From assembly GCF_000993805.1 (NCBI RefSeq), contig NZ_CP009961.1, positions 396,001 to 460,000 of the forward strand: DNA of 64,000 bases. The letters are read 5' to 3'. The DNA is from Thermofilum uzonense. Lineage in GTDB: Archaea; Thermoproteota; Thermoprotei; Thermofilales; Thermofilaceae. The notes beneath the pieces are model-generated. The model saw nothing but the letters and a program-made list of their open reading frames with translations, had not been told where the DNA came from and made no database searches. Below are positions 1-64,000 of this stretch, in pieces. The position numbers and the translations under genes were made by a program. How positions within the stretch are numbered: the stretch's first letter is position 1; every line of letters begins with the position of its first letter.

Positions 1-1974
1 ATGAAGAATGGCTTTCTCTACGACATAGCTGTGGCGGACGCAGAGGCGCGGCTATGGTTTAAGAGCACGAGTGGAGCTATCTCAGTAGAGAAACATCCAT
101 TCCAGAACTACTTCTATGTAGACGTGGAAGCTTTCTCGGGTCTTGACGTGTTCTATTCCGAGGTAGAGGAGGTTAAGCTTAGACTCTTCCCGAGAGGATT
201 TAAGCAGCTAGTCAAAGTCTCCTTTGAGACCCAAGCAGAGTACCGGAGCGCAAAGCGTCTATTCGAACGGAAAAACGTTGAAACCTACGCGTCTGATGTT
301 CCAGTTTATCACAAGGTTCTCGCCCCTCATGGGTATGTTCCAATGACTCTTAGAGGCGAAGAGTACAGGATAGAGCCCCTACCCATGAAAACCGCCAGGT
401 TCTCGCTGATAAAGGGACCAGCAGGGGAATACGCGCTACACTTCCATGCAGGGGAGGAATTCTCTGTTAGAGGCCCCCTAGACACCGTCCTCTTAGAGCT
501 CTCAAGGGCAATCCAGAAGTATGATCCGGACATCGTCTCCTCCAACCTCAGCTACGAAGAGCTGAGGGGGCTTGCAAGGGAGGCGCGACGCCGGGGCATA
601 CGTCTCGGCAGAGGAGAGCAGCCCCTAGAGGGCAGGATATTCATCGAGCACTCCCTGCTTGAACGTATAGGTCTAACGGGCCTCGAGGAGAGGAGCGGGT
701 TTACCTTTCTACCACCAACCCATGCCGCGAGGGTCAGCTATGGTAGGATGATAGATCTGCGGCAGAGCTATGTCTTGCTCTCAAGGGGCTATGCTGTACC
801 TAGGAGGATGAACCTCAACATTCCCGTGAGGACAGCCTGGGAAATCCACCTTTACGACAAGGGAGGGCTCATAATAAGGCCTCGCCCCGGCCTCTATCGG
901 AACGTGGCTGTACTAGACTTCGAGTCGATGTTTCCAAATCTTATTGTTAAGCGGAACATAAGCTATGAAACAGTCAACCGGAGGGGAGTTAGAAGGCGGC
1001 CGAGGGGCCTACTCCCGGAGCTCATCGAGGATGCACTGCGTAGAAGGCTATACTACAAGGGGGTTATGCGCTCTTCGAGTGGCCCAGATACGAGGTGGGC
1101 TGATGAAAGGCAGAGCGAGTTGAAAATGATACTTGTCTCGAGCTACGGTTACAGCGGGAACAATTACAACAGGCTGGGAAACCCACTTACCTTTGAATGG
1201 ATAAACAGGTACTCTAGGAGGGTGATGCTTGAAGTCCTTGGCTACGTGGAGAGACAGGGTTTCAAGGTTATCTATGGCGATACGGACAGCGTGTTCCTGC
1301 AAGGCGACAGGGCCTCTGCTGAAGACTATGAGAGACTTGCACTCAGACTTTCTGAGCGTGTAGGCCTACCCATGAGGCTGGATAATTTTTACGAGTGGCT
1401 TTTCCTATTCCCTGATAGAGACGAGAAAGCAGGGGTAGCCAAGAGGTACATAGGAGTGAGTAACGGGAAGATCAACGCTAAAGGAGTTGAGGCTGTGCGA
1501 AGCGGGGTTCCCAGGATTGTAAAAAAGGCACAGCTTAGGATTGTTGAAAGAGCAGTAAGGGCCAAGCCCGGTGAAGAGCTCAAGGAGGTATTATTGAGGG
1601 AGCTTGAGGCGATTTATGAGGAGCTTTACTCTGCGAGGCCCGAAGACCTCGTGGCCGGCTCCACACTCAGAAAGGAAAGATATCTCTCGAGAAACCCGGT
1701 CCTCATAGCAGCCCAGCAGTTGAGGTCGAACGGCTACACCGTGGCTGTAGGCGATTATGTTGAGTATGTGTGGGTGGATGCCCTGAACCCCAACCCGTAT
1801 CTACGCGTACAGGCCTGGAAGCTTTACGATGGTAGGGGTCTGGACATGAAAAAGTACACAGAGATCCTTGACAGGGCGCTCTCACCGATTCTACTTGCTC
1901 TGGGATTCAGACCCGAAGTTATGCTGGGACACCTATATCCCACAGGAAACCGCAGTCTGCCTCCACCAGCATAA
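1..1974 (+). CDS. Family B DNA polymerase, proofreading-deficient (PolB2/Dpo2-like)
   Basis: The 657-residue protein carries the polymerase palm motifs: motif A DFESMFP with Asp306, motif B around Lys375 to Gly383, and motif C YGDTDS at 425-430, so polymerisation should be intact. The exonuclease region looks inactivated. Where Exo I normally reads FDIE this protein has FSLI at 134-137, and the Exo II region (N182 onward) lacks the usual FD pair. Replicative archaeal PolBs are about 100 or more residues longer. Loss of proofreading and small size recall the Dpo2/PolB2 clade, linked in Sulfolobus to damage-induced translesion synthesis; that role here is inference. The ATG is the first base of the window, so a start further upstream cannot be excluded. 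A SWIM-domain gene follows 39 bp downstream. Confidence 0.88.
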   Translation: MKNGFLYDIAVADAEARLWFKSTSGAISVEKHPFQNYFYVDVEAFSGLDVFYSEVEEVKLRLFPRGFKQLVKVSFETQAEYRSAKRLFERKNVETYASDVPVYHKVLAPHGYVPMTLRGEEYRIEPLPMKTARFSLIKGPAGEYALHFHAGEEFSVRGPLDTVLLELSRAIQKYDPDIVSSNLSYEELRGLAREARRRGIRLGRGEQPLEGRIFIEHSLLERIGLTGLEERSGFTFLPPTHAARVSYGRMIDLRQSYVLLSRGYAVPRRMNLNIPVRTAWEIHLYDKGGLIIRPRPGLYRNVAVLDFESMFPNLIVKRNISYETVNRRGVRRRPRGLLPELIEDALRRRLYYKGVMRSSSGPDTRWADERQSELKMILVSSYGYSGNNYNRLGNPLTFEWINRYSRRVMLEVLGYVERQGFKVIYGDTDSVFLQGDRASAEDYERLALRLSERVGLPMRLDNFYEWLFLFPDRDEKAGVAKRYIGVSNGKINAKGVEAVRSGVPRIVKKAQLRIVERAVRAKPGEELKEVLLRELEAIYEELYSARPEDLVAGSTLRKERYLSRNPVLIAAQQLRSNGYTVAVGDYVEYVWVDALNPNPYLRVQAWKLYDGRGLDMKKYTEILDRALSPILLALGFRPEVMLGHLYPTGNRSLPPPA

Positions 1975-2013
1975 TATTTTATTTATTCATCACCACAAAA
2001 ATCAAAGAGGGGT

Positions 2014-2415
2014 TTGACGGACGATTTAGCTCTGATCGCAAGAAGAATAATCAGAGGTGAGGCCCCCCAAGAACTGGAGTCCCTCGCTCTTGCTTACCGA
2101 GAACTAAGAGAAACCTTCAACACGAAAAGTCAAAGCTGGTACTACAGAGCTCTTTACAGGGCACTGGCAGGAGTAAAACCTGTCAGAAAGGGAGAGTGGC
2201 TTGTTAAAGGATTCCGGGAGCTAGGTGACTCAAGGCCTAGTTACAGGGTATGGCTTTCGAATGGGAAATACAAGTGCGAGTGCTTCTACACCAGATATGG
2301 GTACACTAGAGAGAAGGGAATATGCACACATATAGCAGCAGTTATGCTTTGGAGGAGACAAAGGACTCTAAGCGAGTTCGTTGACCGTTGGGTCAGGGAA
2401 AAGGATACACGCTAA
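2014..2415 (+). CDS. SWIM zinc-finger domain protein
   Basis: A 133-residue protein with a C-terminal SWIM motif of the form CxC-x13-CxH (Cys88, Cys90, Cys104, His106). SWIM domains bind zinc and mediate DNA or protein contacts; the archaeal small forms have no assigned reaction. The N-terminal half is helical and charged, with no other domain recognised. The TTG start follows an AGAGGGG ribosome-binding stretch. The gene lies 39 bp after the polymerase on the same strand, so the two may be co-transcribed and act in the same repair context (inference). Its 3' end overlaps the convergent amidotransferase gene by 23 bp. Confidence 0.7.
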   Translation: MTDDLALIARRIIRGEAPQELESLALAYRELRETFNTKSQSWYYRALYRALAGVKPVRKGEWLVKGFRELGDSRPSYRVWLSNGKYKCECFYTRYGYTREKGICTHIAAVMLWRRQRTLSEFVDRWVREKDTR

Positions 2416-3118
2416 CTCTCAAACGCCTGTCTATTACAACAAGCTTCCTATTGCCTATCTTCTCCCACCCCTCTATCCCGCCTACAGGCTCTGAAGCAGC
2501 AGCAATTAGCTCGACGCCATCAATCATAAATCTCCCAATATGCATTGTGTAGTACTCGATGTTTTCATCCAGGAAGTAGTTTAGAACGTATAGCTGGTTG
2601 CCGTCACTGAATATTGCATTCAGACTCGTATACTCTAAGCCATTCATTGCTTCAATGGTACCTTTAACTCCATCTACAACGCTCCCTTTCTCCTCAATAT
2701 TCTTGATGAGTAGCTGGAAAAAAGCCTCCGAATCAGTATTCCCCTGGAGCTTGTCTTCCCTATCTCCGAGCATACTCCTCAGTACTGAATAATCCTCGAT
2801 TGTCCCGTTATGTGCAAATGCCCAGCCATCGCTGACAAAGGGATGAGTATTCTCAAATGATAACTCCCCACGCGATGCCTTACGGATGTGTGCTATGACC
2901 AGCATGGCTTTTATGCTCCTTATCAGACTCGGAGCCGTTTCAGACCGATATAAGGCAGAGCTTTCCTTGTAGAGTTCCCAGCCAGCGCTACCTGTCCATG
3001 CAATCCCCCAGCCGTCATCATGCTCCTTTGAAAGTGTGAATAGGTTTGTAGCTCCGCTAAAGAAGGCAAACGCAGGGCTTAAAGGTTTGACAGAGATATA
3101 GCCAAAGATCCTGCACAC
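2393..3118 (-). CDS. Class II glutamine amidotransferase
   Basis: A 241-residue stand-alone class II (Ntn-type) glutamine amidotransferase of the YafJ/EgtC type. The catalytic nucleophile is Cys2, which fixes the start: only the GTG at 3118 places Cys at position 2. Conserved elements include GWGIAW near 37-41, Arg79, NTHPF at 90-94, HNGT at 103-106 and GNTDSE at 126-131. The domain would hydrolyse glutamine to deliver ammonia, but the acceptor is unknown because no synthetase domain or partner gene is adjacent. The gene ends inside the tail of the SWIM gene and is divergent from the Gdt1-type exporter. Confidence 0.85.
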   Translation of the reverse strand: MCRIFGYISVKPLSPAFAFFSGATNLFTLSKEHDDGWGIAWTGSAGWELYKESSALYRSETAPSLIRSIKAMLVIAHIRKASRGELSFENTHPFVSDGWAFAHNGTIEDYSVLRSMLGDREDKLQGNTDSEAFFQLLIKNIEEKGSVVDGVKGTIEAMNGLEYTSLNAIFSDGNQLYVLNYFLDENIEYYTMHIGRFMIDGVELIAAASEPVGGIEGWEKIGNRKLVVIDRRLRVSVYPFP

Positions 3119-3229
3119 ATCTTTTAACTATTTATGCCTAAAATACTTGTCTGTCTCAGTACCCTAACCATCCTGCCATGGATAATGCATATAATAAGCC
3201 TAATATTCTTCTTCAATTTTGGATTGACC

Positions 3230-3799
3230 GTGGCTGATGAAGCACTACAAACTCTCCTCAGAACCTCAATACTGGTAATGCTTGCAGAGCTGGGCGATAA
3301 GACGATGATAGCGACAGCTACCCTGGCCTTATCCAATAATCCACTCCACGTGTTGATCGTCTCAATTCTTGGCTACCTTACAGCGAACGCTGCACCAGTC
3401 GTAGTCGCGTGTAGTGTTTACTATTTCCTTGAGGAGGCGAGACTACTCCTAAAACTCCTCTCAGGCTTATTTTTCTTTTTGATTGGGCTCCACATGTATA
3501 GATCTAAAAACCATAAGCTGGAATCTAAAGGCAAAGGATTAACTTTCACCACAGTTTTCCTATCGGAAATCGGCGACAAAACACAACTGGCTACAATTGC
3601 TTCCGCTGCTGGGGCTGAAAACCCCATCCTTCCCCTTCTCGGGGGTGTTATAGGCTACATGGCTGCAAACATCTTAGGCGTGATAGCCCTCAGGCAACTG
3701 GCCAGGAAGTTAAACCTTACAACTCTTCACAAGATTTCAGGAATAGTCTTTATGTTCATTGGGCTTTTAACAGTTTTCCTACTGATGCTTAGCCTTTGA
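3230..3799 (+). CDS. Gdt1/UPF0016-family cation exporter
   Basis: A polytopic membrane protein of the Gdt1/TMEM165 (UPF0016) family, which exports Mn2+ or Ca2+ in exchange for protons. Both halves carry the diagnostic E-x-G-D-K-T motif: ELGDKT at residues 20-25 and EIGDKT at about 113-118, in two three-helix repeats. I chose the in-frame GTG at 3230 over the ATG at 3134. It places the first motif at the usual distance from the N-terminus and lies about 30 bp after an AT-rich TATA candidate near 3190-3199. The longer form would add an extra hydrophobic segment. The 3' end overlaps egsA, which is convergent. Confidence 0.82.
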   Translation: MADEALQTLLRTSILVMLAELGDKTMIATATLALSNNPLHVLIVSILGYLTANAAPVVVACSVYYFLEEARLLLKLLSGLFFFLIGLHMYRSKNHKLESKGKGLTFTTVFLSEIGDKTQLATIASAAGAENPILPLLGGVIGYMAANILGVIALRQLARKLNLTTLHKISGIVFMFIGLLTVFLLMLSL

Positions 3800-4828
3800 G
3801 ACCGTTCTTAGAACTATCTCCCTTAGCTCCTTATCCTCAAGGGAGAGTTTGTGTAATATAGTATATCTATCTCTTAGCCTCGGAGCTAATAATAGAGCTG
3901 TTACGGCCTCGTCAAGCGTCATGTGAAGGTCCTCGATGCTTGTAGGAGCTCCTACCGCGTTCAAGGCCTGTTTAATTCGAATCCAGTCCATTCCATGCAG
4001 GTATGCAGCTATTATGGTGCCAACACCTACTTGCTCTCCGTGCAAGGCGCGTCCAGGGTAAAGCTTGTCAATCGCGTGGCTGAAGAGATGCTCTGAACCA
4101 CTACATGGCCTACTGCTTCCCGCGATTGACATGGACATCCCTGCAAGAAGCCCAGCCTCTGCTAGCAATGTCATGCTCTTCTTGGAGAAGGACACGATAC
4201 TCTCAATGTTTTCGAGGACGATATGGGCAGCCGCTTCCGCCATCCTTAAAGCCGACTCAGGGACGTGTTCCCCAACCTCTCGCGCTGCCAACCTGGCGTC
4301 TGCGACGCTTGTAATCTTCCCAAGCAGGTCTCCAACACCACTCGCTAAGAGTCTCCTCGGAGCCTGCGAAATAACGTCTAGATCTACTATAACAGATATA
4401 GGGGGAGCCGTGAAAAGCGACAATGGGTTGCCGTTCTCATCCTTCAGCGCGACTATAGGGCTTGCAAACCCGTCGTGGCTGATAGAGGTCGGGATACTTA
4501 TAAAAGGCTTCTCGAGCTTAAAGGCAAGATACTTGCCTACATCTACAGGTCTCCCCCCTCCCATCCCAGCCACACAGTCAAAGTCTAGAGTGGACAGCTC
4601 CACATGCATCTTGTCAAGCGTTGGCCGGTCGTTGGTCGAGACATTAATAAAGATAGGCTTGATGTTCATTCTCAACAGGATTTGCTCAATTCTAACGCCA
4701 TACAGCATCCTCACATTGACGTCGCTCACAATCAAGAGTGAGTCACACCCATACTCCTTAAGGACCTGGGGAACGTCGTCAAGAGCTTCCTCGCGAATTA
4801 TCACATGTCGGGGTGTCTTGAAGTTCAA
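3779..4828 (-). CDS. egsA: sn-Glycerol-1-phosphate dehydrogenase
   Basis: This enzyme reduces dihydroxyacetone phosphate to sn-glycerol-1-phosphate, the backbone of archaeal ether lipids. The 349-residue length matches the family. The glycine-rich nucleotide site GMGGGRPVDVGK is at 88-99 and the family signature TSISHDGFASP at 114-124. Zinc ligands fit Asp167, His247 (or His251) and His263. The start is TTG with an AGGAG-like site about 10 nt upstream and an AT-rich box about 30 bp upstream. Its presence is the clearest single marker that the window is archaeal. Confidence 0.95.
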   Translation of the reverse strand: MNFKTPRHVIIREEALDDVPQVLKEYGCDSLLIVSDVNVRMLYGVRIEQILLRMNIKPIFINVSTNDRPTLDKMHVELSTLDFDCVAGMGGGRPVDVGKYLAFKLEKPFISIPTSISHDGFASPIVALKDENGNPLSLFTAPPISVIVDLDVISQAPRRLLASGVGDLLGKITSVADARLAAREVGEHVPESALRMAEAAAHIVLENIESIVSFSKKSMTLLAEAGLLAGMSMSIAGSSRPCSGSEHLFSHAIDKLYPGRALHGEQVGVGTIIAAYLHGMDWIRIKQALNAVGAPTSIEDLHMTLDEAVTALLLAPRLRDRYTILHKLSLEDKELREIVLRTVSKAKHQ

Positions 4829-5172
4829 TCCACAATCTCCTATAGACGCTCGACTTTAGTCTTAAAATCTTTTACTCAAAAAATGGACGAATCCTGGGGT
4901 TATCGCTCAACGCGTTAAAAATAAATATGAGGGGGAAGAAAGGAGGGTTGCTATAATCTAACCCTAACCCCGGGCGAGGTTACCCTCCCTTCCCCCTGCT
5001 ACCTTCATTAAACTTCCCTATTTATTTGCTTCGACTTTTTCCATGTAGATTTTTCAGATCTTTATCCTCTTTTATTAGAATACATTACTAAAATAAACGA
5101 ATCCACTTGAGCGAAATAACTGAAGGATAAATCGTACCATGTACAAAATTAATTTCTAGGGGGCATCTCATC
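4829..5172. other. Intergenic region with promoter and structured repeat
   Basis: A 344-bp gap. The left edge carries the egsA promoter on the minus strand (AT-rich box near 4857-4868). The middle holds the GC-rich stem-loop described at 4931-4996. The remainder, about 5000-5172, is AT-rich with no open frame or recognisable RNA gene. Confidence 0.6.
4931..4996 (+). repeat. Structured GC-rich repeat, copy 1 (candidate ncRNA or MITE-like element)
   Basis: A long hairpin in AT-rich surroundings. Bases 4931-4938 (GGGGGAAG) pair with 4989-4996, and 4942-4948 (GGAGGGT) pair with 4982-4988, with an unpaired AAA on the 5' side. The apical part contains ACCCCGGGCGAGGTT. A second copy at 35751-35820 keeps GGAGGGTTG on the 5' side and CCCCGGG-Y-GAGGTT-R-CCCTCC on the 3' side, while the outer stem has different bases that still pair. 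The strand is arbitrary. It could be a small structured RNA or the footprint of a small mobile element. Confidence 0.55.
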
Positions 5173-6528
5173 CTAGAGAATTCTCAGAACAGCTGTAATC
5201 GTCAATGATAAGACTAGTAGCAGTATCATTAAAGCACTCCTTCTAAAAACCTCACTCTCTATCTTTGACCCCCCTGTCGTAGATGCCGCTATCGCTATCT
5301 TCGCCGGGGCAAGCCCGCTCCCCAGACCGGCGCCAGCATTTTGCAACGTTAAAACAAACACTGGGTCGATGCCGGCAAAGTCACTATATGCCATCTGAAG
5401 TGCACCCAGTAGGAAATTACTGTTAGTCGCGCTGCCCGTAATAAAGGATCCTATAAGGGCTACGAAGGGAACTATGACCGTATACCAGTTTCCGGATAGA
5501 GATGCTATCAGCCTTGCAAGAGATATTGCATATCCAGCCTGCTTTGACAGCTCGGCTATTACAGAGAAGGCGACAATGCTTAGAAGCGTGTTCCTCGTCA
5601 TTTTCACTGCTCGCCTGACTTTGTCCAGTATTCCCACTCTATTCCAAAAAGCCAGTAGCGTGGCTGTTAGGATCGTGGAAAGGGTCACCCACACTAAGCC
5701 TCTAAGCCCGATAATGTTTAGGACGATGACTATTACTGATAGCAAGAGGTAGGGTAGAAGACCTTTGATTACGCTGACTGTGGGCGAGAATCCCTGCGTG
5801 ATAAGAATACCCACAGTAAAACCCGTTAAACCAAGTAAAATAGCCGTATAGAGACCTGCCCCTGCAAAGATATATGTCGAGAAGGCTAGGAGCAAAGCAA
5901 TCGAGAATGCCTTAAAGGAGGGCCTCACCATCAGACCTATAGTTATGACGGTTAATGCTAGAGGAATTGTAAGTAAATGTGCGGTTTCCATGGCTAGAGG
6001 ACGGGCATCCACACCTGTGACGCCTGACAATACAAGAGTGGGGACGCCAAGGCTAGCAAAGGGGACAGCCCATGCATGTCCAAACATCGGGAGCGTTGTC
6101 GCCATAAGGGCAGTGGTCCCCAGGTTCAAGAGTATTGGTGCTGTTACAGCGGGTGAAACTCCATAACCTGACATGCTTTCAATATATCCTGAGAAGAAGA
6201 CAGCCAAGTAGAGCTCCGTCCCCTTACCCGGTTTTATGTTTCTCCGGAGAGAGTCTAGATAGCCAAGCGATATATAGTTGACATAGAAGAAGATTGCAGC
6301 CAAGATAAGCAGGGATATCTGGACACCGGTCCACGCTCCGTTATAGAGAGAGCTTACGAGCACTGGGGTTTTGGCTTGGCTGATCGCTAGGATGCTTCCC
6401 AGGGCGAGTGTTATGATTGAGGTAGATAAAACATTCTTCCTGAAGAGCCCTAGAAGGATTAGTGGAGTTATTATTAGGAGGAGACCGGCAATAGCGTCAA
6501 TGCTTAGTGCCTCTGTCATGACTCTCAT
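5173..6528 (-). CDS. Lactate permease (LctP)-family transporter
   Basis: A polytopic membrane protein of 451 residues with about 12 hydrophobic segments, resembling the LldP/GlcA lactate-glycolate permease family. Family-like stretches are ESMSGYGVSPAV, FGHAWAVPFASLGVP, GSFITGSATNSNFLLG and LQNAGAGLGSGLAPAKIAIA near the C-terminus. It would import small hydroxy acids such as lactate by ion symport; the substrate is inferred from the family only. It is shorter than bacterial LldP (about 550 residues). The ATG at 6528 is used, with a second in-frame ATG three codons later. It is divergent from the maturation protease gene. Confidence 0.8.
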   Translation of the reverse strand: MRVMTEALSIDAIAGLLLIITPLILLGLFRKNVLSTSIITLALGSILAISQAKTPVLVSSLYNGAWTGVQISLLILAAIFFYVNYISLGYLDSLRRNIKPGKGTELYLAVFFSGYIESMSGYGVSPAVTAPILLNLGTTALMATTLPMFGHAWAVPFASLGVPTLVLSGVTGVDARPLAMETAHLLTIPLALTVITIGLMVRPSFKAFSIALLLAFSTYIFAGAGLYTAILLGLTGFTVGILITQGFSPTVSVIKGLLPYLLLSVIVIVLNIIGLRGLVWVTLSTILTATLLAFWNRVGILDKVRRAVKMTRNTLLSIVAFSVIAELSKQAGYAISLARLIASLSGNWYTVIVPFVALIGSFITGSATNSNFLLGALQMAYSDFAGIDPVFVLTLQNAGAGLGSGLAPAKIAIAASTTGGSKIESEVFRRSALMILLLVLSLTITAVLRIL

Positions 6529-6639
6529 GTTCAGAGTCCATACTCGATATTATACATATTCATTTTTTACAACTTTAAGGTTTGCTTCCGGGCAAGATAT
6601 ATCTTGAGGTTTCCTTAGATAATATGATGAAAGAAGGTT

Positions 6640-7140
6640 ATGAACGACGGGTGCAGGGGCCATAAAGAGCTTGAGGAGCTACTCGAAACGCTGAAAGGAT
6701 TAAGGGTGGTTTTTGTCGGGATAGGAAATCCTCTAAGTGGAGACGATGGAGTCGGATTTTATGTCGCTAGAAAGCTGATTAAAAAGGGCTTCGGTGAATA
6801 CGTAGTCGTAGCGGGCCCTAACCCGGAGCTCCATATACGTAAAATTAAAGAGAAGAAACCTGATGTACTCATACTTATCGATGCTGTGGACATGGGCCTC
6901 AAGCCGGGATGCATATTGGTTGCCCCGGTACCTGGATCAGAATTTAAACCCGTACCAATTAGCACGCACTCCATCCCTCTAGCCATATTAGTGGATATGC
7001 TTCAGGTAAAGACCTATCTTATTGGAATCCAAGTGGAAAAAATAGAGTTCGGAGCAGAGATGTCACGAAGTGTTCGTGAGGCGGGAGACACAATAACAGA
7101 AATAATAACGTCAATGCTTTCAGACCGGGACGTGGCTTGA
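6640..7140 (+). CDS. Hydrogenase-type maturation protease (M52/HycI family)
   Basis: A 166-residue protein with the GIGNPLSGDDGVG signature at 27-39, an IDAVDMG segment in the middle and a THSIPL segment containing the likely third metal ligand. M52 proteases clip the C-terminus of the nickel-loaded large subunit of NiFe hydrogenases. The N-terminal 20 residues are an extension before the core fold. No hydrogenase subunit or Hyp accessory gene lies in the window, so the target must be encoded elsewhere. The gene converges on the ABC permease gene across a 59-bp gap in which I see nothing. Confidence 0.82.
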   Translation: MNDGCRGHKELEELLETLKGLRVVFVGIGNPLSGDDGVGFYVARKLIKKGFGEYVVVAGPNPELHIRKIKEKKPDVLILIDAVDMGLKPGCILVAPVPGSEFKPVPISTHSIPLAILVDMLQVKTYLIGIQVEKIEFGAEMSRSVREAGDTITEIITSMLSDRDVA

Positions 7141-7199
7141 CAATTTTGCTTGAGAATAATTGTGAAAACCTCCCACAAGGACCAGGGAAGTATTGTTGC

Positions 7200-8843
7200 T
7201 TATTTTCGAGACGCTAATCTCATGGCTAGGACAGCTAGCAATGCTGAGGCAAGGAAAAGGATTACAGCGTATGCGGCCGCGATGTTCAACTCGCCTGCCG
7301 TTATGGCGACGAACATCTGGATTGTTATGGTCTCCCAGCCAGGCCTGTAAAGGAATAGCGAGGCTGTTAGCTCGTTCACTATCTCGATAAATGAGAAGAT
7401 TGTTCCGGCGAGAATGCCGTAAATAGCGTTGGGAACCACTATCTTTAAGAATGCCCGCGACGGGGTCTCGCCGAGTACGTATGCTGCCTCTTCTAACGTT
7501 TTCCTAATTTGTAGGTAAGAAGCGTACGAGTAACGAAGTGTGTAGCTTATTCTCCTGGTAGCCAGCATGAGAGGCATTATGATCCACACAGAACCCAGCA
7601 ATCCCGCTAAGGGTATGTCTTTCTTGAAGGCGAACAGATAGCTAGTTCCTATTACTATACCTGGAACTATGAACATCATTGAGAGTGATGCATCGATAAA
7701 ATCGTTTAAAGGATGTCTCGTGCGGACAACAAGATAGGCTCCAAACATTCCTGTTAGAAAGCAGATCAAAGTACCAGTGATTGCATAGAGAGCCGTGTTG
7801 ATAAATGGTGTGCTTCTGGACAATATTGTTTGGAAGTTTTCAAGAGAGTATACTGTAGGAAAAGGAGTGAAGCTCCAGACCTTTGAAAAGCTGATGATGA
7901 ACACGTATGCATGGGGGAGCAAAGCGAGCGTGATCATAAGATAGATGTACATTGCCCGAAGCTTAGCCGCTACTCCCCTAAGCGGTATCTCCTCGACAGG
8001 GCGTGGAAGGCGAAGACTTGCATATTCCTTCGTTGTGAGATAGCGCTTAGTAACGAAGAAAAGGGCTAAGACGATCATCAACATAAAGAAAACCATATAG
8101 GCTCCAGTCCGGACTCTAGACTCGTCTATTGCTTGCTGTATGTTGACGAATGCTTGTGGCGCTAGAAGTTGGTACTGGCCTAAGACTATAGGCGTGGCGT
8201 AGTCTGTGAAGGAGAATGAGGCTACCATAAACAACCCTGTTATCAGCCCAGGCATAAGTCCTGGAAGTGTAACTGTAATAAAACGCCGTAGAGGGGCAGC
8301 TCCCAGGGACTCTGCAGCTTCCTCAAGCGTTCTATCTAGTTTAAGCAGACTGTTATAGACATTAATGGCGATCCAAGGGAAGAGAGTGAGCACCTGTACG
8401 AGTATGACTCCGTGAAGGCCATATATGAAGTTGATTGGGCGATCTATAATTTTAGCCTCGAGGAGAAGCAGATTTAAAGTTCCAAATCGTCCCAGCAGGA
8501 ATATTATAGATAATGCTCCAACGAATGGTGGCACCATTGTAGGCATGAATGTTAAGGGTAATATTACGCTTTTACCAGGTATTCGATACCTGTGAAGGAA
8601 ATATGCGTAGGGAACCCCAACAATAGTTGTAAATATGGTTGTGATTATGGTTACATAAATTGAGTTGTTAAGTGAGATTCGAAAGAGGTCGCTTGAAAGA
8701 AAGGAGAAAATTTCATTTATACTTCTAGGGGACATAACAAAAACAGTGAAGTACACTAGAGGATAAAGGATGAAAAATATGACGTAAGCTATCAGTATCC
8801 CTCTCACTATGTCAGTGAAGCTATACTTTCCAATCATCTCCAA
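7200..8843 (-). CDS. Iron-type ABC transporter, fused double permease
   Basis: A 547-residue permease with two copies of the binding-protein-dependent transport fold in one chain, the FbpB/AfuB arrangement of Fe3+-type importers. Each half has about six membrane segments and an EAA loop that docks the ATPase: EEAAESLGAAPLRRF in the first half and EEAAYVLGETPSRAF in the second. It follows the ATPase gene with a 3-bp gap and has a GGTGA ribosome-binding site before the ATG. It is the last gene of the three-gene operon read from 11436 leftwards. Confidence 0.88.
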   Translation of the reverse strand: MEMIGKYSFTDIVRGILIAYVIFFILYPLVYFTVFVMSPRSINEIFSFLSSDLFRISLNNSIYVTIITTIFTTIVGVPYAYFLHRYRIPGKSVILPLTFMPTMVPPFVGALSIIFLLGRFGTLNLLLLEAKIIDRPINFIYGLHGVILVQVLTLFPWIAINVYNSLLKLDRTLEEAAESLGAAPLRRFITVTLPGLMPGLITGLFMVASFSFTDYATPIVLGQYQLLAPQAFVNIQQAIDESRVRTGAYMVFFMLMIVLALFFVTKRYLTTKEYASLRLPRPVEEIPLRGVAAKLRAMYIYLMITLALLPHAYVFIISFSKVWSFTPFPTVYSLENFQTILSRSTPFINTALYAITGTLICFLTGMFGAYLVVRTRHPLNDFIDASLSMMFIVPGIVIGTSYLFAFKKDIPLAGLLGSVWIIMPLMLATRRISYTLRYSYASYLQIRKTLEEAAYVLGETPSRAFLKIVVPNAIYGILAGTIFSFIEIVNELTASLFLYRPGWETITIQMFVAITAGELNIAAAYAVILFLASALLAVLAMRLASRK

Positions 8844-8846
8844 TCT

Positions 8847-9929
8847 TCACCCGGTGAGAATCCTGATGTTAGAAGCGGGTATTCTGACGAATACTCTGTC
8901 TTGTGGTGAAAACTTCTCGCGGAAGAGTGGATTATGAAGCTCTACTCTTATCCTTTTTTCACCAACAGCGACGTCTGCTCGTAAGATATTTCCTAGAAAC
9001 TGCACAGCATCGATCATGCCCTCGACTATCGTAGACTCGTTATCTTCACGAGGCTTTACCTTTGATACCTCTACCATCTCAGGCCTAAATATAAGGTAGA
9101 CCTCGTTGCTACTTTTTACATCTTGGTCGCTAGATACGAGAACTCGGCCGATCTCGCTATCAACTTCTATTAGGTGTCTACTCTCATCCATCCCATTAAT
9201 TCTTCCCTTAATTATATTCACTTGCCCTACAAAGTCTGCGACAAATAGAGTCTTTGGATGATAGTAAATTTCGAAAGGTGTACCAATTTGTTCTACTCTT
9301 CCATGGTTCATAACCACTATTCTATCCGAGAGTACAAGCGCTTCCTCTTGGTCATGTGTCACGTAAATTGATGTAATGTTAAGCTTCTTTTGGAGTTTTC
9401 TTATCTCGGTTCTGACGTTTATGCGTATCTTGGCATCTAAATTACTTAGAGGCTCGTCTAAGAGCATTACGCTTGGATTAATAACAATGGCTCTCGCAAG
9501 AGCTACACGTTGTTGCTGACCACCACTGAGCTGATGGGGGTATCTGTCTAATAATTCCTCTATACCTAGAAGCCTGGCAACGCCTCTTACGCGTTCCTTT
9601 ATCTCTCTTTGTTCTACTTTTCTAAGCCTAAGACCATATGCTATGTTGTCGTAAACTGTCAGGTGAGGCCAAAGTGCATAATCCTGAAAGACAAGACCCA
9701 CGTTACGTTCCCAAGGGTTTTTATCAGTTACATCCTCGGAGTCAAAGTACACTTTTCCTTTAGTGGGTTTATAGAGGCCACTTATTACCCTGAGAAGTGT
9801 GGTTTTCCCACATCCGCTAGGCCCTAATAGGGTAACCATCTCTCCTTCTCTCACCTCAAGGTCTACTCCCTGTAGGGCCTTAACGTTTCCAAAAAGCATC
9901 CATACGTCTTCAACGCGAACAGAGACCAT
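8847..9929 (-). CDS. ABC transporter ATPase, Fe3+/polyamine (FbpC/PotA) type
   Basis: ATP-hydrolysing subunit with Walker A GPSGCGKTT, signature LSGGQQQRVALARA, Walker B VMLLDEPLSNLDA and the switch His of YVTHDQEEA. The C-terminal third is a TOBE-type regulatory domain, as in FbpC and PotA. I place the start at the internal ATG at 9929 (MVSVRVEDVW), preceded by GGGAGAT, because the 14 extra residues of the longer frame fall outside the ABC fold. It lies between the binding-protein gene and the fused permease in one operon. Confidence 0.9.
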   Translation of the reverse strand: MVSVRVEDVWMLFGNVKALQGVDLEVREGEMVTLLGPSGCGKTTLLRVISGLYKPTKGKVYFDSEDVTDKNPWERNVGLVFQDYALWPHLTVYDNIAYGLRLRKVEQREIKERVRGVARLLGIEELLDRYPHQLSGGQQQRVALARAIVINPSVMLLDEPLSNLDAKIRINVRTEIRKLQKKLNITSIYVTHDQEEALVLSDRIVVMNHGRVEQIGTPFEIYYHPKTLFVADFVGQVNIIKGRINGMDESRHLIEVDSEIGRVLVSSDQDVKSSNEVYLIFRPEMVEVSKVKPREDNESTIVEGMIDAVQFLGNILRADVAVGEKRIRVELHNPLFREKFSPQDRVFVRIPASNIRILTG

Positions 9930-10020
9930 ATTATCTCCCTTTAATCCATCACGCTTATCATAGAGAACCATTTAAAGATGATGCCCAAAAACATTAAACA
10001 TTATCTTTTTTATTACACTA

Positions 10021-11436
10021 TCATTGCTTTTGTGACTTCTTTTTCCTCTGCGAGTACACATAGTATGCTGCTCCAACGATTACAATGGCAATCACTATGT
10101 ATAAGGCTATGTCTGTGGCTGAGGGACCCTTAGGAGCCGCAGCGGCTATATTGACAGCCTCCAACGCGATGCTTTTTGCCTGTGCATAATTCCCCTTGTT
10201 AAAGAGCTGTATGGCCTCCTGGAGTTTCGCCTCGGCCTGGGGCACACCGGCCACCTTCGTCTTAGCGTCAAGGATAGTAGCCCAGGCATCCTTCAGCTCG
10301 TTGTGTTTAGCTACTATTGTGTCATCAAACTCTTTGGCTACCTGGTTGTAGATGCTCTCAGCAAAGGTGAAGTTGTAGAACTGTACATTCTTGAAGGATT
10401 GTAGGTAATCATATATCGTATCTTTCCCGCCAAGAAACTCTTTCAAAATAGCAGCGGGTGAACCAGGTGGACCGTCAATTTTAACATCTGGGAGCACTGG
10501 AATTCCGCCAGCGCTAAGAGCTGCCTGCTGTGCATCAGGAGTATACCACCAGTCTAGAAACGCTTTAGCGATGTTGGGGTGAGGAGCTCCTTTTAGAAGT
10601 GAAACTCCCGATACTATGAAGCCTGTGGGATCCATATACATTCCAACAGGGTAACCCTGGGCCTTAGCAAAAATTGCGCCTTGGCTGTATGTAAAGCCCA
10701 CCGCGTATTCTCCTTTCTGGACAAGCTCTACGACATCAGCGCTCCTCTGAACAAATGTGCCAACATTTGCAGCTAGTTGCCGCCAGAACGCCCATCCTTT
10801 GTCCAAGCCTTCACGTTGCATTATAACTGCAACGTTGATGAAGGTCGATGAAGATCTTGAAGGAGTACACATCACTATTAAATCCTTCCACTTTGGATCG
10901 AGAAGTTCCTCCCAGGTCTTAGGAGGCTGGAGTCCAAACTTATTCAATACTTCTAGGTTATACATTGGCCCATGTCCCCACCATAGCTTAGGATGCCACA
11001 TTTCGTCTGGATCTTTCAATGGAAAACCCATGAATACGGAGGGGAGGCGGTCATAATAAGGCGAGTTTGGCTTGTACCTCTCAAGTAGACCTTGTGCCTT
11101 GACTTTCCAGTGATAGATGAGGTCACCACCAAAGAATATATCTGCGTCTGGCTTTCCGCCCCAGGCTATAATTCTGTTCATGGCTTCTGGAGAACCGACC
11201 TGTATGAGTTGAACCTTTACATCTACTCCTAACTTTTCCTTCGCGTATTTCTGAAACGCTGGAATTATAGCATTAAGAAGATTCTTGTTCGAAGGCGTTA
11301 TGAGGACAAGAGTATTCTCGTATTGTTGTCCATAGAGGTTTAGCTGACTGTTCTTTAGTTGAGCTGCCAATCCCGTGGATGATAGGAATAGTAATGCTAT
11401 AGGAAGTAGTGCCAAGAGTTTCTTTTTTCCTGCCAT
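10021..11436 (-). CDS. ABC transporter extracellular solute-binding protein
   Basis: A 471-residue binding protein of the Fe3+/2-aminoethylphosphonate-type family. It has an N-terminal signal peptide (Lys-rich start, hydrophobic core to about residue 24) and a C-terminal helix near 440-462 followed by a basic tail, which would anchor it in the archaeal membrane facing outward. A Lys/Ala-rich helical stalk lies between the binding lobes and the anchor. The ligand cannot be read from sequence; iron chelates or an organic anion are both possible. It is the first gene of the operon, with a clear TATA box 26 bp upstream of the ATG. Confidence 0.88.
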   Translation of the reverse strand: MAGKKKLLALLPIALLFLSSTGLAAQLKNSQLNLYGQQYENTLVLITPSNKNLLNAIIPAFQKYAKEKLGVDVKVQLIQVGSPEAMNRIIAWGGKPDADIFFGGDLIYHWKVKAQGLLERYKPNSPYYDRLPSVFMGFPLKDPDEMWHPKLWWGHGPMYNLEVLNKFGLQPPKTWEELLDPKWKDLIVMCTPSRSSSTFINVAVIMQREGLDKGWAFWRQLAANVGTFVQRSADVVELVQKGEYAVGFTYSQGAIFAKAQGYPVGMYMDPTGFIVSGVSLLKGAPHPNIAKAFLDWWYTPDAQQAALSAGGIPVLPDVKIDGPPGSPAAILKEFLGGKDTIYDYLQSFKNVQFYNFTFAESIYNQVAKEFDDTIVAKHNELKDAWATILDAKTKVAGVPQAEAKLQEAIQLFNKGNYAQAKSIALEAVNIAAAAPKGPSATDIALYIVIAIVIVGAAYYVYSQRKKKSQKQ

Positions 11437-11452
11437 ACATTAAGTAGTTGGT

Positions 11453-11467
11453 TTAGGGTATTTATAT
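11453..11467 (-). promoter_or_regulatory. TATA box of the iron-type ABC operon
   Basis: On the minus strand an AATATAAATA core is centred about 26 bp upstream of the ATG at 11436, with a purine-rich GTAAAG stretch just upstream as a BRE candidate. The spacing predicts a leaderless transcript. Confidence 0.6.
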
Positions 11468-11531
11468 TCTTTACTGGAAAATTTAAAACTTTTATAGCCT
11501 ATCTATTATTTCGTTTTATTAACCATACATC

Positions 11532-11708
11532 ATGAGAAGAAGTTACTGTGACTGTGTTTGTGATTTTTATAAAAATTGTACATGCCTTGTTACAGGGGGA
11601 ACTCATATCCCTGGTTTTAAAGATTTAGTAAGTTCCTCTAAGTTCAAACACGAGCATAAGAACCTTAGTCAGTTAATGTTCTTAGAAATCAACACAGACC
11701 AGAATTAG
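11532..11708 (+). CDS. Possible Cys-rich micro-protein
   Basis: A 58-codon open frame from ATG to TAG, encoding a protein that begins MRRSYCDCVCDFYKNCTC. Five cysteines in the first 18 residues form a C-x-C-x-C-x5-C-x-C pattern typical of small metal-binding proteins. The rest is polar and His-containing (FKHEHKN). A TATA-like TTTTATAG lies about 40 bp upstream. The frame sits alone between the divergent ABC importer and TrkA-type genes. No family is recognised. Chance is possible in AT-rich DNA, but the cysteine clustering argues for a real or recently real gene. Confidence 0.35.
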   Translation: MRRSYCDCVCDFYKNCTCLVTGGTHIPGFKDLVSSSKFKHEHKNLSQLMFLEINTDQN

Positions 11709-11830
11709 AGCGACTTGTATTATAAGGCTTCCGTCATTATTTACAAGGCTAATTTAAAAGTAAAAAACCGCTTGTTGTATTGGGCCATGGAAAGTTTTTA
11801 AGCTGTTTCTTCTCATAGCTCTGGGTTGTT

Positions 11831-12478
11831 ATGTATATAGTCGTGGTGGGAGGTGGAAAAATTGGCCAAGCCATAGCAGACTTTTTCGCACGTAGGGGGG
11901 ACAGGGTCGTAATAATAGATAGGAAGAAAGAAGTCTGCGACTTCCTAGCAAAAAATTATGATGCAGTAGTCTACTGTGGAGATGCAAGGTCAACAAGTCT
12001 TTTGAGAGACGCACAGGTGGAGGAAGCGGATGTCCTTTATGCTGTAACAGACAGTGATAGCGTTAATATACAGGTTGCCACGACAGCGAAAAAGAAGCTC
12101 GGCGTACCAAGGGTCGTCGTCAGGATTAATCAGAGTGAGAACTGTGAACGTGTTGGCGGGGAGGTGGCTGACACCGTCGTCTGTCTGGGTGTTAACTCAC
12201 TAAGTGCCTTCATTGAAGCCGTGGTTAACCCGGAGTACAAGTATCTCCTAAGGGATCGGGACAAAGTCATCGCATTGATTCGCGTTGTACCAGACTCACC
12301 GCTTGTCGGAAGGAGTATAAAAAGTATAGAGGATATGGGAGTTCTCGTCGGAGTAGTGGTGAGAGAGGGCATTCCAAGCCGTCCAACGGAAGATCTAGTA
12401 CTGGAAGCCGACGACGAGATTGTTGTTGTTGGTAGGGAGGAAAGAGTGAATGAACTTATACGTGTCCTTTACGAGTAA
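11831..12478 (+). CDS. TrkA-family potassium uptake regulator (RCK domain)
   Basis: A 215-residue cytoplasmic regulator. The N-terminal Rossmann domain has GGGKIG at 7-12 for NAD(H) or ATP, an acidic residue in VIID at the end of strand 2, and VTDSDSVN typical of TrkA_N. The C-terminal part (about 140-215) is a TrkA_C (RCK_C) domain with SPLVGRSIKSI. Such proteins gate Trk/Ktr potassium transporters; no membrane partner is encoded here. It is followed 38 bp later by an MscS-type channel gene, suggesting a shared role in ion or turgor control (inference). Confidence 0.9.
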   Translation: MYIVVVGGGKIGQAIADFFARRGDRVVIIDRKKEVCDFLAKNYDAVVYCGDARSTSLLRDAQVEEADVLYAVTDSDSVNIQVATTAKKKLGVPRVVVRINQSENCERVGGEVADTVVCLGVNSLSAFIEAVVNPEYKYLLRDRDKVIALIRVVPDSPLVGRSIKSIEDMGVLVGVVVREGIPSRPTEDLVLEADDEIVVVGREERVNELIRVLYE

Positions 12479-12531
12479 GGCATCCGCTTTAAATATAAAA
12501 AAGAAAAGAGGTCATTTTGGAGGGGATTGGC

Positions 12532-13275
12532 TTGCTCCAGATGCTTGAGCTGCGGCTAGAGCTTCTTTTATCGGTGCTTGGAAGTTTATTGGCTACGCTT
12601 GTCATAGGCTTTCTCTTTTCGAGGATAATTAGGAGATCTCTTAGGAGGTATAACCCTTTGCTCGCGGAAGCCACCGCAAGGTATGGCTCCTGGGCGATCT
12701 ACATGGTGGGCATACTATTCTCATTAGAACTGTTAAACCTTAAACTCGAGACAATACTAGTCTTTGTGGTACTGATAGGTGTACTTGTCGTCATCGGGCT
12801 CAGAGACATCCTCCCAAACTACTTTGCAAAACAGATCATTGACATGTATAAGCCCTTCAATGTCGGGGACTGGGTAAAGATTGAGGAGATTGTTGGCAAG
12901 GTCGTCGAAATAAACGATCTGTATACTCAGGTCGTTACGAGATCGCATGCACGCGTTTACATCCCAAATAATTTGCTGGTCAAGCATACCATCAGCAACC
13001 TTTCAAAGGCGGGTGGTATAGATGTTACTGCGAGAATATCCGTTCCTCTCTCGCGAAGTCTTGACGATATTATAAGTACTATTGAGAAAGCGATAAGCGA
13101 AGAGGCTCGTGAAGAAGGAACCGGCGACTCTGAGATTCAAGTAGTCTCATTGAACGCTAAAACGGTAGAACTTGAAGTTAAAGTGAGGATACTAAACCCC
13201 CAGAGGGTTGAAGACGTGCGCTCAAGGGTACTGAGAAAGATCTACAGGGCTCTTGAGACAGAGCTTAAAGGCTAA
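12532..13275 (+). CDS. Small-conductance mechanosensitive channel, MscS family
   Basis: A short MscS channel with three or so N-terminal membrane helices, then the conserved beta domain beginning GDWVKIEEIVGKVVEIN and the motif YIPNNLLVKHTISNL, ending in a mixed C-terminal domain. MscS channels open under membrane tension to release solutes. The start is decided by GGAGGGG at 12519-12525, which overlaps the outermost possible TTG (12517) but sits 6 nt before the in-frame TTG at 12532; an ATG at 12541 is the alternative. It lies downstream of the TrkA-type regulator on the same strand. Confidence 0.88.
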   Translation: MLQMLELRLELLLSVLGSLLATLVIGFLFSRIIRRSLRRYNPLLAEATARYGSWAIYMVGILFSLELLNLKLETILVFVVLIGVLVVIGLRDILPNYFAKQIIDMYKPFNVGDWVKIEEIVGKVVEINDLYTQVVTRSHARVYIPNNLLVKHTISNLSKAGGIDVTARISVPLSRSLDDIISTIEKAISEEAREEGTGDSEIQVVSLNAKTVELEVKVRILNPQRVEDVRSRVLRKIYRALETELKG

Positions 13276-13283
13276 CACTAGTT

Positions 13284-14627
13284 TTAGCGTTTTCTCGCAA
13301 CGTAAAGGAAATATGCAAGAAGCCCAACGGCCAGCCATGAGAATCCCACTAGCCTTCCCTCTTCATGTGTGCCCACCACCATCAGCCACATTACTAGGTT
13401 TGCTATGAAACCGCCGATAGCTCCTAGAGGTATGAGGTAGCTCTTCCTTTTTATTGAGACCGTAATATTTCCGGGGGTCATGAAGGGCCTGTAACGATAC
13501 GGATCCTTGATGCGGAGCATCACTACAGAAAGGTTTACAATCATGTACGAGAGTAATGCCCCGAAGTTGTATAGATCTGCTGCTAGACCGAGATGCCCTA
13601 TATAGGCGAGCATTAGCTGGAAGAACGCGAATAGTATTATAGCTTTGTAGGGTGTATTAAACCTCTTGTGTAGGGCGGTGAGCCACTCGGGAAGCATACC
13701 CTGCTCGCTCATGGCGTAAACCATCCTCGAAACGCCTACTACACCCGTGTTTGTTGCGACATAACACACTGTCATGCCTATCATGGAGATCCAGAGCGCA
13801 AATATCCCTCCGTAAGGAAGTTGCTGTGCAACTACGGCAGCGGGATCCTTCTCAGATTCTCCTAGGATTTGCCAGCCTACCACGCCTATGGCTAGTGTTG
13901 AGAAGAGGACAGCGAAGAGTATCACTATTATGCTGACAAGTTTGACGGCTTTGGGTATAGTCGAGCCTGCTTTACGAGTCTCTCCAGCCGTTTGCGATAC
14001 GACTTCTATCCCAAGGTAGGACGCCATTGCGAGGGTGGAGCCGTATAAGAAGTTTTCCCATGTGGGGTTAGTGCCTATCGCTATCTGGTCGAAGAAGGGC
14101 TGAAACCTGGTGGTATAGCCTATTAACATGATTACTGAAAGCCCTACAACATCCATCACTACGAGTATAGAGCTCACGGCTGCAGACTCTCTAATCCCTA
14201 CGATGTTGAGAACAACTAGAGAGCCTACGAGGAGGGCTGCTGTTAGGCCGAAATAAGGATCTGTTTTAAGTAGAGGTATTAGGTGTCCAAGATAACCTGT
14301 AGCTGACAACGCGAAGATCGAGCCCGTGACTATGTAGTCTAGGAGCAGGCTCCAGCCGGCAAGAAATGCTATGAATTTCCCGAATGCCTTTTCAGCGAAT
14401 ATCATCCCTCCCCCCGCCTCGGGGAAAGACGAGCTCAGTTCCGCATAACTTAACGCTGTCAGGAGGTAAGAGATGCTGGCGACAGCATATGCGATAGGCG
14501 TAGCTGGTCCTGCATGGGCAGCTACCAATCCAAGCGTCATGTAGATTCCTGCGCCGACGTCGGCGTAGCCGAAGCTAAACACTCCAAGTAGTCCAAGCTT
14601 CCTTTTGAGTCGCTGCTCTTTCGCCAT
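13284..14627 (-). CDS. APC-superfamily amino-acid permease
   Basis: A 447-residue polytopic transporter with about 12 hydrophobic helices. The first helix carries GVFSFGYADVGAGIYMTLG, the unwound glycine-rich substrate site of the APC fold, followed by AELSSSFPEAGG in helix 2-3. The family moves amino acids or polyamines by proton or sodium symport; substrate unknown. It is convergent with the MscS gene (8-bp gap), and a T-tract terminator of the upstream sulfur operon separates it from that operon. Confidence 0.87.
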   Translation of the reverse strand: MAKEQRLKRKLGLLGVFSFGYADVGAGIYMTLGLVAAHAGPATPIAYAVASISYLLTALSYAELSSSFPEAGGGMIFAEKAFGKFIAFLAGWSLLLDYIVTGSIFALSATGYLGHLIPLLKTDPYFGLTAALLVGSLVVLNIVGIRESAAVSSILVVMDVVGLSVIMLIGYTTRFQPFFDQIAIGTNPTWENFLYGSTLAMASYLGIEVVSQTAGETRKAGSTIPKAVKLVSIIVILFAVLFSTLAIGVVGWQILGESEKDPAAVVAQQLPYGGIFALWISMIGMTVCYVATNTGVVGVSRMVYAMSEQGMLPEWLTALHKRFNTPYKAIILFAFFQLMLAYIGHLGLAADLYNFGALLSYMIVNLSVVMLRIKDPYRYRPFMTPGNITVSIKRKSYLIPLGAIGGFIANLVMWLMVVGTHEEGRLVGFSWLAVGLLAYFLYVARKR

Positions 14628-14678
14628 ATTACGGTTTGGATGTTCAAGGGTAGCTTAAATTGGTTATTCTTTTATCTG

Positions 14679-14705
14679 CAAAAAATCAAAAAAGGTTAGA
14701 AAAAA
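14679..14705 (-). terminator. Triple T-tract terminator of the sulfur operon
   Basis: Directly after the DUF1641 gene the minus strand has three runs of six T separated by short spacers (runs at 14705-14700, 14693-14688 and 14685-14680). T-tracts without a hairpin are the usual archaeal intrinsic termination signal. Confidence 0.65.
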
Positions 14706-15119
14706 TTACTTTTTATGGGATCTGCCTAGCGCTCTGAGAACCTCTAAAGCTACACCAAGGCCTTTCTGAACCTCTGGATCCGATAGGGCTTTCAACAGGC
14801 CTGGGATACCGACAGGCTTTGCCTCCTTCTCCATTGCCTCTAAAACAGTGCCCAGCGTCGCGAAGCTCTTTGTCAAAGTCTCAGGTTTTACCTGGCCCAT
14901 AGCGTCTAATATCTCGTCTAGGTGGTCAAGGATCTGGAGCGTTGACGGCCTCAGTAGTATCTCTGAGAGACGGCCTATAACATCAGGATCAACGATATCG
15001 CTTGCGGTGTCTAGTATTCCGGATTCATTTAGTTTTACAAGAAGGTCCAGGAATTTCTCAAGAGCTTCTCTTCTCGTTGGGGTTAAAATATCCTCGATTC
15101 CTCCCGACACGCCTACCAC
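14706..15119 (-). CDS. DUF1641 family protein, sulfur operon
   Basis: A 137-residue helical cytosolic protein of the DUF1641 family. The hallmark segments are LVKLNESGILDTASDIVD near 28-45 and a C-terminal GIPGLLKALSDPEVQKGL near 103-120. DUF1641 genes occur next to sulfide:quinone oxidoreductase-like flavoproteins in sulfur-metabolising archaea and bacteria, where they are thought to be partners; no reaction is established. Here it overlaps the flavoprotein gene by 7 bp, so the two are translationally coupled. It closes the operon and is followed by a strong T-tract terminator. Confidence 0.82.
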   Translation of the reverse strand: MVGVSGGIEDILTPTRREALEKFLDLLVKLNESGILDTASDIVDPDVIGRLSEILLRPSTLQILDHLDEILDAMGQVKPETLTKSFATLGTVLEAMEKEAKPVGIPGLLKALSDPEVQKGLGVALEVLRALGRSHKK

Positions 15120-16294
15120 CCCCTACCACTTCTTAACATCTCATCAGTTGCGTCGAAGTAGGCCTTGAAGATGGGGCTCCAGAGCTCAGGGTATCTAATA
15201 GCACTCCAGTAAGTCGCGACAAAGAGATCCTCCATAAGCCTCTTAAATTTAGAGAAGCGAACAGGCATCGGAGGATGATCATAGTCGCTTATCACGAATA
15301 AGCCCTTCCCATCAGCTATGACGGGGCAGTTCGTCCTCCCGCTGTACCGGGCGTCAAATCCCTGGAGCCTAGCAGCCACGACTTCGGCTTGGAGGTGGGC
15401 GGTAACACCGCTCTTTGATGTTGGAGCGTTAGTACAGTCGCCTATAGCAAAGGCATCGTCGAATCCCTGTATATTGCTTGTGTGTTTATCGATCACTATA
15501 AAACCACCTTGATCCTTCGCGCTTTCCGGTGTGATCTTATACGTAGCACCCTTATGCGGAGGGACAACTGTAGCAACGTCAAATGCGAGTTCTTCGCCCT
15601 CAAGGCTTAGGATCCTCTTCTTTTCAAGGTCAATCTCGTTTGCTGTGAAAAACGTGTGCAGCTCGATATTCCTAGCCTTGAACTCGGGCTCTATAACGTC
15701 TGCTATTACCTTCGATGGATAGGCGTGTGGGACGGGGACAGCTAGCACGACTTTAACCTTTTCCCTCAACCCCCTCCTAGCGAAGAAGTCCCATGAGAGG
15801 AACGCCCCCTTGTGAGGTCCAGGTGGGCACTTGTAGATCGGATCTGCAATAGCTATGACGAATCTCCCAGCACTCATAGAGCGAAGACTATGATACAATT
15901 TTTCGGCGTTTTCGGGAGAAGAGTAAAAGTCTCCAAATTTTTCCAGCAACTCTCGGTGGCCGGGAATCGCGTCATAATCAAGCTCAGCCCCACTTGCTAG
16001 GACTATATAGTCATACTCGAGATGTTTTCCGCCAGCGGTTTTCACGTAGCGCTCCGAGAGGTTAACCTCCACAACGTTATCATTAAGGAAACTTACTTGA
16101 GGTTTAAGGAGTTCACGTATCGGCCTTAGGAACTTCTCCTTCTTAACACCCTTGAAGGCAATCCACAGGTTGCCCGGCTGGAAATGGTGGTAAGGGCTCC
16201 TATCTATGACCGTCACTGAGAACTCGTCATGCGGTAATAGGTTAGCTAGAATGGCTCCACCTCCACCCCCACCAACAATTACAACTTTTTTCAT
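15113..16294 (-). CDS. Sulfide:quinone oxidoreductase-like FAD flavoprotein
   Basis: A 393-residue flavoprotein of the SQR/NADH-dehydrogenase-like family. It opens with the FAD-binding run VVIVGGGGGGAILA, has PYHHFQPGNLW, a signature of SQR-like proteins, and a second FAD site GFDDAFAIGDCTNAPTSKSG. Cysteines in YKCPPGP, GDCTN and RTNCP are candidates for the sulfur-handling site. The expected reaction is oxidation of sulfide or a protein-bound persulfide with electrons going to quinone; which substrate is used is inference. It sits between tusA and the DUF1641 gene in the sulfur operon. Confidence 0.88.
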   Translation of the reverse strand: MKKVVIVGGGGGGAILANLLPHDEFSVTVIDRSPYHHFQPGNLWIAFKGVKKEKFLRPIRELLKPQVSFLNDNVVEVNLSERYVKTAGGKHLEYDYIVLASGAELDYDAIPGHRELLEKFGDFYSSPENAEKLYHSLRSMSAGRFVIAIADPIYKCPPGPHKGAFLSWDFFARRGLREKVKVVLAVPVPHAYPSKVIADVIEPEFKARNIELHTFFTANEIDLEKKRILSLEGEELAFDVATVVPPHKGATYKITPESAKDQGGFIVIDKHTSNIQGFDDAFAIGDCTNAPTSKSGVTAHLQAEVVAARLQGFDARYSGRTNCPVIADGKGLFVISDYDHPPMPVRFSKFKRLMEDLFVATYWSAIRYPELWSPIFKAYFDATDEMLRSGRGW

Positions 16295-16335
16295 TTAATC
16301 GCCTTTTCAATCCTAATATAAGATAAAATGAAAAA

Positions 16336-16569
16336 TCATTTTTTAGCTACAACCTTTATACGCGCGACTATAACTTCGCCCTCCTTCTTCAACTCTAGCA
16401 ACTCGTTCTTAGTCCTTTCAATCCAGGCTTTGACGTCGGGCTCGAAGCCGGGGTCGGTGGCCATAACTACAATGATATCCCCGTTCTGCGCGTTACGGTA
16501 AGCCCGTGTGAGAGCGGATATGGGGCCGGGGCAGGCCATTCCTCTTGCATCTACGGTGATTTCAGGCAT
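16336..16569 (-). CDS. tusA: TusA-family sulfur carrier protein
   Basis: A 77-residue protein with the CPGP motif at 13-16; Cys13 carries the persulfide sulfur. TusA proteins relay sulfur between sulfurtransferases and, in sulfur-oxidising or sulfur-reducing organisms, between DsrE-type proteins and the oxidising enzymes. The length is that of the family. It lies 9 bp after the dsrE-type gene and 41 bp before the SQR-like gene, a typical DsrE-TusA pairing. The symbol follows the family; the pathway role is inferred from the neighbours. Confidence 0.9.
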   Translation of the reverse strand: MPEITVDARGMACPGPISALTRAYRNAQNGDIIVVMATDPGFEPDVKAWIERTKNELLELKKEGEVIVARIKVVAKK

Positions 16570-16578
16570 TTGGGTCGC

Positions 16579-16986
16579 CTAGATGAATATGACCTCGTAT
16601 TCGGCGGTTTCTTTCATGAAGAAGGTTGCGCCTACAATGTCGTCAACTATTGGGTCTAGATGATCCTTCTTAAGGCCTAGGGCTTCTGCTATGAGGCTGC
16701 ACACATAAACTTTGACGTCACCCACCTCCTTGGCCTCTTTAAGCATGTCATACCAGCTTGGAGCCTTTATCTTCTCTAGTCCCTTAATTAGGTGGGGGAC
16801 CATGTCTTCAAACTCTTTGGGGAAGCGGGGTTGAGGCTTGTTTTTAGTGAAGTAAGGTGTCGCGAAGCCTGTGACGAAGATCCTTACGGGGACTCCAAGG
16901 TTGGCGGCGGTCTGAGTGAGAACACCAAGAGGTATAAACTTGTCGGCTGTACCCGAGAACATTATAATTGCCAAACCTTTTGTCAT
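16579..16986 (-). CDS. DsrE-family sulfur transfer protein
   Basis: A 135-residue protein of the DsrE/DsrF/DrsH fold, beginning MTKGLAIIMFSGTADK. The active cysteine is Cys96 in VYVCSLIAEALGL. DsrE proteins accept persulfide sulfur and pass it to TusA. A longer frame exists upstream, but the ATG at 16986 begins exactly at the first strand of the fold and lies about 35 bp downstream of an ATTTATATA box (about 17019-17027), so it is preferred. It is the first gene of the dsrE-tusA-SQR-DUF1641 operon and is divergent from the CARF gene. Confidence 0.88.
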   Translation of the reverse strand: MTKGLAIIMFSGTADKFIPLGVLTQTAANLGVPVRIFVTGFATPYFTKNKPQPRFPKEFEDMVPHLIKGLEKIKAPSWYDMLKEAKEVGDVKVYVCSLIAEALGLKKDHLDPIVDDIVGATFFMKETAEYEVIFI

Positions 16987-17018
16987 GGTTTTATCAAATT
17001 TATTCTTATCAAAAGTGG

Positions 17019-17085
17019 TATATAAATCAATATGTATATTGTAATATACAATACACTTCAAGAATTAGATATATACTCTTATATT
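17019..17085. promoter_or_regulatory. Divergent promoters, sulfur operon and CARF gene
   Basis: The 119-bp gap between the dsrE-type ATG (16986) and the CARF ATG (17106) is AT-rich. It holds a minus-strand TATA box ATTTATATA near 17019-17027 and a plus-strand TTATATT at 17079-17085, the latter about 25 bp before the CARF start. Confidence 0.5.
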
Positions 17086-17105
17086 CATCAAAATCATAAA
17101 ACTAG

Positions 17106-17933
17106 ATGATGCAAGGCTCGGCAGCAACGGGACACATAGTAGCAGTGGGGACAAGTCTCATCAGGAACCTCGCCCAGAAAGGAAAAGAATTAGGGATTCC
17201 AGATAATATTCTCAGAGAGTTCTCCGAATGGACAAGAGCCGCACCCCGTAGCCCTACAGATGCTATTGCTGGAGGGAGGGCAGCCGTGGGTACAGAGGAG
17301 TTTGAAACGGCCTTAAGGGCCCTTGGAGGGCAGCCCTTCGAGCTGAGCGCAGAGCTAAACGCGATGAGACCTTATCTTGAAAGAGGAATAGTCAGAGCCC
17401 TTACGCTCTTAGCATCAGACACAGGTGTCTCAGAGTTCCAGGCTAGAGTCCTCGCGAGCTACCTTGAGGCGGAGGGTGTTGAGGTTGAAGTTCAAAGGGT
17501 TCAAGACCTGGGTATTGACTTCCAAAAGGGGCTCTTCAATCTCCTTGACAGCATAGTAAAGAAATTTGTCGAGTACAGGGAGAAGGGACTCGTAGTCTAC
17601 ATTAACCTTACGGGAGGCTTTAAGCTGGAGTCCGCTATTCTATACCTTGCTGCTTGTCTCACACTAGGACAAGGTAAGGCCTACTACATACATGAGACAA
17701 TGAGGGATACCGTAGAGGTTCCGATAATCCCTGTTATGCCGGATCCACAGCTTTTACGGCTTTTAGATTTATTATCAAGGGGCGGTGGGAGCTTAGATAC
17801 CCTACAGTCTCAACTAACGAGAGATTCCATAAGGAAACTTCTAGAATCTGGGGTTCTTGTTCAAACAGGCGGCGAGCTAAAAGTCAGAGATTGGATAAAG
17901 CTCCTGATCAACAAGGAATATCAAAGAAAATAA
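17106..17933 (+). CDS. CARF-domain protein, Crn1-like cyclic-oligoadenylate ring nuclease (orphan)
   Basis: A 275-residue protein with a CARF domain of the APE2256 family followed by a C-terminal winged helix (about 215-270). CARF hallmarks are VGTSLIRN at 14-21 and NLTGGFKLES at 167-176. Crn1 ring nucleases such as Sso2081 use the Ser of the first motif and the Lys of the second to cleave cyclic tetra-adenylate, and here these are Ser17 and Lys173. Such enzymes switch off type III CRISPR signalling. No CRISPR array, effector complex or adaptation gene is adjacent; Cas6 lies 3.4 kb away. A role as a cOA-responsive transcription factor through the winged helix is the alternative. Confidence 0.8.
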   Translation: MMQGSAATGHIVAVGTSLIRNLAQKGKELGIPDNILREFSEWTRAAPRSPTDAIAGGRAAVGTEEFETALRALGGQPFELSAELNAMRPYLERGIVRALTLLASDTGVSEFQARVLASYLEAEGVEVEVQRVQDLGIDFQKGLFNLLDSIVKKFVEYREKGLVVYINLTGGFKLESAILYLAACLTLGQGKAYYIHETMRDTVEVPIIPVMPDPQLLRLLDLLSRGGGSLDTLQSQLTRDSIRKLLESGVLVQTGGELKVRDWIKLLINKEYQRK

Positions 17934-18018
17934 TTTTATTCATAGCTTAAAGATTTTTATTTCTTCTCCCTTTTAATCTACTGCTTTATACTACTTTCTC
18001 AGTGAAGAAAACAGCTAA

Positions 18019-19050
18019 CTATTCTGATACTCTGACTTGAATTTTCATCTGTCTTCCACTAATGGCTTCTTCGAAAGCATCGGCTATGCTTTCCAAGGGG
18101 TATACGGCAGTGACAAGCTCCTGTACCTGAACGGTTTTCTCCTTCAGCATCCTGAGGGCCACATCCATATCCTTAAGCTGGTAGTCTGATACCCCTACTA
18201 CAATTTTCTCCGCATAGTGTATGTTGTTTAGATCAGTCTGTGGCTCACTCCTCGGATGGATGCTACCAAAAAGAGCTATGATGGATCCATTGCGAGAGTT
18301 TTCTAGTGCAAAAGCCATGGTCTCCCGGCTTAAGGCTGTTATGGTAACCTTGTCGGCTCCGAGTCCATTGCTAAGCGAATAGACGACCTGCTTTGCCTCT
18401 ACGGGCGTATATGCATTAATCCCTAGTCTTCTAGCAAATTCGATACGTTCCTCCTTGACCTCTGAGATTATTGGAATCGCTCCTAGTGCACGTACCACTA
18501 ACGCTGAAAGGACGCCCATAGGTCCTCCGCCTACAACGAGAACAACCTCGGAGGGCTCGATTTTGAGTTTCCTGACGCTATTCAACACAACGGCTAAAGG
18601 CTCAGCATAGGCTGCAACATCTAAAGGGAGTTTCTCAGGTATCTTATGAACCCATTTAGCGGGAACTTTCATGAACTCCGCGTATCCTCTACCAACGGCG
18701 AGCTTCCGGGGGCATAAATTATGCCTGCCGTCTCTACAGAAAAAACAGTCGAGACATGACACATAACTGTCCGGGACCACTAATTCTCCAGGAGTAACTC
18801 CATTTACGTCTTCTCCCACCTCTTCAACTACTCCACTAACCTCGTGGCCAGTCAGACCATAGGAAGAAGAGCCGTATTCTAAACGACCATCCCACAATTC
18901 AGGTTTACTCAAGCCCAAGTAATACCGGATATCTGTTGGACACACGCCGACAGTGTGGACCTTGATGAGGATTTCTCCCTTACCGATTTTTAAATCACTG
19001 ATCTCCTTGACTTCAACACTTCTCGGAGCTTTTAAAATTGCAGCCCTCAT
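18019..19050 (-). CDS. Zinc-dependent medium-chain sugar/polyol dehydrogenase
   Basis: A 343-residue MDR-family dehydrogenase. Catalytic zinc ligands fit Cys37 and His69-Glu70, with Glu150 in AEPLAV; the structural zinc lobe has Cys99, Cys102, Cys105 and Cys113. The nucleotide fold contains VVGGGPMGVL near 170-180. The pattern matches threonine, sorbitol and glucose dehydrogenases. The gene is 3 bp from the class I aldolase gene, and an FGGY kinase is divergently transcribed from the same promoter region. It therefore probably oxidises a polyol or sugar acid to a ketose that the kinase and aldolase degrade; the exact substrate is unknown. Confidence 0.87.
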   Translation of the reverse strand: MRAAILKAPRSVEVKEISDLKIGKGEILIKVHTVGVCPTDIRYYLGLSKPELWDGRLEYGSSSYGLTGHEVSGVVEEVGEDVNGVTPGELVVPDSYVSCLDCFFCRDGRHNLCPRKLAVGRGYAEFMKVPAKWVHKIPEKLPLDVAAYAEPLAVVLNSVRKLKIEPSEVVLVVGGGPMGVLSALVVRALGAIPIISEVKEERIEFARRLGINAYTPVEAKQVVYSLSNGLGADKVTITALSRETMAFALENSRNGSIIALFGSIHPRSEPQTDLNNIHYAEKIVVGVSDYQLKDMDVALRMLKEKTVQVQELVTAVYPLESIADAFEEAISGRQMKIQVRVSE

Positions 19051-19053
19051 CCT

Positions 19054-19767
19054 TTAGACCTCTTCAACTAGTTTCCTTATCCTAGAAGCAGCTTCACGGG
19101 GATTAGGCGATTGAAATATGTTTCGTCCAATAGCGACTCCCTGTGCTCCTGCTCTCAAAGCTTTCTCGATTACCTTGTAGATGTCTATCGAGCCCTTCTC
19201 ACCACCCGCTATTATGACTGGTACAGGGACAGCCTCCACAATTGTTTCGAATGGCTCAGCATAAGCTGTTTTCACTATGTCGCCACCGTACTCAGCCGCC
19301 ACGCGTGCGATGCGGGCTATCTGGTGGGCATCATAGATTACCTTACCCTGAGGATCTACTGGTATTACTTCATTAATATATATCAGTCCAAAATCATAGG
19401 CTGCTCTAGCCACAGCCCTCATCTTCTCAGAAGTCAAGGGGTCGAGCGGGGCTTTTCCAAAGTAAGCTGTCTTAACACCAACAACGTCCAGTTTTGCGGC
19501 GAATTCAACAGCCTTAGGATCAAAGGGAATGTTAAGAATTACCTCTGTCTTGCCTATCAACAGTTTAAAATAGGAGAGGTATACTCCCTCGTTGAGTATC
19601 AGCGCGTTGGGTTTCTCGTTGAGTATCTCGTTGAAGAGTCTGGGCATGTCTTGTAGACCTTCATAGATCGCATCCTCTCCCCCGTGATCGAGTGCTACTA
19701 TGAATAACCTCTTAGAATTTTTTGTGAGTCTGCTCCAACGACTATATTTTCCCGGGGTATCCAACAT
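19054..19767 (-). CDS. Class I (DhnA/LsrF-type) aldolase
   Basis: A 237-residue Schiff-base aldolase of the archaeal FbaB/LsrF type. VALDHGGED near the N-terminus is the usual strand-1 motif, Lys166 in DIVKTAYAEP is the predicted Schiff-base lysine, and the phosphate-binding loops are IAGGEKG and AIGRNIFQ near the C-terminus. The start at the ATG at 19767 is preferred over an upstream TTG because it begins at the conserved region. Neighbours are a dehydrogenase (3 bp downstream) and a divergent sugar kinase, so cleavage of a ketose 1-phosphate into a triose phosphate and an aldehyde is a reasonable guess. Fructose-bisphosphate aldolase activity is the alternative. Confidence 0.85.
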   Translation of the reverse strand: MLDTPGKYSRWSRLTKNSKRLFIVALDHGGEDAIYEGLQDMPRLFNEILNEKPNALILNEGVYLSYFKLLIGKTEVILNIPFDPKAVEFAAKLDVVGVKTAYFGKAPLDPLTSEKMRAVARAAYDFGLIYINEVIPVDPQGKVIYDAHQIARIARVAAEYGGDIVKTAYAEPFETIVEAVPVPVIIAGGEKGSIDIYKVIEKALRAGAQGVAIGRNIFQSPNPREAASRIRKLVEEV

Positions 19768-19794
19768 GTTTTGTCCCTTTTTCAAAACATATGA

Positions 19795-19806
19795 AATTTA
19801 TATTTT
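19795..19806. promoter_or_regulatory. Shared bidirectional promoter of the sugar module
   Basis: The AAATTTATATTT stretch reads as a TATA box on both strands. On the plus strand it lies about 25 bp before the GTG at 19825 (kinase). On the minus strand it lies about 30 bp before the ATG at 19767 (aldolase). The two operon arms therefore appear to be driven from one AT-rich core. Confidence 0.55.
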
Positions 19807-19824
19807 TTGTGTAGAATTACAAAT

Positions 19825-21297
19825 GTGTCAAATTATCTGTTAGGTATAGATTTGGGTACCACGGGTTGCAAAGCGTTGCTCATAGACGAGAATGGGAGCA
19901 AGTTTGCCACCGCAACCGCACCAATATCCACCATTGCTTTTAGGAACATAAGAGAGCAGAACACCTCCGAGTGGCGGAAGGCAGTTACTGAATCGACTAG
20001 AAAAGTTACAAAGAACCTCAAAGGTAAACTTGAAGGGATAATCTCAATAGGAGTGACAGGACATTTTCCGAGCTTTGTCCCCCTCCTCAACGGGAAGGAA
20101 GCGGGTAACGCCATACTATACTCTGATCTCCGTGTTAAACCTGAAAGGATACTTAGACCAGCCGATTTGAAAACAATTGAAGATTTGACAGGTCTGCCTA
20201 GAGAGATATTCCCCAGTCTAACCTCCTTCAAACTCTCTTATCTTAGACGAAAAGGCGTAAAGTTCAATTCTTTCCTACCAGCCAAAGACTACATCAGATA
20301 CCTTCTGACAAGCGAGTTTTCCACCGATTGGCTTGAAGCATGGTGGACCGGTCTTTTCTCTAATGGGAAATGGTCTCATGAGATCCTGGAGATGTTAGGG
20401 CTAGAGGATGTCGAATTGCCCTTAATAAGAAATCCGGGTGAGGTTGCAGGAGAGCTAACAAGGGAGGCTTCAAGGATGCTTGGTCTAAAGGAAAAAACCC
20501 CCGTTGCTACAGGGACAATCGACGGTATGGCGGCCTTCATAGGAGGAGGACCATTAGAACCTGGTGATGCTGTGATTTCCTCCGGCTCAACGGATATCAT
20601 AGCCATGATGACGTTGCAGAAACCTAAAACCCGTAATCCCTCCTTTTACTCGTGGCCTTACTTTGAAGGGTCTACCTTCGTGCTATATTCTTCTACAGCC
20701 TCCTCAGGCTTATCAGTACAGTTCTATCTCCGACTATTTAACACTCTCGGGCTAGATATTGAAGGCTTAACTAGGAGGGCTGCTAAGAGGCCCCCAGGAT
20801 CCTTAAATCTCCTTTTTCTGCCTTACCTGCAAGGAGAGTATGCGCCATTCTTTAGTCCCAGTGTTAGGGGGGCACTTTTCGGACTGGATTTGACGCACGA
20901 CACAGTTACCATCTTCAGGGCTTTCCTTGAGGGTATAAGTTTCTCCGATAGACACGTCTTGGAAGAGATGCAGTATCTAGGCCAACCCTTAAAGCGTATA
21001 CGGATAGGCGGAGGAGGTTCGGCAAACGCTCTATGGAATGAGATTAGAGCTAGCGTGCTAGGTGTAAACGTTGAGGTTCTCAAGGTCAAGGCACTCTCTG
21101 CTCTTGGAGCGGCAATCCTGGCTGGCCAATCGATAGGGTTATTCAGGTCGCTTAAAGAGTCAGCTCTAAGACTGATAAGAACTGAGTACGTCGTGAAGCC
21201 CAGGCCTGACTGGACTAGAAGGTATGACAAGCTCTACAGGGATTACTTGAGACTATCTTCCCTGACTAGAAGTTTTTACAGGTCAAGCCGGGTATGA
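19825..21297 (+). CDS. FGGY-family carbohydrate kinase
   Basis: A sugar kinase of about 490 residues with the N-terminal phosphate loop LLGIDLGTTGCKALLID and the C-terminal adenosine motif RIGGGGSANALWNEI, both diagnostic of FGGY kinases (xylulose, ribulose, glycerol and related sugars). The GTG at 19825 is preferred over the TTG at 19807 because it sits about 25 bp from the shared TATA box and immediately before the fold. It is divergent from the aldolase-dehydrogenase pair. Together they could oxidise a polyol, phosphorylate the ketose and split it. The sugar is not predictable from sequence. Confidence 0.9.
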   Translation: MSNYLLGIDLGTTGCKALLIDENGSKFATATAPISTIAFRNIREQNTSEWRKAVTESTRKVTKNLKGKLEGIISIGVTGHFPSFVPLLNGKEAGNAILYSDLRVKPERILRPADLKTIEDLTGLPREIFPSLTSFKLSYLRRKGVKFNSFLPAKDYIRYLLTSEFSTDWLEAWWTGLFSNGKWSHEILEMLGLEDVELPLIRNPGEVAGELTREASRMLGLKEKTPVATGTIDGMAAFIGGGPLEPGDAVISSGSTDIIAMMTLQKPKTRNPSFYSWPYFEGSTFVLYSSTASSGLSVQFYLRLFNTLGLDIEGLTRRAAKRPPGSLNLLFLPYLQGEYAPFFSPSVRGALFGLDLTHDTVTIFRAFLEGISFSDRHVLEEMQYLGQPLKRIRIGGGGSANALWNEIRASVLGVNVEVLKVKALSALGAAILAGQSIGLFRSLKESALRLIRTEYVVKPRPDWTRRYDKLYRDYLRLSSLTRSFYRSSRV

Positions 21298-21337
21298 CTA
21301 TACTACTCCACAGGACTTCTATACCTATGGGCTCAGC

Positions 21338-22189
21338 TTACTGCGAAGTATTGGTGGTATTTTTCGGGGTCAACGGCTTAACGCTTATAACGCCATAGCC
21401 CGCGCTCCTGTTGCCTCCAACGTTAACGATTTCCCCCAGTTTTAACAGCCCGGTAACAAGCCTTCTATCCTGCACAGAGGCACCTGGTTTGAACGTTATC
21501 CTTACCCAACCAGTAAAACCATTCGGAGCCGGTTTTGAAGCCACCATTTTAGGCGTCTTTATGCTTATTCCGCTAATGTAAACCTTTTCAGCTAGCTCCT
21601 GAGGCCTTGGCAGGTCAAGTCCCGTAAGTGCGTGAGCTGAGGCTATCAGGCTAGAAAACAGATGCTGAGGATCGGGATAGAGAACCTTGTATCTTTGATC
21701 CCCGCTAAGCGGGTTGAAATAGGTTGGTGTTATGAATCGTACATCAAGAGAGCTTATCTCCGCTTCACTCCCTCCCGCCAAGATGTCTCTCGGATTTACA
21801 ACTCTTAGTGAGACGCCCTCCACTCTAAACTCAATCCCTTTTACGATGAGACCAGGAGCAGCTGGAAGAACCTCTGAGATAAAACTCCTCGAAATTGTAT
21901 CGTCGAGAAAAGACACTTCCAGTACAGCTAGGGCTCCAGGCTCAAACAGCACTCCACTTTCAGCGCTTGCCTGTTCGCGGCTCTTGACCAGCCTAAACCC
22001 AGACCTAAACGTTATTGGTTTTAGCGAATAGGGGGATCGTTTTGCATCATGGAGCCTCCGTGCAAGCTTTTCGCTAGCCTGCGCGACTATAGAGAGAAAA
22101 GCCCCCCTGCTCTCACTACCGTTAAACCAGGGGAGCGATCCACCGTTTATCGCGATGAGCTCGATTTGAGCGACGGTGACATACGGCAT
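21338..22189 (-). CDS. cas6: Cas6-family CRISPR RNA endoribonuclease (orphan)
   Basis: A 283-residue RAMP-fold protein. The glycine-rich loop near the C-terminus, VGGNRSAGYGVI at 257-268, and the mid-protein signature RFITPTYF with DPQHLFSSLI at 173-182 match Cas6. His47 in RRLHDAKRSP is a candidate catalytic residue. Cas6 cuts within CRISPR repeats to mature crRNAs. There is no array, Cascade or Cas1-Cas2 gene near it; only the CARF protein at 17.1 kb is CRISPR-related. Its ATG follows the stop codon of a 69-codon gene by 1 bp, so the two are probably translated together. Confidence 0.82.
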   Translation of the reverse strand: MPYVTVAQIELIAINGGSLPWFNGSESRGAFLSIVAQASEKLARRLHDAKRSPYSLKPITFRSGFRLVKSREQASAESGVLFEPGALAVLEVSFLDDTISRSFISEVLPAAPGLIVKGIEFRVEGVSLRVVNPRDILAGGSEAEISSLDVRFITPTYFNPLSGDQRYKVLYPDPQHLFSSLIASAHALTGLDLPRPQELAEKVYISGISIKTPKMVASKPAPNGFTGWVRITFKPGASVQDRRLVTGLLKLGEIVNVGGNRSAGYGVISVKPLTPKNTTNTSQ

Positions 22190-22190
22190 A

Positions 22191-22400
22191 TCAAGACACC
22201 ATCATACGGGCTTGCACCTTTAGAGGCCTCATAGCTTCAAGCCCGATGGTTCTGGGGCTTCCAGGGAGATTGCTCACATGTAACGGCTCGAATGTTTGGC
22301 CAGTGTAAAATATCAGATTATTCCAGGCAAGGCTGAGAGGGGGCATATGAAATTTTTCCAGGGCTGTCCCATGGACTAATGAGTCAAGTTTTCTTCCCAA
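22191..22400 (-). CDS. Small protein encoded immediately upstream of cas6
   Basis: A 69-codon frame starting at TTG and ending 1 bp before the cas6 ATG. A CTTAAGATAA box at about 22422-22436 lies 25-30 bp upstream, consistent with a leaderless transcript carrying both genes. The sequence has balanced composition (for example LSLAWNNLIFYTGQTFEPLHV) but matches no family I recognise. It could be a real small partner, or the C-terminal remnant of a larger gene, because the frame stays open for some codons upstream of the TTG before a TAA. Confidence 0.4.
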   Translation of the reverse strand: MGRKLDSLVHGTALEKFHMPPLSLAWNNLIFYTGQTFEPLHVSNLPGSPRTIGLEAMRPLKVQARMMVS

Positions 22401-22464
22401 TACGATGTCACCCGTTGTCCACCATTATCTTAAGTTGTATCCTAGACACTCTCCGCATTAAATG

Positions 22465-24303
22465 TTATCTTCCCTCGAGGTATTTCTCAAGGAAAGCTGC
22501 TAAGTATGATTGTTCTAGAGCCCTGACGGCAGACTTTGCCCCCATGTGTCCACTAGTTGTTTCAACCCTCAAGTAGACGGGATGCCCGGATCCGCGAGCC
22601 TTCTCTGCGAATTTCAAAGCATGGGCTGGGTGAACCCTGTCATCATTCAAGCCCGTAAAGATTAGCGTTGGAGGCATCCTCTTTTCGCTTGGAATGTTGT
22701 GATACGGGCTGTACCTAAACAGAATCTCACGCATCTTGGGGTCTTCAGGATCGCCGTACTCTGGGATCCAGTATCGCCCGACGTATAGTAGATGATACCG
22801 CAGCATATCCAGCACCGGATAGCCTATAAGCGCAGCATCCAAATATTCGGGCCATCTGGTCGCGAGCGCGGCTACTGTGAGACCCCCGTTGCTGGATCCC
22901 ATAGCTGCTACCCTAAAACCTAACGCTTTAAAGAATCTTGCAAAGCTCGCAACGTCCTTAAAGGTGTTTTCCTTGTTCTCAAGCATGCCTGCCCGATGCC
23001 AAGCTTCTCCCTCCTCTCTCCCCCCACGTGCATTAACTATCACGATAGCATAATCTCTCTCGAGAAGGTAATGGAAGAATGGATTATAGGATGGAGTTAA
23101 GCTTATCCCAAAACCCCCATAAGCGTATATGAGGACAGCCCTGGGTGGAGATGTGCGCGAAATGTAGAAGGCGTGAACCTTTACGCCGTCGCTGCTCCTT
23201 AGCCACAAGTCCTTGACTTCTAGATCGGGGATTGCCATGCTCGCATCCCAGGTTAAAGCCTCACCATCCCTAACCGTGAATAAAAGATGTCTATGAGAGG
23301 GGGTAGAGGCTAACAGGAGGAATTCTCCATTGTGCTCATCCTGTATAGATATCGAAGCATACCTTACAGGCATGCTGGGGCTGGACCAGGACTTCACGCG
23401 TAGGTCGTACAAGTTGACGTTATGGACGGCGTCCGTCATTGTTACCACTAGCAACTTGTCACCAGATACTAGAGCACTCTCAAGGATACCCCTAATACCC
23501 AACTCTTCTCCCTGGACAACTAGCTCATCCCCCGTATCCTTAGCCCTCACATAGACAGGCCCCTCAAACCAGCCCGCAAGCCGAATAGGGTGGTCGGCCT
23601 CCTCAACCAGACTCGAGCTCCAAGAGCCATACTCGATAACATAAAGCCTTGCACTGCGCCAGCCACGCTGCACAGTCACGGCTAAACGTGAAAAGTCCCC
23701 TGAAGCAAAGACCCTTCCCATGAGCTCGCCTGCACCAACTATTCCACTCCCCCACACGACCTCCTCTCTTCCATCCTGTAGCATTACAAGCCTCTCAGTG
23801 GGAATGTCTCCCCCATCAGGCGGCTTCTCAGTGCGGTAATTCCTAACATAGATGAGCGAGTCCCCCACCTTGTGGAAAGAGTCCACTATCCCATCCAGCA
23901 TATAGACAATTTCCCTATCATTAACGTCCACGATGTAAGTCTTGCTATAATCCCTGCCCTCGAGCGAGGCGGAGACAGCTACCAGTCTCTCAGAACCATG
24001 TACCTTTGAAATCCACGTGAAAACCTCTTTATCCGGGGAAGACAGGAGTTTTTCGCGTGTTCCATCCCTGTGTAGCAAGTAGACTTCCTCTGTCGAACCC
24101 CTGTATAGAACCGCTATGCCCTCGCGTATAAGCACGGCTCCCGCTACGCGCGGCTCGTCGTGAAGCTCGCGTATACGGGAGTAGTGCTTGTCTATAATGT
24201 TGGCTAAGAGCTCATTGACCTCGTTATTGAAACGGTTGATTATACTCCTCGTGCGTGGAGATTCTAAGTTCTCCAGCTCTATGAGTGGATCTTCGGCGCT
24301 CAT
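22465..24303 (-). CDS. S9 prolyl-oligopeptidase family serine peptidase
   Basis: A 612-residue peptidase with an N-terminal beta-propeller-like region (about 40-370) and a C-terminal alpha/beta hydrolase domain. The nucleophile is Ser471 in GSSNGG, the acid is in LNDDRVHPAHA near 554, and the catalytic His is near 586 in TSGHMGAKS. The oxyanion region is IYAYGGFGIS. S9A enzymes cleave short peptides after proline; cytosolic, with no signal peptide. It stands alone, reading towards the cas6 gene pair 64 bp downstream. Confidence 0.92.
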   Translation of the reverse strand: MSAEDPLIELENLESPRTRSIINRFNNEVNELLANIIDKHYSRIRELHDEPRVAGAVLIREGIAVLYRGSTEEVYLLHRDGTREKLLSSPDKEVFTWISKVHGSERLVAVSASLEGRDYSKTYIVDVNDREIVYMLDGIVDSFHKVGDSLIYVRNYRTEKPPDGGDIPTERLVMLQDGREEVVWGSGIVGAGELMGRVFASGDFSRLAVTVQRGWRSARLYVIEYGSWSSSLVEEADHPIRLAGWFEGPVYVRAKDTGDELVVQGEELGIRGILESALVSGDKLLVVTMTDAVHNVNLYDLRVKSWSSPSMPVRYASISIQDEHNGEFLLLASTPSHRHLLFTVRDGEALTWDASMAIPDLEVKDLWLRSSDGVKVHAFYISRTSPPRAVLIYAYGGFGISLTPSYNPFFHYLLERDYAIVIVNARGGREEGEAWHRAGMLENKENTFKDVASFARFFKALGFRVAAMGSSNGGLTVAALATRWPEYLDAALIGYPVLDMLRYHLLYVGRYWIPEYGDPEDPKMREILFRYSPYHNIPSEKRMPPTLIFTGLNDDRVHPAHALKFAEKARGSGHPVYLRVETTSGHMGAKSAVRALEQSYLAAFLEKYLEGR

Positions 24304-24385
24304 ATATTATTCATTACGATAAAACCAGTTTAAACTTTCCGAAAAAATCTTCAAATGGATTCCTATTAACACGTCATGTTATATT

Positions 24386-25867
24386 TTAAAAAACTCGAGA
24401 CAATAGATGAAAGTAAAAACAGATGGGCCTCAGCCCTGACCTCCTCCCCCGCCCTGAAGGGCGAGGGTCCTCAGGACGGATCATGGGTTTGTGGTTTACC
24501 GCCTTCATTTTCACCGCTTCATTGCTAGTGGGTGCACAACGCACCCACCCCGCTCCACTCGTCCAGCGGTAGACCACGGGCTGGGTCTTCAGCCCATTAC
24601 CCCTATCCCTCACGGGGAGTTCCCCCCTGCTCCCAGATCCTAGGGACTCGGGGATATGTAGGGAGATATGTAGGATATTAATAGCACCGTTTAGGTCTGC
24701 GTTTATGACCTTCCCCGTGCGGGGACACCTGAACAAACCACGTTTAACACGCCCACCCTCGTGGGCTTCCCCGCACAAGGAACAGAGTTTGGAAGTGTTT
24801 GCCTCGCTCACTTTGACGACCTTGATACCTAGTTCCTCCCCTATTTCCTCGAAACGTTTTATGACGTAGTTGTAGTTCCAGAAGTTCGCGGTGAGTTTAT
24901 TGCCGTGGTTCCTTGCGATCTCCTTTGGGTAGCCAACGACTACTTCCCTCACGCCCTTTCCTTGTAGCTCCTCCATCACCTTTCTCACCATACTGTTCAG
25001 AGCGTGTTTCAAGAACCTCCTCCTCTTGTCGTAAAGCAGTTTCAGCTTCCTACTCCCCTTTTGCTTATGTCTAGCTAGAACCTTCTGGACTACGCTTATC
25101 CTCTTGCTGTAATACTCATATAGAGAAAGCACGCTACCGCCCTTGAAGATGTACCACGTGCTGTCCTCGACGTAAACCGTGGCCAGGTTTACGATCCCTA
25201 AATCTACTGAAGCCCTCAGGTCGCCCTTATTTTCAGCTACATTTTTGACTTCGACTGGGATATATGCATACCAACTCCTCCTGGTTTTGTCGTAGATTAT
25301 CTCCAGCCTCCCTTGTTTCCCATGCCACTTGAGTTTCCCCTTAAACTCTAGCGAGAGCTTGAAGTCCTTCAGGTAGATGGTTCTATCCTCCTCGTCCACC
25401 TCGTAGCGGTCGTTCCTCACGATGACGGCCAGCCTGTACTCGCCGTTTTCGTCCTTCCAATATCCTGGAGGTCTCGGTTTGAACCACTTTGGTAATTTCC
25501 CCTCCCTCTTCTCTCTAACTAACTCAAAGAAGCTCCTCCAAGCCTCAGCGTTTTTCCTAGCAACTTGTTGTGCATTAACCTTTAATATGTGCTTGTATCT
25601 CTCGTAGACCTCTTTTTCCGTCTTTGTAAAGTCTATCTTCCTCCTCTCCTTGAACTGCTGCATTCGCAGTCAGTTCACTGTGTTCCAGCACTTGGCCGTA
25701 TGAACCGCTAGTTCAACGAGCCTCTCATGGACGTTCTTATCTACAACGAGTTTAACTATGTTGGTTCTCCTCGTCCTCTTTCTCCTTGAAGCCCTGGACT
25801 TCGCCCCACCCCCACCCCCCTGGAGGGGCGGGGCCACCGCAATTCCGCTCTCTTTCTTCCTGCTCAT
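24386..25867 (-). pseudogene. tnpB: IS605-type TnpB (RNA-guided nuclease) with in-frame TGA
   Basis: One reading frame runs from ATG 25867 to 24386 but is split by a single TGA after codon 65 (25670-25672). The N-terminal piece holds the basic leader and the first helices (RTNIVKLVVDKNVHERL). The second piece reopens three codons later at the ATG at 25663 and holds the rest. Numbered from that Met, RuvC motifs are Asp154 (VDLGIVN) and Asp323 (NADLNGA), with zinc-finger cysteines 294, 297 and 313. The usual RuvC-II Glu position reads VVVGYPKEI, so Glu248 or Glu287 may serve. No tnpA is present. A shortened protein from the ATG at 25663 is possible but would lack the N-terminal RNA-binding part. 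Confidence 0.8.
24430..24560 (-). ncRNA. Predicted TnpB guide RNA (omegaRNA) and element right end
   Basis: The last codons of tnpB run through a GC-rich stretch ending in the GCCCTGAAGGGC hairpin at 24451-24462. IS200/IS605-group elements encode their guide scaffold over the 3' end of tnpB and finish in such a hairpin. The limits given are approximate; the guide would be read from DNA just left of the hairpin. Confidence 0.4.
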
Positions 25868-26240
25868 CCCTTACTCACCCCTCTCGGGGGCCCGGGTTCC
25901 TCGGCGTGGAGCCGCCAACCGTGGCCAGCGTCCACGCGTCACAGCGTAGCCCGGGCTCCTGTTGCCCGGGGCCCCAGTGAAGGGGCGCAGGCCTGTAGGC
26001 CCGGGCCCCTGAGGGGTGGGGTTGTTACCCGGGAACCCTGCCCCAGACCCCTCCCCTCCCCCCTGTATCACTGCCCCGTCATGCCTGGACGCCCCCTGCG
26101 TCTCGGCGCCCACGCGGCCCACCCGGGAGCCGCCCCCAGTGACAACCCCCCTCTTTACCCCCCACTCCCACCCATTCCAAACTCCGCGTGGGCTTAGCCG
26201 TCTTACACTTATTACTTTTCCAACACTGGTTCAACACGAT
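25868..26240. other. GC-rich, hairpin-rich island upstream of tnpB
   Basis: No convincing gene. Bases 25880-26156 are far richer in G+C than the neighbours (44 of 60 bases in 25981-26040 by count) and contain six CCCGGG sites. Potential long pairings include GGGGCCCGGG near 25886 with CCCGGGCCCC near 26000, and GCGTGGA near 25904 with TCCACGC near 25931. In thermophiles of moderate GC such islands often mark structured RNA. I could not match it to SRP RNA, RNase P RNA, rRNA or tRNA. It may be the left part of the TnpB element. The last 80 bp, to 26240, are ordinary. Confidence 0.5.
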
Positions 26241-26690
26241 TCACCTGCGGGAGGGGTGTATTTTCTTTTCCCATTCGAGAGAAGACAAGTGGTAGTTTAT
26301 AGAGTCCACGAGGGTCAGCGGGATCACGTAGAAAAACGCCACTATTGAGATAAAGGTGGAAAAATCAACCTCGATATTTAATCCTTGAAGCGTTAAACGA
26401 GTCACCGAGCCTCCCATCGCTAATTGGAGTATGTAAACGTTCAAAACCCTGCCAAGAAGCCTTATTAGGATACTTAGGGGTTGATCATGTAGAGCGGCTG
26501 AAAACCCCCCGATAAATGCGGCAAGAACTATGAGTAGCAGAAGTAAGGGTAAGTTTTGCTCAATTCTTCCTCCCATGAAGGGTATAAAGGGTGAGAATAT
26601 GAGGGCTAACCCGGCCCAGAGAAGTGCTGAGAATGCTCCCACTAATGCTCCAGCGACGCCCAGCAAGAACCTCAAAAACCTACCACTCAT
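26241..26690 (-). CDS. Small multi-spanning membrane protein, third of three
   Basis: A 149-residue protein with three to four hydrophobic segments (about 6-35, 47-67 and 110-132) and a basic C-terminus. No family recognised. It starts 1 bp after the stop codon of the preceding membrane-protein gene, so the three genes 27385 to 26241 form one tight operon. Gly/Ala/Leu-rich helices suggest a structural or assembly role in the membrane, but nothing in the sequence points to a reaction. Confidence 0.65.
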   Translation of the reverse strand: MSGRFLRFLLGVAGALVGAFSALLWAGLALIFSPFIPFMGGRIEQNLPLLLLLIVLAAFIGGFSAALHDQPLSILIRLLGRVLNVYILQLAMGGSVTRLTLQGLNIEVDFSTFISIVAFFYVIPLTLVDSINYHLSSLEWEKKIHPSRR

Positions 26691-26691
26691 A

Positions 26692-27123
26692 CTAGAACCC
26701 CACGCCTCCCGTAAAATTGTATGAGATTTTAAACCTGTATATACCGGCTAGGGAGCCTGAAAAAGTGAACTCGATACGGGATGTAGTGCTGTCCAACTCC
26801 AGCACTGCACGTATACTGTCACCGGGATTAAGGATCTTCCCCTCCCTGGTAACAGGCACACATGTGAGACAATAGGGCTTAATGCTTAAGCTGTATTCAT
26901 GGATGGGGATAGGGCCAGTGTAGGTAAATGTTATTTCAATCTGAGTCTTTCCTGATGGCTTTACTCCCAGGACAGTATAGCTAAATAATACTATTCGTCC
27001 CCCTCCCCTGAGATGGTTTAATAGTAATACCAGTGGGGATAGAGTGTATACTATGGCGAAAAAAGAAATGACCAGTGCTAAGAGTTTAAGCCACATACTC
27101 GCTTCGTCCCGTTGAGAGGCCAT
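26692..27123 (-). CDS. Membrane-anchored extracellular beta-rich protein
   Basis: A 143-residue protein with one N-terminal helix (about 11-35) followed by an apparently extracellular beta-rich domain ending YNFTGGVGF. Two cysteines in PYCLTCVP could form a disulfide or bind metal. The domain looks like an immunoglobulin-type beta-sandwich (inferred from alternating polar and hydrophobic residues only). It overlaps the upstream gene by 38 bp, with a second possible ATG ten codons in, and sits directly before the third gene of the operon. No family recognised. Confidence 0.65.
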   Translation of the reverse strand: MASQRDEASMWLKLLALVISFFAIVYTLSPLVLLLNHLRGGGRIVLFSYTVLGVKPSGKTQIEITFTYTGPIPIHEYSLSIKPYCLTCVPVTREGKILNPGDSIRAVLELDSTTSRIEFTFSGSLAGIYRFKISYNFTGGVGF

Positions 27124-27385
27124 GTTTTAAGAGCTGGACGCCCGCGGCAAGGGCAACAGAGAGAAAGGCTATTTTTCCGAGCAGGTAGAGTCCTTCAGTG
27201 GCAAGCGTTCCTATCCCTTGAGTTAAGTCGGTAAGAGGGGGTACTCGCTGGTAAGTAAGAGCGGAGTATAATGCAACCAGGAAAACTATGATAACCATTA
27301 ATAATCCGGTAAGGAAGCTAATCAAAGGCATGTTTTGCTTTAGAGAAGAAGCATGCGACGCCATATACTTCTTTTTATTAAACAA
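27086..27385 (-). CDS. Small two-helix membrane protein, first of three
   Basis: A 99-residue protein with two predicted membrane helices (about 20-45 and 68-86) separated by a polar loop. No family recognised. It is the first gene of the three-gene operon and is divergent from the anion permease gene; the start at 27385 or the internal ATG at MASHASS (residue 8) are both possible. Proximity to the permease could mean co-regulation, which is inference. Confidence 0.55.
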   Translation of the reverse strand: MFNKKKYMASHASSLKQNMPLISFLTGLLMVIIVFLVALYSALTYQRVPPLTDLTQGIGTLATEGLYLLGKIAFLSVALAAGVQLLKHGLSTGRSEYVA

Positions 27386-27436
27386 TCTTAATAAATTTTG
27401 CTAGAGGCAAGTAAGTTTTTTTGTTTTGTGTCCAAA

Positions 27437-28726
27437 ATGGCTAACGGGTCTACCATCATGGGTGTGTCTCATCTACTAGGATTCATAATATTATCCTTCC
27501 TCCTGGGAGCCATGATAGCCAGGAGTAGAAAACCAACCATTCCCATATGGAGCATAATGGCTTTCACCTCTTTTCTAACAATCGCTTTCGGGCTCGTAAG
27601 GCTGGACGAGGTCGGGTCAATAATCGACTGGAACGTAGTCCTCTTCCTAGTAGGCATGTTCAGCATTGTAGGCCTGGCGGAGTCCTCAGGCCTCTTCAAC
27701 CTTATGGGTTTCTGGTTCATAAATCACTTTGAATCTCGTTACCATCTAATCCTGGCCTCATCAATCTTCTTCGGCCTTCTCGCCGCGATATCCATGAATG
27801 ATACCGTTGCCTTTATGGGTCCGCCTTTAGCTTACACGGTTTCAAGGGCGCTTGACATAGATCCCCGGGTTATGTTTCTTCTCCTAGCCTTCTCCCTAAC
27901 AATAGGCTCAGTTACAACCCCTATAGGAAACCCTCAGAATGTGTTAATTGTTGAGGAGTCGGGTATCACAGCCCCCTTCTACGAATTCTTCCGTATGCTC
28001 TTTGTACCAACACTCATCAACCTGGTCATAACTCCCATGATACTCGTGAAGCTCTTTGGGGTTGAGGAGAAGAGGAAGAGCCTAATCCTGATTCCAGGAG
28101 AATCAATCACTAATAAGAGGGATGCCGCTCTAGGAGCACTCGGCCTGGTATCAACGGTGTTAATCCTTATAGCGAACGATCTTATGCAGCTTCTAGGTCT
28201 TCCTTACGTCGAGAAAAGAGGACTTATACCCTTCTTCATAGCTGCTGCGCTATACATTGTATCTAGTAATCCAAGAGAACTTCTAGGCAAGGTAGACTGG
28301 GGGACAATAATATTCTTCATATCGATGTTTATCACCATGCAAGGCGTCTGGAGGAGTGGGGTATTCACCCCCCTCCTAAGCATGATGATGCCGCACAGAA
28401 TGGAAGGTCCTCAAGCCTTAGCCTCCATTACGTTCTCCTCTCTCCTCATAAGTCAGGTTATTAGCAACGTGCCCTTCGCAAGCTTCTTTACTATATACAT
28501 GAAGAGCCTCGGCTATACGAGACACGACGAATTATACTGGATCGCTTTAGCTTTCTCCTCAACCATCGCGGGGAACCTTACACCCCTGGGTGCAGCCTCC
28601 AACATAATAATTCTCGAATACCTTGAATCAAGAATGAACACGACCATAATTTTAAAAGACTTTCTAAAAGCGGGCTTGATAGTCACAGCGGTGAACACGG
28701 CGCTTCTTTATAATGATATAGGATGA
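27437..28726 (+). CDS. ArsB/NhaD-type (ion transporter superfamily) anion permease
   Basis: A permease of about 430 residues with 10-12 hydrophobic segments. Two inverted halves each carry the family's re-entrant motif: SMNDTVAFMGPPLAY with TTPIGNPQNVL in the first half, and VISNVPFASFF with GNLTPLGAASNIIILE in the second. This is the ArsB/CitM/NhaD fold that exchanges arsenite, sodium or dicarboxylates; the substrate is not decidable here. The ATG at 27437 is chosen because an AT-rich box (TTAATAAATTTT, 27388-27399) lies about 40 bp upstream, in the position where the outermost TTG would start. Confidence 0.85.
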   Translation: MANGSTIMGVSHLLGFIILSFLLGAMIARSRKPTIPIWSIMAFTSFLTIAFGLVRLDEVGSIIDWNVVLFLVGMFSIVGLAESSGLFNLMGFWFINHFESRYHLILASSIFFGLLAAISMNDTVAFMGPPLAYTVSRALDIDPRVMFLLLAFSLTIGSVTTPIGNPQNVLIVEESGITAPFYEFFRMLFVPTLINLVITPMILVKLFGVEEKRKSLILIPGESITNKRDAALGALGLVSTVLILIANDLMQLLGLPYVEKRGLIPFFIAAALYIVSSNPRELLGKVDWGTIIFFISMFITMQGVWRSGVFTPLLSMMMPHRMEGPQALASITFSSLLISQVISNVPFASFFTIYMKSLGYTRHDELYWIALAFSSTIAGNLTPLGAASNIIILEYLESRMNTTIILKDFLKAGLIVTAVNTALLYNDIG

Positions 28727-28799
28727 CCAATGAAGAAAGTAACCCGACTTCAAAAGGTAAATCAAGCTTCAAAAATTCAGATCCAAAGATGAACTCGTT

Positions 28800-29729
28800 A
28801 TGGTGAAATCCAGGCATCGCGTGAAGCAGAGTTTTGGCTCAAATACTAAGGGAGGTGAGCTGGTAAACAAACGTTTTATAACGCCCACCGGAGCAAAGGT
28901 TCCAGTTATGCTTAGCCTAACTATGACACAGGTCGCGTTGACTTTAATTAGCGGCTTTATCGTGAGCTTCTCTCTAGCTCTAATTGGAGGCGGGGGCTCC
29001 TTACTTGCAATACCCTTGCTGCTCTACTTTGTAGGCCTCGCTTATGATCCTCGCTACACAATAGACTATATCAGCCATATAGCGATTGGAACAACGGCCA
29101 TGGCAGTAGGGCTTAACGCCTACATTAACGCCTTTATACACTGGAGAAGAGGAAACGTACGTCTCAAGGAGGGTGCGACCTTTACTCTGCTAGGGGCAAC
29201 GGGTAGCTATCTGGGGGCACGGGTAGGGCTTGCAGTACACGGGGCATCTTTAATCTTTATGCTAGGCTTAGCTATGATCGCAATGGCGTTCTATGTTCTG
29301 CGAGGCAGCGAGCCCGATGAGGAAAAAGACTTTTCCATAAGCAGGACAAGGCATAGCTGGCTTAGACTTTTCCTTTCAAGCACAGCTGTAGGGTTTGCCT
29401 CGGGCTTCTTCGGCATAGGTGGAGGATTCCTTGTCGTCCCGACGCTGCTATTTAGCACGAGGATGGATATTCTCAGAGCTATAGGAACATCCCTTATAGC
29501 TGTCGGAACCTTCGGCCTCATTACCGCGGCCACATATCTGGTTCACGCCGGCCTCGTAGACCCCCTCCTGAGCACGCTCTACCTGCTGGGAGGACTAGCT
29601 GGAGGATGGATCGGCTCCAAGGTGGCTTCAAGCATGCCGAGGAGAACCCTGAGGAGGATTTTCGCCGTAGTGATGATCGCTGTAGCGCTATATCTAATTT
29701 ATATAAACTATTCTTCTGTCCTCCCGTAG
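28800..29729 (+). CDS. TauE/SafE-family sulfite/organosulfonate exporter
   Basis: A 309-residue TSUP-family membrane protein with about eight helices in two repeats. Each repeat has a glycine-rich start: FSLALIGGGGSLLAIPLLLY in the first and GFFGIGGGFLVVPTLL in the second. Members move sulfite, sulfoacetate or other sulfur anions across the membrane. With a sulfur-transfer operon in the same window, a sulfur-anion substrate is plausible but not shown. It lies 73 bp downstream of the anion permease on the same strand. The first 35 or so residues are a polar extension, so a later start is possible. Confidence 0.88.
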   Translation: MVKSRHRVKQSFGSNTKGGELVNKRFITPTGAKVPVMLSLTMTQVALTLISGFIVSFSLALIGGGGSLLAIPLLLYFVGLAYDPRYTIDYISHIAIGTTAMAVGLNAYINAFIHWRRGNVRLKEGATFTLLGATGSYLGARVGLAVHGASLIFMLGLAMIAMAFYVLRGSEPDEEKDFSISRTRHSWLRLFLSSTAVGFASGFFGIGGGFLVVPTLLFSTRMDILRAIGTSLIAVGTFGLITAATYLVHAGLVDPLLSTLYLLGGLAGGWIGSKVASSMPRRTLRRIFAVVMIAVALYLIYINYSSVLP

Positions 29730-29824
29730 CATCCTGATCAGGCTCTTGAAACCAGTTTAACTATTTTCTCGTGGCACGTCATCTTAGAACTCTAGTTTTT
29801 CCAAAGGTCTGAGTATGGGAGACA

Positions 29825-31111
29825 TTACCTCCCTGAAATGAGTGGAGTAGCACCAATCCCTTCAACTGATGCTTTTTGAGTACTTTGCACCTGCTGGACT
29901 CTTGACTGCTGGGTCGAGTACAGTATAGGATCGACATATGCGGGAATACAGTCAAATACCGCTATGAAGTACACCTCGTCCACATAGAGCCAGCTCCTAT
30001 AATACTGATCGCTGTAGGTGTGCAGAAGGAATGTCAGCGTGGCGGTGCTCCCGGCTAGCCCGCTGAATATCGTACTGTTCCTCTGCCACCCAGTGTCCTT
30101 AAACGCGCCATAATTGTCTCCAGGGTTGGGGTTGTACCGCTGCTTGAAGTAGTATGTGGTGGCACCCTTCGAGAGAACAAGGTTTATGTAGTCGTAGTTA
30201 GCGCTGTCCCAGGTCAAGAACCTCCACCAGAAGGTCACGTTGACAAATCGAACCTCGACGCCATCTATAGAGCTCGGCACGTTTACGGCTGTCTGAAGGT
30301 AGTCGTCCCTAGCAGGAACAGGCTCGCATGCGACCTGGTTTCTGAAACCTATCCATGCGAGCCAGCTACCAGCAACAGGTCTGGTGGTATCCGTTATTGT
30401 CTGAGGCACAGGAAAAACGTCGGCCCAGCACGTTTCAGTAACTTTTACGTCTTTTATTTTTTGCTCCGCATATGCGTAGTTTGTGTACTGCCATCCCGTT
30501 AGTGTTCCGGATTCGAAGCCATTATAGAATATTACAACGCGTGGTGGACTTGAGGGGGTCTTGAAGATCCACACAATTTTCTGGCTAACACGCGCATTAC
30601 TATAGTTGTACAAGAGCCACGTCTCGAGCCTGGCAACTTCTACGCCCAGGGGTGCGCCTGAACCTATGAGCACGCGTAAACCGGCAGAAGAGGGGAGACT
30701 AACGGGCGGCCCAGAGCTCTGGCTAATACTGCCACTGGTCACTCTGACCTGAAGGACTCCGGCGATGCTGATGTCCGTTGAGAGCTGAGAGAGGTAGGGA
30801 CCTGAGATTGATACCGCTTTCAGGATTGCTGGAACAGTATTAGTGGAGGATAGAATGAGTACCGGGTTAAATGTCGTCCAGTGGCACCTTGGAACAATAA
30901 CTTCTACATAAGTAACGTTGTATCCATCCTCAACTCTGTAGTAGACTGAAGCATTCTTAACCCCATAGCTAGGATTCCCAAGATCAGTCCCAGCCAGCTT
31001 CTTTACCGGCGGGGTACTTCCTAATATGTTCCATGCTGTGATATTCCAGAAAACGATGGCCCCGCTGGTGAAGACGGCTAACATTAAGCCCAGCAAAACA
31101 TATGTGATCAT
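29825..31111 (-). CDS. Large exported protein sharing the pilin N-terminal motif
   Basis: A membrane-inserted or secreted protein of about 428 residues. From the ATG at 31111, which has an AGGAG site 4 nt upstream, residues 1-21 form a hydrophobic helix. The next stretch, NIT-x-W (23-27) to PP-x2-K-x-AG-x-D-x-G (34-45), is nearly the same as in the small pilin gene 1.5 kb upstream. The body is beta-rich and aromatic, with a lectin- or jelly-roll-like central part containing a TGWQYTN segment. I suggest a minor or tip component of the same fibre (inference). Its start region overlaps the stop codon of the upstream gene. Confidence 0.6.
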   Translation of the reverse strand: MITYVLLGLMLAVFTSGAIVFWNITAWNILGSTPPVKKLAGTDLGNPSYGVKNASVYYRVEDGYNVTYVEVIVPRCHWTTFNPVLILSSTNTVPAILKAVSISGPYLSQLSTDISIAGVLQVRVTSGSISQSSGPPVSLPSSAGLRVLIGSGAPLGVEVARLETWLLYNYSNARVSQKIVWIFKTPSSPPRVVIFYNGFESGTLTGWQYTNYAYAEQKIKDVKVTETCWADVFPVPQTITDTTRPVAGSWLAWIGFRNQVACEPVPARDDYLQTAVNVPSSIDGVEVRFVNVTFWWRFLTWDSANYDYINLVLSKGATTYYFKQRYNPNPGDNYGAFKDTGWQRNSTIFSGLAGSTATLTFLLHTYSDQYYRSWLYVDEVYFIAVFDCIPAYVDPILYSTQQSRVQQVQSTQKASVEGIGATPLISGR

Positions 31112-31139
31112 TTTTCTCCTATTTGTCTTTACGACCAAA

Positions 31140-32525
31140 CTAGACACCCGGGAAGCTTGAAATTCTGACCCTGAACATCTTAACCTCACCTAGGGCTGTC
31201 CAGTTGAATAATAGTGTGAAGTGGCCGTAACGCGCTCCGGGCGTCCAGTAGTTCTCGCACAGCCTGACACCCCATGCTTCAAGTCTAGCCGGGAGGGTGT
31301 TACACGTGGTGCCGCATATGAAGCGGATGGATGCGTTGCCTCGGATAAGGGGCAAGTCCCACTCAAGTATGATGCCTCTATATGTGACCGAGGGCCATAC
31401 CTCAACGCTCACCGAGTTCAACCCTAGTCCCCAGAAAGCCAGGAAGGCCTCCGAAGTGTACTCTGAGAGGCCGCTGGTGTTGAAAGCGGCAAGTGCACGC
31501 ACGGGGCCCACAGCTACTAGGCGCCACTTCCCCGGGTCGCTGTAGTACGTCTTGTGCTGCTGGTAGGTGTAGGCTATTCTACCGGAGAGGTTGACGTATG
31601 TGCCTGGAGCCGTGAAGCCAGACTCTTCCAGCTGTACGCGGAAGCCTTTAGCCTCGAATATATTATCGCTGTAGCTGAGGCCCGGGTTAAAGCTCTCCCG
31701 CATCTTGCCTCCAGTATATATGTCGATCCTGGAGTCGTTGCTCACGTGCGCGGCGAAGACGAGCCTGTCGTACTCTCTGATCGTCTCATTCCTTAGACCT
31801 TTAGGCCTGACAACCCCGTCGGAATCCCTTTCCCAGGCCTCGACCTGGAAGGGTAAGAGAAAGCTCATGTTTTCCTTAACGTAAACTACTGCTATAGAGT
31901 CGGAACGCATGTCCTGCAAAGGCGGGATTCTCCCCACACGGAGACCGTTTGCGTACACATCCCCGGAGCCTAGGATCTCGAAAAGCACAACCCCCTCCCG
32001 AGAAGTGACAGGTGTTAAAGATATCCTCCTAGGGAAGCCATTGTCCCACCAGTCGGTCTCCGCCACCGTTATCTTTATGGCTTGTTCCGTGGCCGCAGGG
32101 TAGCGTGGATCCCAGATCCTCATCACGAGCTGTGGGGGAGAAGGTGGTAAAACACATATAGTCAAACCCATAGACTCGCCGGGCCCCAGCTCAAGCTGCT
32201 TGGCAACAGCTACGCCTTTTCCAAGGATGAGAGCGCTTTTGTTGCCGGCCCTAGCCTCGAAGTATTCAGGTGCGCCCTCAAGGCTGAAGTTAAGCATGTA
32301 GGATAAACCAGCATTACCCTGATTTGACACCTGGATTACGTTGCTGTAGCAGAACGTTCTCGCGCGCGAGGCATACAGTGTGAGAGAAGAGGGCTGCACG
32401 ACTATATCCTTGATCTTTCCCGCTACGACAGCCTGGAGGCCTAGGGGGGAATATATAACCATGAGTAGCGCGACTATGAGTGCAATCACTGAGAAAGATA
32501 TGTAGAGGCTTCTACGGCTAGGCAC
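31140..32525 (-). CDS. Large membrane-anchored extracellular protein, pilus locus
   Basis: A 461-residue protein with one N-terminal helix (about 8-30) and an otherwise extracellular beta-rich chain. Residues 40-150 look like an Ig-like sandwich with QVSNQGNAGLSYMLNFSLEG and LGPGESMGLTICVLPP, typical of conserved repeats in archaeal surface proteins. Several N-glycosylation sequons (for example NMSF, NYTW-type) are present. No enzyme motif is visible. GTG start with a GGTGGGG ribosome site. It lies between the pilin and the second exported protein on the same strand, so an anchor or assembly role in the same appendage is likely (inference). Confidence 0.6.
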   Translation of the reverse strand: MPSRRSLYISFSVIALIVALLMVIYSPLGLQAVVAGKIKDIVVQPSSLTLYASRARTFCYSNVIQVSNQGNAGLSYMLNFSLEGAPEYFEARAGNKSALILGKGVAVAKQLELGPGESMGLTICVLPPSPPQLVMRIWDPRYPAATEQAIKITVAETDWWDNGFPRRISLTPVTSREGVVLFEILGSGDVYANGLRVGRIPPLQDMRSDSIAVVYVKENMSFLLPFQVEAWERDSDGVVRPKGLRNETIREYDRLVFAAHVSNDSRIDIYTGGKMRESFNPGLSYSDNIFEAKGFRVQLEESGFTAPGTYVNLSGRIAYTYQQHKTYYSDPGKWRLVAVGPVRALAAFNTSGLSEYTSEAFLAFWGLGLNSVSVEVWPSVTYRGIILEWDLPLIRGNASIRFICGTTCNTLPARLEAWGVRLCENYWTPGARYGHFTLLFNWTALGEVKMFRVRISSFPGV

Positions 32526-32580
32526 GTATCCCCACCTGGTAAGAGGAAAATTATAGAGAAAAAACTATTCTTTTTTATTT

Positions 32581-33117
32581 TTACCCTGTTGAGACCACGT
32601 CTACCTCTATACTTATGAGTTCCGTGCCGGTGGGTGCGTTGGGCTTAACCAGTACTTCGGCAGGGACGCTTACGCAGCTGCTAGGCCCGACTGTCGCTGT
32701 AGCTGTGCCGGTAGCAACGCTTGAAGTTATCGTGATGGGGCCACTAGAGCCAAGCCATAGCTTCAAATACTGCACGTAGGTCCAGTCCCCGCTGAGCACC
32801 TGTTTATAGACAAGCTGTACAGTGTACGACTTACTAGCGTCCTTGTTACATATCTTAAGAACTTCATCATAGCGGGTAGGGTCTCCAGTGAATCCCGTCA
32901 GTGTGATTACTGTACGGTTAGTCCCATCACTGGCAGAGGAGGTTGTAACGGTAACAAGTGTCCCAGTATCAGCGCCAGCGACCTTGACGATGGGAGGATA
33001 TTGTGCCTTGATGTGCCACTCAGTTATGTTTGTAAGTGTGACTGCAGCGGCGGCGAATGCTGTGATTGCTAGTAATGCTAGCAGTAGGGCTGTGCTTGTT
33101 TTACGCGCTGTTGCCAT
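32581..33117 (-). CDS. Candidate major pilin / TasA-AbpA-like fibre subunit
   Basis: A 178-residue protein with a 25-residue signal-like helix (A/L-rich) followed by the motif NITEWHI at 30-36 and PPIVKVAGADTG at 41-52, then a Thr/Val/Ser-rich beta domain. Size, signal, and Thr-rich beta composition resemble the donor-strand archaeal bundling pilus subunits of Pyrobaculum and bacterial TasA; the resemblance is by pattern, not alignment. A strong GGTGA site 8 nt before the ATG and a good TATA box suggest high expression, as for a major subunit. Two exported proteins follow on the same strand, and a membrane HTH regulator is encoded just upstream. Confidence 0.6.
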   Translation of the reverse strand: MATARKTSTALLLALLAITAFAAAAVTLTNITEWHIKAQYPPIVKVAGADTGTLVTVTTSSASDGTNRTVITLTGFTGDPTRYDEVLKICNKDASKSYTVQLVYKQVLSGDWTYVQYLKLWLGSSGPITITSSVATGTATATVGPSSCVSVPAEVLVKPNAPTGTELISIEVDVVSTG

Positions 33118-33124
33118 TGCTTAT

Positions 33125-33168
33125 TCACCTTTTCAGCTATTTTGGAAGGGTTAGGATATTTAAATTTT
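33125..33168 (-). promoter_or_regulatory. Promoter and strong ribosome site of the pilin gene
   Basis: On the minus strand, AAATTTAAATATCC (about 33168-33155) is a TATA candidate and GGTGA at 33129-33125 sits 8 nt before the ATG. This is one of the few genes here with both a leader and a full Shine-Dalgarno match. Confidence 0.5.
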
Positions 33169-33230
33169 TTAGTTAGATGTTATAGGTAGAGGGTAGGGAA
33201 AGATTACCCTTTTTTTTTATTTTAAACTCT

Positions 33231-34103
33231 TTAACTGGAGGTTTTTCTTCCATTTTCTCTTGTAACGATCAACTGAACCTCATTATATGGGATGAGTCCC
33301 CTCTGGGCCAAGAACTCGAATCGAGGCTTAGCTTTTCTCAAGGCCTCTGCATTAATGCTTGTCCTGAGCTCCCTTGTAACGAAGTTCGAAAGCCACACCT
33401 CTAACGGTGTGCCCCTGTAGTAATAGCAAGAATACTTTCCGATCCTTACACGCTCCACGAAGCCTAGCCTCTCCAATATGCTCAGGTGCCACTGGACCTC
33501 TCCGAAGCTTATGCTAGTCTCTCTCGAGATTCTCCTGGTTGTTACGCCGGGATTAGCTTTAACGTACTCGAGGATTGTTACGCGTTTAGGGCTTCTCGAA
33601 ACGTCTTCATAACGCGATACGTAATAAGAGACGGGTAATGAGAGAGCCGTGAAAAGCTTCTCCCGTCCCCCCTCAGTCATCGTCAGGTATGATGCTGCAG
33701 CCACGGAAGCGACAGCCGCTATGAGAGCTACAGGGGGCTGTGGCTGAACACTTGGAATCTCCTCCACTTCAAGCACCACTTCAGCTTTAAGTGGCTCTAG
33801 GCTGGGGTTTTGCACAGTAAAATAGACGCACCCATCTTTAACCTCGACGGAGCCTGTAGACGCTTGTTTCTTAACCACATTAGCTTCGCTCAAACATGCC
33901 AGCCTTTCACTTGATAAACCGGTCAGAGGGGGTATTACTAGTGTCAGTGTATAAGAGGTGATTTTTCCGGTGGTAGTCCTCTCGACTAGGACTCCGGGAC
34001 GAGTTACGAGAAGCAAGGGGGCGGAATAGGCATAGGATGAATATACACATACGACTAGGGTAGTTAAGAGGAAAGCGTGGAGCCTGAGATACTCTTTCTT
34101 CAT
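33231..34103 (-). CDS. Membrane-spanning winged-helix transcription regulator
   Basis: A protein of about 290 residues with an N-terminal signal or anchor helix, an extracellular beta domain (about 30-120), a second helix near 125-145 (VALIAAVASVAAASYL), and a cytoplasmic winged helix near 175-240 (RVTILEYVKANPGVTTRRIS, then HLSILERLGFVERVRIG). This layout lets an outside signal control DNA binding in one chain. The start at the ATG at 34103, about 30 bp after AAAGTATAAAAAGC, is preferred over GTG 34118. It lies 113 bp upstream of the pilin gene on the same strand and is its likely regulator (inference). Confidence 0.7.
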   Translation of the reverse strand: MKKEYLRLHAFLLTTLVVCVYSSYAYSAPLLLVTRPGVLVERTTTGKITSYTLTLVIPPLTGLSSERLACLSEANVVKKQASTGSVEVKDGCVYFTVQNPSLEPLKAEVVLEVEEIPSVQPQPPVALIAAVASVAAASYLTMTEGGREKLFTALSLPVSYYVSRYEDVSRSPKRVTILEYVKANPGVTTRRISRETSISFGEVQWHLSILERLGFVERVRIGKYSCYYYRGTPLEVWLSNFVTRELRTSINAEALRKAKPRFEFLAQRGLIPYNEVQLIVTRENGRKTSS

Positions 34104-34219
34104 CTTCCTGACTCTCACAGGGACACATGCTTTTTATACTTTATGCTTTCATTTTCGAATTTTTGAATCTAAAAATTTCTTTAGAGATACGAAATACAAT
34201 TTTTGAAGCTTCTAAAGAT

Positions 34220-34684
34220 TTAGTTTAAAGTCCTTCTGCATATAACACGAAGGTTCTCCGTATCAAGAGGCTCTATCTTCCAAATCACAAGCTTCCCGGT
34301 ACTCATTTCCTCGCATGCCTTTGCCAGTATTGAAGTAAAGGGGCAAACAACCGGCTGGAGCTTCTCCTTCATGATGGCCTCCATAAACTCCCTTAGAGTA
34401 ACCCCTTTAAAAGTAAATATAACCTCACCACTTTTCTCCTCGTAGACCACGTCACGCGCAACACCCAGTGTCTCGACAAAAAGTCTACGTAGGTCTTCAG
34501 GTGAGGGCTTCTCAGGTAGTAAACCCCTAGAGACCAGGTACTGCCACAGGTCATCGGTTACACACCTTGAAAGCACTGTGGCGCTCTTCCCTAGAACTCG
34601 AGCAGAAGCCTTGTTAATCGCGTACATGTAAACGTTTATGAACAATGGGGTCGGCCCCTCAGCCATAGGCGTGCACCATTCCAA
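34220..34684 (-). CDS. Uncharacterised cytosolic protein
   Basis: A 154-residue protein with no signal or membrane segment, an alpha/beta profile and five cysteines, two of them in ATVLSRCVTDD and QPVVCPFTSILAKACEE. I do not recognise a family; the C-terminal half is faintly like ligand-binding V4R-type or regulator domains, which is weak. The outermost start is TTG 34684, and the ATG at 34666 is an equally good start. The gene stands alone and is preceded by a 14-bp perfect palindrome at 34717-34730, which suggests regulation. Confidence 0.55.
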   Translation of the reverse strand: MEWCTPMAEGPTPLFINVYMYAINKASARVLGKSATVLSRCVTDDLWQYLVSRGLLPEKPSPEDLRRLFVETLGVARDVVYEEKSGEVIFTFKGVTLREFMEAIMKEKLQPVVCPFTSILAKACEEMSTGKLVIWKIEPLDTENLRVICRRTLN

Positions 34685-34716
34685 CGAATTTCCTATGATT
34701 TAAATAGTTTCTAGTT

Positions 34717-34730
34717 CAATTGGCCAATTG
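34717..34730. promoter_or_regulatory. 14-bp perfect palindrome, candidate operator
   Basis: CAATTGGCCAATTG is a perfect inverted repeat located between the divergent genes at 34684 and 34823, just upstream of the TATA-like TATTTAAAT (near 34700) of the left gene. A dimeric winged-helix regulator could bind it. The gene to the right has its own TATTTATATAT box at about 34791-34802. Confidence 0.45.
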
Positions 34731-34822
34731 TATAAGCCTCGATGTTTCAAGGATATCTTGATACACTAATAACTAGTTTTTTAAACTAGATTATTTATAT
34801 ATCTCAGTTTAGAGCTAGAATT

Positions 34823-35191
34823 ATGCCTGAGCTGGCAACTCCTGTTCTCACCGGCCTTGTTTCCATGCTTGTCGTAGCTGTGCTCCGCCTCCTGAAAGGG
34901 AGGCCCTCTAGGGAGGAACTAGACGCCTTTATACTGGCCCTTGTTCTCAGTTTTATTGACGGCTTTATGATAGCCTACCTGGTTCCCTATATTCCATCCT
35001 TTATATCAAAGTTATCCTTCCACATATTCATATACCTGCTCCTTGCGAGCTTAACAGCAGTTATCTATGCCTCTTATCGTGCTATAAGCGACGTTAAGGT
35101 GTATGCTACAGCTATGGCTCCCTGGTTCTTCATCCTCGTACTTATAGTCGCAGCAGCGGCACAGGGCTCCCGTGTGGTCTTCCTTTTTTAG
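34823..35191 (+). CDS. Uncharacterised small membrane protein (four helices)
   Basis: A 122-residue protein with about four hydrophobic segments (3-20, 33-56, 62-85, 95-116). No family recognised. The ATG lies about 25 bp downstream of TTATTTATATAT (about 34791-34802), so the transcript is probably leaderless and the gene expressed. It is divergent from the uncharacterised protein at 34220-34684, with the 14-bp palindrome between them, and may be controlled with it. The region to its right, to 35957, holds only degraded material. Confidence 0.55.
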   Translation: MPELATPVLTGLVSMLVVAVLRLLKGRPSREELDAFILALVLSFIDGFMIAYLVPYIPSFISKLSFHIFIYLLLASLTAVIYASYRAISDVKVYATAMAPWFFILVLIVAAAAQGSRVVFLF

Positions 35192-35472
35192 TATTATGCT
35201 CTTATCACGTCGCACCCCACAGATTTCGACCCTCCATTTTTGTCGGAGCCACCCCCGCCGTGGTGGGTGTGGCGACGGGTCTCATGGGATTGCACGCCTC
35301 AAGGCGCTCTCCTCTCCTCTTCGCCCCGGGCACAGGCCACCTGACGGCCTATAGCGGCGCTAATACTACTGCTTATTGTTTCATTCTAAAAAGTGGACCC
35401 GTGGAAAGGGGTAAAAGTATAACCTTGCTTTATTCCATACTGTTATGCTTTTAATGGGGGAGTCATACAGCC
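35192..35472. other. Intergenic GC-rich stretch with a hairpin
   Basis: This 281-bp stretch has no convincing gene. Bases 35205-35360 are GC-rich and contain a hairpin at 35242-35276 in which GCCAC pairs with GTGGC and CCC with GGG. From 35395 the DNA becomes AT-rich and holds a TATA-like TAAAAGTATAACC (about 35411-35423). The hairpin has no match elsewhere in the window that I can see. Confidence 0.4.
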
Positions 35473-35797
35473 ATGCGAGACTGTAGGCTGCGTGTCGAGC
35501 ATGAGGAGCAGGAAAGGAGGGCATACCAGGCGATTAGCGAGGAGATCGAGGAGGTACACATGCGCAAGCATAGCCGCTTTCAGGGTATACGTGGAAACCC
35601 TGCCAGACCAAGGGAAAGCACTCTGCGGCATCGAAGCAACGCTTAGCGAGCTTGGAGAACTCTCAACTAGGACTGAAGGTTTTCTTGAGGAATGGGAAGC
35701 GGAAAGGACATACAGTATCTTCCTCCAAGATTATAAAGAGGCGGAAGTAGTGCTGGGGCTGGGAGGGTTGTGCTCTCTAGCCCACTACCCCGGGTGA
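35473..35797 (+). pseudogene. Frameshifted small gene, unknown function
   Basis: The ATG at 35473 opens a helical, acidic frame (MRDCRLRVEHEEQERRAYQ and so on) that closes at 35646. A second frame, open from 35492 to 35797, is Arg-rich nonsense at first but becomes protein-like from about 35565 (GIEATLSELGELSTRTEGFL). The protein-like parts are complementary, so one gene with a frameshift around 35550-35590 fits best. Its last codons lie inside the structured repeat, as if the repeat had been inserted at its 3' end. No family recognised. Confidence 0.4.
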
Positions 35798-35820
35798 GGT
35801 TGCCCTCCTCTCCCCCAGCA
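35751..35820 (+). repeat. Structured GC-rich repeat, copy 2 (candidate ncRNA or MITE-like element)
   Basis: Same element as at 4931-4996. TGCTGGGG at 35751-35758 pairs with CCCCAGCA at 35813-35820, and GGAGGG at 35762-35767 pairs with CCCTCC at 35803-35808. The apical part keeps ACCCCGGGTGAGGTTG. The outer stem differs in sequence from copy 1 but still pairs, which supports RNA structure. It overlaps the 3' end of a frameshifted gene; bases 35821-35957 after it are AT-rich with nothing recognisable. Confidence 0.55.
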
Positions 35821-35957
35821 TGTTTCTATGACGAAATTAGGGGTATTAATTTCCTACTACGTGTATAACGAATTTTGTTCAGCATCATCTCAGCATGATA
35901 TTAAAAATATACAGTTTATCCCCGGAGCTTTATCTTGAAGGCTGTACTTTAAGGTCC

Positions 35958-38096
35958 TTAGCTAGGTCTCACCAGGCCCTTTGTTTTCTGAAAAAGGCGT
36001 AGTACAACTATTGTTAGAAGGGATATAGACGCGGTAGAGACCAGGATTGCGAAGTTAAATTGTTTTTCTAAATCGACGATTTTCTCCTTGAGCTCTTCTA
36101 CTTGGTTCTTTAGATCACGGTTTTCTTTATGCAGCTCCGTTATGATGGCTGAACAGTTCATTCTGGTTTGGTTAAGTATGTCCATAGCCTGTGAAAGGTT
36201 CTGGGTGCATATGTTGTACTGAGAGCAACAGTTTTGTAACTCCTCTGTCAGCTGTGCACAATTACATTGCGTGACCTGCCTGGGAGAGGAATTCTGAGTT
36301 TTTTCTCCAAGTGATAGGTAATTCTCAAAAACACCTTGAGCCTTCTTTCCCAGAATTGAATAGCCTGTAGGTCCCTCAAGCCAGACGGCTTCACCCCAGT
36401 GGAAGAAGCCGCATAGCCGCTTATACTCACTCGTAAAGAATATCTCCCATAGCTTTGCTTGCAGCTCTTCGTCGGGGTATCCTTTCATTTCCCAGTCCCA
36501 AGGTCTTAGACCGGCGTTAGACACGCTTCTATAGCCTATCTCCAGGAATACTACTGGTTTACCGTAAACGTACATCAACGGGGCTATACGTGTGGAGTGT
36601 ATGTAGTCCCACGAGGAGGAGTTAAGTATCGGGTAATACGCATCAACACCTATGAAGTCTAACATATCTGTGAAGATGGTGGCCTCTGAGCCCCAGTTCG
36701 CTGAATATGATATTGGGCCGTAGAATATTTCTCTTACCTCCTTTACTATGCTCCTCCATCGGGGATTGTTCTGGACGAGCGTAAGCTCCGTGCCTATGAC
36801 AAATGCGTCAACCTTTTCCTCCTCGGCTAGCCCTGCATATTTCAGAGCGAATGCTCTATAACTTTTAAACCATGTCTCGGGGTCAGAGGGCTGAACCTCT
36901 CCTGGCCAGCTTCCCTGCACTATTAGACCTATCCTTAGGAAGACCTTTAAGCCTATTTTCCTGGCAGTCCTGATAGATTCGCGTAGGAAATCGTCCGTGA
37001 CTGTAGCGGTTGAGGGTATTACTATGCTGTATTTAGGTGAAGGCATTTCGTAATAGACTGTGAACTGGACAGCGTTGAAGCCTATCTCGTGGAGTCTTTC
37101 AAGGAGACTCGACAGCAGAGAAAGTGAGAGACCAGGCCACAAGGGCACGTTTACCCCTTTGAAGATAGGGCTGCATCGGGGGGCTTCGGCGAAGGAGTAG
37201 AAGACATTACTGTCCTCGGCGTAGTCCTCTTGAATAGCTACGGCGTCGCAGTCCCTGAATATGTATGTGAGTGCATCATAACCGATGAGCTTGTTTTCAT
37301 ACGAGGTTTTCGCGCTTGTCGACACGATACACCATACCTGTGAACCCGCGGCTCGTGCACCAGCAACCATGGCGTAGTAGTGCCTTATGTATTCCTCCTT
37401 TTTTTCCCAAAAGCCGTAGATCGCGTGCTCCACTGTTACGGCCACGTTTGTAAGGTTAAGCTTTATCCCTCCGACCTCCCGGAATGCATCCTCGGGGAAC
37501 CAGAAGTTAACCGCTATCATAAGACCCTTGGATCGAGCATGATCTAACAGCTCTTTCTGATGTCTCCTCGCCTCCTCTGCGCTATGAGCAATCTTCGGGA
37601 TAATATAGTCGAAGCCAAACTCGTCTAGAAATACGCCTTGAACCCCCATTGCAGCCCAGGCGTCTATTGCACGCCTAGCGGCTTCTATTGGTTGTGCCGC
37701 GACTAAATAGCCATAGAACACAGCTTTCGACTTCTTCACAAGCTTTATCGTGTTCTCGTGCTCCGTGTGGTTCTCCCACTCGAGGCCGTCTCCCAGGACA
37801 ACTATGTCATACTTGTTGAAGAGGCTTACAGCCTCATCTATGTTCTCGCTGCCGTTGAATAGACTCGGATAACCGTAGTATATGAGGAGCTTTTTAGGAG
37901 CCTGAATGCTATGATATTCTACCGCGGGCTGACCGTATACTTGAAACAAGGAGGCTGTTATAGCGGCGACGAGTATAAGGGTTAAAGTTGGGCGTAGAAA
38001 GGAAAAAGTAGTATTTGCTTTCATGGAAAATTCTTCGATATTACTCGTGGCTGTATAGTCTCTCTCAGTCTTGATTCCTTTTAGAGCCATCCACAT
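35958..38096 (-). CDS. Membrane-anchored protein with two glycosidase-like TIM barrels
   Basis: A 712-residue surface protein. After an N-terminal membrane or signal helix (about 34-52) comes a first barrel (about 65-310) like the GH114/TM1410-type sugar hydrolases, with GVFLDEFGFDY in the acidic active-site position. A second barrel (about 325-625) resembles GH113-type proteins, with Glu in VIGTELTLVQ and in VFLEIGYRS. The tail (about 635-690) is Cys-rich (CNCAQ, NCCSQ, CTQN) then coiled coil, ending in a membrane helix and a basic end. It may trim or bind surface glycans (inference). ATG 38096 follows a palindromic AT box; ATG 38024 would give a cleaner signal peptide. Confidence 0.65.
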   Translation of the reverse strand: MWMALKGIKTERDYTATSNIEEFSMKANTTFSFLRPTLTLILVAAITASLFQVYGQPAVEYHSIQAPKKLLIYYGYPSLFNGSENIDEAVSLFNKYDIVVLGDGLEWENHTEHENTIKLVKKSKAVFYGYLVAAQPIEAARRAIDAWAAMGVQGVFLDEFGFDYIIPKIAHSAEEARRHQKELLDHARSKGLMIAVNFWFPEDAFREVGGIKLNLTNVAVTVEHAIYGFWEKKEEYIRHYYAMVAGARAAGSQVWCIVSTSAKTSYENKLIGYDALTYIFRDCDAVAIQEDYAEDSNVFYSFAEAPRCSPIFKGVNVPLWPGLSLSLLSSLLERLHEIGFNAVQFTVYYEMPSPKYSIVIPSTATVTDDFLRESIRTARKIGLKVFLRIGLIVQGSWPGEVQPSDPETWFKSYRAFALKYAGLAEEEKVDAFVIGTELTLVQNNPRWRSIVKEVREIFYGPISYSANWGSEATIFTDMLDFIGVDAYYPILNSSSWDYIHSTRIAPLMYVYGKPVVFLEIGYRSVSNAGLRPWDWEMKGYPDEELQAKLWEIFFTSEYKRLCGFFHWGEAVWLEGPTGYSILGKKAQGVFENYLSLGEKTQNSSPRQVTQCNCAQLTEELQNCCSQYNICTQNLSQAMDILNQTRMNCSAIITELHKENRDLKNQVEELKEKIVDLEKQFNFAILVSTASISLLTIVVLRLFQKTKGLVRPS

Positions 38097-38111
38097 AGGG
38101 GTAGTGGCTTT

Positions 38112-38125
38112 ACCTTAATTAAGGT
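38112..38125. promoter_or_regulatory. 14-bp perfect palindrome over the TATA box
   Basis: ACCTTAATTAAGGT is a perfect inverted repeat whose TTAATTAA centre lies about 22 bp upstream of the ATG at 38096, where a TATA box is expected. It may act as both promoter core and repressor site for the surface glycosidase-like gene. Confidence 0.45.
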
Positions 38126-38183
38126 TAGTATTTCCTACTAGACATCCTCCTTGGAAGATATAGGGGATGGAAAAAGAGAAAAA

Positions 38184-39089
38184 CTAAATTTTAAGTCCTA
38201 ACTCTTTTGCTACCTGGGCAATCTTCTGTTTAACATCGTTGCTCTCAGGTGTCAGGGGGCTCCGAGCATACGGCTTTACAGGAGCTCCAAGCACCTCTAG
38301 AAGAGTCTTCACAGAGGTCGGGAAAGATGTTGCATAGTCGTAAACTTTTGTGAGGGTTAGCAGTCTATGCCAGTTTTCGACCGCTTTCGCTAGGTCGCCG
38401 CTTATAAAGGAGTCGTACACGGCTCTGTGTAGATGTGGGGCTACGTTTGCGAGAGCCATTATACCCCCGTCTCCGCCCATCATAAGCACTGGGAGTAAAA
38501 GGTCGTCCAAGCCTGTCAGGACGGCAAAATCTTTCCTTTCAGCCTTAACTGCCTGTATCAGTTGCCTGAAGTAGGTGAAGCTTTCGATGGTAGCTTTCGC
38601 TCCCGCGAGGTGGCTGTACTCCCTGGCCAGTTGCTGGTATAGGCTCACAGGGATGTTTATGCCCGTGGTGGCGGGTATGTTGTAGATGATTAAAGGGAGG
38701 TCTACCTTTTCTAGTATTGTGGAGAAGTGTACCTTTAGTCGTTCAGGAGATACCTTGAAAAAGTACGGTGGCGTTACCACGGCGCCGTCAACGCCCATCT
38801 CCTTAAAGGTTCTTGCCAGGCTGACGCATTCCTCAGTATAATTGGCACTAATTCCTGGGATGACCCAGACTTTCCCGCCTACAGTCTCGAGTACTAGCCG
38901 TGTAATTGTTATTGACTCCTCCCTAGAGAGGTGTACGAACTCTCCGGTAGTGCTATTCGGGAAGATGCCGTGGACACCGTTCTCAGCCTGGTGTCTAGCC
39001 AGCCACTTGACGGCTTCCTCGTCAATCGTATAGTCCTCTTTGAAGGGAGTTATAAACGGGGATATGACTCCATAGAACTTCGCTTTCAC
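38184..39089 (-). CDS. DapA/NanA-family Schiff-base aldolase
   Basis: A 301-residue TIM-barrel enzyme of the dihydrodipicolinate synthase / N-acetylneuraminate lyase / KDG aldolase superfamily. The Schiff-base lysine is Lys165 in AGAKATIES, Tyr136 lies in YNIPATTG, and the N-terminal NSTTGEFVHL matches the family's TTGE motif. These enzymes make or split a pyruvate-derived bond. Position as last gene of the cyclase-aminotransferase-DUF1097 operon points to a catabolic keto-acid substrate rather than lysine synthesis, but this is inference. Confidence 0.87.
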   Translation of the reverse strand: MKAKFYGVISPFITPFKEDYTIDEEAVKWLARHQAENGVHGIFPNSTTGEFVHLSREESITITRLVLETVGGKVWVIPGISANYTEECVSLARTFKEMGVDGAVVTPPYFFKVSPERLKVHFSTILEKVDLPLIIYNIPATTGINIPVSLYQQLAREYSHLAGAKATIESFTYFRQLIQAVKAERKDFAVLTGLDDLLLPVLMMGGDGGIMALANVAPHLHRAVYDSFISGDLAKAVENWHRLLTLTKVYDYATSFPTSVKTLLEVLGAPVKPYARSPLTPESNDVKQKIAQVAKELGLKI

Positions 39090-39093
39090 TTGC

Positions 39094-39606
39094 TCACCTT
39101 TTCTCCGGGAACGAGAGGTATATGCTCAAGAACCCGAAAATTGGACCAAGCAGGTTCGCGGCGACCTGCCAGACAAGAGCCATGGTGGCATCGGTGATCA
39201 AGTCGCCCGTCTTTGGGAAGAACCCCCCGTAATAGGTTCCAAAGTAGCTGGGAAAAGCAAAGAAGACGGCGGCACCCACGAACTTGAACCAAGATATAAT
39301 GTACATGAGCACCAAGACGTCTAGGAACTCGACAATCATTACGGGGATTATCCAGTGTATGCCAGGCATAGCCTTTATGGCAAAATCAAAGCCCACGACC
39401 GCCAGCCATCCGAAGATGCCTCCCAGGGGAATGGCCTTGTAAAGCTCCCTAAAGGCCTTCTTGTCGGCGCCGAGTGCGAAGTAACCAGCCCATGTAACGA
39501 AGGTTGCCCATACAGGTAGGCCTAGGGGTGGAAGCGTTACGAGGAGGCTCAGGGCTGCTAGATAAGCAACTGTTATCTCAATAGGAATCTTATACTTCAC
39601 ACTCAT
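39094..39606 (-). CDS. DUF1097-family membrane protein
   Basis: A 170-residue membrane protein with five to six hydrophobic segments, matching the DUF1097 family in length and in motifs such as GLPVWATFVTWAGYFA and FFAFPSYFGTYYGG. Function is unknown; the family includes transport-like inner-membrane proteins in bacteria. It overlaps the aminotransferase gene by 4 bp and is followed 4 bp later by the DapA-family aldolase gene, so it is central in the operon and may import its substrate (inference). Confidence 0.8.
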   Translation of the reverse strand: MSVKYKIPIEITVAYLAALSLLVTLPPLGLPVWATFVTWAGYFALGADKKAFRELYKAIPLGGIFGWLAVVGFDFAIKAMPGIHWIIPVMIVEFLDVLVLMYIISWFKFVGAAVFFAFPSYFGTYYGGFFPKTGDLITDATMALVWQVAANLLGPIFGFLSIYLSFPEKR

Positions 39607-40835
39607 GAAACACCACCTTTCTCCACAATAAACTCCCTAAATCTCCTCAAACCCTCACGTATCTTTTCCTCAGGAAGCACATAAGAGAGTCGCATATAGC
39701 CATCACCGCCCCAGAGCGGAAAGGCCGTCCCGGGAAGCAGTACAACGCCTTTCTCGAACAGTAGTTGTCTAGCTAGCTCGTCGACACTCTTCAGCCCTGT
39801 TCTCTGTAAAGCTTCTTGCACGTTGGGGAACAGGTAGAAAGCGCCCCTTGACTTCACGACGTGGACGCCTGGAATTTTAGACAGTTCCTCCCAGGCCATG
39901 TCACGCCTCCTCTTGTAGTCCTGGAGTTTGGGCTTAAACCAGTCTATCCCTAGCTCTAGAGCCTTGATTGCCGCGAATTGGAGGGGTGCGGGTGGGCAGC
40001 TATACATGTTCGTGGCAAAAACGTCCATGGCCTTGATTACTTTCTCGTTGGCCACAACATAACCAATCCTGAACCCTGTCATGCCCCAGGTCTTGGAGAA
40101 ACCACTTATATAGACGACATAATCTCTCCACTCTGGGTCTGAAAGGAAGGAGTAATGCTTTCCCTCGTAGACGTAGTCCTCGTAAATCTCGTCACTTATG
40201 ACGTACATGTTTTTCCTTTTCGCGAGTTCGAGCAACCCCTCAACGTCACTCTTCTCGAGAACGGAGCCTGTAGGATTGTGAGGCGAGTTAATAATCATAC
40301 CCCTTGGTTTACGCGTACTAGTCAAGGCCTTATCCACGTCTTCGTGTAAAAGCCTAAAGTCGTTCTCTTCTCTGAGTTTCACAAATACTGGTCTTCCGCC
40401 TGCATAACGTACCACGCATTCGTAGGTTGGAAAAGCGGGGTCTTGCACTATGATATCGTCACCTGGTCTAGTCAGGAGCGAGATTGCCATGAAGAGGGCG
40501 GCTTTAGCCCCGACGGTGACAGCGACCTCGCTCGGCTTCACGTCCACACCGTACTTCTGGCTAACATACCTCGCTATCATCTCGCGTAGCTCCTGTAGGC
40601 CTAGCGGAGATATATATCTCGTATTTCCTTTTTCCAACGCCTCCTTGACAGCCTCTATAGATTCTCGTGGAGGTTGGAAGTCGGGCTGCCCTATGCCGAA
40701 GCTGATTATATCGAGTCCCTTTCGCCTCGCCTCGTTGGCTAGGTCAAGGTATACGAATGCCCCCTCTGGTTCTAGCTGCTCAGCGAGAGGAGAAAAAATA
40801 TGAGATGGTTTAGACATGGTGCTTCTCCTACTCAA
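39603..40835 (-). CDS. Class I/II PLP-dependent aminotransferase
   Basis: A 410-residue fold-type I aminotransferase of the aspartate aminotransferase family. The PLP lysine is Lys248 in YISGFSKTWGMTG. Supporting residues are Asn187 in INSPHNPTG, Asp215 in YVISDEIYED and the substrate loop GFRIGYVV. It would exchange an amino group between an amino acid and a 2-keto acid; the partner is not clear. It overlaps the cyclase gene by 8 bp and the DUF1097 gene by 4 bp. Confidence 0.9.
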   Translation of the reverse strand: MSRRSTMSKPSHIFSPLAEQLEPEGAFVYLDLANEARRKGLDIISFGIGQPDFQPPRESIEAVKEALEKGNTRYISPLGLQELREMIARYVSQKYGVDVKPSEVAVTVGAKAALFMAISLLTRPGDDIIVQDPAFPTYECVVRYAGGRPVFVKLREENDFRLLHEDVDKALTSTRKPRGMIINSPHNPTGSVLEKSDVEGLLELAKRKNMYVISDEIYEDYVYEGKHYSFLSDPEWRDYVVYISGFSKTWGMTGFRIGYVVANEKVIKAMDVFATNMYSCPPAPLQFAAIKALELGIDWFKPKLQDYKRRRDMAWEELSKIPGVHVVKSRGAFYLFPNVQEALQRTGLKSVDELARQLLFEKGVVLLPGTAFPLWGGDGYMRLSYVLPEEKIREGLRRFREFIVEKGGVS

Positions 40836-41475
40836 GAACAGCCAATGCCCTCACAGGGCTTGCTGAACCGTTGGAGATTTTAAGGGGGAAACCGTAGAAG
40901 TGAAAGTTCTTGCCTACAAGTTCTTTTAGGTTGGTCAGGTTCTCAAATATAACTATACCCTTGGGAAGCAACACCTTGTGTCCTGGGAAGGGTGCCTGGT
41001 CAATGCTAGGCGCATCGATACCCACAGCATTAATCTCGAGTTCTGCCAGATACTTGGCCCCGCTTTCATCTAGGCCTGGATGGTTAAACCACTCGGGTGT
41101 CCCGGCTTTAGAGTCATAGCCCGTCATTATAAGGACGACCCAGCCCTTGCCAACACCCTTACCCTTAAGGGCTTTCTCCAAAAACTCACGCGTAATAGGT
41201 GCCTTAGGTCCAAGACCTGTGGCATCCACTACAACGCCCTTACCCATGAATCTCTCGAGTGGCACCTTGTCAATTGTCGGAGCCCCCTCTATGAAGTGTG
41301 CCGGGGAGTCAACATGTGTACCTGTATGCTCCACCAACATGAGAACATTGCTATAATAGCCATGCTCTTTCACACTCGTCCATTGATGGATTATGGGGAT
41401 AGGGTAGCCGGGGAAGACTGGTGTATTCGTTTTAAGGTCTACAGTCAAATCTACTATTTTCATGGGGCTCAGCAT
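40828..41475 (-). CDS. Cyclase-family metal hydrolase (KynB-like)
   Basis: A 215-residue member of the cyclase family, which includes kynurenine formamidase. The metal-binding motif HTGTHVDSPAH gives His50, His54, Asp56 and His60. The fold hydrolyses amides or lactones with zinc. Paired with an aminotransferase and a DapA-family aldolase, it could open a ring or remove a formyl group in amino-acid breakdown; the resemblance to kynurenine breakdown is only suggestive. It is the first structural gene of the operon, 36 bp downstream of a regulator gene. Confidence 0.85.
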   Translation of the reverse strand: MLSPMKIVDLTVDLKTNTPVFPGYPIPIIHQWTSVKEHGYYSNVLMLVEHTGTHVDSPAHFIEGAPTIDKVPLERFMGKGVVVDATGLGPKAPITREFLEKALKGKGVGKGWVVLIMTGYDSKAGTPEWFNHPGLDESGAKYLAELEINAVGIDAPSIDQAPFPGHKVLLPKGIVIFENLTNLKELVGKNFHFYGFPLKISNGSASPVRALAVLE

Positions 41476-41511
41476 TAAAATATCTCAAGGGGAAAAAAAT
41501 AAAGATATGTT

Positions 41512-42225
41512 TCAACCTGGTTCATCAAAAAATTTAAATATCAAACTTAAAGCATCCAACGCTTCTTTACAGGTACTTAATGCTTCTCTTCTCTTTCTCG
41601 ATAGGTAGCTTTTCGAGTACCCGTGCTTCCGAGCCACGTTCCCAAGAGTTGATCCTGAAAGTATATCGTTTATCACATCGTTAGCTGGAGTTGAGGCTCT
41701 ACGGCTAACATCCGTCAAATTCGTACAGGCTTGTATGATTGAAGCTATTCGCGGGTAAGCCCCAGGGAGAACTCTTGAGTTCACCACCTTAATCTCATGA
41801 TTATTTGCTTTCAGGGCTTCACGGATCATACGCGTACTTCCCAAAGAAACAACTATCCAGTACTCGTAACCCCCCTTGGCAAATATCGGACTAAACCATA
41901 GGAGCTTAGGATTCCCGGATAAAGAATTCATTAAATTAGTTCGATGCATTGCAAGTGAGATGATAGAAGTACCTACTCCTTTCATGAGGATCTCTGCCTT
42001 TAAAATACGCGGGCTATTCCTTAACACGTTTATCAGCTCTCTCAGCACGCGTGTCTCTACGGCTAGATGGCCTTGAATGTACTTACCGGAGACGCGAGAG
42101 GATATCGCCTCAAGCCTCGTTGATTGAAGTTTCTCCGAAGCCTCAACAACGGGGCAGTCCGGCTGGTACACTCGCCAGGTTTCAACCAGCATTAAATTGA
42201 AATGCAGAAGTAGGCTAATATTCAT
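41512..42225 (-). CDS. HTH_10 (Bat-like) transcriptional regulator
   Basis: From the ATG at 42225 (MNISLLLHFN), this 237-residue protein has an N-terminal sensor-type region with alternating strands and a C-terminal helix-turn-helix. The HTH contains DVINDILSGSTLGNVARKHG and YSKSYLSRKRREAL, the pattern of the bacterio-opsin activator HTH_10 domain. A frame 27 codons longer would overlap the glycosylase gene by 32 bp; the shorter start lies about 20 bp after an A/T-rich box. It directly precedes the cyclase operon on the same strand and is its probable controller (inference). Confidence 0.72.
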   Translation of the reverse strand: MNISLLLHFNLMLVETWRVYQPDCPVVEASEKLQSTRLEAISSRVSGKYIQGHLAVETRVLRELINVLRNSPRILKAEILMKGVGTSIISLAMHRTNLMNSLSGNPKLLWFSPIFAKGGYEYWIVVSLGSTRMIREALKANNHEIKVVNSRVLPGAYPRIASIIQACTNLTDVSRRASTPANDVINDILSGSTLGNVARKHGYSKSYLSRKRREALSTCKEALDALSLIFKFFDEPG

Positions 42226-42274
42226 TTTCTTTCTCGTTATTAAAAAATTTTTTATGTTTAAAGTAATTTTCAAA

Positions 42275-42847
42275 TCATTTTTTAAGCATTCTGTTGATTT
42301 CATCAATGCAATTAATCTTAAAGTTTAATGGTTCCGGGAGGTCTTCACGGACGCCAATCCTCGATGATCTAGAAACACAAGGTTCATCTATATCTAGAAA
42401 ATATACGGGTCGTACTTCGCTATCCTCAGAGCAGAGAAACTTTTTGTGAAGGTCCTTATTGATCCCCAGATACCTTGTGACTCTTCCAGGCCCCCATATC
42501 GCTTTGCCGGCAGCAGTCCCACTTGCAACGTTAACTGGCAGGATGCCTCTGATCAGTACAGCTCCCAGAGAGTTAGGTTCATGTGCAACTATGTTTAGGA
42601 GCCACTGTCTATGAACACCATAGACCAGAGCAGTACAGGGCTGAGAGGCCATCGTCCTTGCCAGGTCTCCCCCTTTCCTGGCTCTAGAAGCTGGGTCTTC
42701 TGGGCCAAAATAAGGCTCTGTTTCTAAAATAACTCCTGCCATGTCAAGCTTAATATTAACCAAGAGTTTACCTAAGAGCTGACGTGCTACTGTATCGGGT
42801 TTTCTCGCAAAAAAGTCTTGCAGGATGATTTTGCCAGAGCGTTGCAT
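42275..42847 (-). CDS. 3-Methyladenine DNA glycosylase (AAG/MPG family)
   Basis: A 190-residue alkyladenine glycosylase. The catalytic Glu is Glu42 in ILETEPYFGPEDPAS. The N-terminal FFARKPDTVARQLLGKLLVN and AVLIRGILPVN match the family, as does IWGPGRVTRYLGI near 117-129. It removes alkylated and deaminated purines in base-excision repair. The position where human AAG has His136 reads Arg here (ASRARKGG), so its substrate range may differ. It ends 50 bp before the regulator ATG at 42225; the gap to the CydA' gene upstream is 114 bp with nothing recognised. Confidence 0.85.
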   Translation of the reverse strand: MQRSGKIILQDFFARKPDTVARQLLGKLLVNIKLDMAGVILETEPYFGPEDPASRARKGGDLARTMASQPCTALVYGVHRQWLLNIVAHEPNSLGAVLIRGILPVNVASGTAAGKAIWGPGRVTRYLGINKDLHKKFLCSEDSEVRPVYFLDIDEPCVSRSSRIGVREDLPEPLNFKINCIDEINRMLKK

Positions 42848-42961
42848 GGGAGTCTCACCTTTAATGATCTTGTAATTTTCCAGGGCCTTGTACCTTTTTA
42901 ATATTTGAAAAAAGCTGCTGAATCATTTTTTAAAAAAAAATAATTTTTGACGAGAATCCTA

Positions 42962-44140
42962 TTACTCGGGGCCTTTTTCAAAGAAAACCTTGTATATCAG
43001 GTAGGCTGCAGCAGTCATTAATATTGCTAAGCCGACAGCTGTCACTAAGAAGAGTTCAGGGCTCTGAGCGAGAGGGTTCAGCTTTTCCATGTTCAGCTCG
43101 CTTGCGAGTATCGTCTTGTACGGCTCGGGGAGTTGATTGAGGATGAGCGGAGCATTGGCGACGAGGTATGGGTATTGTGAGAAGGCGTTGAGGTATTCTC
43201 CCAGCATTATGGTGAGTAGCCCTGCCGCTGCGCCAGAGTAAGTCAATATTGTTGTCGACTTCAACTCTTGCTGTTCAAGCCTTGCTCTGTAGAGCTTGAA
43301 GAGTATGAAGCCCTGCCAAGCTACCAATACCATTTTCAGCAGGAATAACCATGAGTAGTTGGATGTCGTTGGAGCCGCCAGGTTTACTCCTAGAAAGCCG
43401 AATATGTTATTAAACTTTATAGGAGTAGCCGCTAGTGATATCGAGTACCACGCTCCAAGAAACATCATCGCGAACAATCCCATACCCGCGTACTCAAGGC
43501 TTTTGCGGAGCAGACTCTTCTCCTCCTCCGAGATTCCGTTAGTTACTGCTTTGTGGTTGAGAAGAGCTGCAATGAAGAGAAAGCCGGCTGTAAGGGCGCC
43601 AGTGACACTCTTCAAGTATAGGGGCAGGAAGGTTGGGTTTTGTAAGGCTGCTAATACGTCTAGGCTGAGCTTAGGGGAGAGGGTGAGGCCGACAGGTGTA
43701 TTCAAGAAGGCAAAAACTGCTCTGAAGCCTAAGGGTATCAGGTAAGCTGTCAGCACTAGGAGTACTCCAAAGGCCAGATGGATATTCCTGTCCAGTTTGT
43801 CCCAACCGTAGTAGTAGACAACTATTGCTAGGAAGTGTAGGAGAATAGCCACTATAGATATCCCGAATGGGATCATTGTTATGTTTCCCGCGATGCCAAG
43901 GAAACCTGGATAGAAGCTTAAGAGGAATACAGTGAAAGCCGTTCCCATGACGCCTGCTAGACCGTAGGTTGCAGCGTATATTCGGAAGAAGCTATAGGCT
44001 GTTGCATCTATTTCTTTGTCAAGTTTGATGTCGGCCTGCCTTTTGAGAAATACAACTATAGTAGACAAGGCTATGCCTAGGTTTACCGCGACTATGTGCA
44101 AGCCGAAGACTAGCGCGAGGAAAAACACCGGGGCATTCAT
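42962..44140 (-). CDS. CydA' paralogue of the cytochrome bd oxidase (replaces CydB)
   Basis: A 392-residue protein of about nine membrane helices resembling CydA in its first helices, with His in GLHIVAVNLGIAL. It lacks the long quinol loop. Its ATG shares a base with the stop codon of the neighbouring CydA gene. Archaea such as Caldivirga use a CydAA' pair, in which the second subunit is a duplicated CydA instead of CydB; this arrangement matches. It should form the heterodimer with CydA that reduces oxygen at low concentration. The haem ligands are not settled by eye. Confidence 0.75.
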   Translation of the reverse strand: MNAPVFFLALVFGLHIVAVNLGIALSTIVVFLKRQADIKLDKEIDATAYSFFRIYAATYGLAGVMGTAFTVFLLSFYPGFLGIAGNITMIPFGISIVAILLHFLAIVVYYYGWDKLDRNIHLAFGVLLVLTAYLIPLGFRAVFAFLNTPVGLTLSPKLSLDVLAALQNPTFLPLYLKSVTGALTAGFLFIAALLNHKAVTNGISEEEKSLLRKSLEYAGMGLFAMMFLGAWYSISLAATPIKFNNIFGFLGVNLAAPTTSNYSWLFLLKMVLVAWQGFILFKLYRARLEQQELKSTTILTYSGAAAGLLTIMLGEYLNAFSQYPYLVANAPLILNQLPEPYKTILASELNMEKLNPLAQSPELFLVTAVGLAILMTAAAYLIYKVFFEKGPE

Positions 44141-45756
44141 TACTGATCACCTCTCAATGACGGGAGATATAATATCCTGTAAGCCGCATAGATGAGTAGA
44201 GAGAGGGCAGCCAAGAAGATAAACGCTACAAGAATGTATGCGGAGGGGCTTGCAGGGTTTGCGGTGTGTGCAACGTCAACGGTCATCACCCCGTAGATGG
44301 ACCATGGCTTACGGCCGATCTCCCTTACAGCCCAACCTAGAAATGATACAAGCTGTGCGAGTATGGGGCTTAGGGCTGCAAGCACGAGTAGAGATGTGTT
44401 TATCTTTGTATTCTTGTAAACGAGGACAAACATGACTATCGCGAAGAGTCCTAGCAGGACTGCAAGGCCCGTTTTAACGTAGTAAAGATAGTGGATGAGC
44501 AAGGGAGGCCTGCAATCAGAGATAGGCGGGGCACCTCCTAGGACACAGTATCCCGGAGGTATAAGATCGTAATCGGGTAGCTGCGCATCAGGCCTCCCAT
44601 ATATTATTATTTTCATCAGGTTCTCTATTCCAAACGTCCGAGGGATGCTCATGATGCTGCTGCTCTGGCCCTCCATTGCGGCTAGTTTTTCAGGGTTATA
44701 ATGCGCTATTTCCTCTCCCATCACGTGGCCAAAAATTGCTCCCTGTACAATGATAGCTATGAGTGAGAGTATAACGCCGAAGCGTAGACCGGTCTCGTAG
44801 TATTCCGACCTCTTCTTTAAAAGAAGAAGGGCGTATGCCCCTAGAATGGTGAAAGCTGTTGTGGTGATTCCAGCACCTATAGAGTGTAGGATGCTTCCTG
44901 GATAGACGGGAGACAGGAAAGTGACGCTTGTATACCCGACGTGCTCGACTGTGGCTAACAGGATGCTGTCGACTAAATCTTTTACAAGTATCTTCTCAGC
45001 TGGAAGTTGAATCCCGGGCTTCAAGAAACCAGCTAGTACGCTGTCCCTTAGGGTCACTCCACTCCAAGCTTCGTATGCGAGACGTGCAACGATCCTTGAC
45101 GGGACATAGACGGCGACCCCCTCTTTAACCTCGCCAACCACTTCTACCTCCAGAGGGAGAAGTTTTGACACGTCGAGAGCAGAGGCTATCTGCGATGGGA
45201 GAACAAGTAGAACTTTGGGATATCCCTGCTGGTAGAGCCAGCCTTTCTGCTGGTCGAAGGCCGGGGCTATCCCGGTGGGGGCAACCATGTAGCTGTTAAC
45301 GCTCACAATCATGGCTGCGCTGAACCATGCACCGAAGAGCGCTAGGAATGCTATAGCTATTCTCGCGTTTAGCGACAGCTTGCTCCAGGCAAAGACAAGT
45401 AGGTAGATGAAGACTATCTCGGTGAGAAAGGCGAAGATTTCAAGGTACAGTGGGAAATAAATGTAACGTCCAGCAGCTTCTAGGAGGTTTGGCCATATCA
45501 CTACGAGTCCGAACTCGGATGCCGTCCCCGAGGCAGCTCCGACGGCGAATATTAACCCCAGGGCTTTTGTGGCTGTTCTAGCTATTTTTTCGTAATTCGT
45601 TTTTCCTGTTCTCTTGTAAGCTAGTAGGGCGAGAAGGATCACCAGCGGTAATCCGAGCACGTACTGGAGTATGAACCAGTGTATTTCGATGCCGATGATG
45701 CTTAAAATCCTATCTATAGATGCTGGGTAACTCAGCCATTGGCTTAGTAAATCCAT
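44140..45756 (-). CDS. cydA: Cytochrome bd-type quinol oxidase subunit I
   Basis: A CydA of 538 residues from the ATG at 45756. The first helix has His26 in EIHWFILQYVLG (distal haem ligand). Helices 3-4 carry ASGTASEFG and LYLEIFAFLTEIVF, with the conserved Glu residues of the proton path. The C-terminal GRKPWSIYG is the quinol-oxidase signature. The position where E. coli CydA has its Met393 haem ligand appears to be Lys428 here (HYLYYVKTGLA), if the alignment by eye is right. It is translationally coupled (TAATG) to CydA'. The upstream AT-rich gap to 45912 holds divergent promoters. Confidence 0.85.
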   Translation of the reverse strand: MDLLSQWLSYPASIDRILSIIGIEIHWFILQYVLGLPLVILLALLAYKRTGKTNYEKIARTATKALGLIFAVGAASGTASEFGLVVIWPNLLEAAGRYIYFPLYLEIFAFLTEIVFIYLLVFAWSKLSLNARIAIAFLALFGAWFSAAMIVSVNSYMVAPTGIAPAFDQQKGWLYQQGYPKVLLVLPSQIASALDVSKLLPLEVEVVGEVKEGVAVYVPSRIVARLAYEAWSGVTLRDSVLAGFLKPGIQLPAEKILVKDLVDSILLATVEHVGYTSVTFLSPVYPGSILHSIGAGITTTAFTILGAYALLLLKKRSEYYETGLRFGVILSLIAIIVQGAIFGHVMGEEIAHYNPEKLAAMEGQSSSIMSIPRTFGIENLMKIIIYGRPDAQLPDYDLIPPGYCVLGGAPPISDCRPPLLIHYLYYVKTGLAVLLGLFAIVMFVLVYKNTKINTSLLVLAALSPILAQLVSFLGWAVREIGRKPWSIYGVMTVDVAHTANPASPSAYILVAFIFLAALSLLIYAAYRILYLPSLRGDQ

Positions 45757-45912
45757 GTTTATCAATTTTCTAACATTTTATTTTATTAATAAAAATTTTT
45801 CCTTATATGATTTTAACCCAAAATTTAAAAGATAAGGATACTGCCCTAGAAGCCATCAAGGATCAAATTCTCCATGAAAAATTTTTAGATCTATCTTGTA
45901 TTATATTGTAGA

Positions 45913-47160
45913 ATGTCAGCGAGGAGGGTTTTGATCCTTCTAATGTTGGGTTGGGGCTTAGGGGCGATGTGCGCAGGGATAGTCAGCGGGACGCTAAGCC
46001 TTATTAAATCGGATCTGCACCTAACCGGCGAGGAAACTGGTCGTGTTCTAAGTAGCTGGTCCCTGGGAATGCTGGTCGGTGCCTCTCTCTATGGGTATTT
46101 TGCTGATAGATTCGGGAGGAGGATCAGCATTCTAGTCTCAACGGTTGGTCTAGGAGTCTTCACCTCGCTGAGCTATATCGCTCGTGGCTGGTTAGACTTA
46201 AGCTTTTACCGTATCCTAGCAGGAGCCTCTAATGCAGGCTACATGGTTGTGGCTAGCACGATGATGAGTGAGTTTGCCCCCACATACTCGCGCGGCAGGC
46301 TAGTAGCCATTCTTGAGAGCTCCTGGGCTCTCGGCTGGCTCCTCGCGTTATTCCTGGCGAGGATTATAGCACCAATGTATGGCTGGAGGCCGGTTTTCCT
46401 AACTGCCTTCTCGTCGATCTTACTTGCAATGATCCTTTACCCTACTTTACCTGAATCGCCTAGATACCTAAAACTAAGAAAGGAGTTGAACTCAAGCAGT
46501 TCTGTAGTAGAAGGAGCGAAAAACTCTATGAAGTCAAAGGGCTTAGCAAGTGTTTCTGTATGGGAGCTTCTCAGGCCGCCTTACCTTAGAAGAACGATCA
46601 TGCTCTGGACACACTGGTTCGCTATAGCTCTGACCTACTGGGGGATTTTCCTGTGGTTACCAGATATGCTCAATGCACGCGGACTTGGCTATGCAAAGAG
46701 CCTTGAGTTCTCAATAATTATAACTTTAGCACAGATCCCGGGATATCTCTCTGCAGCCTACCTCATCGAGAAAGCAGGCAGGAAGCCGACCCTTGCCAGT
46801 TATATGTTGCTGGGTGGACTAGCAAGTATAGGAGTCTTCATGGCGTCAGCTCAACTCGACCTGTTCATCTGGGGTAGTCTGGTCTCATTCTTCAATCTTG
46901 GGGCATGGGGGGTAACATACGCCTATACGCCAGAGCTCTATCCGACGCGGTTGAGGGGGACCGGGAGCGGATGGGCAAACAGCTTTGGTCGGATAGGGGG
47001 GATTATTGGACCATATGCCGCCGGCGTCCTCATGCAAACTTTTAAAGACCCACTGACGCCCTTCTCCTTATTCGCACTCATGCACATCGTATCAGCTTTC
47101 ACTGTATTCACACTGGGTGTAGAGACAAAGGGGAAACCGCTTGAGGAGGTATCCCCCTAG
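45913..47160 (+). CDS. MFS transporter, sugar/organic-acid type
   Basis: A 415-residue major facilitator with 12 hydrophobic segments. Family motifs are GYFADRFGRRISI after helix 2, PESPRYL at the middle loop, EKAGRKPTL after helix 8 and PELYPTRLRGTGSG after helix 10, the sugar-porter/aromatic-acid group. Probably a proton symporter; substrate unknown. It is divergent from cydA and followed 59 bp later by the YjjX-type gene on the same strand. A TTTTTAGAT box near 45884 lies about 25 bp before the ATG. Confidence 0.88.
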   Translation: MSARRVLILLMLGWGLGAMCAGIVSGTLSLIKSDLHLTGEETGRVLSSWSLGMLVGASLYGYFADRFGRRISILVSTVGLGVFTSLSYIARGWLDLSFYRILAGASNAGYMVVASTMMSEFAPTYSRGRLVAILESSWALGWLLALFLARIIAPMYGWRPVFLTAFSSILLAMILYPTLPESPRYLKLRKELNSSSSVVEGAKNSMKSKGLASVSVWELLRPPYLRRTIMLWTHWFAIALTYWGIFLWLPDMLNARGLGYAKSLEFSIIITLAQIPGYLSAAYLIEKAGRKPTLASYMLLGGLASIGVFMASAQLDLFIWGSLVSFFNLGAWGVTYAYTPELYPTRLRGTGSGWANSFGRIGGIIGPYAAGVLMQTFKDPLTPFSLFALMHIVSAFTVFTLGVETKGKPLEEVSP

Positions 47161-47219
47161 GTCTTAGGCAAAATTATTCATCTCGTCTTAAAGTATTTTT
47201 AGCAGCTAAGATTCCTAGT

Positions 47220-47771
47220 ATGGAAGTGGTTATGCGGGTTATAGCTGGTACGACAAACCCGTCCAAGCTGGTGGGTATACGCAGGGCATTTGAAGCTGTA
47301 TATGGAGCCATAGAGCTCTCTAGTATCCGTGTGGAAACCCCGAACCCACAGCCCTTAGGATTGTTAGAGATATTACATGGGGCTAAGCTGAGGGCTGAAA
47401 CGGCTTCTAAATCGGTGAATGTCTTTGACTTCTCTGTGGGGGTTGAAGCCGGTATTATCCAGGTAGGAGACTTTTACATTGATGTACAGCTGGCTTATGT
47501 CATGGACAATAAGGGGGGTGTCTCAATAGGATTAAGCCCTGGCTTCCCATTACCACGAGCCTTCACAGACGGAATTTTCAGAGGGGGTTACCGTGAACTA
47601 GAGGAGGTGGCTGATGCTTATTACGGTACGAAGGATATTGGCGAGAAGGGCGGCTTAATAAAGCTGCTCTCAAAGTCTATGGTAACCCGTGAGGATCTAA
47701 CTTTTCACGCCACGCTTATGGCCCTTATCACTTTCATGAACCGTGAACTCTACGAAGGAAATGTGCGGTAA
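47220..47771 (+). CDS. YjjX-family inosine/xanthosine triphosphatase
   Basis: A 183-residue house-cleaning NTPase of the YjjX (DUF84) family, with VIAGTTNPSKLVGIR near the N-terminus, SVGVEAGI near 72-79 and GTKDIGEKGGLIKLL near 137-151. It removes non-canonical purine triphosphates (ITP, XTP). The ATG at 47220 is about 25 bp after AAAGTATTTTTAGC; the ATG four codons later (MRVIAGT) matches the usual family N-terminus and may be the true start. It lies upstream of the primase-like gene by 40 bp, both on the plus strand. Confidence 0.88.
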   Translation: MEVVMRVIAGTTNPSKLVGIRRAFEAVYGAIELSSIRVETPNPQPLGLLEILHGAKLRAETASKSVNVFDFSVGVEAGIIQVGDFYIDVQLAYVMDNKGGVSIGLSPGFPLPRAFTDGIFRGGYRELEEVADAYYGTKDIGEKGGLIKLLSKSMVTREDLTFHATLMALITFMNRELYEGNVR

Positions 47772-47811
47772 AACATTATAGTTACGTTGTTTTATCACTT
47801 CTAGAGCCGCC

Positions 47812-49011
47812 TTGTCCTCTCTACCTCTAAAGCATTACTCGAACCCTCGAGTGGTGGCAGAGCTCTCAGAATTTCTAAGGGGGAGATGGGTAGCCGTCCA
47901 CTGTGAGAGGAAGCTCAAAGATGGTAGGCCGATACTCATAAGGTATATAGGAGCCTTGCCGTTGCGTGTAAGCAAGCCGGCGGACTTTCATACTGTTTTC
48001 AAACGGCTGGCTGCTCTAGGTCCCAGGTCTTTTTATGGCACGGCGAACATCTACCACAAACTTGAAAGGCGAGAGGACGCACTTGACTATTCAAGCAACA
48101 TCAGACAAAGGACGCTTACCTGGGACATAGACTCCACTCCAGAACACTGGAAGGCTACCGTCGAGGTAGCGCGTCTAATCGTAGAAGAGCTCGAAAAGGA
48201 AGGCGTTACAAGGAGCGTGTGGCTCAAGTGGAGCGGGCGTGGGATGCACGTCCACGTGCACGAGGGGGCTTTAAGCGAGGGGTTCCTTAAGAAGAATGGC
48301 GTCCTCGACGCGACCTGGTCGGCAGTACAGCTTATACTTGAAAGGATTCGTGGAAAAGTCCACGCGGTGAATCTCAGATACGGCTCTAAAATAAAGGTGG
48401 AGAACCTTATGGATCCCCAGAGAGTCTTTACCGCGCCTTTAAGCCTGCACAGGCAACTGGATGTAGTGTGCGTAGCGTTGAAGCCGGATGAACTTGATTC
48501 CTTCGAGCCCTCTTGGACAGACCCCTCAAGATTCAAGCACAATACTGATTGGAGGGTTTTCGAGGAGGGGGAGGCTGAGGCTCTTGCTGAAAAGGCTCTA
48601 CGCGAGATAGGAGGCTATCTCAAAAAGAGTGAGAGTTCCTATGAAAGACGATTAGATGGAAAGCCCCCCGTAATAAGACAAACGTTAAATCTACCATCTG
48701 GCGACGTCGACCTCTCCACTCTCAAACTACACGAGAACCCTGGCCCACTCTACAGGAGGAAACTCTTACACGATCCAAGACTAGCGGTAAGATTTCTTGA
48801 GGATATTCTAAGCCATTACGTTCTTGGAAATATTTCGCTCGCGGAGGCAGAGTCCCTTATAAGCAGCACTATGAATGTAACTCTACTTACTCAGGGCTAC
48901 GCTCGGGAAGACGTTGAGAAGTTGACCAAGCTTTATGGTGCAGCACTTAATCTGTTAAAGACGGCAGGAACGCCGGAAAACTTACGTATGCTGCTGTCAG
49001 CCAAGTCTTAG
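47812..49011 (+). CDS. Archaeo-eukaryotic primase-like protein (PriS-type)
   Basis: A 399-residue protein with the three signatures of the archaeo-eukaryotic primase catalytic core: DxD at Asp105 and Asp107 (LTWDIDST), SGRGMHVHVH at 141-150, and a downstream SLH at 211-213 (FTAPLSLH). These match PriS in order and spacing. It lacks an obvious zinc motif. The C-terminal 100 residues are helical and may be a separate domain. It could be the main small primase subunit or a paralogue for repair synthesis; the window alone cannot say. TTG start with TTTTATC about 24 bp upstream. Confidence 0.65.
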   Translation: MSSLPLKHYSNPRVVAELSEFLRGRWVAVHCERKLKDGRPILIRYIGALPLRVSKPADFHTVFKRLAALGPRSFYGTANIYHKLERREDALDYSSNIRQRTLTWDIDSTPEHWKATVEVARLIVEELEKEGVTRSVWLKWSGRGMHVHVHEGALSEGFLKKNGVLDATWSAVQLILERIRGKVHAVNLRYGSKIKVENLMDPQRVFTAPLSLHRQLDVVCVALKPDELDSFEPSWTDPSRFKHNTDWRVFEEGEAEALAEKALREIGGYLKKSESSYERRLDGKPPVIRQTLNLPSGDVDLSTLKLHENPGPLYRRKLLHDPRLAVRFLEDILSHYVLGNISLAEAESLISSTMNVTLLTQGYAREDVEKLTKLYGAALNLLKTAGTPENLRMLLSAKS

Positions 49012-49223
49012 TCCCATAGGGTTCTCTCAGAACTAAACTTCTTTGCCCTCATATAAGATCAAGGGGCTATACCTCCTTTATTTTACATGCTAGACTACTC
49101 GCAGGGCCGTATGTTCTATTATAGTTCACCATACGTGATGCGTGGTTAACCAACGATTAGCTTAAAGGTGACCTTCAGGTAACTTAATAAAATGTCGGTG
49201 GAAGCGAGGAAGAAATAGATCTG

Positions 49224-49601
49224 TTGAAAAGGAGGGCGCTCTCATTCCTTGAGGCCGCGAAATTTTCACTGCAGAAGGGGTTCTACGACCTTGCAGCCTT
49301 TAACGCAGAGCAGGCCGCTCAAATATACCTTAAGGCCACACTATTAGAGCTTATAGGAGATTATCCAAGAACCTACTCCCTAATACATCTCCTAAGCGAG
49401 CTCAAGCGAGTAGATGAAAAATTGGTAGACGGGTTTATAAGGGAAAATAAAAGAGGTTTACACAACTTGGAGGACGCTTACCTAACAAGCAGGTATTTCT
49501 ATAAGAGTTTTGACAGAGAAGACGGGGAATACTTGATCGATCTCGCTGAAAGGGTGATTAGCCTTTGTGAAAAACTTAGACATAGCATGGGAAAGATCTA
49601 A
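49224..49601 (+). CDS. HEPN-domain toxin, probably 5' frameshifted
   Basis: A 125-residue HEPN protein of the MNT-partner type, with YDLAAFNAEQAAQIYLKA near 21-38 and the RNase motif R-x6-H (Arg73 to His80, RENKRGLH). The family normally begins MSxEA-x2-E. Just upstream an ATG at 49192 starts MSVEAR in another frame that runs into a stop, while GAAGAAATAGAT continues in the HEPN frame. One missing base near 49207-49210 would join them. The annotated TTG is therefore probably a makeshift start. The following MNT gene is also broken. Confidence 0.7.
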   Translation: MKRRALSFLEAAKFSLQKGFYDLAAFNAEQAAQIYLKATLLELIGDYPRTYSLIHLLSELKRVDEKLVDGFIRENKRGLHNLEDAYLTSRYFYKSFDREDGEYLIDLAERVISLCEKLRHSMGKI

Positions 49602-49695
49602 GATTCTTAGAGACTGGAGGGAATACGTCATCAAGATAGTTGAAGCAAGCAGGGAGGTTTTTCCGAAGATCTATTTGGAGAAAAATCTACTTTAG
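49567..49695 (+). pseudogene. Truncated MNT nucleotidyltransferase antitoxin remnant
   Basis: A 42-codon frame from GTG to TAG, overlapping the HEPN 3' end by 35 bp. It reads IAWERSKILRDWREYV and EASREVFP, which match the N-terminal helix region of minimal nucleotidyltransferases that neutralise HEPN toxins. The frame ends before the GS-x10-DxD active-site region, and I do not see that region downstream to 49860. The partner of the HEPN toxin is therefore missing its catalytic part. Confidence 0.6.
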
Positions 49696-49860
49696 ACATA
49701 TTGGAAGAAATTACCTTAAGCTTTATTGATGTAGTCGGATCATCCCAGGTTAACTTTTGGTCACGTAGGGGCAGCATGAGTTTATGTTACTTTTTAGTAA
49801 TCCCTGTAGGCCTCACGTGACTACTTGATAGGTGATTTCCTGAGTAGTTTAGGGGTTAAG

Positions 49861-50919
49861 CTACAACTCATCCTGCTCTACATCCGCAAATTCTATCATA
49901 GCTCTGATACCTGTTAGAGTTTCAAAGGCGCTTGATTTCTCGGCTAAGCGTCTCTCAAGCCATATAGGTGGATTACAGGAAAGCAGGAATATTAGCGAAG
50001 ACCCCTCGAGCTCTATTCCTCTGTAACACCCGTATGCCTCGTAAGCGCCCCAGCCCGAGTAAACATCGTCGAATGTATCTGCCAGCCTGACCGTCGCTGC
50101 TATCAGTCGGGCTTTTTCTCCAAGGTTCTGTAGCTCTGGATCGCCTAGAAGATCCGTGGATCTCCTGTGGTGGAATATGGCCTTCGAGACGACCAAACGG
50201 TTACAACATTTTGTCAGCTCTCCTAATTCAAGGGCAAGCCTAGCACCTTTCTCGTGGTGCTCCTCCTCGCTAGACACTACTCTCCCGACATCGTGAAGAA
50301 GGCCAGCAACGTACGCGTTCAGATAGTCCTCTCTCTCAAGATTGATAATGCCTGAGATGGCTTCGAGTATGTCAAGGGCTACGCCGGCGACTGTTGAGGC
50401 ATGGTTTTTATAGAGTTCCCAGTAGCTCGATTTCTCGTCCCTGATACTCTCGAGTTTATTCACAAGACGTACTATCAAATCCTCTCCCACAAGATCCCTT
50501 GCCCGGAAAAACCAGCGAAAGGCTAGGCTCTGTGAGGGCGTCTCTCCCATAAATCCAAGCGTGCTAAGCTTTCTCTTCACCTCTGATGCTGGCAACCTGT
50601 ATTTAAGTCCTAGAATCATGGCTACTGTGATGCCGCTTCTTCCAATCCCTCCTCGGCAGTGTACAAGAACTTTTTCGCCACCTTGAAGCCTTTGCAGTAC
50701 AGGTAGAGCTACATGCACCAAGACGTCTTCGAAAGGATTAAATGAAAAATCCATGATGGGGTACTCCATGATCTCGACACCGGGGGGCGGTTCATAGGAG
50801 CACTCGTGCTCAGTTAGATCCACTATCATGCTCAGCCCCTCTCTCGCCAAAGAAGCCAGGAGCTCGCTGTCTGGACAGGAGGACCAGTAAAGCCCATCAA
50901 TATAGCGGAGTCTAGCCAT
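49861..50919 (-). CDS. Dual-specificity phosphatase fused to an HD hydrolase domain
   Basis: A 352-residue two-domain protein. The N-terminal half is a dual-specificity phosphatase with Cys88-x5-Arg94 (VHCRGGIGRSG) and an upstream Asp-rich loop PIMDFSFNP as the acid candidate. The C-terminal half is an HD phosphohydrolase with His173, His209-Asp210 (GLLHDVGR), His250-His251 and Asp281 as metal ligands. Such a fusion could remove phosphate from a protein or inositol-like substrate while hydrolysing a nucleotide or second messenger; substrates are unknown. It stands alone. Both active sites look intact. Confidence 0.8.
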   Translation of the reverse strand: MARLRYIDGLYWSSCPDSELLASLAREGLSMIVDLTEHECSYEPPPGVEIMEYPIMDFSFNPFEDVLVHVALPVLQRLQGGEKVLVHCRGGIGRSGITVAMILGLKYRLPASEVKRKLSTLGFMGETPSQSLAFRWFFRARDLVGEDLIVRLVNKLESIRDEKSSYWELYKNHASTVAGVALDILEAISGIINLEREDYLNAYVAGLLHDVGRVVSSEEEHHEKGARLALELGELTKCCNRLVVSKAIFHHRRSTDLLGDPELQNLGEKARLIAATVRLADTFDDVYSGWGAYEAYGCYRGIELEGSSLIFLLSCNPPIWLERRLAEKSSAFETLTGIRAMIEFADVEQDEL

Positions 50920-51073
50920 TGTCTAAGCAATTCCTAGTCGTTTCAAAGAGTAAAATCCTTGACGGTTAGCAGGGCTGGATAACACTATGCGAGGAATTCT
51001 CTGGGCATGAAAAACAGCGAGTAGAAATTCGTATTGGAAAAGGGAAAAGTCTTAGAGGGTAAAAAGACGGCTA

Positions 51074-52576
51074 TCATGGAATACCTTTAATGTTCAAGAG
51101 GATGGAGACCAGTATCGGCTCCGTAGCCATTAAAATTATGAGCCGGACAACGTCTGCGAGCATTCCAACCTTGAACATGTTTGAAGCTTTCACCTTTCTC
51201 GAGCCGTATATTATCGCCATGGGAGGCGTAGTAGACGGCAAAGCACTAGAGATCGAGCAAGCAAGTGCTGCCGTGATCACAGGATAGGCCGGGTTTACCC
51301 CCATACCTTTGGCTATCGAGGCTACAAGCGGGACGGTTATTATGGCAGCCGCGGTGTTTGAGGCTGGAAACGTTATAGCGAATCCTATCAGGGCCGCGAC
51401 AGCCGACAGACTGTATATGTCGAGGGTTCCAAGCTTAGAGATCATTAAGGCTAGCCAATTTGAGAAGCCGCTTGAGTCGAGCGCATATCCCATGGCTATT
51501 CCTCCGCCGAACATGAATATCACGTTCCAGTCTATCCCACTTGAAATCTCGTCCATCGTGAGCAGGGGGCCTTTCTTCGTTTTAATAAAGCCTAAGGCGA
51601 TGATAGCTAAAACGGCCGGCGCGGCTTCAGGCAGGAGGGTGGTGACTGTCTTAGCTAGCGGCTCATAGCGAGCGTCCAGAGAGGAGGCTAGTAGGATGGC
51701 TCCCGGTAGAATCCAAAGCGTTAATGTGGCGAAAAATACGGCTAATACTAGCTTCTCTTCAAGAGTGAGGGGTTTTTCATCTAGTAGTTTAGGGGGCTCA
51801 ACACGCTTTTCGGGAATCTTTAAGATCTTGAAGACTATTAGCCAGGTTACAAATAGCCCTATCAAGGCTTGTGGAGTCCCAACAATAATCCAGTCTAGGA
51901 ATGTGAGCTTGAAACCCTGAATACTCGACTCAAGAACCTGCTTCGCGACTAGGTTGGGCGGAGTGCTTATCAAAAATAACATAGCCCCCGCGGTGGCAGC
52001 TTCACCCAAAGCCAGCATGGTAGCCTCCACGTACTGGTCTGAAGCTCTCATAAGCGTGAGCAAAGATAACGCGATAGGGAACACAACACTAGCAGAAGCC
52101 GTGATAGAACCCGTGATTGTCAGCAAGAATGCAGGTAGGCTTGCCGCGAAAAAGGCCACTAGCGCAGGGTCACCTCCTGAGTAGAGCTTAGCTATTGCTA
52201 GTGCAGCCCTCTTGTCCACACCCCACTTTTTAAAAGCAGCTGCTAGAACAAAACCTCCCATAAAGATCCATATTATAGGGTTCGTAAAACTGGTTAGAGA
52301 CGTCGACCACGAGACGTATCCAAGAAGACTAAACAGCGCCGCCGCCAAAATACCGGTTAAACCTAACGGAACCGCCTCCGTCACCCACCACTCTGCAATC
52401 CATAGAAGCCCTCCCAGGGCGATCTGCGGGGCTTTAGGCGCTCCGGGCACCCTGGATGCCTGCTCAACTAAAGGAAGCGGTGGAGAAATAACCATCAGCA
52501 AGAAGAGAATTGGTCCAATTAAGATCTTTAAAAGGCTCCTTCCCATGCTTGTTCTTGACTCATCACTCGTAAGCAA
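51074..52576 (-). CDS. DASS-family (SLC13-type) dicarboxylate/sulfate transporter
   Basis: A 500-residue sodium:anion symporter with 11-12 helices. The paired substrate motifs are recognisable: ISTPPNLVAK (first half) and FPASNTAAAIITVPL (second half), plus ALPSTTPPMAIIYGS before the last helices. DASS members import succinate, malate, citrate or sulfate with sodium. It has an extended N-terminal tail of about 20 residues. It is isolated between the phosphatase-HD gene and the polyamine-type ABC operon, with 150-bp gaps on each side that hold only promoters. Confidence 0.87.
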   Translation of the reverse strand: MLTSDESRTSMGRSLLKILIGPILFLLMVISPPLPLVEQASRVPGAPKAPQIALGGLLWIAEWWVTEAVPLGLTGILAAALFSLLGYVSWSTSLTSFTNPIIWIFMGGFVLAAAFKKWGVDKRAALAIAKLYSGGDPALVAFFAASLPAFLLTITGSITASASVVFPIALSLLTLMRASDQYVEATMLALGEAATAGAMLFLISTPPNLVAKQVLESSIQGFKLTFLDWIIVGTPQALIGLFVTWLIVFKILKIPEKRVEPPKLLDEKPLTLEEKLVLAVFFATLTLWILPGAILLASSLDARYEPLAKTVTTLLPEAAPAVLAIIALGFIKTKKGPLLTMDEISSGIDWNVIFMFGGGIAMGYALDSSGFSNWLALMISKLGTLDIYSLSAVAALIGFAITFPASNTAAAIITVPLVASIAKGMGVNPAYPVITAALACSISSALPSTTPPMAIIYGSRKVKASNMFKVGMLADVVRLIILMATEPILVSILLNIKGIP

Positions 52577-52728
52577 AATAAAAAGATATTTTCCCGAAGC
52601 GCAAAGGGAGTTTTAAGATTTATTACTCACCTCTAGAATGAACCTCAAGGAATCTAATTGTCCATTTAATCTGAGCGCCTCTGTAAATAATAATCAAAGG
52701 ATTAAAGTGTTAAAAAACAACTAGAAAT

Positions 52729-53808
52729 TCATCTGGGAACTGCAAATAATGTCTCTTCTTCAAGTTTAATCTTCACGCTGCTCCCAGAATCTAAGCGCAC
52801 GTTGACAGGCGTTCTAAGCCTTATAAGGTAGCCCGACAACGATATAATGTACTCATAATGATCACCCAGATAAGATCCCGTCTGGATTTTCACGTCTATT
52901 ACGTTGGATGTCTCAGTGGGATGCGCGAGTCTCACAGCTTCAGGTCTAACGGCAAGGAAAACTTTGCTATCTTTAGTCACTTTTTCTAAGTTTGTCCTGG
53001 CTAAAAGTTCAATATTTCCCTCTTCTAGGGCCACCCTGACGAGGCTCTTGTCACGATTCACTATTTCCAAGACATTTCCAGGTATCAATGTGGTTATACC
53101 CATGAACTCTGCCACAAATCTCGTGGCCGGAGAGCCATAAATCTCCTCAGGAGAGCCTATCTGCTCTATCCTCCCCTTATTCATTACAGCTATTCTGTCA
53201 CACATGACTAATGCTTCAGCCTGGTCATGGGTAACGTAAACAGAAGTTATTCCTAGCTCACGCTGGAGTTTTCTAAGCTCGAACCTTACTTGTTCACGAA
53301 GCTTTGCATCCAGGTTGCTTAGAGGTTCATCGAAGAGTAATGCTCTAGGCTGGACGACGATTGCCCTCGCAACTGCAACTCTTTGCTGTTGCCCTCCACT
53401 CATCTGGTACGGATACCTGTTCAAGAGATCCTGGATTTGTAACAGTTCTGCAGCCCACTGGACACGCCTCTTAATTTCATCTTCTGGAATCTTTCTGAGT
53501 CGTAGTCCGAAGGCTATGTTTTCGAAGGCCGTTAGGTGAGGGAAAAGGGCCCAGCTTTGAAAAACCATTCCTAAGCCTCTTTTCTCGGGTGGAAGCTGCG
53601 TTATATCTTCCCCGTCGATCAGAACCATTCCACGGTCGGGCTGGGTTAGCCCTGCAATGATACGTAGAGTTGTTGTTTTTCCGCTACCTGAGGGCCCTAG
53701 TAGCCCGAAGAACTCTTTGTCCTTAATCTCTAGATATTCTATCTCTGCAGCTACTACCTTTCCCCCGTAATACCCTTTATATATATCTTTAAGCTCTATC
53801 CGAACCAT
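52729..53808 (-). CDS. Polyamine-type ABC transporter ATPase (PotA-like)
   Basis: A 359-residue ATPase with Walker A GPSGSGKTT, signature MSGGQQQRVAVARA, Walker B ALLFDEPLSNLDA and YVTHDQAEA. The C-terminal 120 residues form the TOBE domain of PotA/FbpC ATPases. It is the last gene of the four-gene operon; its ATG overlaps the stop codon of the second permease. It powers import for the permease pair and the membrane-anchored binding protein encoded upstream. Confidence 0.92.
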   Translation of the reverse strand: MVRIELKDIYKGYYGGKVVAAEIEYLEIKDKEFFGLLGPSGSGKTTTLRIIAGLTQPDRGMVLIDGEDITQLPPEKRGLGMVFQSWALFPHLTAFENIAFGLRLRKIPEDEIKRRVQWAAELLQIQDLLNRYPYQMSGGQQQRVAVARAIVVQPRALLFDEPLSNLDAKLREQVRFELRKLQRELGITSVYVTHDQAEALVMCDRIAVMNKGRIEQIGSPEEIYGSPATRFVAEFMGITTLIPGNVLEIVNRDKSLVRVALEEGNIELLARTNLEKVTKDSKVFLAVRPEAVRLAHPTETSNVIDVKIQTGSYLGDHYEYIISLSGYLIRLRTPVNVRLDSGSSVKIKLEEETLFAVPR

Positions 53809-54620
53809 TACCTACCACCCGCTCCACCTAGTGAAACAGAAACACGGAAATATTTTTCAGATATGAATCCGCCGATCAGGCTCGGGAAAAGGATAAACAA
53901 GCTTACGGCGGCGGCTCGTGGAGGAGAAATCGCATAGCCTCGGATGAGTTCATACACAATGATAGTCAGTGTTTTAATGGAGGGTGCTCCTAGCAGTAGT
54001 GTCATTACGAACTCGTTGAGGGATATAGCCATCGAGAAGATGAAGGCTGAGAGGAGCCCTCTCCAAGTTATAGGTAGGTAGACCTTTGTTATTACCTGTA
54101 ACCTTGTAGCTCCGAATACTCTGGCCACTTCCCCGAGATCCTTTGGAACCTGCATGAAGGATGCCGTTATACTGCGAAGTGAAAAGGGTATTGCAAAGAA
54201 CATGTGGGCAGGTATAAGAGCGATGAGATTATTCCTTAATCCCAACCAAGTGTAAAGGAATAGGAGTCCTGTTCCAACGACGATAGCCGGTAATGCCATG
54301 GTAAGGTTGACGATGGTTTCGGTTAGTATGGCGAATCTGTCTCTATTCATTGCTAGATAGTAGGCCGGAAGTATGCACAAGGCTACTGTCGACAAGGCTG
54401 TGAGTGGCGCGAGTATATAGCTGTTAATTAACGCTCCCTGCACATAGGGATCATTTATCATTTTAAGTATCCAGTTCAGACCGATGCGGGAGGGGAAGAG
54501 GTCTGTGCCAAAGTACCATTGCTCAGCCAGCGCGTAAAGCACAGCCATGAATACAGGCGCTATGTAGAAGAATAATAGGAAGGTAAGGATAATTATATCC
54601 CAGGCTCGTTGTCTATCCAT
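53808..54620 (-). CDS. Polyamine-type ABC permease (PotC-like)
   Basis: A 270-residue permease with six membrane helices and the EAA-type loop GEVARVFGATRLQVITKVYLP near 175-195, the PotC-type arrangement with the ATPase-docking helix. It pairs with the permease encoded immediately upstream (4-bp gap). Its stop codon overlaps the ATPase start. It would form one half of the translocation channel. Confidence 0.88.
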   Translation of the reverse strand: MDRQRAWDIIILTFLLFFYIAPVFMAVLYALAEQWYFGTDLFPSRIGLNWILKMINDPYVQGALINSYILAPLTALSTVALCILPAYYLAMNRDRFAILTETIVNLTMALPAIVVGTGLLFLYTWLGLRNNLIALIPAHMFFAIPFSLRSITASFMQVPKDLGEVARVFGATRLQVITKVYLPITWRGLLSAFIFSMAISLNEFVMTLLLGAPSIKTLTIIVYELIRGYAISPPRAAAVSLFILFPSLIGGFISEKYFRVSVSLGGAGGR

Positions 54621-54624
54621 AATT

Positions 54625-55512
54625 CTATCTCACCTGGTAAACAATCGCTTTTGTTGTATATCTGAAGAAGAAGTATCCTGCAAGAAGCGATAAAATTATG
54701 TAGACAAAGCCGGAGGTGAATGCCATCAAGTAGTTGAAGAACAGTGTGACATCGTTTAATATCACGACGCTCAGATATTGGGGCCAGGAGGCGCCAAGAA
54801 CCAGGGGCGTCGAAACGCCTGTAAGATTATCCAAGAATACTATGGAAGAGGATGCGAGTAGAGCGTATTTTGAAAGCGGGAAATATATCTTTGTAATAAC
54901 CGTTCTCATTGGCGCGCCAAGTATTCTGGCGGCTTCTACTATCTCAGGGTTGATCAGTTGAAGCGGGCCATAAGTTAAAAGGAATGTGAGAGTAAAGGTA
55001 TACCACACTTTACCCAGGATGATGCCTATACCGTAAGGATCATTTACTAGATATAGTGGTTCCCGTATTAATCCCAGTTTCTGAAGAAGCCAGTTAATCC
55101 CTATGGCTAGATATCCTTTAGGCCAGAGAAGGGTCCACCACATGAATGCAGCTATAAGGTACGGGGTGTAGATTGCTATCAGTGGGACAAACGAAAACTT
55201 GTCCCACCAGCCTGGTCTTCGAATAGTCAAGTAGATTGCGAAAAGATACCCGGCTGCCACAGCTAGAAATGTCGCGACTGTGCTGTTCCAGACAGTAAAG
55301 AAAGTAGACTCCAGATAGAGGCTTCCAGGAGTGAAGAAAGTCTGGAATCCCTTGAGTGTTGGTTGCTGGACTCCAGAGAATGATATTATTCCGAAAGCCC
55401 CAAGGATGACTATTCCCAGGGGTATTACTAGCATAACTAATAGGTAGAGGTATATCGGCAAGAGATATATTAGTGGAGCTGAATTCTGAGAAGACATTAC
55501 CATCCCCGGCAA
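54625..55512 (-). CDS. Polyamine-type ABC permease (PotB-like)
   Basis: A 295-residue permease with about six membrane helices and the docking loop EAARILGAPMRTVITKIYFPLS near 208-229. It is the other half of the channel with the PotC-like protein. The gene lies 29 bp after the binding-protein gene. Its first residues (MPGMVMSSQNS) precede the first helix; an internal ATG is a possible start. Confidence 0.88.
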   Translation of the reverse strand: MPGMVMSSQNSAPLIYLLPIYLYLLVMLVIPLGIVILGAFGIISFSGVQQPTLKGFQTFFTPGSLYLESTFFTVWNSTVATFLAVAAGYLFAIYLTIRRPGWWDKFSFVPLIAIYTPYLIAAFMWWTLLWPKGYLAIGINWLLQKLGLIREPLYLVNDPYGIGIILGKVWYTFTLTFLLTYGPLQLINPEIVEAARILGAPMRTVITKIYFPLSKYALLASSSIVFLDNLTGVSTPLVLGASWPQYLSVVILNDVTLFFNYLMAFTSGFVYIILSLLAGYFFFRYTTKAIVYQVR

Positions 55513-55541
55513 AAAAAGAAATTATTTTTATAACAAGTAAT

Positions 55542-56873
55542 TTATTTCTTAGCCACCTCGTCTACCCACTTTTGCATCATGTAGTTCATGTATTCTGCAT
55601 GTCTGAAGTAGAACGGTCCGTAGAAGAACCACTTCTCGAAGCTTCCGTAAGGAATATTGACCGGCCAAGCAGGGTTCGCTTTAACGTCAGCGGGTACAAG
55701 GTTCCAAGCATTAGGTACAACGGGGAATGTGCCCTCGTTGGCAGCTATGTATGCTTGAGTCTCGTCTTCGATGAGATAGTTTATGAAGAGTAAGGCTGCG
55801 GCCTTGTGTGGAGCGTTGAAGGCTACTATAACTCCGTCCCAAGGTTCAGGCATGCCTGGGTCAGGTATGTACATCCCGACCCACTCTGGCTTAAGTCTTC
55901 CCTCATTAATCTCGGCAAGGACTGTGTCTATCCACTGAGGTTCAAGCCAGACTTCGCCAGCCTCGAATAACTGTATAGCGGCGACGTTACCTTGTGGATA
56001 ATTGCCTGGCTGATACATGTATTTCTCGATCTCGTTGAGGTAGTCCCAGAAGTTCATTCCGCTCTTACCGGGGCTGTACATGATATCGTGAGCTCTCTGC
56101 TCACTGTATCCTGCAAAGGCAAACTTATCGTACCCGTACTGACTGTAGAGAAGTGCCATGAGGAATGTATGTCCGCTACCGCCCTTGTTTGGATCACAAT
56201 AAGTAAACTTTCCGGGATGGTTTTTGACCCAGTCAAGAAGCTGGTCCAGGCTCTTCGGGACATCGGCGTTCGGCCACTGACCTAGAATGTCCTTCCTGTA
56301 TAGCATGACGACCTGCCACCATACGATGGGGATGTATCTCCCGTCCGTGGGGTACATGTCTGTGCCAAACATGTTAGCTAGGAGCGGGACCTTCTTTGCA
56401 TTCGGGATTATCTCCCTCAGGTTTACGTCCCAGACTACACCGTTCTCCTTTGCCATTTTGAACGGGAGAGACCACAGGAATACAACATCGTATTGTCCCA
56501 CAGTCTTGCCTGCTTGTTTGTCGGCGATAAGTGATTGAACCGTGCTATACCAGTCTCCCAGGACAACCTGGCACTGTATTCCATACTTGGCTTGGAAGTT
56601 CTGACACACATGGTTGAAGACGTCTTGTTCATGAGTTCCTCCGAATATTGCGAAAACAACTTTCCCTTCCTGTTTAGCTAGGGACTCTATCTGGGACCAG
56701 TTATACACGTATACTGTTCTCTCATTTAGTGGGAGGTTATATGTGACAGAGCCTTGGGGAGTAGTAACAGAAGGCTTGGGGGTTACTAGTAGAGCCAAGG
56801 CATAGCCTAGAATGAGGAAAATTACTGCTATGGCTGCCAGTGTTATATAATTCTTGGGCTGTTGTCCTGCCAC
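55542..56873 (-). CDS. Membrane-anchored polyamine-type solute-binding protein (PotD-like)
   Basis: A binding protein of about 443 residues, with an N-terminal helix (about 9-30) acting as anchor or signal, then a periplasmic-type fold with VYNWSQIE, DVVFLWSLPF, GGSGHTFLMALL and VWLEPQWIDTV. This matches the spermidine/putrescine family in order; the ligand could be a polyamine or another cation. The GTG at 56873, 27 bp downstream of CTTATAAGATAC, is preferred over an upstream TTG, because it gives a clean helix start and a leaderless spacing. It is the first gene of the importer operon. Confidence 0.88.
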   Translation of the reverse strand: MAGQQPKNYITLAAIAVIFLILGYALALLVTPKPSVTTPQGSVTYNLPLNERTVYVYNWSQIESLAKQEGKVVFAIFGGTHEQDVFNHVCQNFQAKYGIQCQVVLGDWYSTVQSLIADKQAGKTVGQYDVVFLWSLPFKMAKENGVVWDVNLREIIPNAKKVPLLANMFGTDMYPTDGRYIPIVWWQVVMLYRKDILGQWPNADVPKSLDQLLDWVKNHPGKFTYCDPNKGGSGHTFLMALLYSQYGYDKFAFAGYSEQRAHDIMYSPGKSGMNFWDYLNEIEKYMYQPGNYPQGNVAAIQLFEAGEVWLEPQWIDTVLAEINEGRLKPEWVGMYIPDPGMPEPWDGVIVAFNAPHKAAALLFINYLIEDETQAYIAANEGTFPVVPNAWNLVPADVKANPAWPVNIPYGSFEKWFFYGPFYFRHAEYMNYMMQKWVDEVAKK

Positions 56874-57103
56874 GAGAAATATTTTCAAATCGTATCTTAT
56901 AAGTTTTTCGTTATTCAATATTATATAAAAAGAAATAAATGAAAAACATTGAATTTATTGACTAATTAATCAGTATTGACAATATATATAATATAAAAGG
57001 CTTTCACTATATAGGAAACACTCATTATTCCCAGCTTCACTTTTCTTTTATTTGATCAAGAGATGAACCGTAAATAATAAAATTGGTTAGGCTAGGTTAA
57101 GTT

Positions 57104-58711
57104 GTGCCACTTATCGAGGTAGACAATCTCACCTTTAAGTACCTGGGTAGCCAGAGGTTTGCCTTGGAGAAGGTTAGCCTTTCAATCGATGAAGGAGAGA
57201 TCCTTCTCCTTGTCGGCCCGAGTGGATGCGGGAAGTCTACGCTTATAAGGGCTATAAATGGGTTAATACCTCACAGATATTTAGGGGAATACACTGGTAG
57301 AGTCCGTGTCGCTGGCCTTGACGTAGCTGAATCAACGCCCCAGATCCTTGCTAAGACTGTTGGGACGGTTATGCAGGAGGTGAGCAGGCAGCTTGTGGCG
57401 CAGACCGTGGAGGACGACGTTGCGTTTGGACCCGCGAACCTGTGTCTCCCTAGAGAGGAGGTCGCAAGGAGAGTGGAGGCTAGCCTGAAAGCTGTTGGGG
57501 CTCTCCACCTAGCCGGGAGGGATATAAATGCGCTGAGCGGTGGGGAGAAACAGAGGGTTGTATTTGCAGGGATTCTGGCGATGGATCCTGAGATTATCCT
57601 TCTCGACGAGCCCCTGGCGAATCTTGACAGTGATGGGGTTAGCCTTGTACTTGGCCAGATTGCGGAGTTTAGGCGTAGAGGGAAGACAGTGATAATAGCT
57701 GAACATAGAACGGAGGAGGTCGTCGAGGGCGTCGATATAGATAGGATTATCGTCATGGAGAACGGGAGGATTGTAAAGGAACTGGATTCCCCTGAGGGAC
57801 TCATCGAGTTTAAGGATAAGGTTCGCGTGCCCTCTGGTTACCTTTATCCGAGAAAGTTTGAAGTTTCAACGGGTTTTCAAGTTTTAGATGAGGGAGAAGT
57901 AAGCCTCGGAAAGGAAGTTATTGTGTTTGAGGACGTCTACTTCAGCTATGATGGTCTTCGATACGCCCTCGAGGCAATTAATTTGAAGATCCGTGAGGGT
58001 GAGCGGGTAGCTCTTCTCGGTAACAATGGGGCTGGGAAATCGACTTTAGCCAAGCACATTCTCGGTTTGCTGAAACCCTCGAGAGGTAGAGTTCTTATAG
58101 ATGGAGAGGATACGAGACAAAAGGAACCCTATGAGCTGGCAGGGAAGATAGGGCTGGTCGTCCAAGACCCCTACTCAATGCTTTTCGCTCGAACCGTCAA
58201 AGAGGAGCTGGCTTTCGGTCCAAGAAACCTGGGTGTAACTAGAGAAGAAATTGAGGAGCGGGTATCAGAGGTTTCAAGGGCCTGTGGTATCCAGCACCTG
58301 TTAAACGCATCGCCTTTCGCGTCGAGCTATGGGGAAAAGAAGCGTATATGTGTAGGGGCGGTTCTAACAATGTACCCCCGCGTCCTTATCCTGGATGAGC
58401 CCACGGCTGGACAAGACTACGCGAATTATATGAGGTTTCTCGACTTCGTGACGGGTTTAGAGAAGGTTAAAACGCTTGTTCTGATAACCCATGACGTGGA
58501 CATTGCACTCGAGTACACTAGTAGGACGGTCGTCCTTTCCAGGGGGAGGGTAATCGCTGACGGGCCTACAGTTGAGATTCTAGCAGATGAGAAGGTGTTG
58601 AAGGAGGGGAGCCTCCGTGAAACCCAGCTTATAAGGTTGGGCCGTGAGCTCTCGGGTGGTAGGCGCGTCTATCGGAAGAAGGACTTAGAAAGGATGTTGC
58701 AAAACGCTTAA
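57104..58711 (+). CDS. ECF transporter fused double ATPase (EcfA1-EcfA2)
   Basis: A 535-residue protein containing two CbiO-type ATPase domains in tandem. The first (about 1-240) has Walker A GPSGCGKST and signature LSGGEKQRVVFAG. The second (about 265-510) has Walker A GNNGAGKST and Walker B LILDEPTAGQD, but its signature is altered to ASSYGEKKRIC, which may make one ATP site weaker. Together they form the energy-coupling pair of an ECF importer. GTG start. The S component and EcfT genes follow on the same strand, 26 bp and 5 bp apart. Confidence 0.9.
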   Translation: MPLIEVDNLTFKYLGSQRFALEKVSLSIDEGEILLLVGPSGCGKSTLIRAINGLIPHRYLGEYTGRVRVAGLDVAESTPQILAKTVGTVMQEVSRQLVAQTVEDDVAFGPANLCLPREEVARRVEASLKAVGALHLAGRDINALSGGEKQRVVFAGILAMDPEIILLDEPLANLDSDGVSLVLGQIAEFRRRGKTVIIAEHRTEEVVEGVDIDRIIVMENGRIVKELDSPEGLIEFKDKVRVPSGYLYPRKFEVSTGFQVLDEGEVSLGKEVIVFEDVYFSYDGLRYALEAINLKIREGERVALLGNNGAGKSTLAKHILGLLKPSRGRVLIDGEDTRQKEPYELAGKIGLVVQDPYSMLFARTVKEELAFGPRNLGVTREEIEERVSEVSRACGIQHLLNASPFASSYGEKKRICVGAVLTMYPRVLILDEPTAGQDYANYMRFLDFVTGLEKVKTLVLITHDVDIALEYTSRTVVLSRGRVIADGPTVEILADEKVLKEGSLRETQLIRLGRELSGGRRVYRKKDLERMLQNA

Positions 58712-58737
58712 AATGAATAATATAAATTAATTAGATT

Positions 58738-59307
58738 GTGACGGCGAAAACGCAACGGGGCGGTATTAGCACTGTCACGATTGTCGCTATGGCTGTCGGG
58801 ACAGCTCTCTACGCAGCCCTTAACGTCTTCTTCAATATGCTCCAGCTTCCCGGTACACAACTTGTAGCGCTCCGGCCGAGCGTGGCAATTCCCATGTTTT
58901 TCGGCTACGTCTTTGGCCCATTGGTGGGGTTTGTTTCAGGCTTTCTGGGAAATATTATCAGCGATGCAATATCATGGGGAGGCTTCTGGTGGAACTGGGA
59001 CGTTGGCAACGGGTTACTAGGCCTTATACCAGGCCTCATAGTCTATATACTACCCGAGGATAAAAGAAGTACCCGTCTAGGCTTGGTTTGGAGTGCTGTC
59101 CTAGCCGTAATCGGCTCGATCATCGGGATGGGCTTCGCGTCATTCACCGACTACATATTTGGGTACGGTATCTCCACTATAGAAGAAGCAATCTACGCCT
59201 TATTCCTACCCGCCGCTGTAACAGACGCGTTAAACGGAGCAATACTGACCCCAATTTTGGTAGCCGCTTACTATCAGGCCGCGCGGGGCAGGGCTAGAAG
59301 GGCTTAA
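58738..59307 (+). CDS. ECF transporter substrate-binding (S) component
   Basis: A 189-residue membrane protein with five to six helices and the S-component hallmark FGYVFGPLVGFVSGFLGNIISD followed by WGGFWWNWDVGNGLLGLIPG, a pattern found in UPF0397-type vitamin S components. It captures the substrate outside and delivers it to the EcfA/EcfT module. The vitamin or ion is not predictable by eye. GTG start, 26 bp after the ATPase gene. The last residues are basic (RGRARRA), as expected at the cytoplasmic end. Confidence 0.85.
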   Translation: MTAKTQRGGISTVTIVAMAVGTALYAALNVFFNMLQLPGTQLVALRPSVAIPMFFGYVFGPLVGFVSGFLGNIISDAISWGGFWWNWDVGNGLLGLIPGLIVYILPEDKRSTRLGLVWSAVLAVIGSIIGMGFASFTDYIFGYGISTIEEAIYALFLPAAVTDALNGAILTPILVAAYYQAARGRARRA

Positions 59308-59312
59308 CTGGT

Positions 59313-60110
59313 ATGAGTGAAAACATCGTCCGGTATATTGAGGGAGACAGTGTCGTACACAGGCTTGACCCAAGGGCTAAAATAATTTTTGTTTTTCTAT
59401 TTATCGCCTCAACACTGGTCGCCTCTAATCTCTTCGAAGTCTTGTTATTGCTTCTACTATCTATTGGTTTCTACTCTCTTGCTCGCCTACCCCTGAGGAA
59501 GACGCTACCCACGTGGAAATTCATTTTCCTCATAGTTGTATTTCTGTCCTTTCTCAACCTCTTTGTGCTTACACTGTTGTATCCAAAGGAGGGACACACC
59601 CTACTCCAAGCCGGCCCTATTAAGGTTACCTATGAGAACCTGATAAGCTCAATAACCCCTGTAGTCAGGCTCCTCTCCATAGCCTCCGTAACCTTAACCC
59701 TCATTTTCACAACACCCCCAAACCTCTACGCACCAGCCCTTGGGCAAATGGGCCTACCCTACAAAGCCGCCTACGTAGTGGAGCTTAGCTTCCGTTACAT
59801 TCCAGAGATGATAGGCGAACTGAGAAAGACTTTGGAGGCCCAGATGGCTAGAGGCTATAGGCCGAGCGGGGGGAATAACCCCCTTGGAAGAGTACTTCGC
59901 GTGATACCACTTATATTGCCCGTCACACTCAGCGCTGCTCTAAACGTCTACGATATAGCCGACGCCATGGAGCTAAGAGGGTTTGGCGCATCAGGGTGCC
60001 ACACGTGGTATCGTCAACTCAGGATGAGGAGGAGGGATTACCTGCTCATAGCTATAGGTTCTCTAGTCTTCGTTTCTATGCTTCTCACAAGAACAGTATT
60101 TTCCCGCTAG
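59313..60110 (+). CDS. ecfT: ECF transporter transmembrane protein EcfT
   Basis: A 265-residue membrane protein of the CbiQ/EcfT family. Two coupling helices carry the conserved Ala-Arg-Gly motifs, AQMARGYRP and AMELRGFG, which dock the two ATPase halves. About five helices surround them. With the fused ATPase and the S component it forms a complete importer encoded in one operon. It lies 5 bp after the S-component gene. Confidence 0.92.
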   Translation: MSENIVRYIEGDSVVHRLDPRAKIIFVFLFIASTLVASNLFEVLLLLLLSIGFYSLARLPLRKTLPTWKFIFLIVVFLSFLNLFVLTLLYPKEGHTLLQAGPIKVTYENLISSITPVVRLLSIASVTLTLIFTTPPNLYAPALGQMGLPYKAAYVVELSFRYIPEMIGELRKTLEAQMARGYRPSGGNNPLGRVLRVIPLILPVTLSAALNVYDIADAMELRGFGASGCHTWYRQLRMRRRDYLLIAIGSLVFVSMLLTRTVFSR

Positions 60111-60151
60111 TTCGGGCAAAATTTTTTATTTTAAGAAATCTTTGAGAGGCA

Positions 60152-60853
60152 ATGGTTCAACTACCACGGGAGTTCATCGAATGGAACTATTTCGCTAGGC
60201 GTGCACTGATTTCTCAAATCCTGGAAGGAGCGTCGATTGACCACTACAGGCTCCAGTTGGAGTTCACGAGGCATAATCCCGTATTGTGTACCGCTGCACT
60301 CCAGGACAACGGGACTATAGAGGTAAACGGGAAGGTAATAGGTGTCGGGTATGTCCTAAAGAAGGAGTTCCTGGCTGAGGCCTCTAGAAAGTTTGAGGAA
60401 CACATCAAAGTAGCAGATGAAGCCTTAGCCGCTCACCCGGAGCGAGAAAAAGAAATACTTGAAGAATACTCAAGGCGTGGCATAAAGCTTCTCCTAGACT
60501 ACATATACCTCCCTAGGGGGATGGCCGAGGAAAGAGTTGACTTTGAAAAGATGGCAAGCCTTGAGCTAGCCCTGAGAATACCCCATTCTTCAAAACACAC
60601 ATGGAGAATAGTCCAGAGATCGAGAAAGGCATGCCTGGTTTTCTACCAGCCCCCCGCCATAAGCTTCGAGGTGAGATGCAGTATAAGCATACATCTCGAC
60701 GATGATTATCATCGATTTGTAAACTTGGTTCATGACGCTTTCCACTATACTCCCCCAGAGGCAAGAGAGAACAGGCCAACCTACATCTTCCACGTTGAGG
60801 AGGTGTTCAACAACAGTCCCTCGAGAGCCGGCTTCGGCAAAAAATTAACATAA
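60152..60853 (+). CDS. Uncharacterised protein downstream of the ECF operon
   Basis: A 233-residue soluble protein with charged helices (for example LEYSRRGIKLLLDYIYL-like in the middle) and a beta-rich C-terminal third containing ISFEVRCSISIHLDDDYHRF. I do not recognise a family. The ATG lies about 25 bp after a TTTTTTATTTTAAG box (60122-60135), so it may have its own promoter rather than being part of the ECF operon. It could act on the imported vitamin, which is a guess from position alone. Confidence 0.6.
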   Translation: MVQLPREFIEWNYFARRALISQILEGASIDHYRLQLEFTRHNPVLCTAALQDNGTIEVNGKVIGVGYVLKKEFLAEASRKFEEHIKVADEALAAHPEREKEILEEYSRRGIKLLLDYIYLPRGMAEERVDFEKMASLELALRIPHSSKHTWRIVQRSRKACLVFYQPPAISFEVRCSISIHLDDDYHRFVNLVHDAFHYTPPEARENRPTYIFHVEEVFNNSPSRAGFGKKLT

Positions 60854-60995
60854 GACTCCTCATCACCCTTTTCTCTAGTCAGTTGCTAGCCGGTCCCGTT
60901 TAGCCAGTCTACGTTCAAACTCTAGTAAATTTTCATTCTTTAAGTGTTTTCGGCTCATTGTTAGAGCGTTGTTCCTTCTCTGAGTCAGTATGGCT

Positions 60996-62069
60996 TTACT
61001 TTATAATTTTTCCAGTGTCATAGTCCGTGAATATTCCTAACCTAAGAGCAGCATCACTAAAATCCTTACTCCTTATCACCTCAATAAACATTTTGACTGG
61101 ATGCGAATTGACGTGGCTTCCAAGTGTTATAAAATCGAATCTTTCCCTTGAAATAGGTATAAAGTCTAAACCCAGACTCTTAGCTGTCCACAGAGGGCCT
61201 ATCGTTACATCAGCCTTACCGTTTAATACCCTCAGGGCTGCCTCGCGATGCGATACGTAGCTAGAGTCGTAGCCTTTGATCCTGCTATGTATGGCGTGGA
61301 GAGGTATTCCGTATTCTCGGGAAAGTTTCTTGAACAAGTAGTTCAGGAGTATGTGGGTGCCGCTGCCCTTGTTCCTATTTGCTAGCACCACATCTCTTCT
61401 CAGAAGGTCTTCGGGGGAGAAAATGTTTTTAGGGTTGCCTGGAGCCACAATAAATCCTATTTCACGCCAGTAGCCTCTGATAAGCACGAGATCCTTGCCA
61501 TTGTTTTTCTTGATCAAGTGCAAGTTGTATTCACCCGTCTCCGGATCTATTACATGTACCCCCGCCAGGTGCGAGTATCCTTTTAAGAGTAGTTCAAGGC
61601 CCATCTGCGATCCAACTCTTAGGTACTCCGCAGATAAACCCTTCTCAGCAAGAAGTCGGCCGGCTAGTTCTATTCCAGGGCAGTCGCTCCCATAAATGAT
61701 TAAGTCCGGCTTAAGCTGAACATTTTTCAGGGTTTTCTCGAGCATGCTGGCAACAACCCTGTACCTCTCCATCAGGGCTTCCGCTGCAAATGTAAGCTCA
61801 AACCCTCCACCCCTGACACCGCCTCTCTTCTTGTCCGCTAATCGGACTCCGAGTAGCTGCTCGATCTTCTTCAGCCTCAACCATAAAGTCTTATAGTCGA
61901 CGCCAAGCTTTTTGGAGGCTTCCTTTAGAGAGCCCGTATCTGCAAGTGTCTCGAGCAAATGAATATCCTCTTCCGAGACAACCCTCTCGTCGAAAACTAA
62001 CCGTATGCTAATGACCGGTTTTAACTGGGACAAAAGCTTTAGGGTTTTCTCGAGGTCTCTCTCCTCCAA
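60996..62069 (-). CDS. ModE/TupR-like regulator with fused binding-protein domain
   Basis: A 357-residue regulator. Residues 34-110 form a ModE/LysR-type winged helix (LADTGSLKEASKKLGVDYKT, then WLRLKKIEQLLGVRL). Residues 120-357 form a periplasmic-binding-protein-like sensor (LIIYGSDCPGIELAGRLL, GYDSSYVSHREAALRVLNGKADVTIGP), which would bind the metal oxyanion or a related ligand. It lies 55 bp downstream of the tungstate importer operon on the same strand, and is its likely controller. An N-terminal extension of about 30 residues precedes the HTH. Confidence 0.82.
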   Translation of the reverse strand: MEERDLEKTLKLLSQLKPVISIRLVFDERVVSEEDIHLLETLADTGSLKEASKKLGVDYKTLWLRLKKIEQLLGVRLADKKRGGVRGGGFELTFAAEALMERYRVVASMLEKTLKNVQLKPDLIIYGSDCPGIELAGRLLAEKGLSAEYLRVGSQMGLELLLKGYSHLAGVHVIDPETGEYNLHLIKKNNGKDLVLIRGYWREIGFIVAPGNPKNIFSPEDLLRRDVVLANRNKGSGTHILLNYLFKKLSREYGIPLHAIHSRIKGYDSSYVSHREAALRVLNGKADVTIGPLWTAKSLGLDFIPISRERFDFITLGSHVNSHPVKMFIEVIRSKDFSDAALRLGIFTDYDTGKIIK

Positions 62070-62124
62070 GCGGAATCATGGAATTAACGAGGACATGGAT
62101 ATATCTTTGCTTTGCCCGAATAAC

Positions 62125-62829
62125 TTAGATCCACTTAAGTATTTCTTCTTCTCTAAACTCGCCATCGTATACAGCTTTAATCTTCCCTGACACCATAACC
62201 AAGAGCCTGTCGGCCAGAGTTTTTGCCTCGGTTACACTGTGGGAAACAATAATGGCATGGGCCTTTGTCTCGTATACAAACCGCTTTATGAACTCTCGGA
62301 CAAACTCTGCGTTCTGGGGTGCTAGGTGTGCTGTAGGCTCGTCCAGCAAGAGGATTTCAGGCTGGGTGGCAAATGCCCTTGCGAGAGCCAAAAGTTGCTT
62401 CTCGCCGCCAGACAGGTTCTGGGCGTTCTTCCTCGAAAAGCCTGCAAGTCGGAAACGAGCCAGCCACTCCTCCGCTAAAGACTTAGCCCTTGAGGGCTCC
62501 ACCCCTCTAAACCTCAGTGGTAGATAGACGTTCCTGAAAACACTAGCAGTTAGCACTGGGGGCTTCTGGGGGACAAAAGAGATTTTCCTCTGGAATTCGG
62601 GTTTCTCTTTTTCACCGAGCGTGTTCACCTTTACCCCGTTGTATTCTATCTCCCCGGCGTCCGGAGGTATTAACAGTGCCAGCATCTTCAGGAGGGTTGT
62701 CTTTCCAGCACCGTTTGGACCCATGATAACGGTAATTTTCCCTTCTGGGCTCTCTAAACTTACGTTGTCTACTACCTTGTCGTCTCCAAACCTTTTCGTG
62801 AGGTTCTGGGCCCTAAGCACCCTTGACAC
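62125..62829 (-). CDS. tupC: Tungstate/molybdate-type ABC ATPase (TupC-like)
   Basis: A 234-residue ATPase with Walker A GPNGAGKTT, signature LSGGEKQLLALARA and Walker B ILLLDEPTAHLAPQN. The short form without a TOBE domain is typical of the Tup tungstate system. The stop codon of the permease gene overlaps its start by 17 bp. It completes the tupA-tupB-tupC operon. Confidence 0.88.
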   Translation of the reverse strand: MSRVLRAQNLTKRFGDDKVVDNVSLESPEGKITVIMGPNGAGKTTLLKMLALLIPPDAGEIEYNGVKVNTLGEKEKPEFQRKISFVPQKPPVLTASVFRNVYLPLRFRGVEPSRAKSLAEEWLARFRLAGFSRKNAQNLSGGEKQLLALARAFATQPEILLLDEPTAHLAPQNAEFVREFIKRFVYETKAHAIIVSHSVTEAKTLADRLLVMVSGKIKAVYDGEFREEEILKWI

Positions 62830-63478
62830 CCAGCTTGAACCTGAGTATTAATAGTACCGTGTTTATGGCGAGATAGACAAGTGTCAAAACTGCGCCCAGC
62901 CATAATACCATTTCAAACTCCCCTGTATTCGTGTAGAAGACTATTGCAGTGGTTAAAACACGCGTGTAGTACCGTATATTACCTCCAACTATAATTACCG
63001 CTCCAACCTCAGACACAGCCCTCGCGAGTGCAGCCAGCACTCCTCCGAATATCCCAACTCTCGCCTCGTTGAGAGTTAAAAGGAGCTCGTAATGCTTTGG
63101 TATAGCTAAAGACCGGAAGAACTCCTTTGTCTCCTGCGGAAGCGCCTCTATAGCTGTTATCGTCAAGCCTGTTATTATAGGTAGTGTGAGGAGGAACTGC
63201 GCCAATATCATGGCCTCAGGTGTGAAGAGTATTCCTAGGAAGCCGAGAGGCCCTGACCTGGAAAGCAAAAGGTATAGTACGAGGCCCAGTAGTACGGGAG
63301 GAGTTCCCATAAATGTATTTACAAGAGTTACAATTATGTTTTTAAAACGCGTCTGGGAGACGGCAATATAAGCCCCAGTAAAAACGCCCACTAGTGTAGA
63401 GAGGAGGACAGCTATCCCCGAGACCCTCAAGGAGAGAAGAGTTATTTGTATTATCTCGGAATACTCCAAGAAGCCCAC
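62813..63478 (-). CDS. tupB: Tungstate/molybdate-type ABC permease (TupB-like)
   Basis: A 221-residue permease with five to six helices. The ATPase-docking loop reads KEFFRSLAIPKHYELLLTLNEAR, and LARAVSEVGAVIIVGGNIRYYTRVLTTAIV is the TupB/ModB-type region near the C-terminus. It lies 38 bp after the binding-protein gene and overlaps tupC by 17 bp. It forms the homodimeric channel for tungstate or molybdate. Confidence 0.88.
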   Translation of the reverse strand: MGFLEYSEIIQITLLSLRVSGIAVLLSTLVGVFTGAYIAVSQTRFKNIIVTLVNTFMGTPPVLLGLVLYLLLSRSGPLGFLGILFTPEAMILAQFLLTLPIITGLTITAIEALPQETKEFFRSLAIPKHYELLLTLNEARVGIFGGVLAALARAVSEVGAVIIVGGNIRYYTRVLTTAIVFYTNTGEFEMVLWLGAVLTLVYLAINTVLLILRFKLGVKGA

Positions 63479-63516
63479 CGTTCTAAAAAAATTAACTTTT
63501 TTTAAATCCGTCGTGT

Positions 63517-64000
63517 CTAGCTCTTCCCTATCAGGCTCTGGTAGAAGACGACTTGTCCGCTCATCTGGTCGTACTCGTAGGGGTCGTATATTCCCAGCTT
63601 TGTTAGGTTACCAAAGCACACGTTGAAGAGTTTAGCTCCGCCCTTAACGTACGTTCCTATCAAGTTCTGGCCCTCGGGTGAGACTATGAAGGTGACAAAT
63701 AGGAGAGACTCATTGTAATGGACGTGTGGGAACTTCTTGGGGTTTACTGGTATTGCTCGGTAAATGTTAAGGTACAGGGGGTCGCCCTCGTTCAGAATGA
63801 CCAGGTGTATCTTGTCTTTGAAGGCAAGGTAGGTGGATCGGTCTGAGAGAGTGTACCCGTTCAGCTGGTCGGCTACCATGAGCGTCTGGGACATCCCCTG
63901 GCCCGTCTCCTTATACCAGGGCTTGCCCTTGGGGTCAACGCCGGCCATAGACCATAACTGTAGTTCTCTCAAGTGAGTGCCTGACCTGTCTCCTCTTGAG
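63517..64000 (-). CDS. tupA: Tungstate-binding protein TupA, C-terminal part (runs off the window)
   Basis: The frame reads to the right edge of the window, so only the C-terminal 161 residues are seen. The first residues visible are SRGDRSGTHLRELQLW, the conserved TupA ligand-contact motif, followed by WYKETGQGMSQTL and YTLSDRSTYLAF, also typical of TupA. The protein binds tungstate (or molybdate) outside the cell and hands it to TupB. The signal peptide and N-terminal lobe lie beyond 64000. It is the first of the tup genes visible. Confidence 0.9.
   Translation of the reverse strand, partial: SRGDRSGTHLRELQLWSMAGVDPKGKPWYKETGQGMSQTLMVADQLNGYTLSDRSTYLAFKDKIHLVILNEGDPLYLNIYRAIPVNPKKFPHVHYNESLLFVTFIVSPEGQNLIGTYVKGGAKLFNVCFGNLTKLGIYDPYEYDQMSGQVVFYQSLIGKS

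Follow-up and report, generated by a model that had tools for sequence, protein, structure and literature searches.

Two short hairpins in a 64,000-nucleotide stretch of Thermofilum uzonense DNA (the window) probably belong to a family of small non-coding RNA genes at the level of the genus, each a stand-alone gene with its own promoter and specifying an RNA whose stem would act as a clamp presenting a loop. This reading of the sequence draws on homology, covariation, a conserved motif, a promoter-like element at a fixed distance, and the tRNA-type 3′ flank of one of the two copies.

Occurrence and structure of the hairpins

Both hairpins were found exactly where the initial annotation had placed them, at 4931-4996 (copy 1) and 35751-35820 (copy 2). 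They share GGAGGGTTG and CCCCGGG-Y-GAGGTT-R-CCCTCC, as it had described, and their outer 8-bp stems differ in sequence from copy to copy while pairing fully in each. Folded as the plus strand, both copies surpass dinucleotide shuffles (z of -2.8 and -3.3), with only 3/200 and 1/200 shuffles, respectively, folding as well as the real sequence. The additional inner pairs that had been proposed, TAACC/GGTTA and TAGCC/GGTTG, are unused in the predicted minimum-energy structures. Similarity between copies 1 and 2 ends at the ends of the hairpin.

When 60 relatives were searched with a conserved 17-mer, matches with 0 or 1 mismatches were found in all six congeners, each within a hairpin whose stem differs in sequence yet remains paired. 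The covariance-model search that the initial annotation had proposed was then run with a model built from eight copies (R1), and it yielded further homologues with covarying stems in these six species. R1 finds two copies in T. uzonense (copy 1, 53.1 bits, E 3.5e-10; copy 2, 59.9 bits, E 5.5e-12) and one strong copy in each congener, with scores across the Thermofilum copies of 45 to 62 bits (E 4e-8 to 1e-12); the RNA is thus present in 7/7 genomes of the genus examined. No match at an E value below 0.01 was seen among 20 other genomes of the order and 34 of the class. The best match outside Thermofilum, in another genus, had an E value of 0.0117 and resembles coding sequence. Weak R1 matches in other genera and second matches in the congeners, which look like chance or coding sequence, were set aside. 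A scan for the core across 84,980 prokaryote genomes plus viral contigs gave, beyond two Thermofilum records, matches scattered across unrelated phyla; as the model gave them scores of about 30 bits at most, we attribute them to chance.

Read along the minus strand, the RNA consists of an outer stem P1 (8 to 10 bp), a small asymmetric internal loop, a second stem P2 (4 to 6 bp or longer), and a terminal loop of 31 to 35 nt. In copy 1 (predicted transcript of 66 nt, minus strand of 4931-4996), the P1 5′ arm GGGGGAAG (4989-4996) pairs with the 3′ arm CTTCCCCC (4931-4938), and the P2 5′ arm GGAGGG (4983-4988) pairs with CCCTCC (4942-4947). In copy 2 (70 nt, minus strand of 35751-35820), the corresponding P1 arms are TGCTGGGG (35813-35820) and CCCCAGCA (35751-35758), and P2 is again formed by GGAGGG (35803-35808) and CCCTCC (35762-35767).

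Across the eight copies, 63 of 64 P1 cells are paired, with changes on both sides at seven of eight pairs and with GC, CG, AT, and UA pairs interchanging. Because the P1 arms were picked by eye, the proportion paired is in part a product of that choice, which does not apply to the variety of pair types. P2 contains four covarying pairs, with a covariation score, over a sample of only eight sequences, of 0.35, compared with 0.12 for shuffled alignments and at most 0.09 for slid controls. The terminal loop starts with a near-invariant 16-nt motif, YAACCUCRCCCGGGGU, which is kept in all eight copies (UAACCUCGCCCGGGGU at 4967-4982 in copy 1 and CAACCUCACCCGGGGU at 35787-35802 in copy 2, both on the minus strand) and within which CCCCGGG, as read on the plus strand, is invariant; dimerisation through the CCCGGG it contains, raised in the initial annotation, is at most conceivable. 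The 3′ half of the loop is variable, and the loop is closed by CAA in five copies and by a shorter GCG/GGG form in three. For comparison, the probable sn-glycerol-1-phosphate (G1P) dehydrogenase encoded beside copy 1 is only 55 to 63% identical between T. uzonense and these motif-bearing species.

It is also worth pointing out that the three copies lying away from an ITPase-family locus (both window copies and the one at locus L076 in genome G004) have an identical P2, GGAGGG/CCCTCC. Possibly, these represent a paralogue lineage or a transfer. The T. uzonense G1P dehydrogenase is nearer to those of G001, G005, and G006, despite the P2 held in common with G004.

The transcribed strand

The strand most likely to be transcribed is the minus strand of the window, opposite to the one first described, given the promoter and the 3′ flank of copy 2, both on the minus strand. 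All eight copies carry a TATA-like A+T box on that strand, starting at -28 to -32 relative to P1 and ending about 22 to 24 nt before it, a spacing like that of tRNA genes. In the window these boxes are ATAAATA at 5019-5025 for copy 1 (A+T run from -31) and ATTAATA at 35844-35850 for copy 2 (A+T run from -32). No TATA-like box or promoter occurs at a consistent position on the plus strand of the eight copies. When a promoter motif was derived from 29 tRNA promoters of T. uzonense and applied to the eight copies, its minus-strand peak fell at -36 to -40 in every one, within the range of -44 to -36 that it shows for the tRNAs of this species; its plus-strand positions are scattered. In T. pendens, tRNA promoters lie 30 to 49 nt upstream (PMC3218864). 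Because the eight copies occupy four unrelated genomic sites, the box is not explained by a single inherited flank. Downstream of copy 1, a T-rich stretch, TCATATTTATTTTTAA (4915-4930, minus strand), may serve as a terminator.

Alternatively, the plus strand could be the functional RNA, as a hairpin with a third stem P3 formed by CGGGUGAGGUU and the variable arm and capped by CUACCC; such an RNA might come from the 3′ portion of a converging gene's transcript, acting as a 3′-end stabiliser or terminator. Folding z-scores are lower on the plus than on the minus strand in 8/8 copies, the pairing of the variable with the conserved arm against shuffles gives a combined z of -3.08 on the plus strand and -0.93 on the minus strand, and seven of the eight copies follow a plus-strand gene or open reading frame (ORF). 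Taken by themselves, the fold and arm results mean that the plus strand, or both strands, could be the structured product. The conserved arm is G+U-rich on the plus strand and can readily form additional G-U pairs there, although this does not remove the conflict between folding and promoter. Copy 1 has no converging gene, near-invariance of a 16-nt motif would not be required of a terminator, and a plus-strand product has no consistently placed promoter and leaves the fixed-distance TATA box on the other strand unexplained. Giving more weight to the promoter and the copy 2 3′ flank than to folding, we prefer the minus strand and regard a plus-strand RNA as quite unlikely.

Genomic setting and mobility

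Five of the copies are preceded by an ITPase-family gene (recognised by its sequence rather than by a family search), and the other three lie elsewhere. No relic of the RNA was seen beside the ITPase-family gene in T. uzonense, G004, or other genera. Gene order downstream of the RNA in G001, G005, and G006 differs from that in G002 and G003 (loci L073-L078), and since the upstream ITPase-family gene is common to both groups, the RNA gene marks a rearrangement breakpoint.

The minus-strand gene at 3779-4828, some 100 nt beyond copy 1 in the downstream direction, matches Fe-ADH_2; judging from this similarity, it probably encodes the G1P dehydrogenase of archaeal lipid synthesis. As the RNA does not adjoin that gene in the congeners, there is no sign that it controls it.

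The 3′ flank of copy 2 (35588-35750, minus strand) shares homology, in the same orientation, with the sequences that follow seven tRNA genes on their 3′ side; the alignment scores are 20 to 47, where shuffling gave at most 18. On the plus strand, this flank falls inside the ORF at 35492-35797. This ORF belongs to a dispersed repeat (loci L217-L236) with 28 tblastn matches in T. uzonense and none in the six congeners, whose ORFs are decayed and coiled-coil-like. At least seven tRNA genes have the repeat immediately on their 3′ side, in antisense orientation in every case, and repeat copies L229 and L230 come after apparent degenerate tRNA 3′ ends, which could reflect insertion of an element at the ends of tRNAs or a repeat headed by a tRNA.

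These surroundings bear on the second explanation offered initially, a MITE-like element. The hairpins resemble MITEs and IS200/IS605 terminal hairpins in being imperfect palindromes, and their scatter over unrelated sites, together with the contact of copy 2 with the 28-copy repeat, would fit a non-autonomous mobile element of the MITE, REP, or IS200/IS605 type. Against this, there is one copy per genome (two in T. uzonense), the hairpin ends, which would serve as the terminal inverted repeats, lack sequence conservation, similarity stops at those ends, and beyond the hairpin only the promoter is conserved, an element of its own that sets the RNA apart from MITEs and IS200/IS605 hairpins. The dispersed repeat is also found beside tRNAs where there is no hairpin, and it is absent from copy 1. 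We therefore consider mobility a highly improbable explanation. The structured-RNA reading has instead been strengthened by additional copies, covarying stems, a core conserved genus-wide, and a promoter at a fixed distance.

Role of the loop and relation to known RNAs

Under the structured-RNA reading, each gene would use its own TBP/TFB promoter to produce an RNA of 65 to 76 nt from the window's minus strand; we infer transcription, the transcript ends, and binding at the loop from the features above. P1 and P2 together would make up a long GC clamp, fit for temperatures of about 85 °C, closing the 31- to 35-nt terminal loop with its near-invariant 5′ half. The combination of a near-invariant loop with stems that need only pair points to a clamp holding out a binding site, and the invariant loop would be the working part. 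It would most likely be bound by a protein or a larger RNP, with pairing to another RNA as second choice; we rank them in this order because no conserved target was found among the 30 of 68 exact 10-mer sites examined, and because the loop complement occurs no more often ahead of ORF starts than it does inside genes. A more speculative extension, which we hold only tentatively, is a housekeeping-type RNA-protein particle particular to Thermofilum, in which an always-present RNA from a tRNA-style gene would dock a putative protein on its clamp-held loop.

Pairing with mRNA was considered in the form of a stand-alone antisense RNA, whose loop, through CUCACC and ACCUC, would bind GGGUGAGG-like Shine-Dalgarno sites and block translation. 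UCACC and ACCUC are common to the loop and the 16S tail GGAUCACCUCC, and sequence ahead of ORF starts contains the loop complement more often than it does complements of shuffled loops (p of 0.01 to 0.016). Set against this, the complement is equally common inside genes (22 sites before starts versus 28 inside at k=5; 10 versus 7 at k=6), and of 68 exact GGGTGAGGTT 10-mer sites, the 30 examined included none common to orthologous genes and lay mostly inside ORFs. An antisense role seems unlikely to us. It could also be imagined that the RNA mimics a segment of 16S rRNA (the GGAAACCUCACCCGGGG region) and works as a decoy that binds a ribosomal protein or a modification protein, as GGAAACCUCACCGGGGG in T. 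uzonense 16S matches the core at 15 of 17 letters; with 9/150 shuffled cores matching rRNA at least as well, the resemblance is not significant, and we find this very improbable. Pairing of the core with rRNA, predicted at up to -25.1 kcal/mol in 23S without a shuffle control, is not counted as evidence.

Compared with Rfam 15, the RNA matches no family above its gathering cut-off, and loose thresholds gave sub-threshold matches only, nearly all to microRNA-type hairpins. No title describing it was found among full-text, open-licence PMC papers, though it may have been described earlier in other literature. It is apparently an undescribed family of a known kind of thing, small structured RNA. 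To our knowledge, strong comparative support is rare for stand-alone archaeal RNAs beyond C/D, H/ACA, tRNA, SRP, and RNase P. The RNA is small and present in every genome of the genus examined, and its invariant loop offers an immediate bait for a partner. Relocation of the gene between species, together with the tRNA-like 3′ flank, also makes it useful for following the movement of small-RNA genes within these genomes.

Several known RNAs share some of these features. Archaeal H/ACA guide RNAs also have a long hairpin with an internal unpaired region, but inspection of the eight sequences and their 3′ flanks revealed neither a K-turn or K-loop nor an ANA box after the stem, and there was no Rfam H/ACA match. 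Archaeal box C/D sRNAs are of the same size class and come from stand-alone genes in Thermoproteota; unlike them, the RNA has no RUGAUGA or CUGA boxes by inspection and a long stem rather than a short terminal one. The permuted and split tRNA genes of T. pendens (PMC3218864) are likewise unusual small-RNA genes of this genus with GC-rich stems, but the RNA contains no tRNA halves, and the published permuted sites, 539254 and 892743 (PMC3218864), are far from position 1483765, where the RNA copy of G004 (probably the T. pendens genome) lies. Finally, although the RNA lacks a T arm and an anticodon arm, and although neither window hairpin was called by ARAGORN and the window gave no RF00005 match, it resembles the tRNA genes of Thermofilum in size class, in promoter spacing, in the 3′ flanking repeat of copy 2, and in its GC-rich closing stem, which in several congeners reads GGGGCCG, as in some tRNAs.
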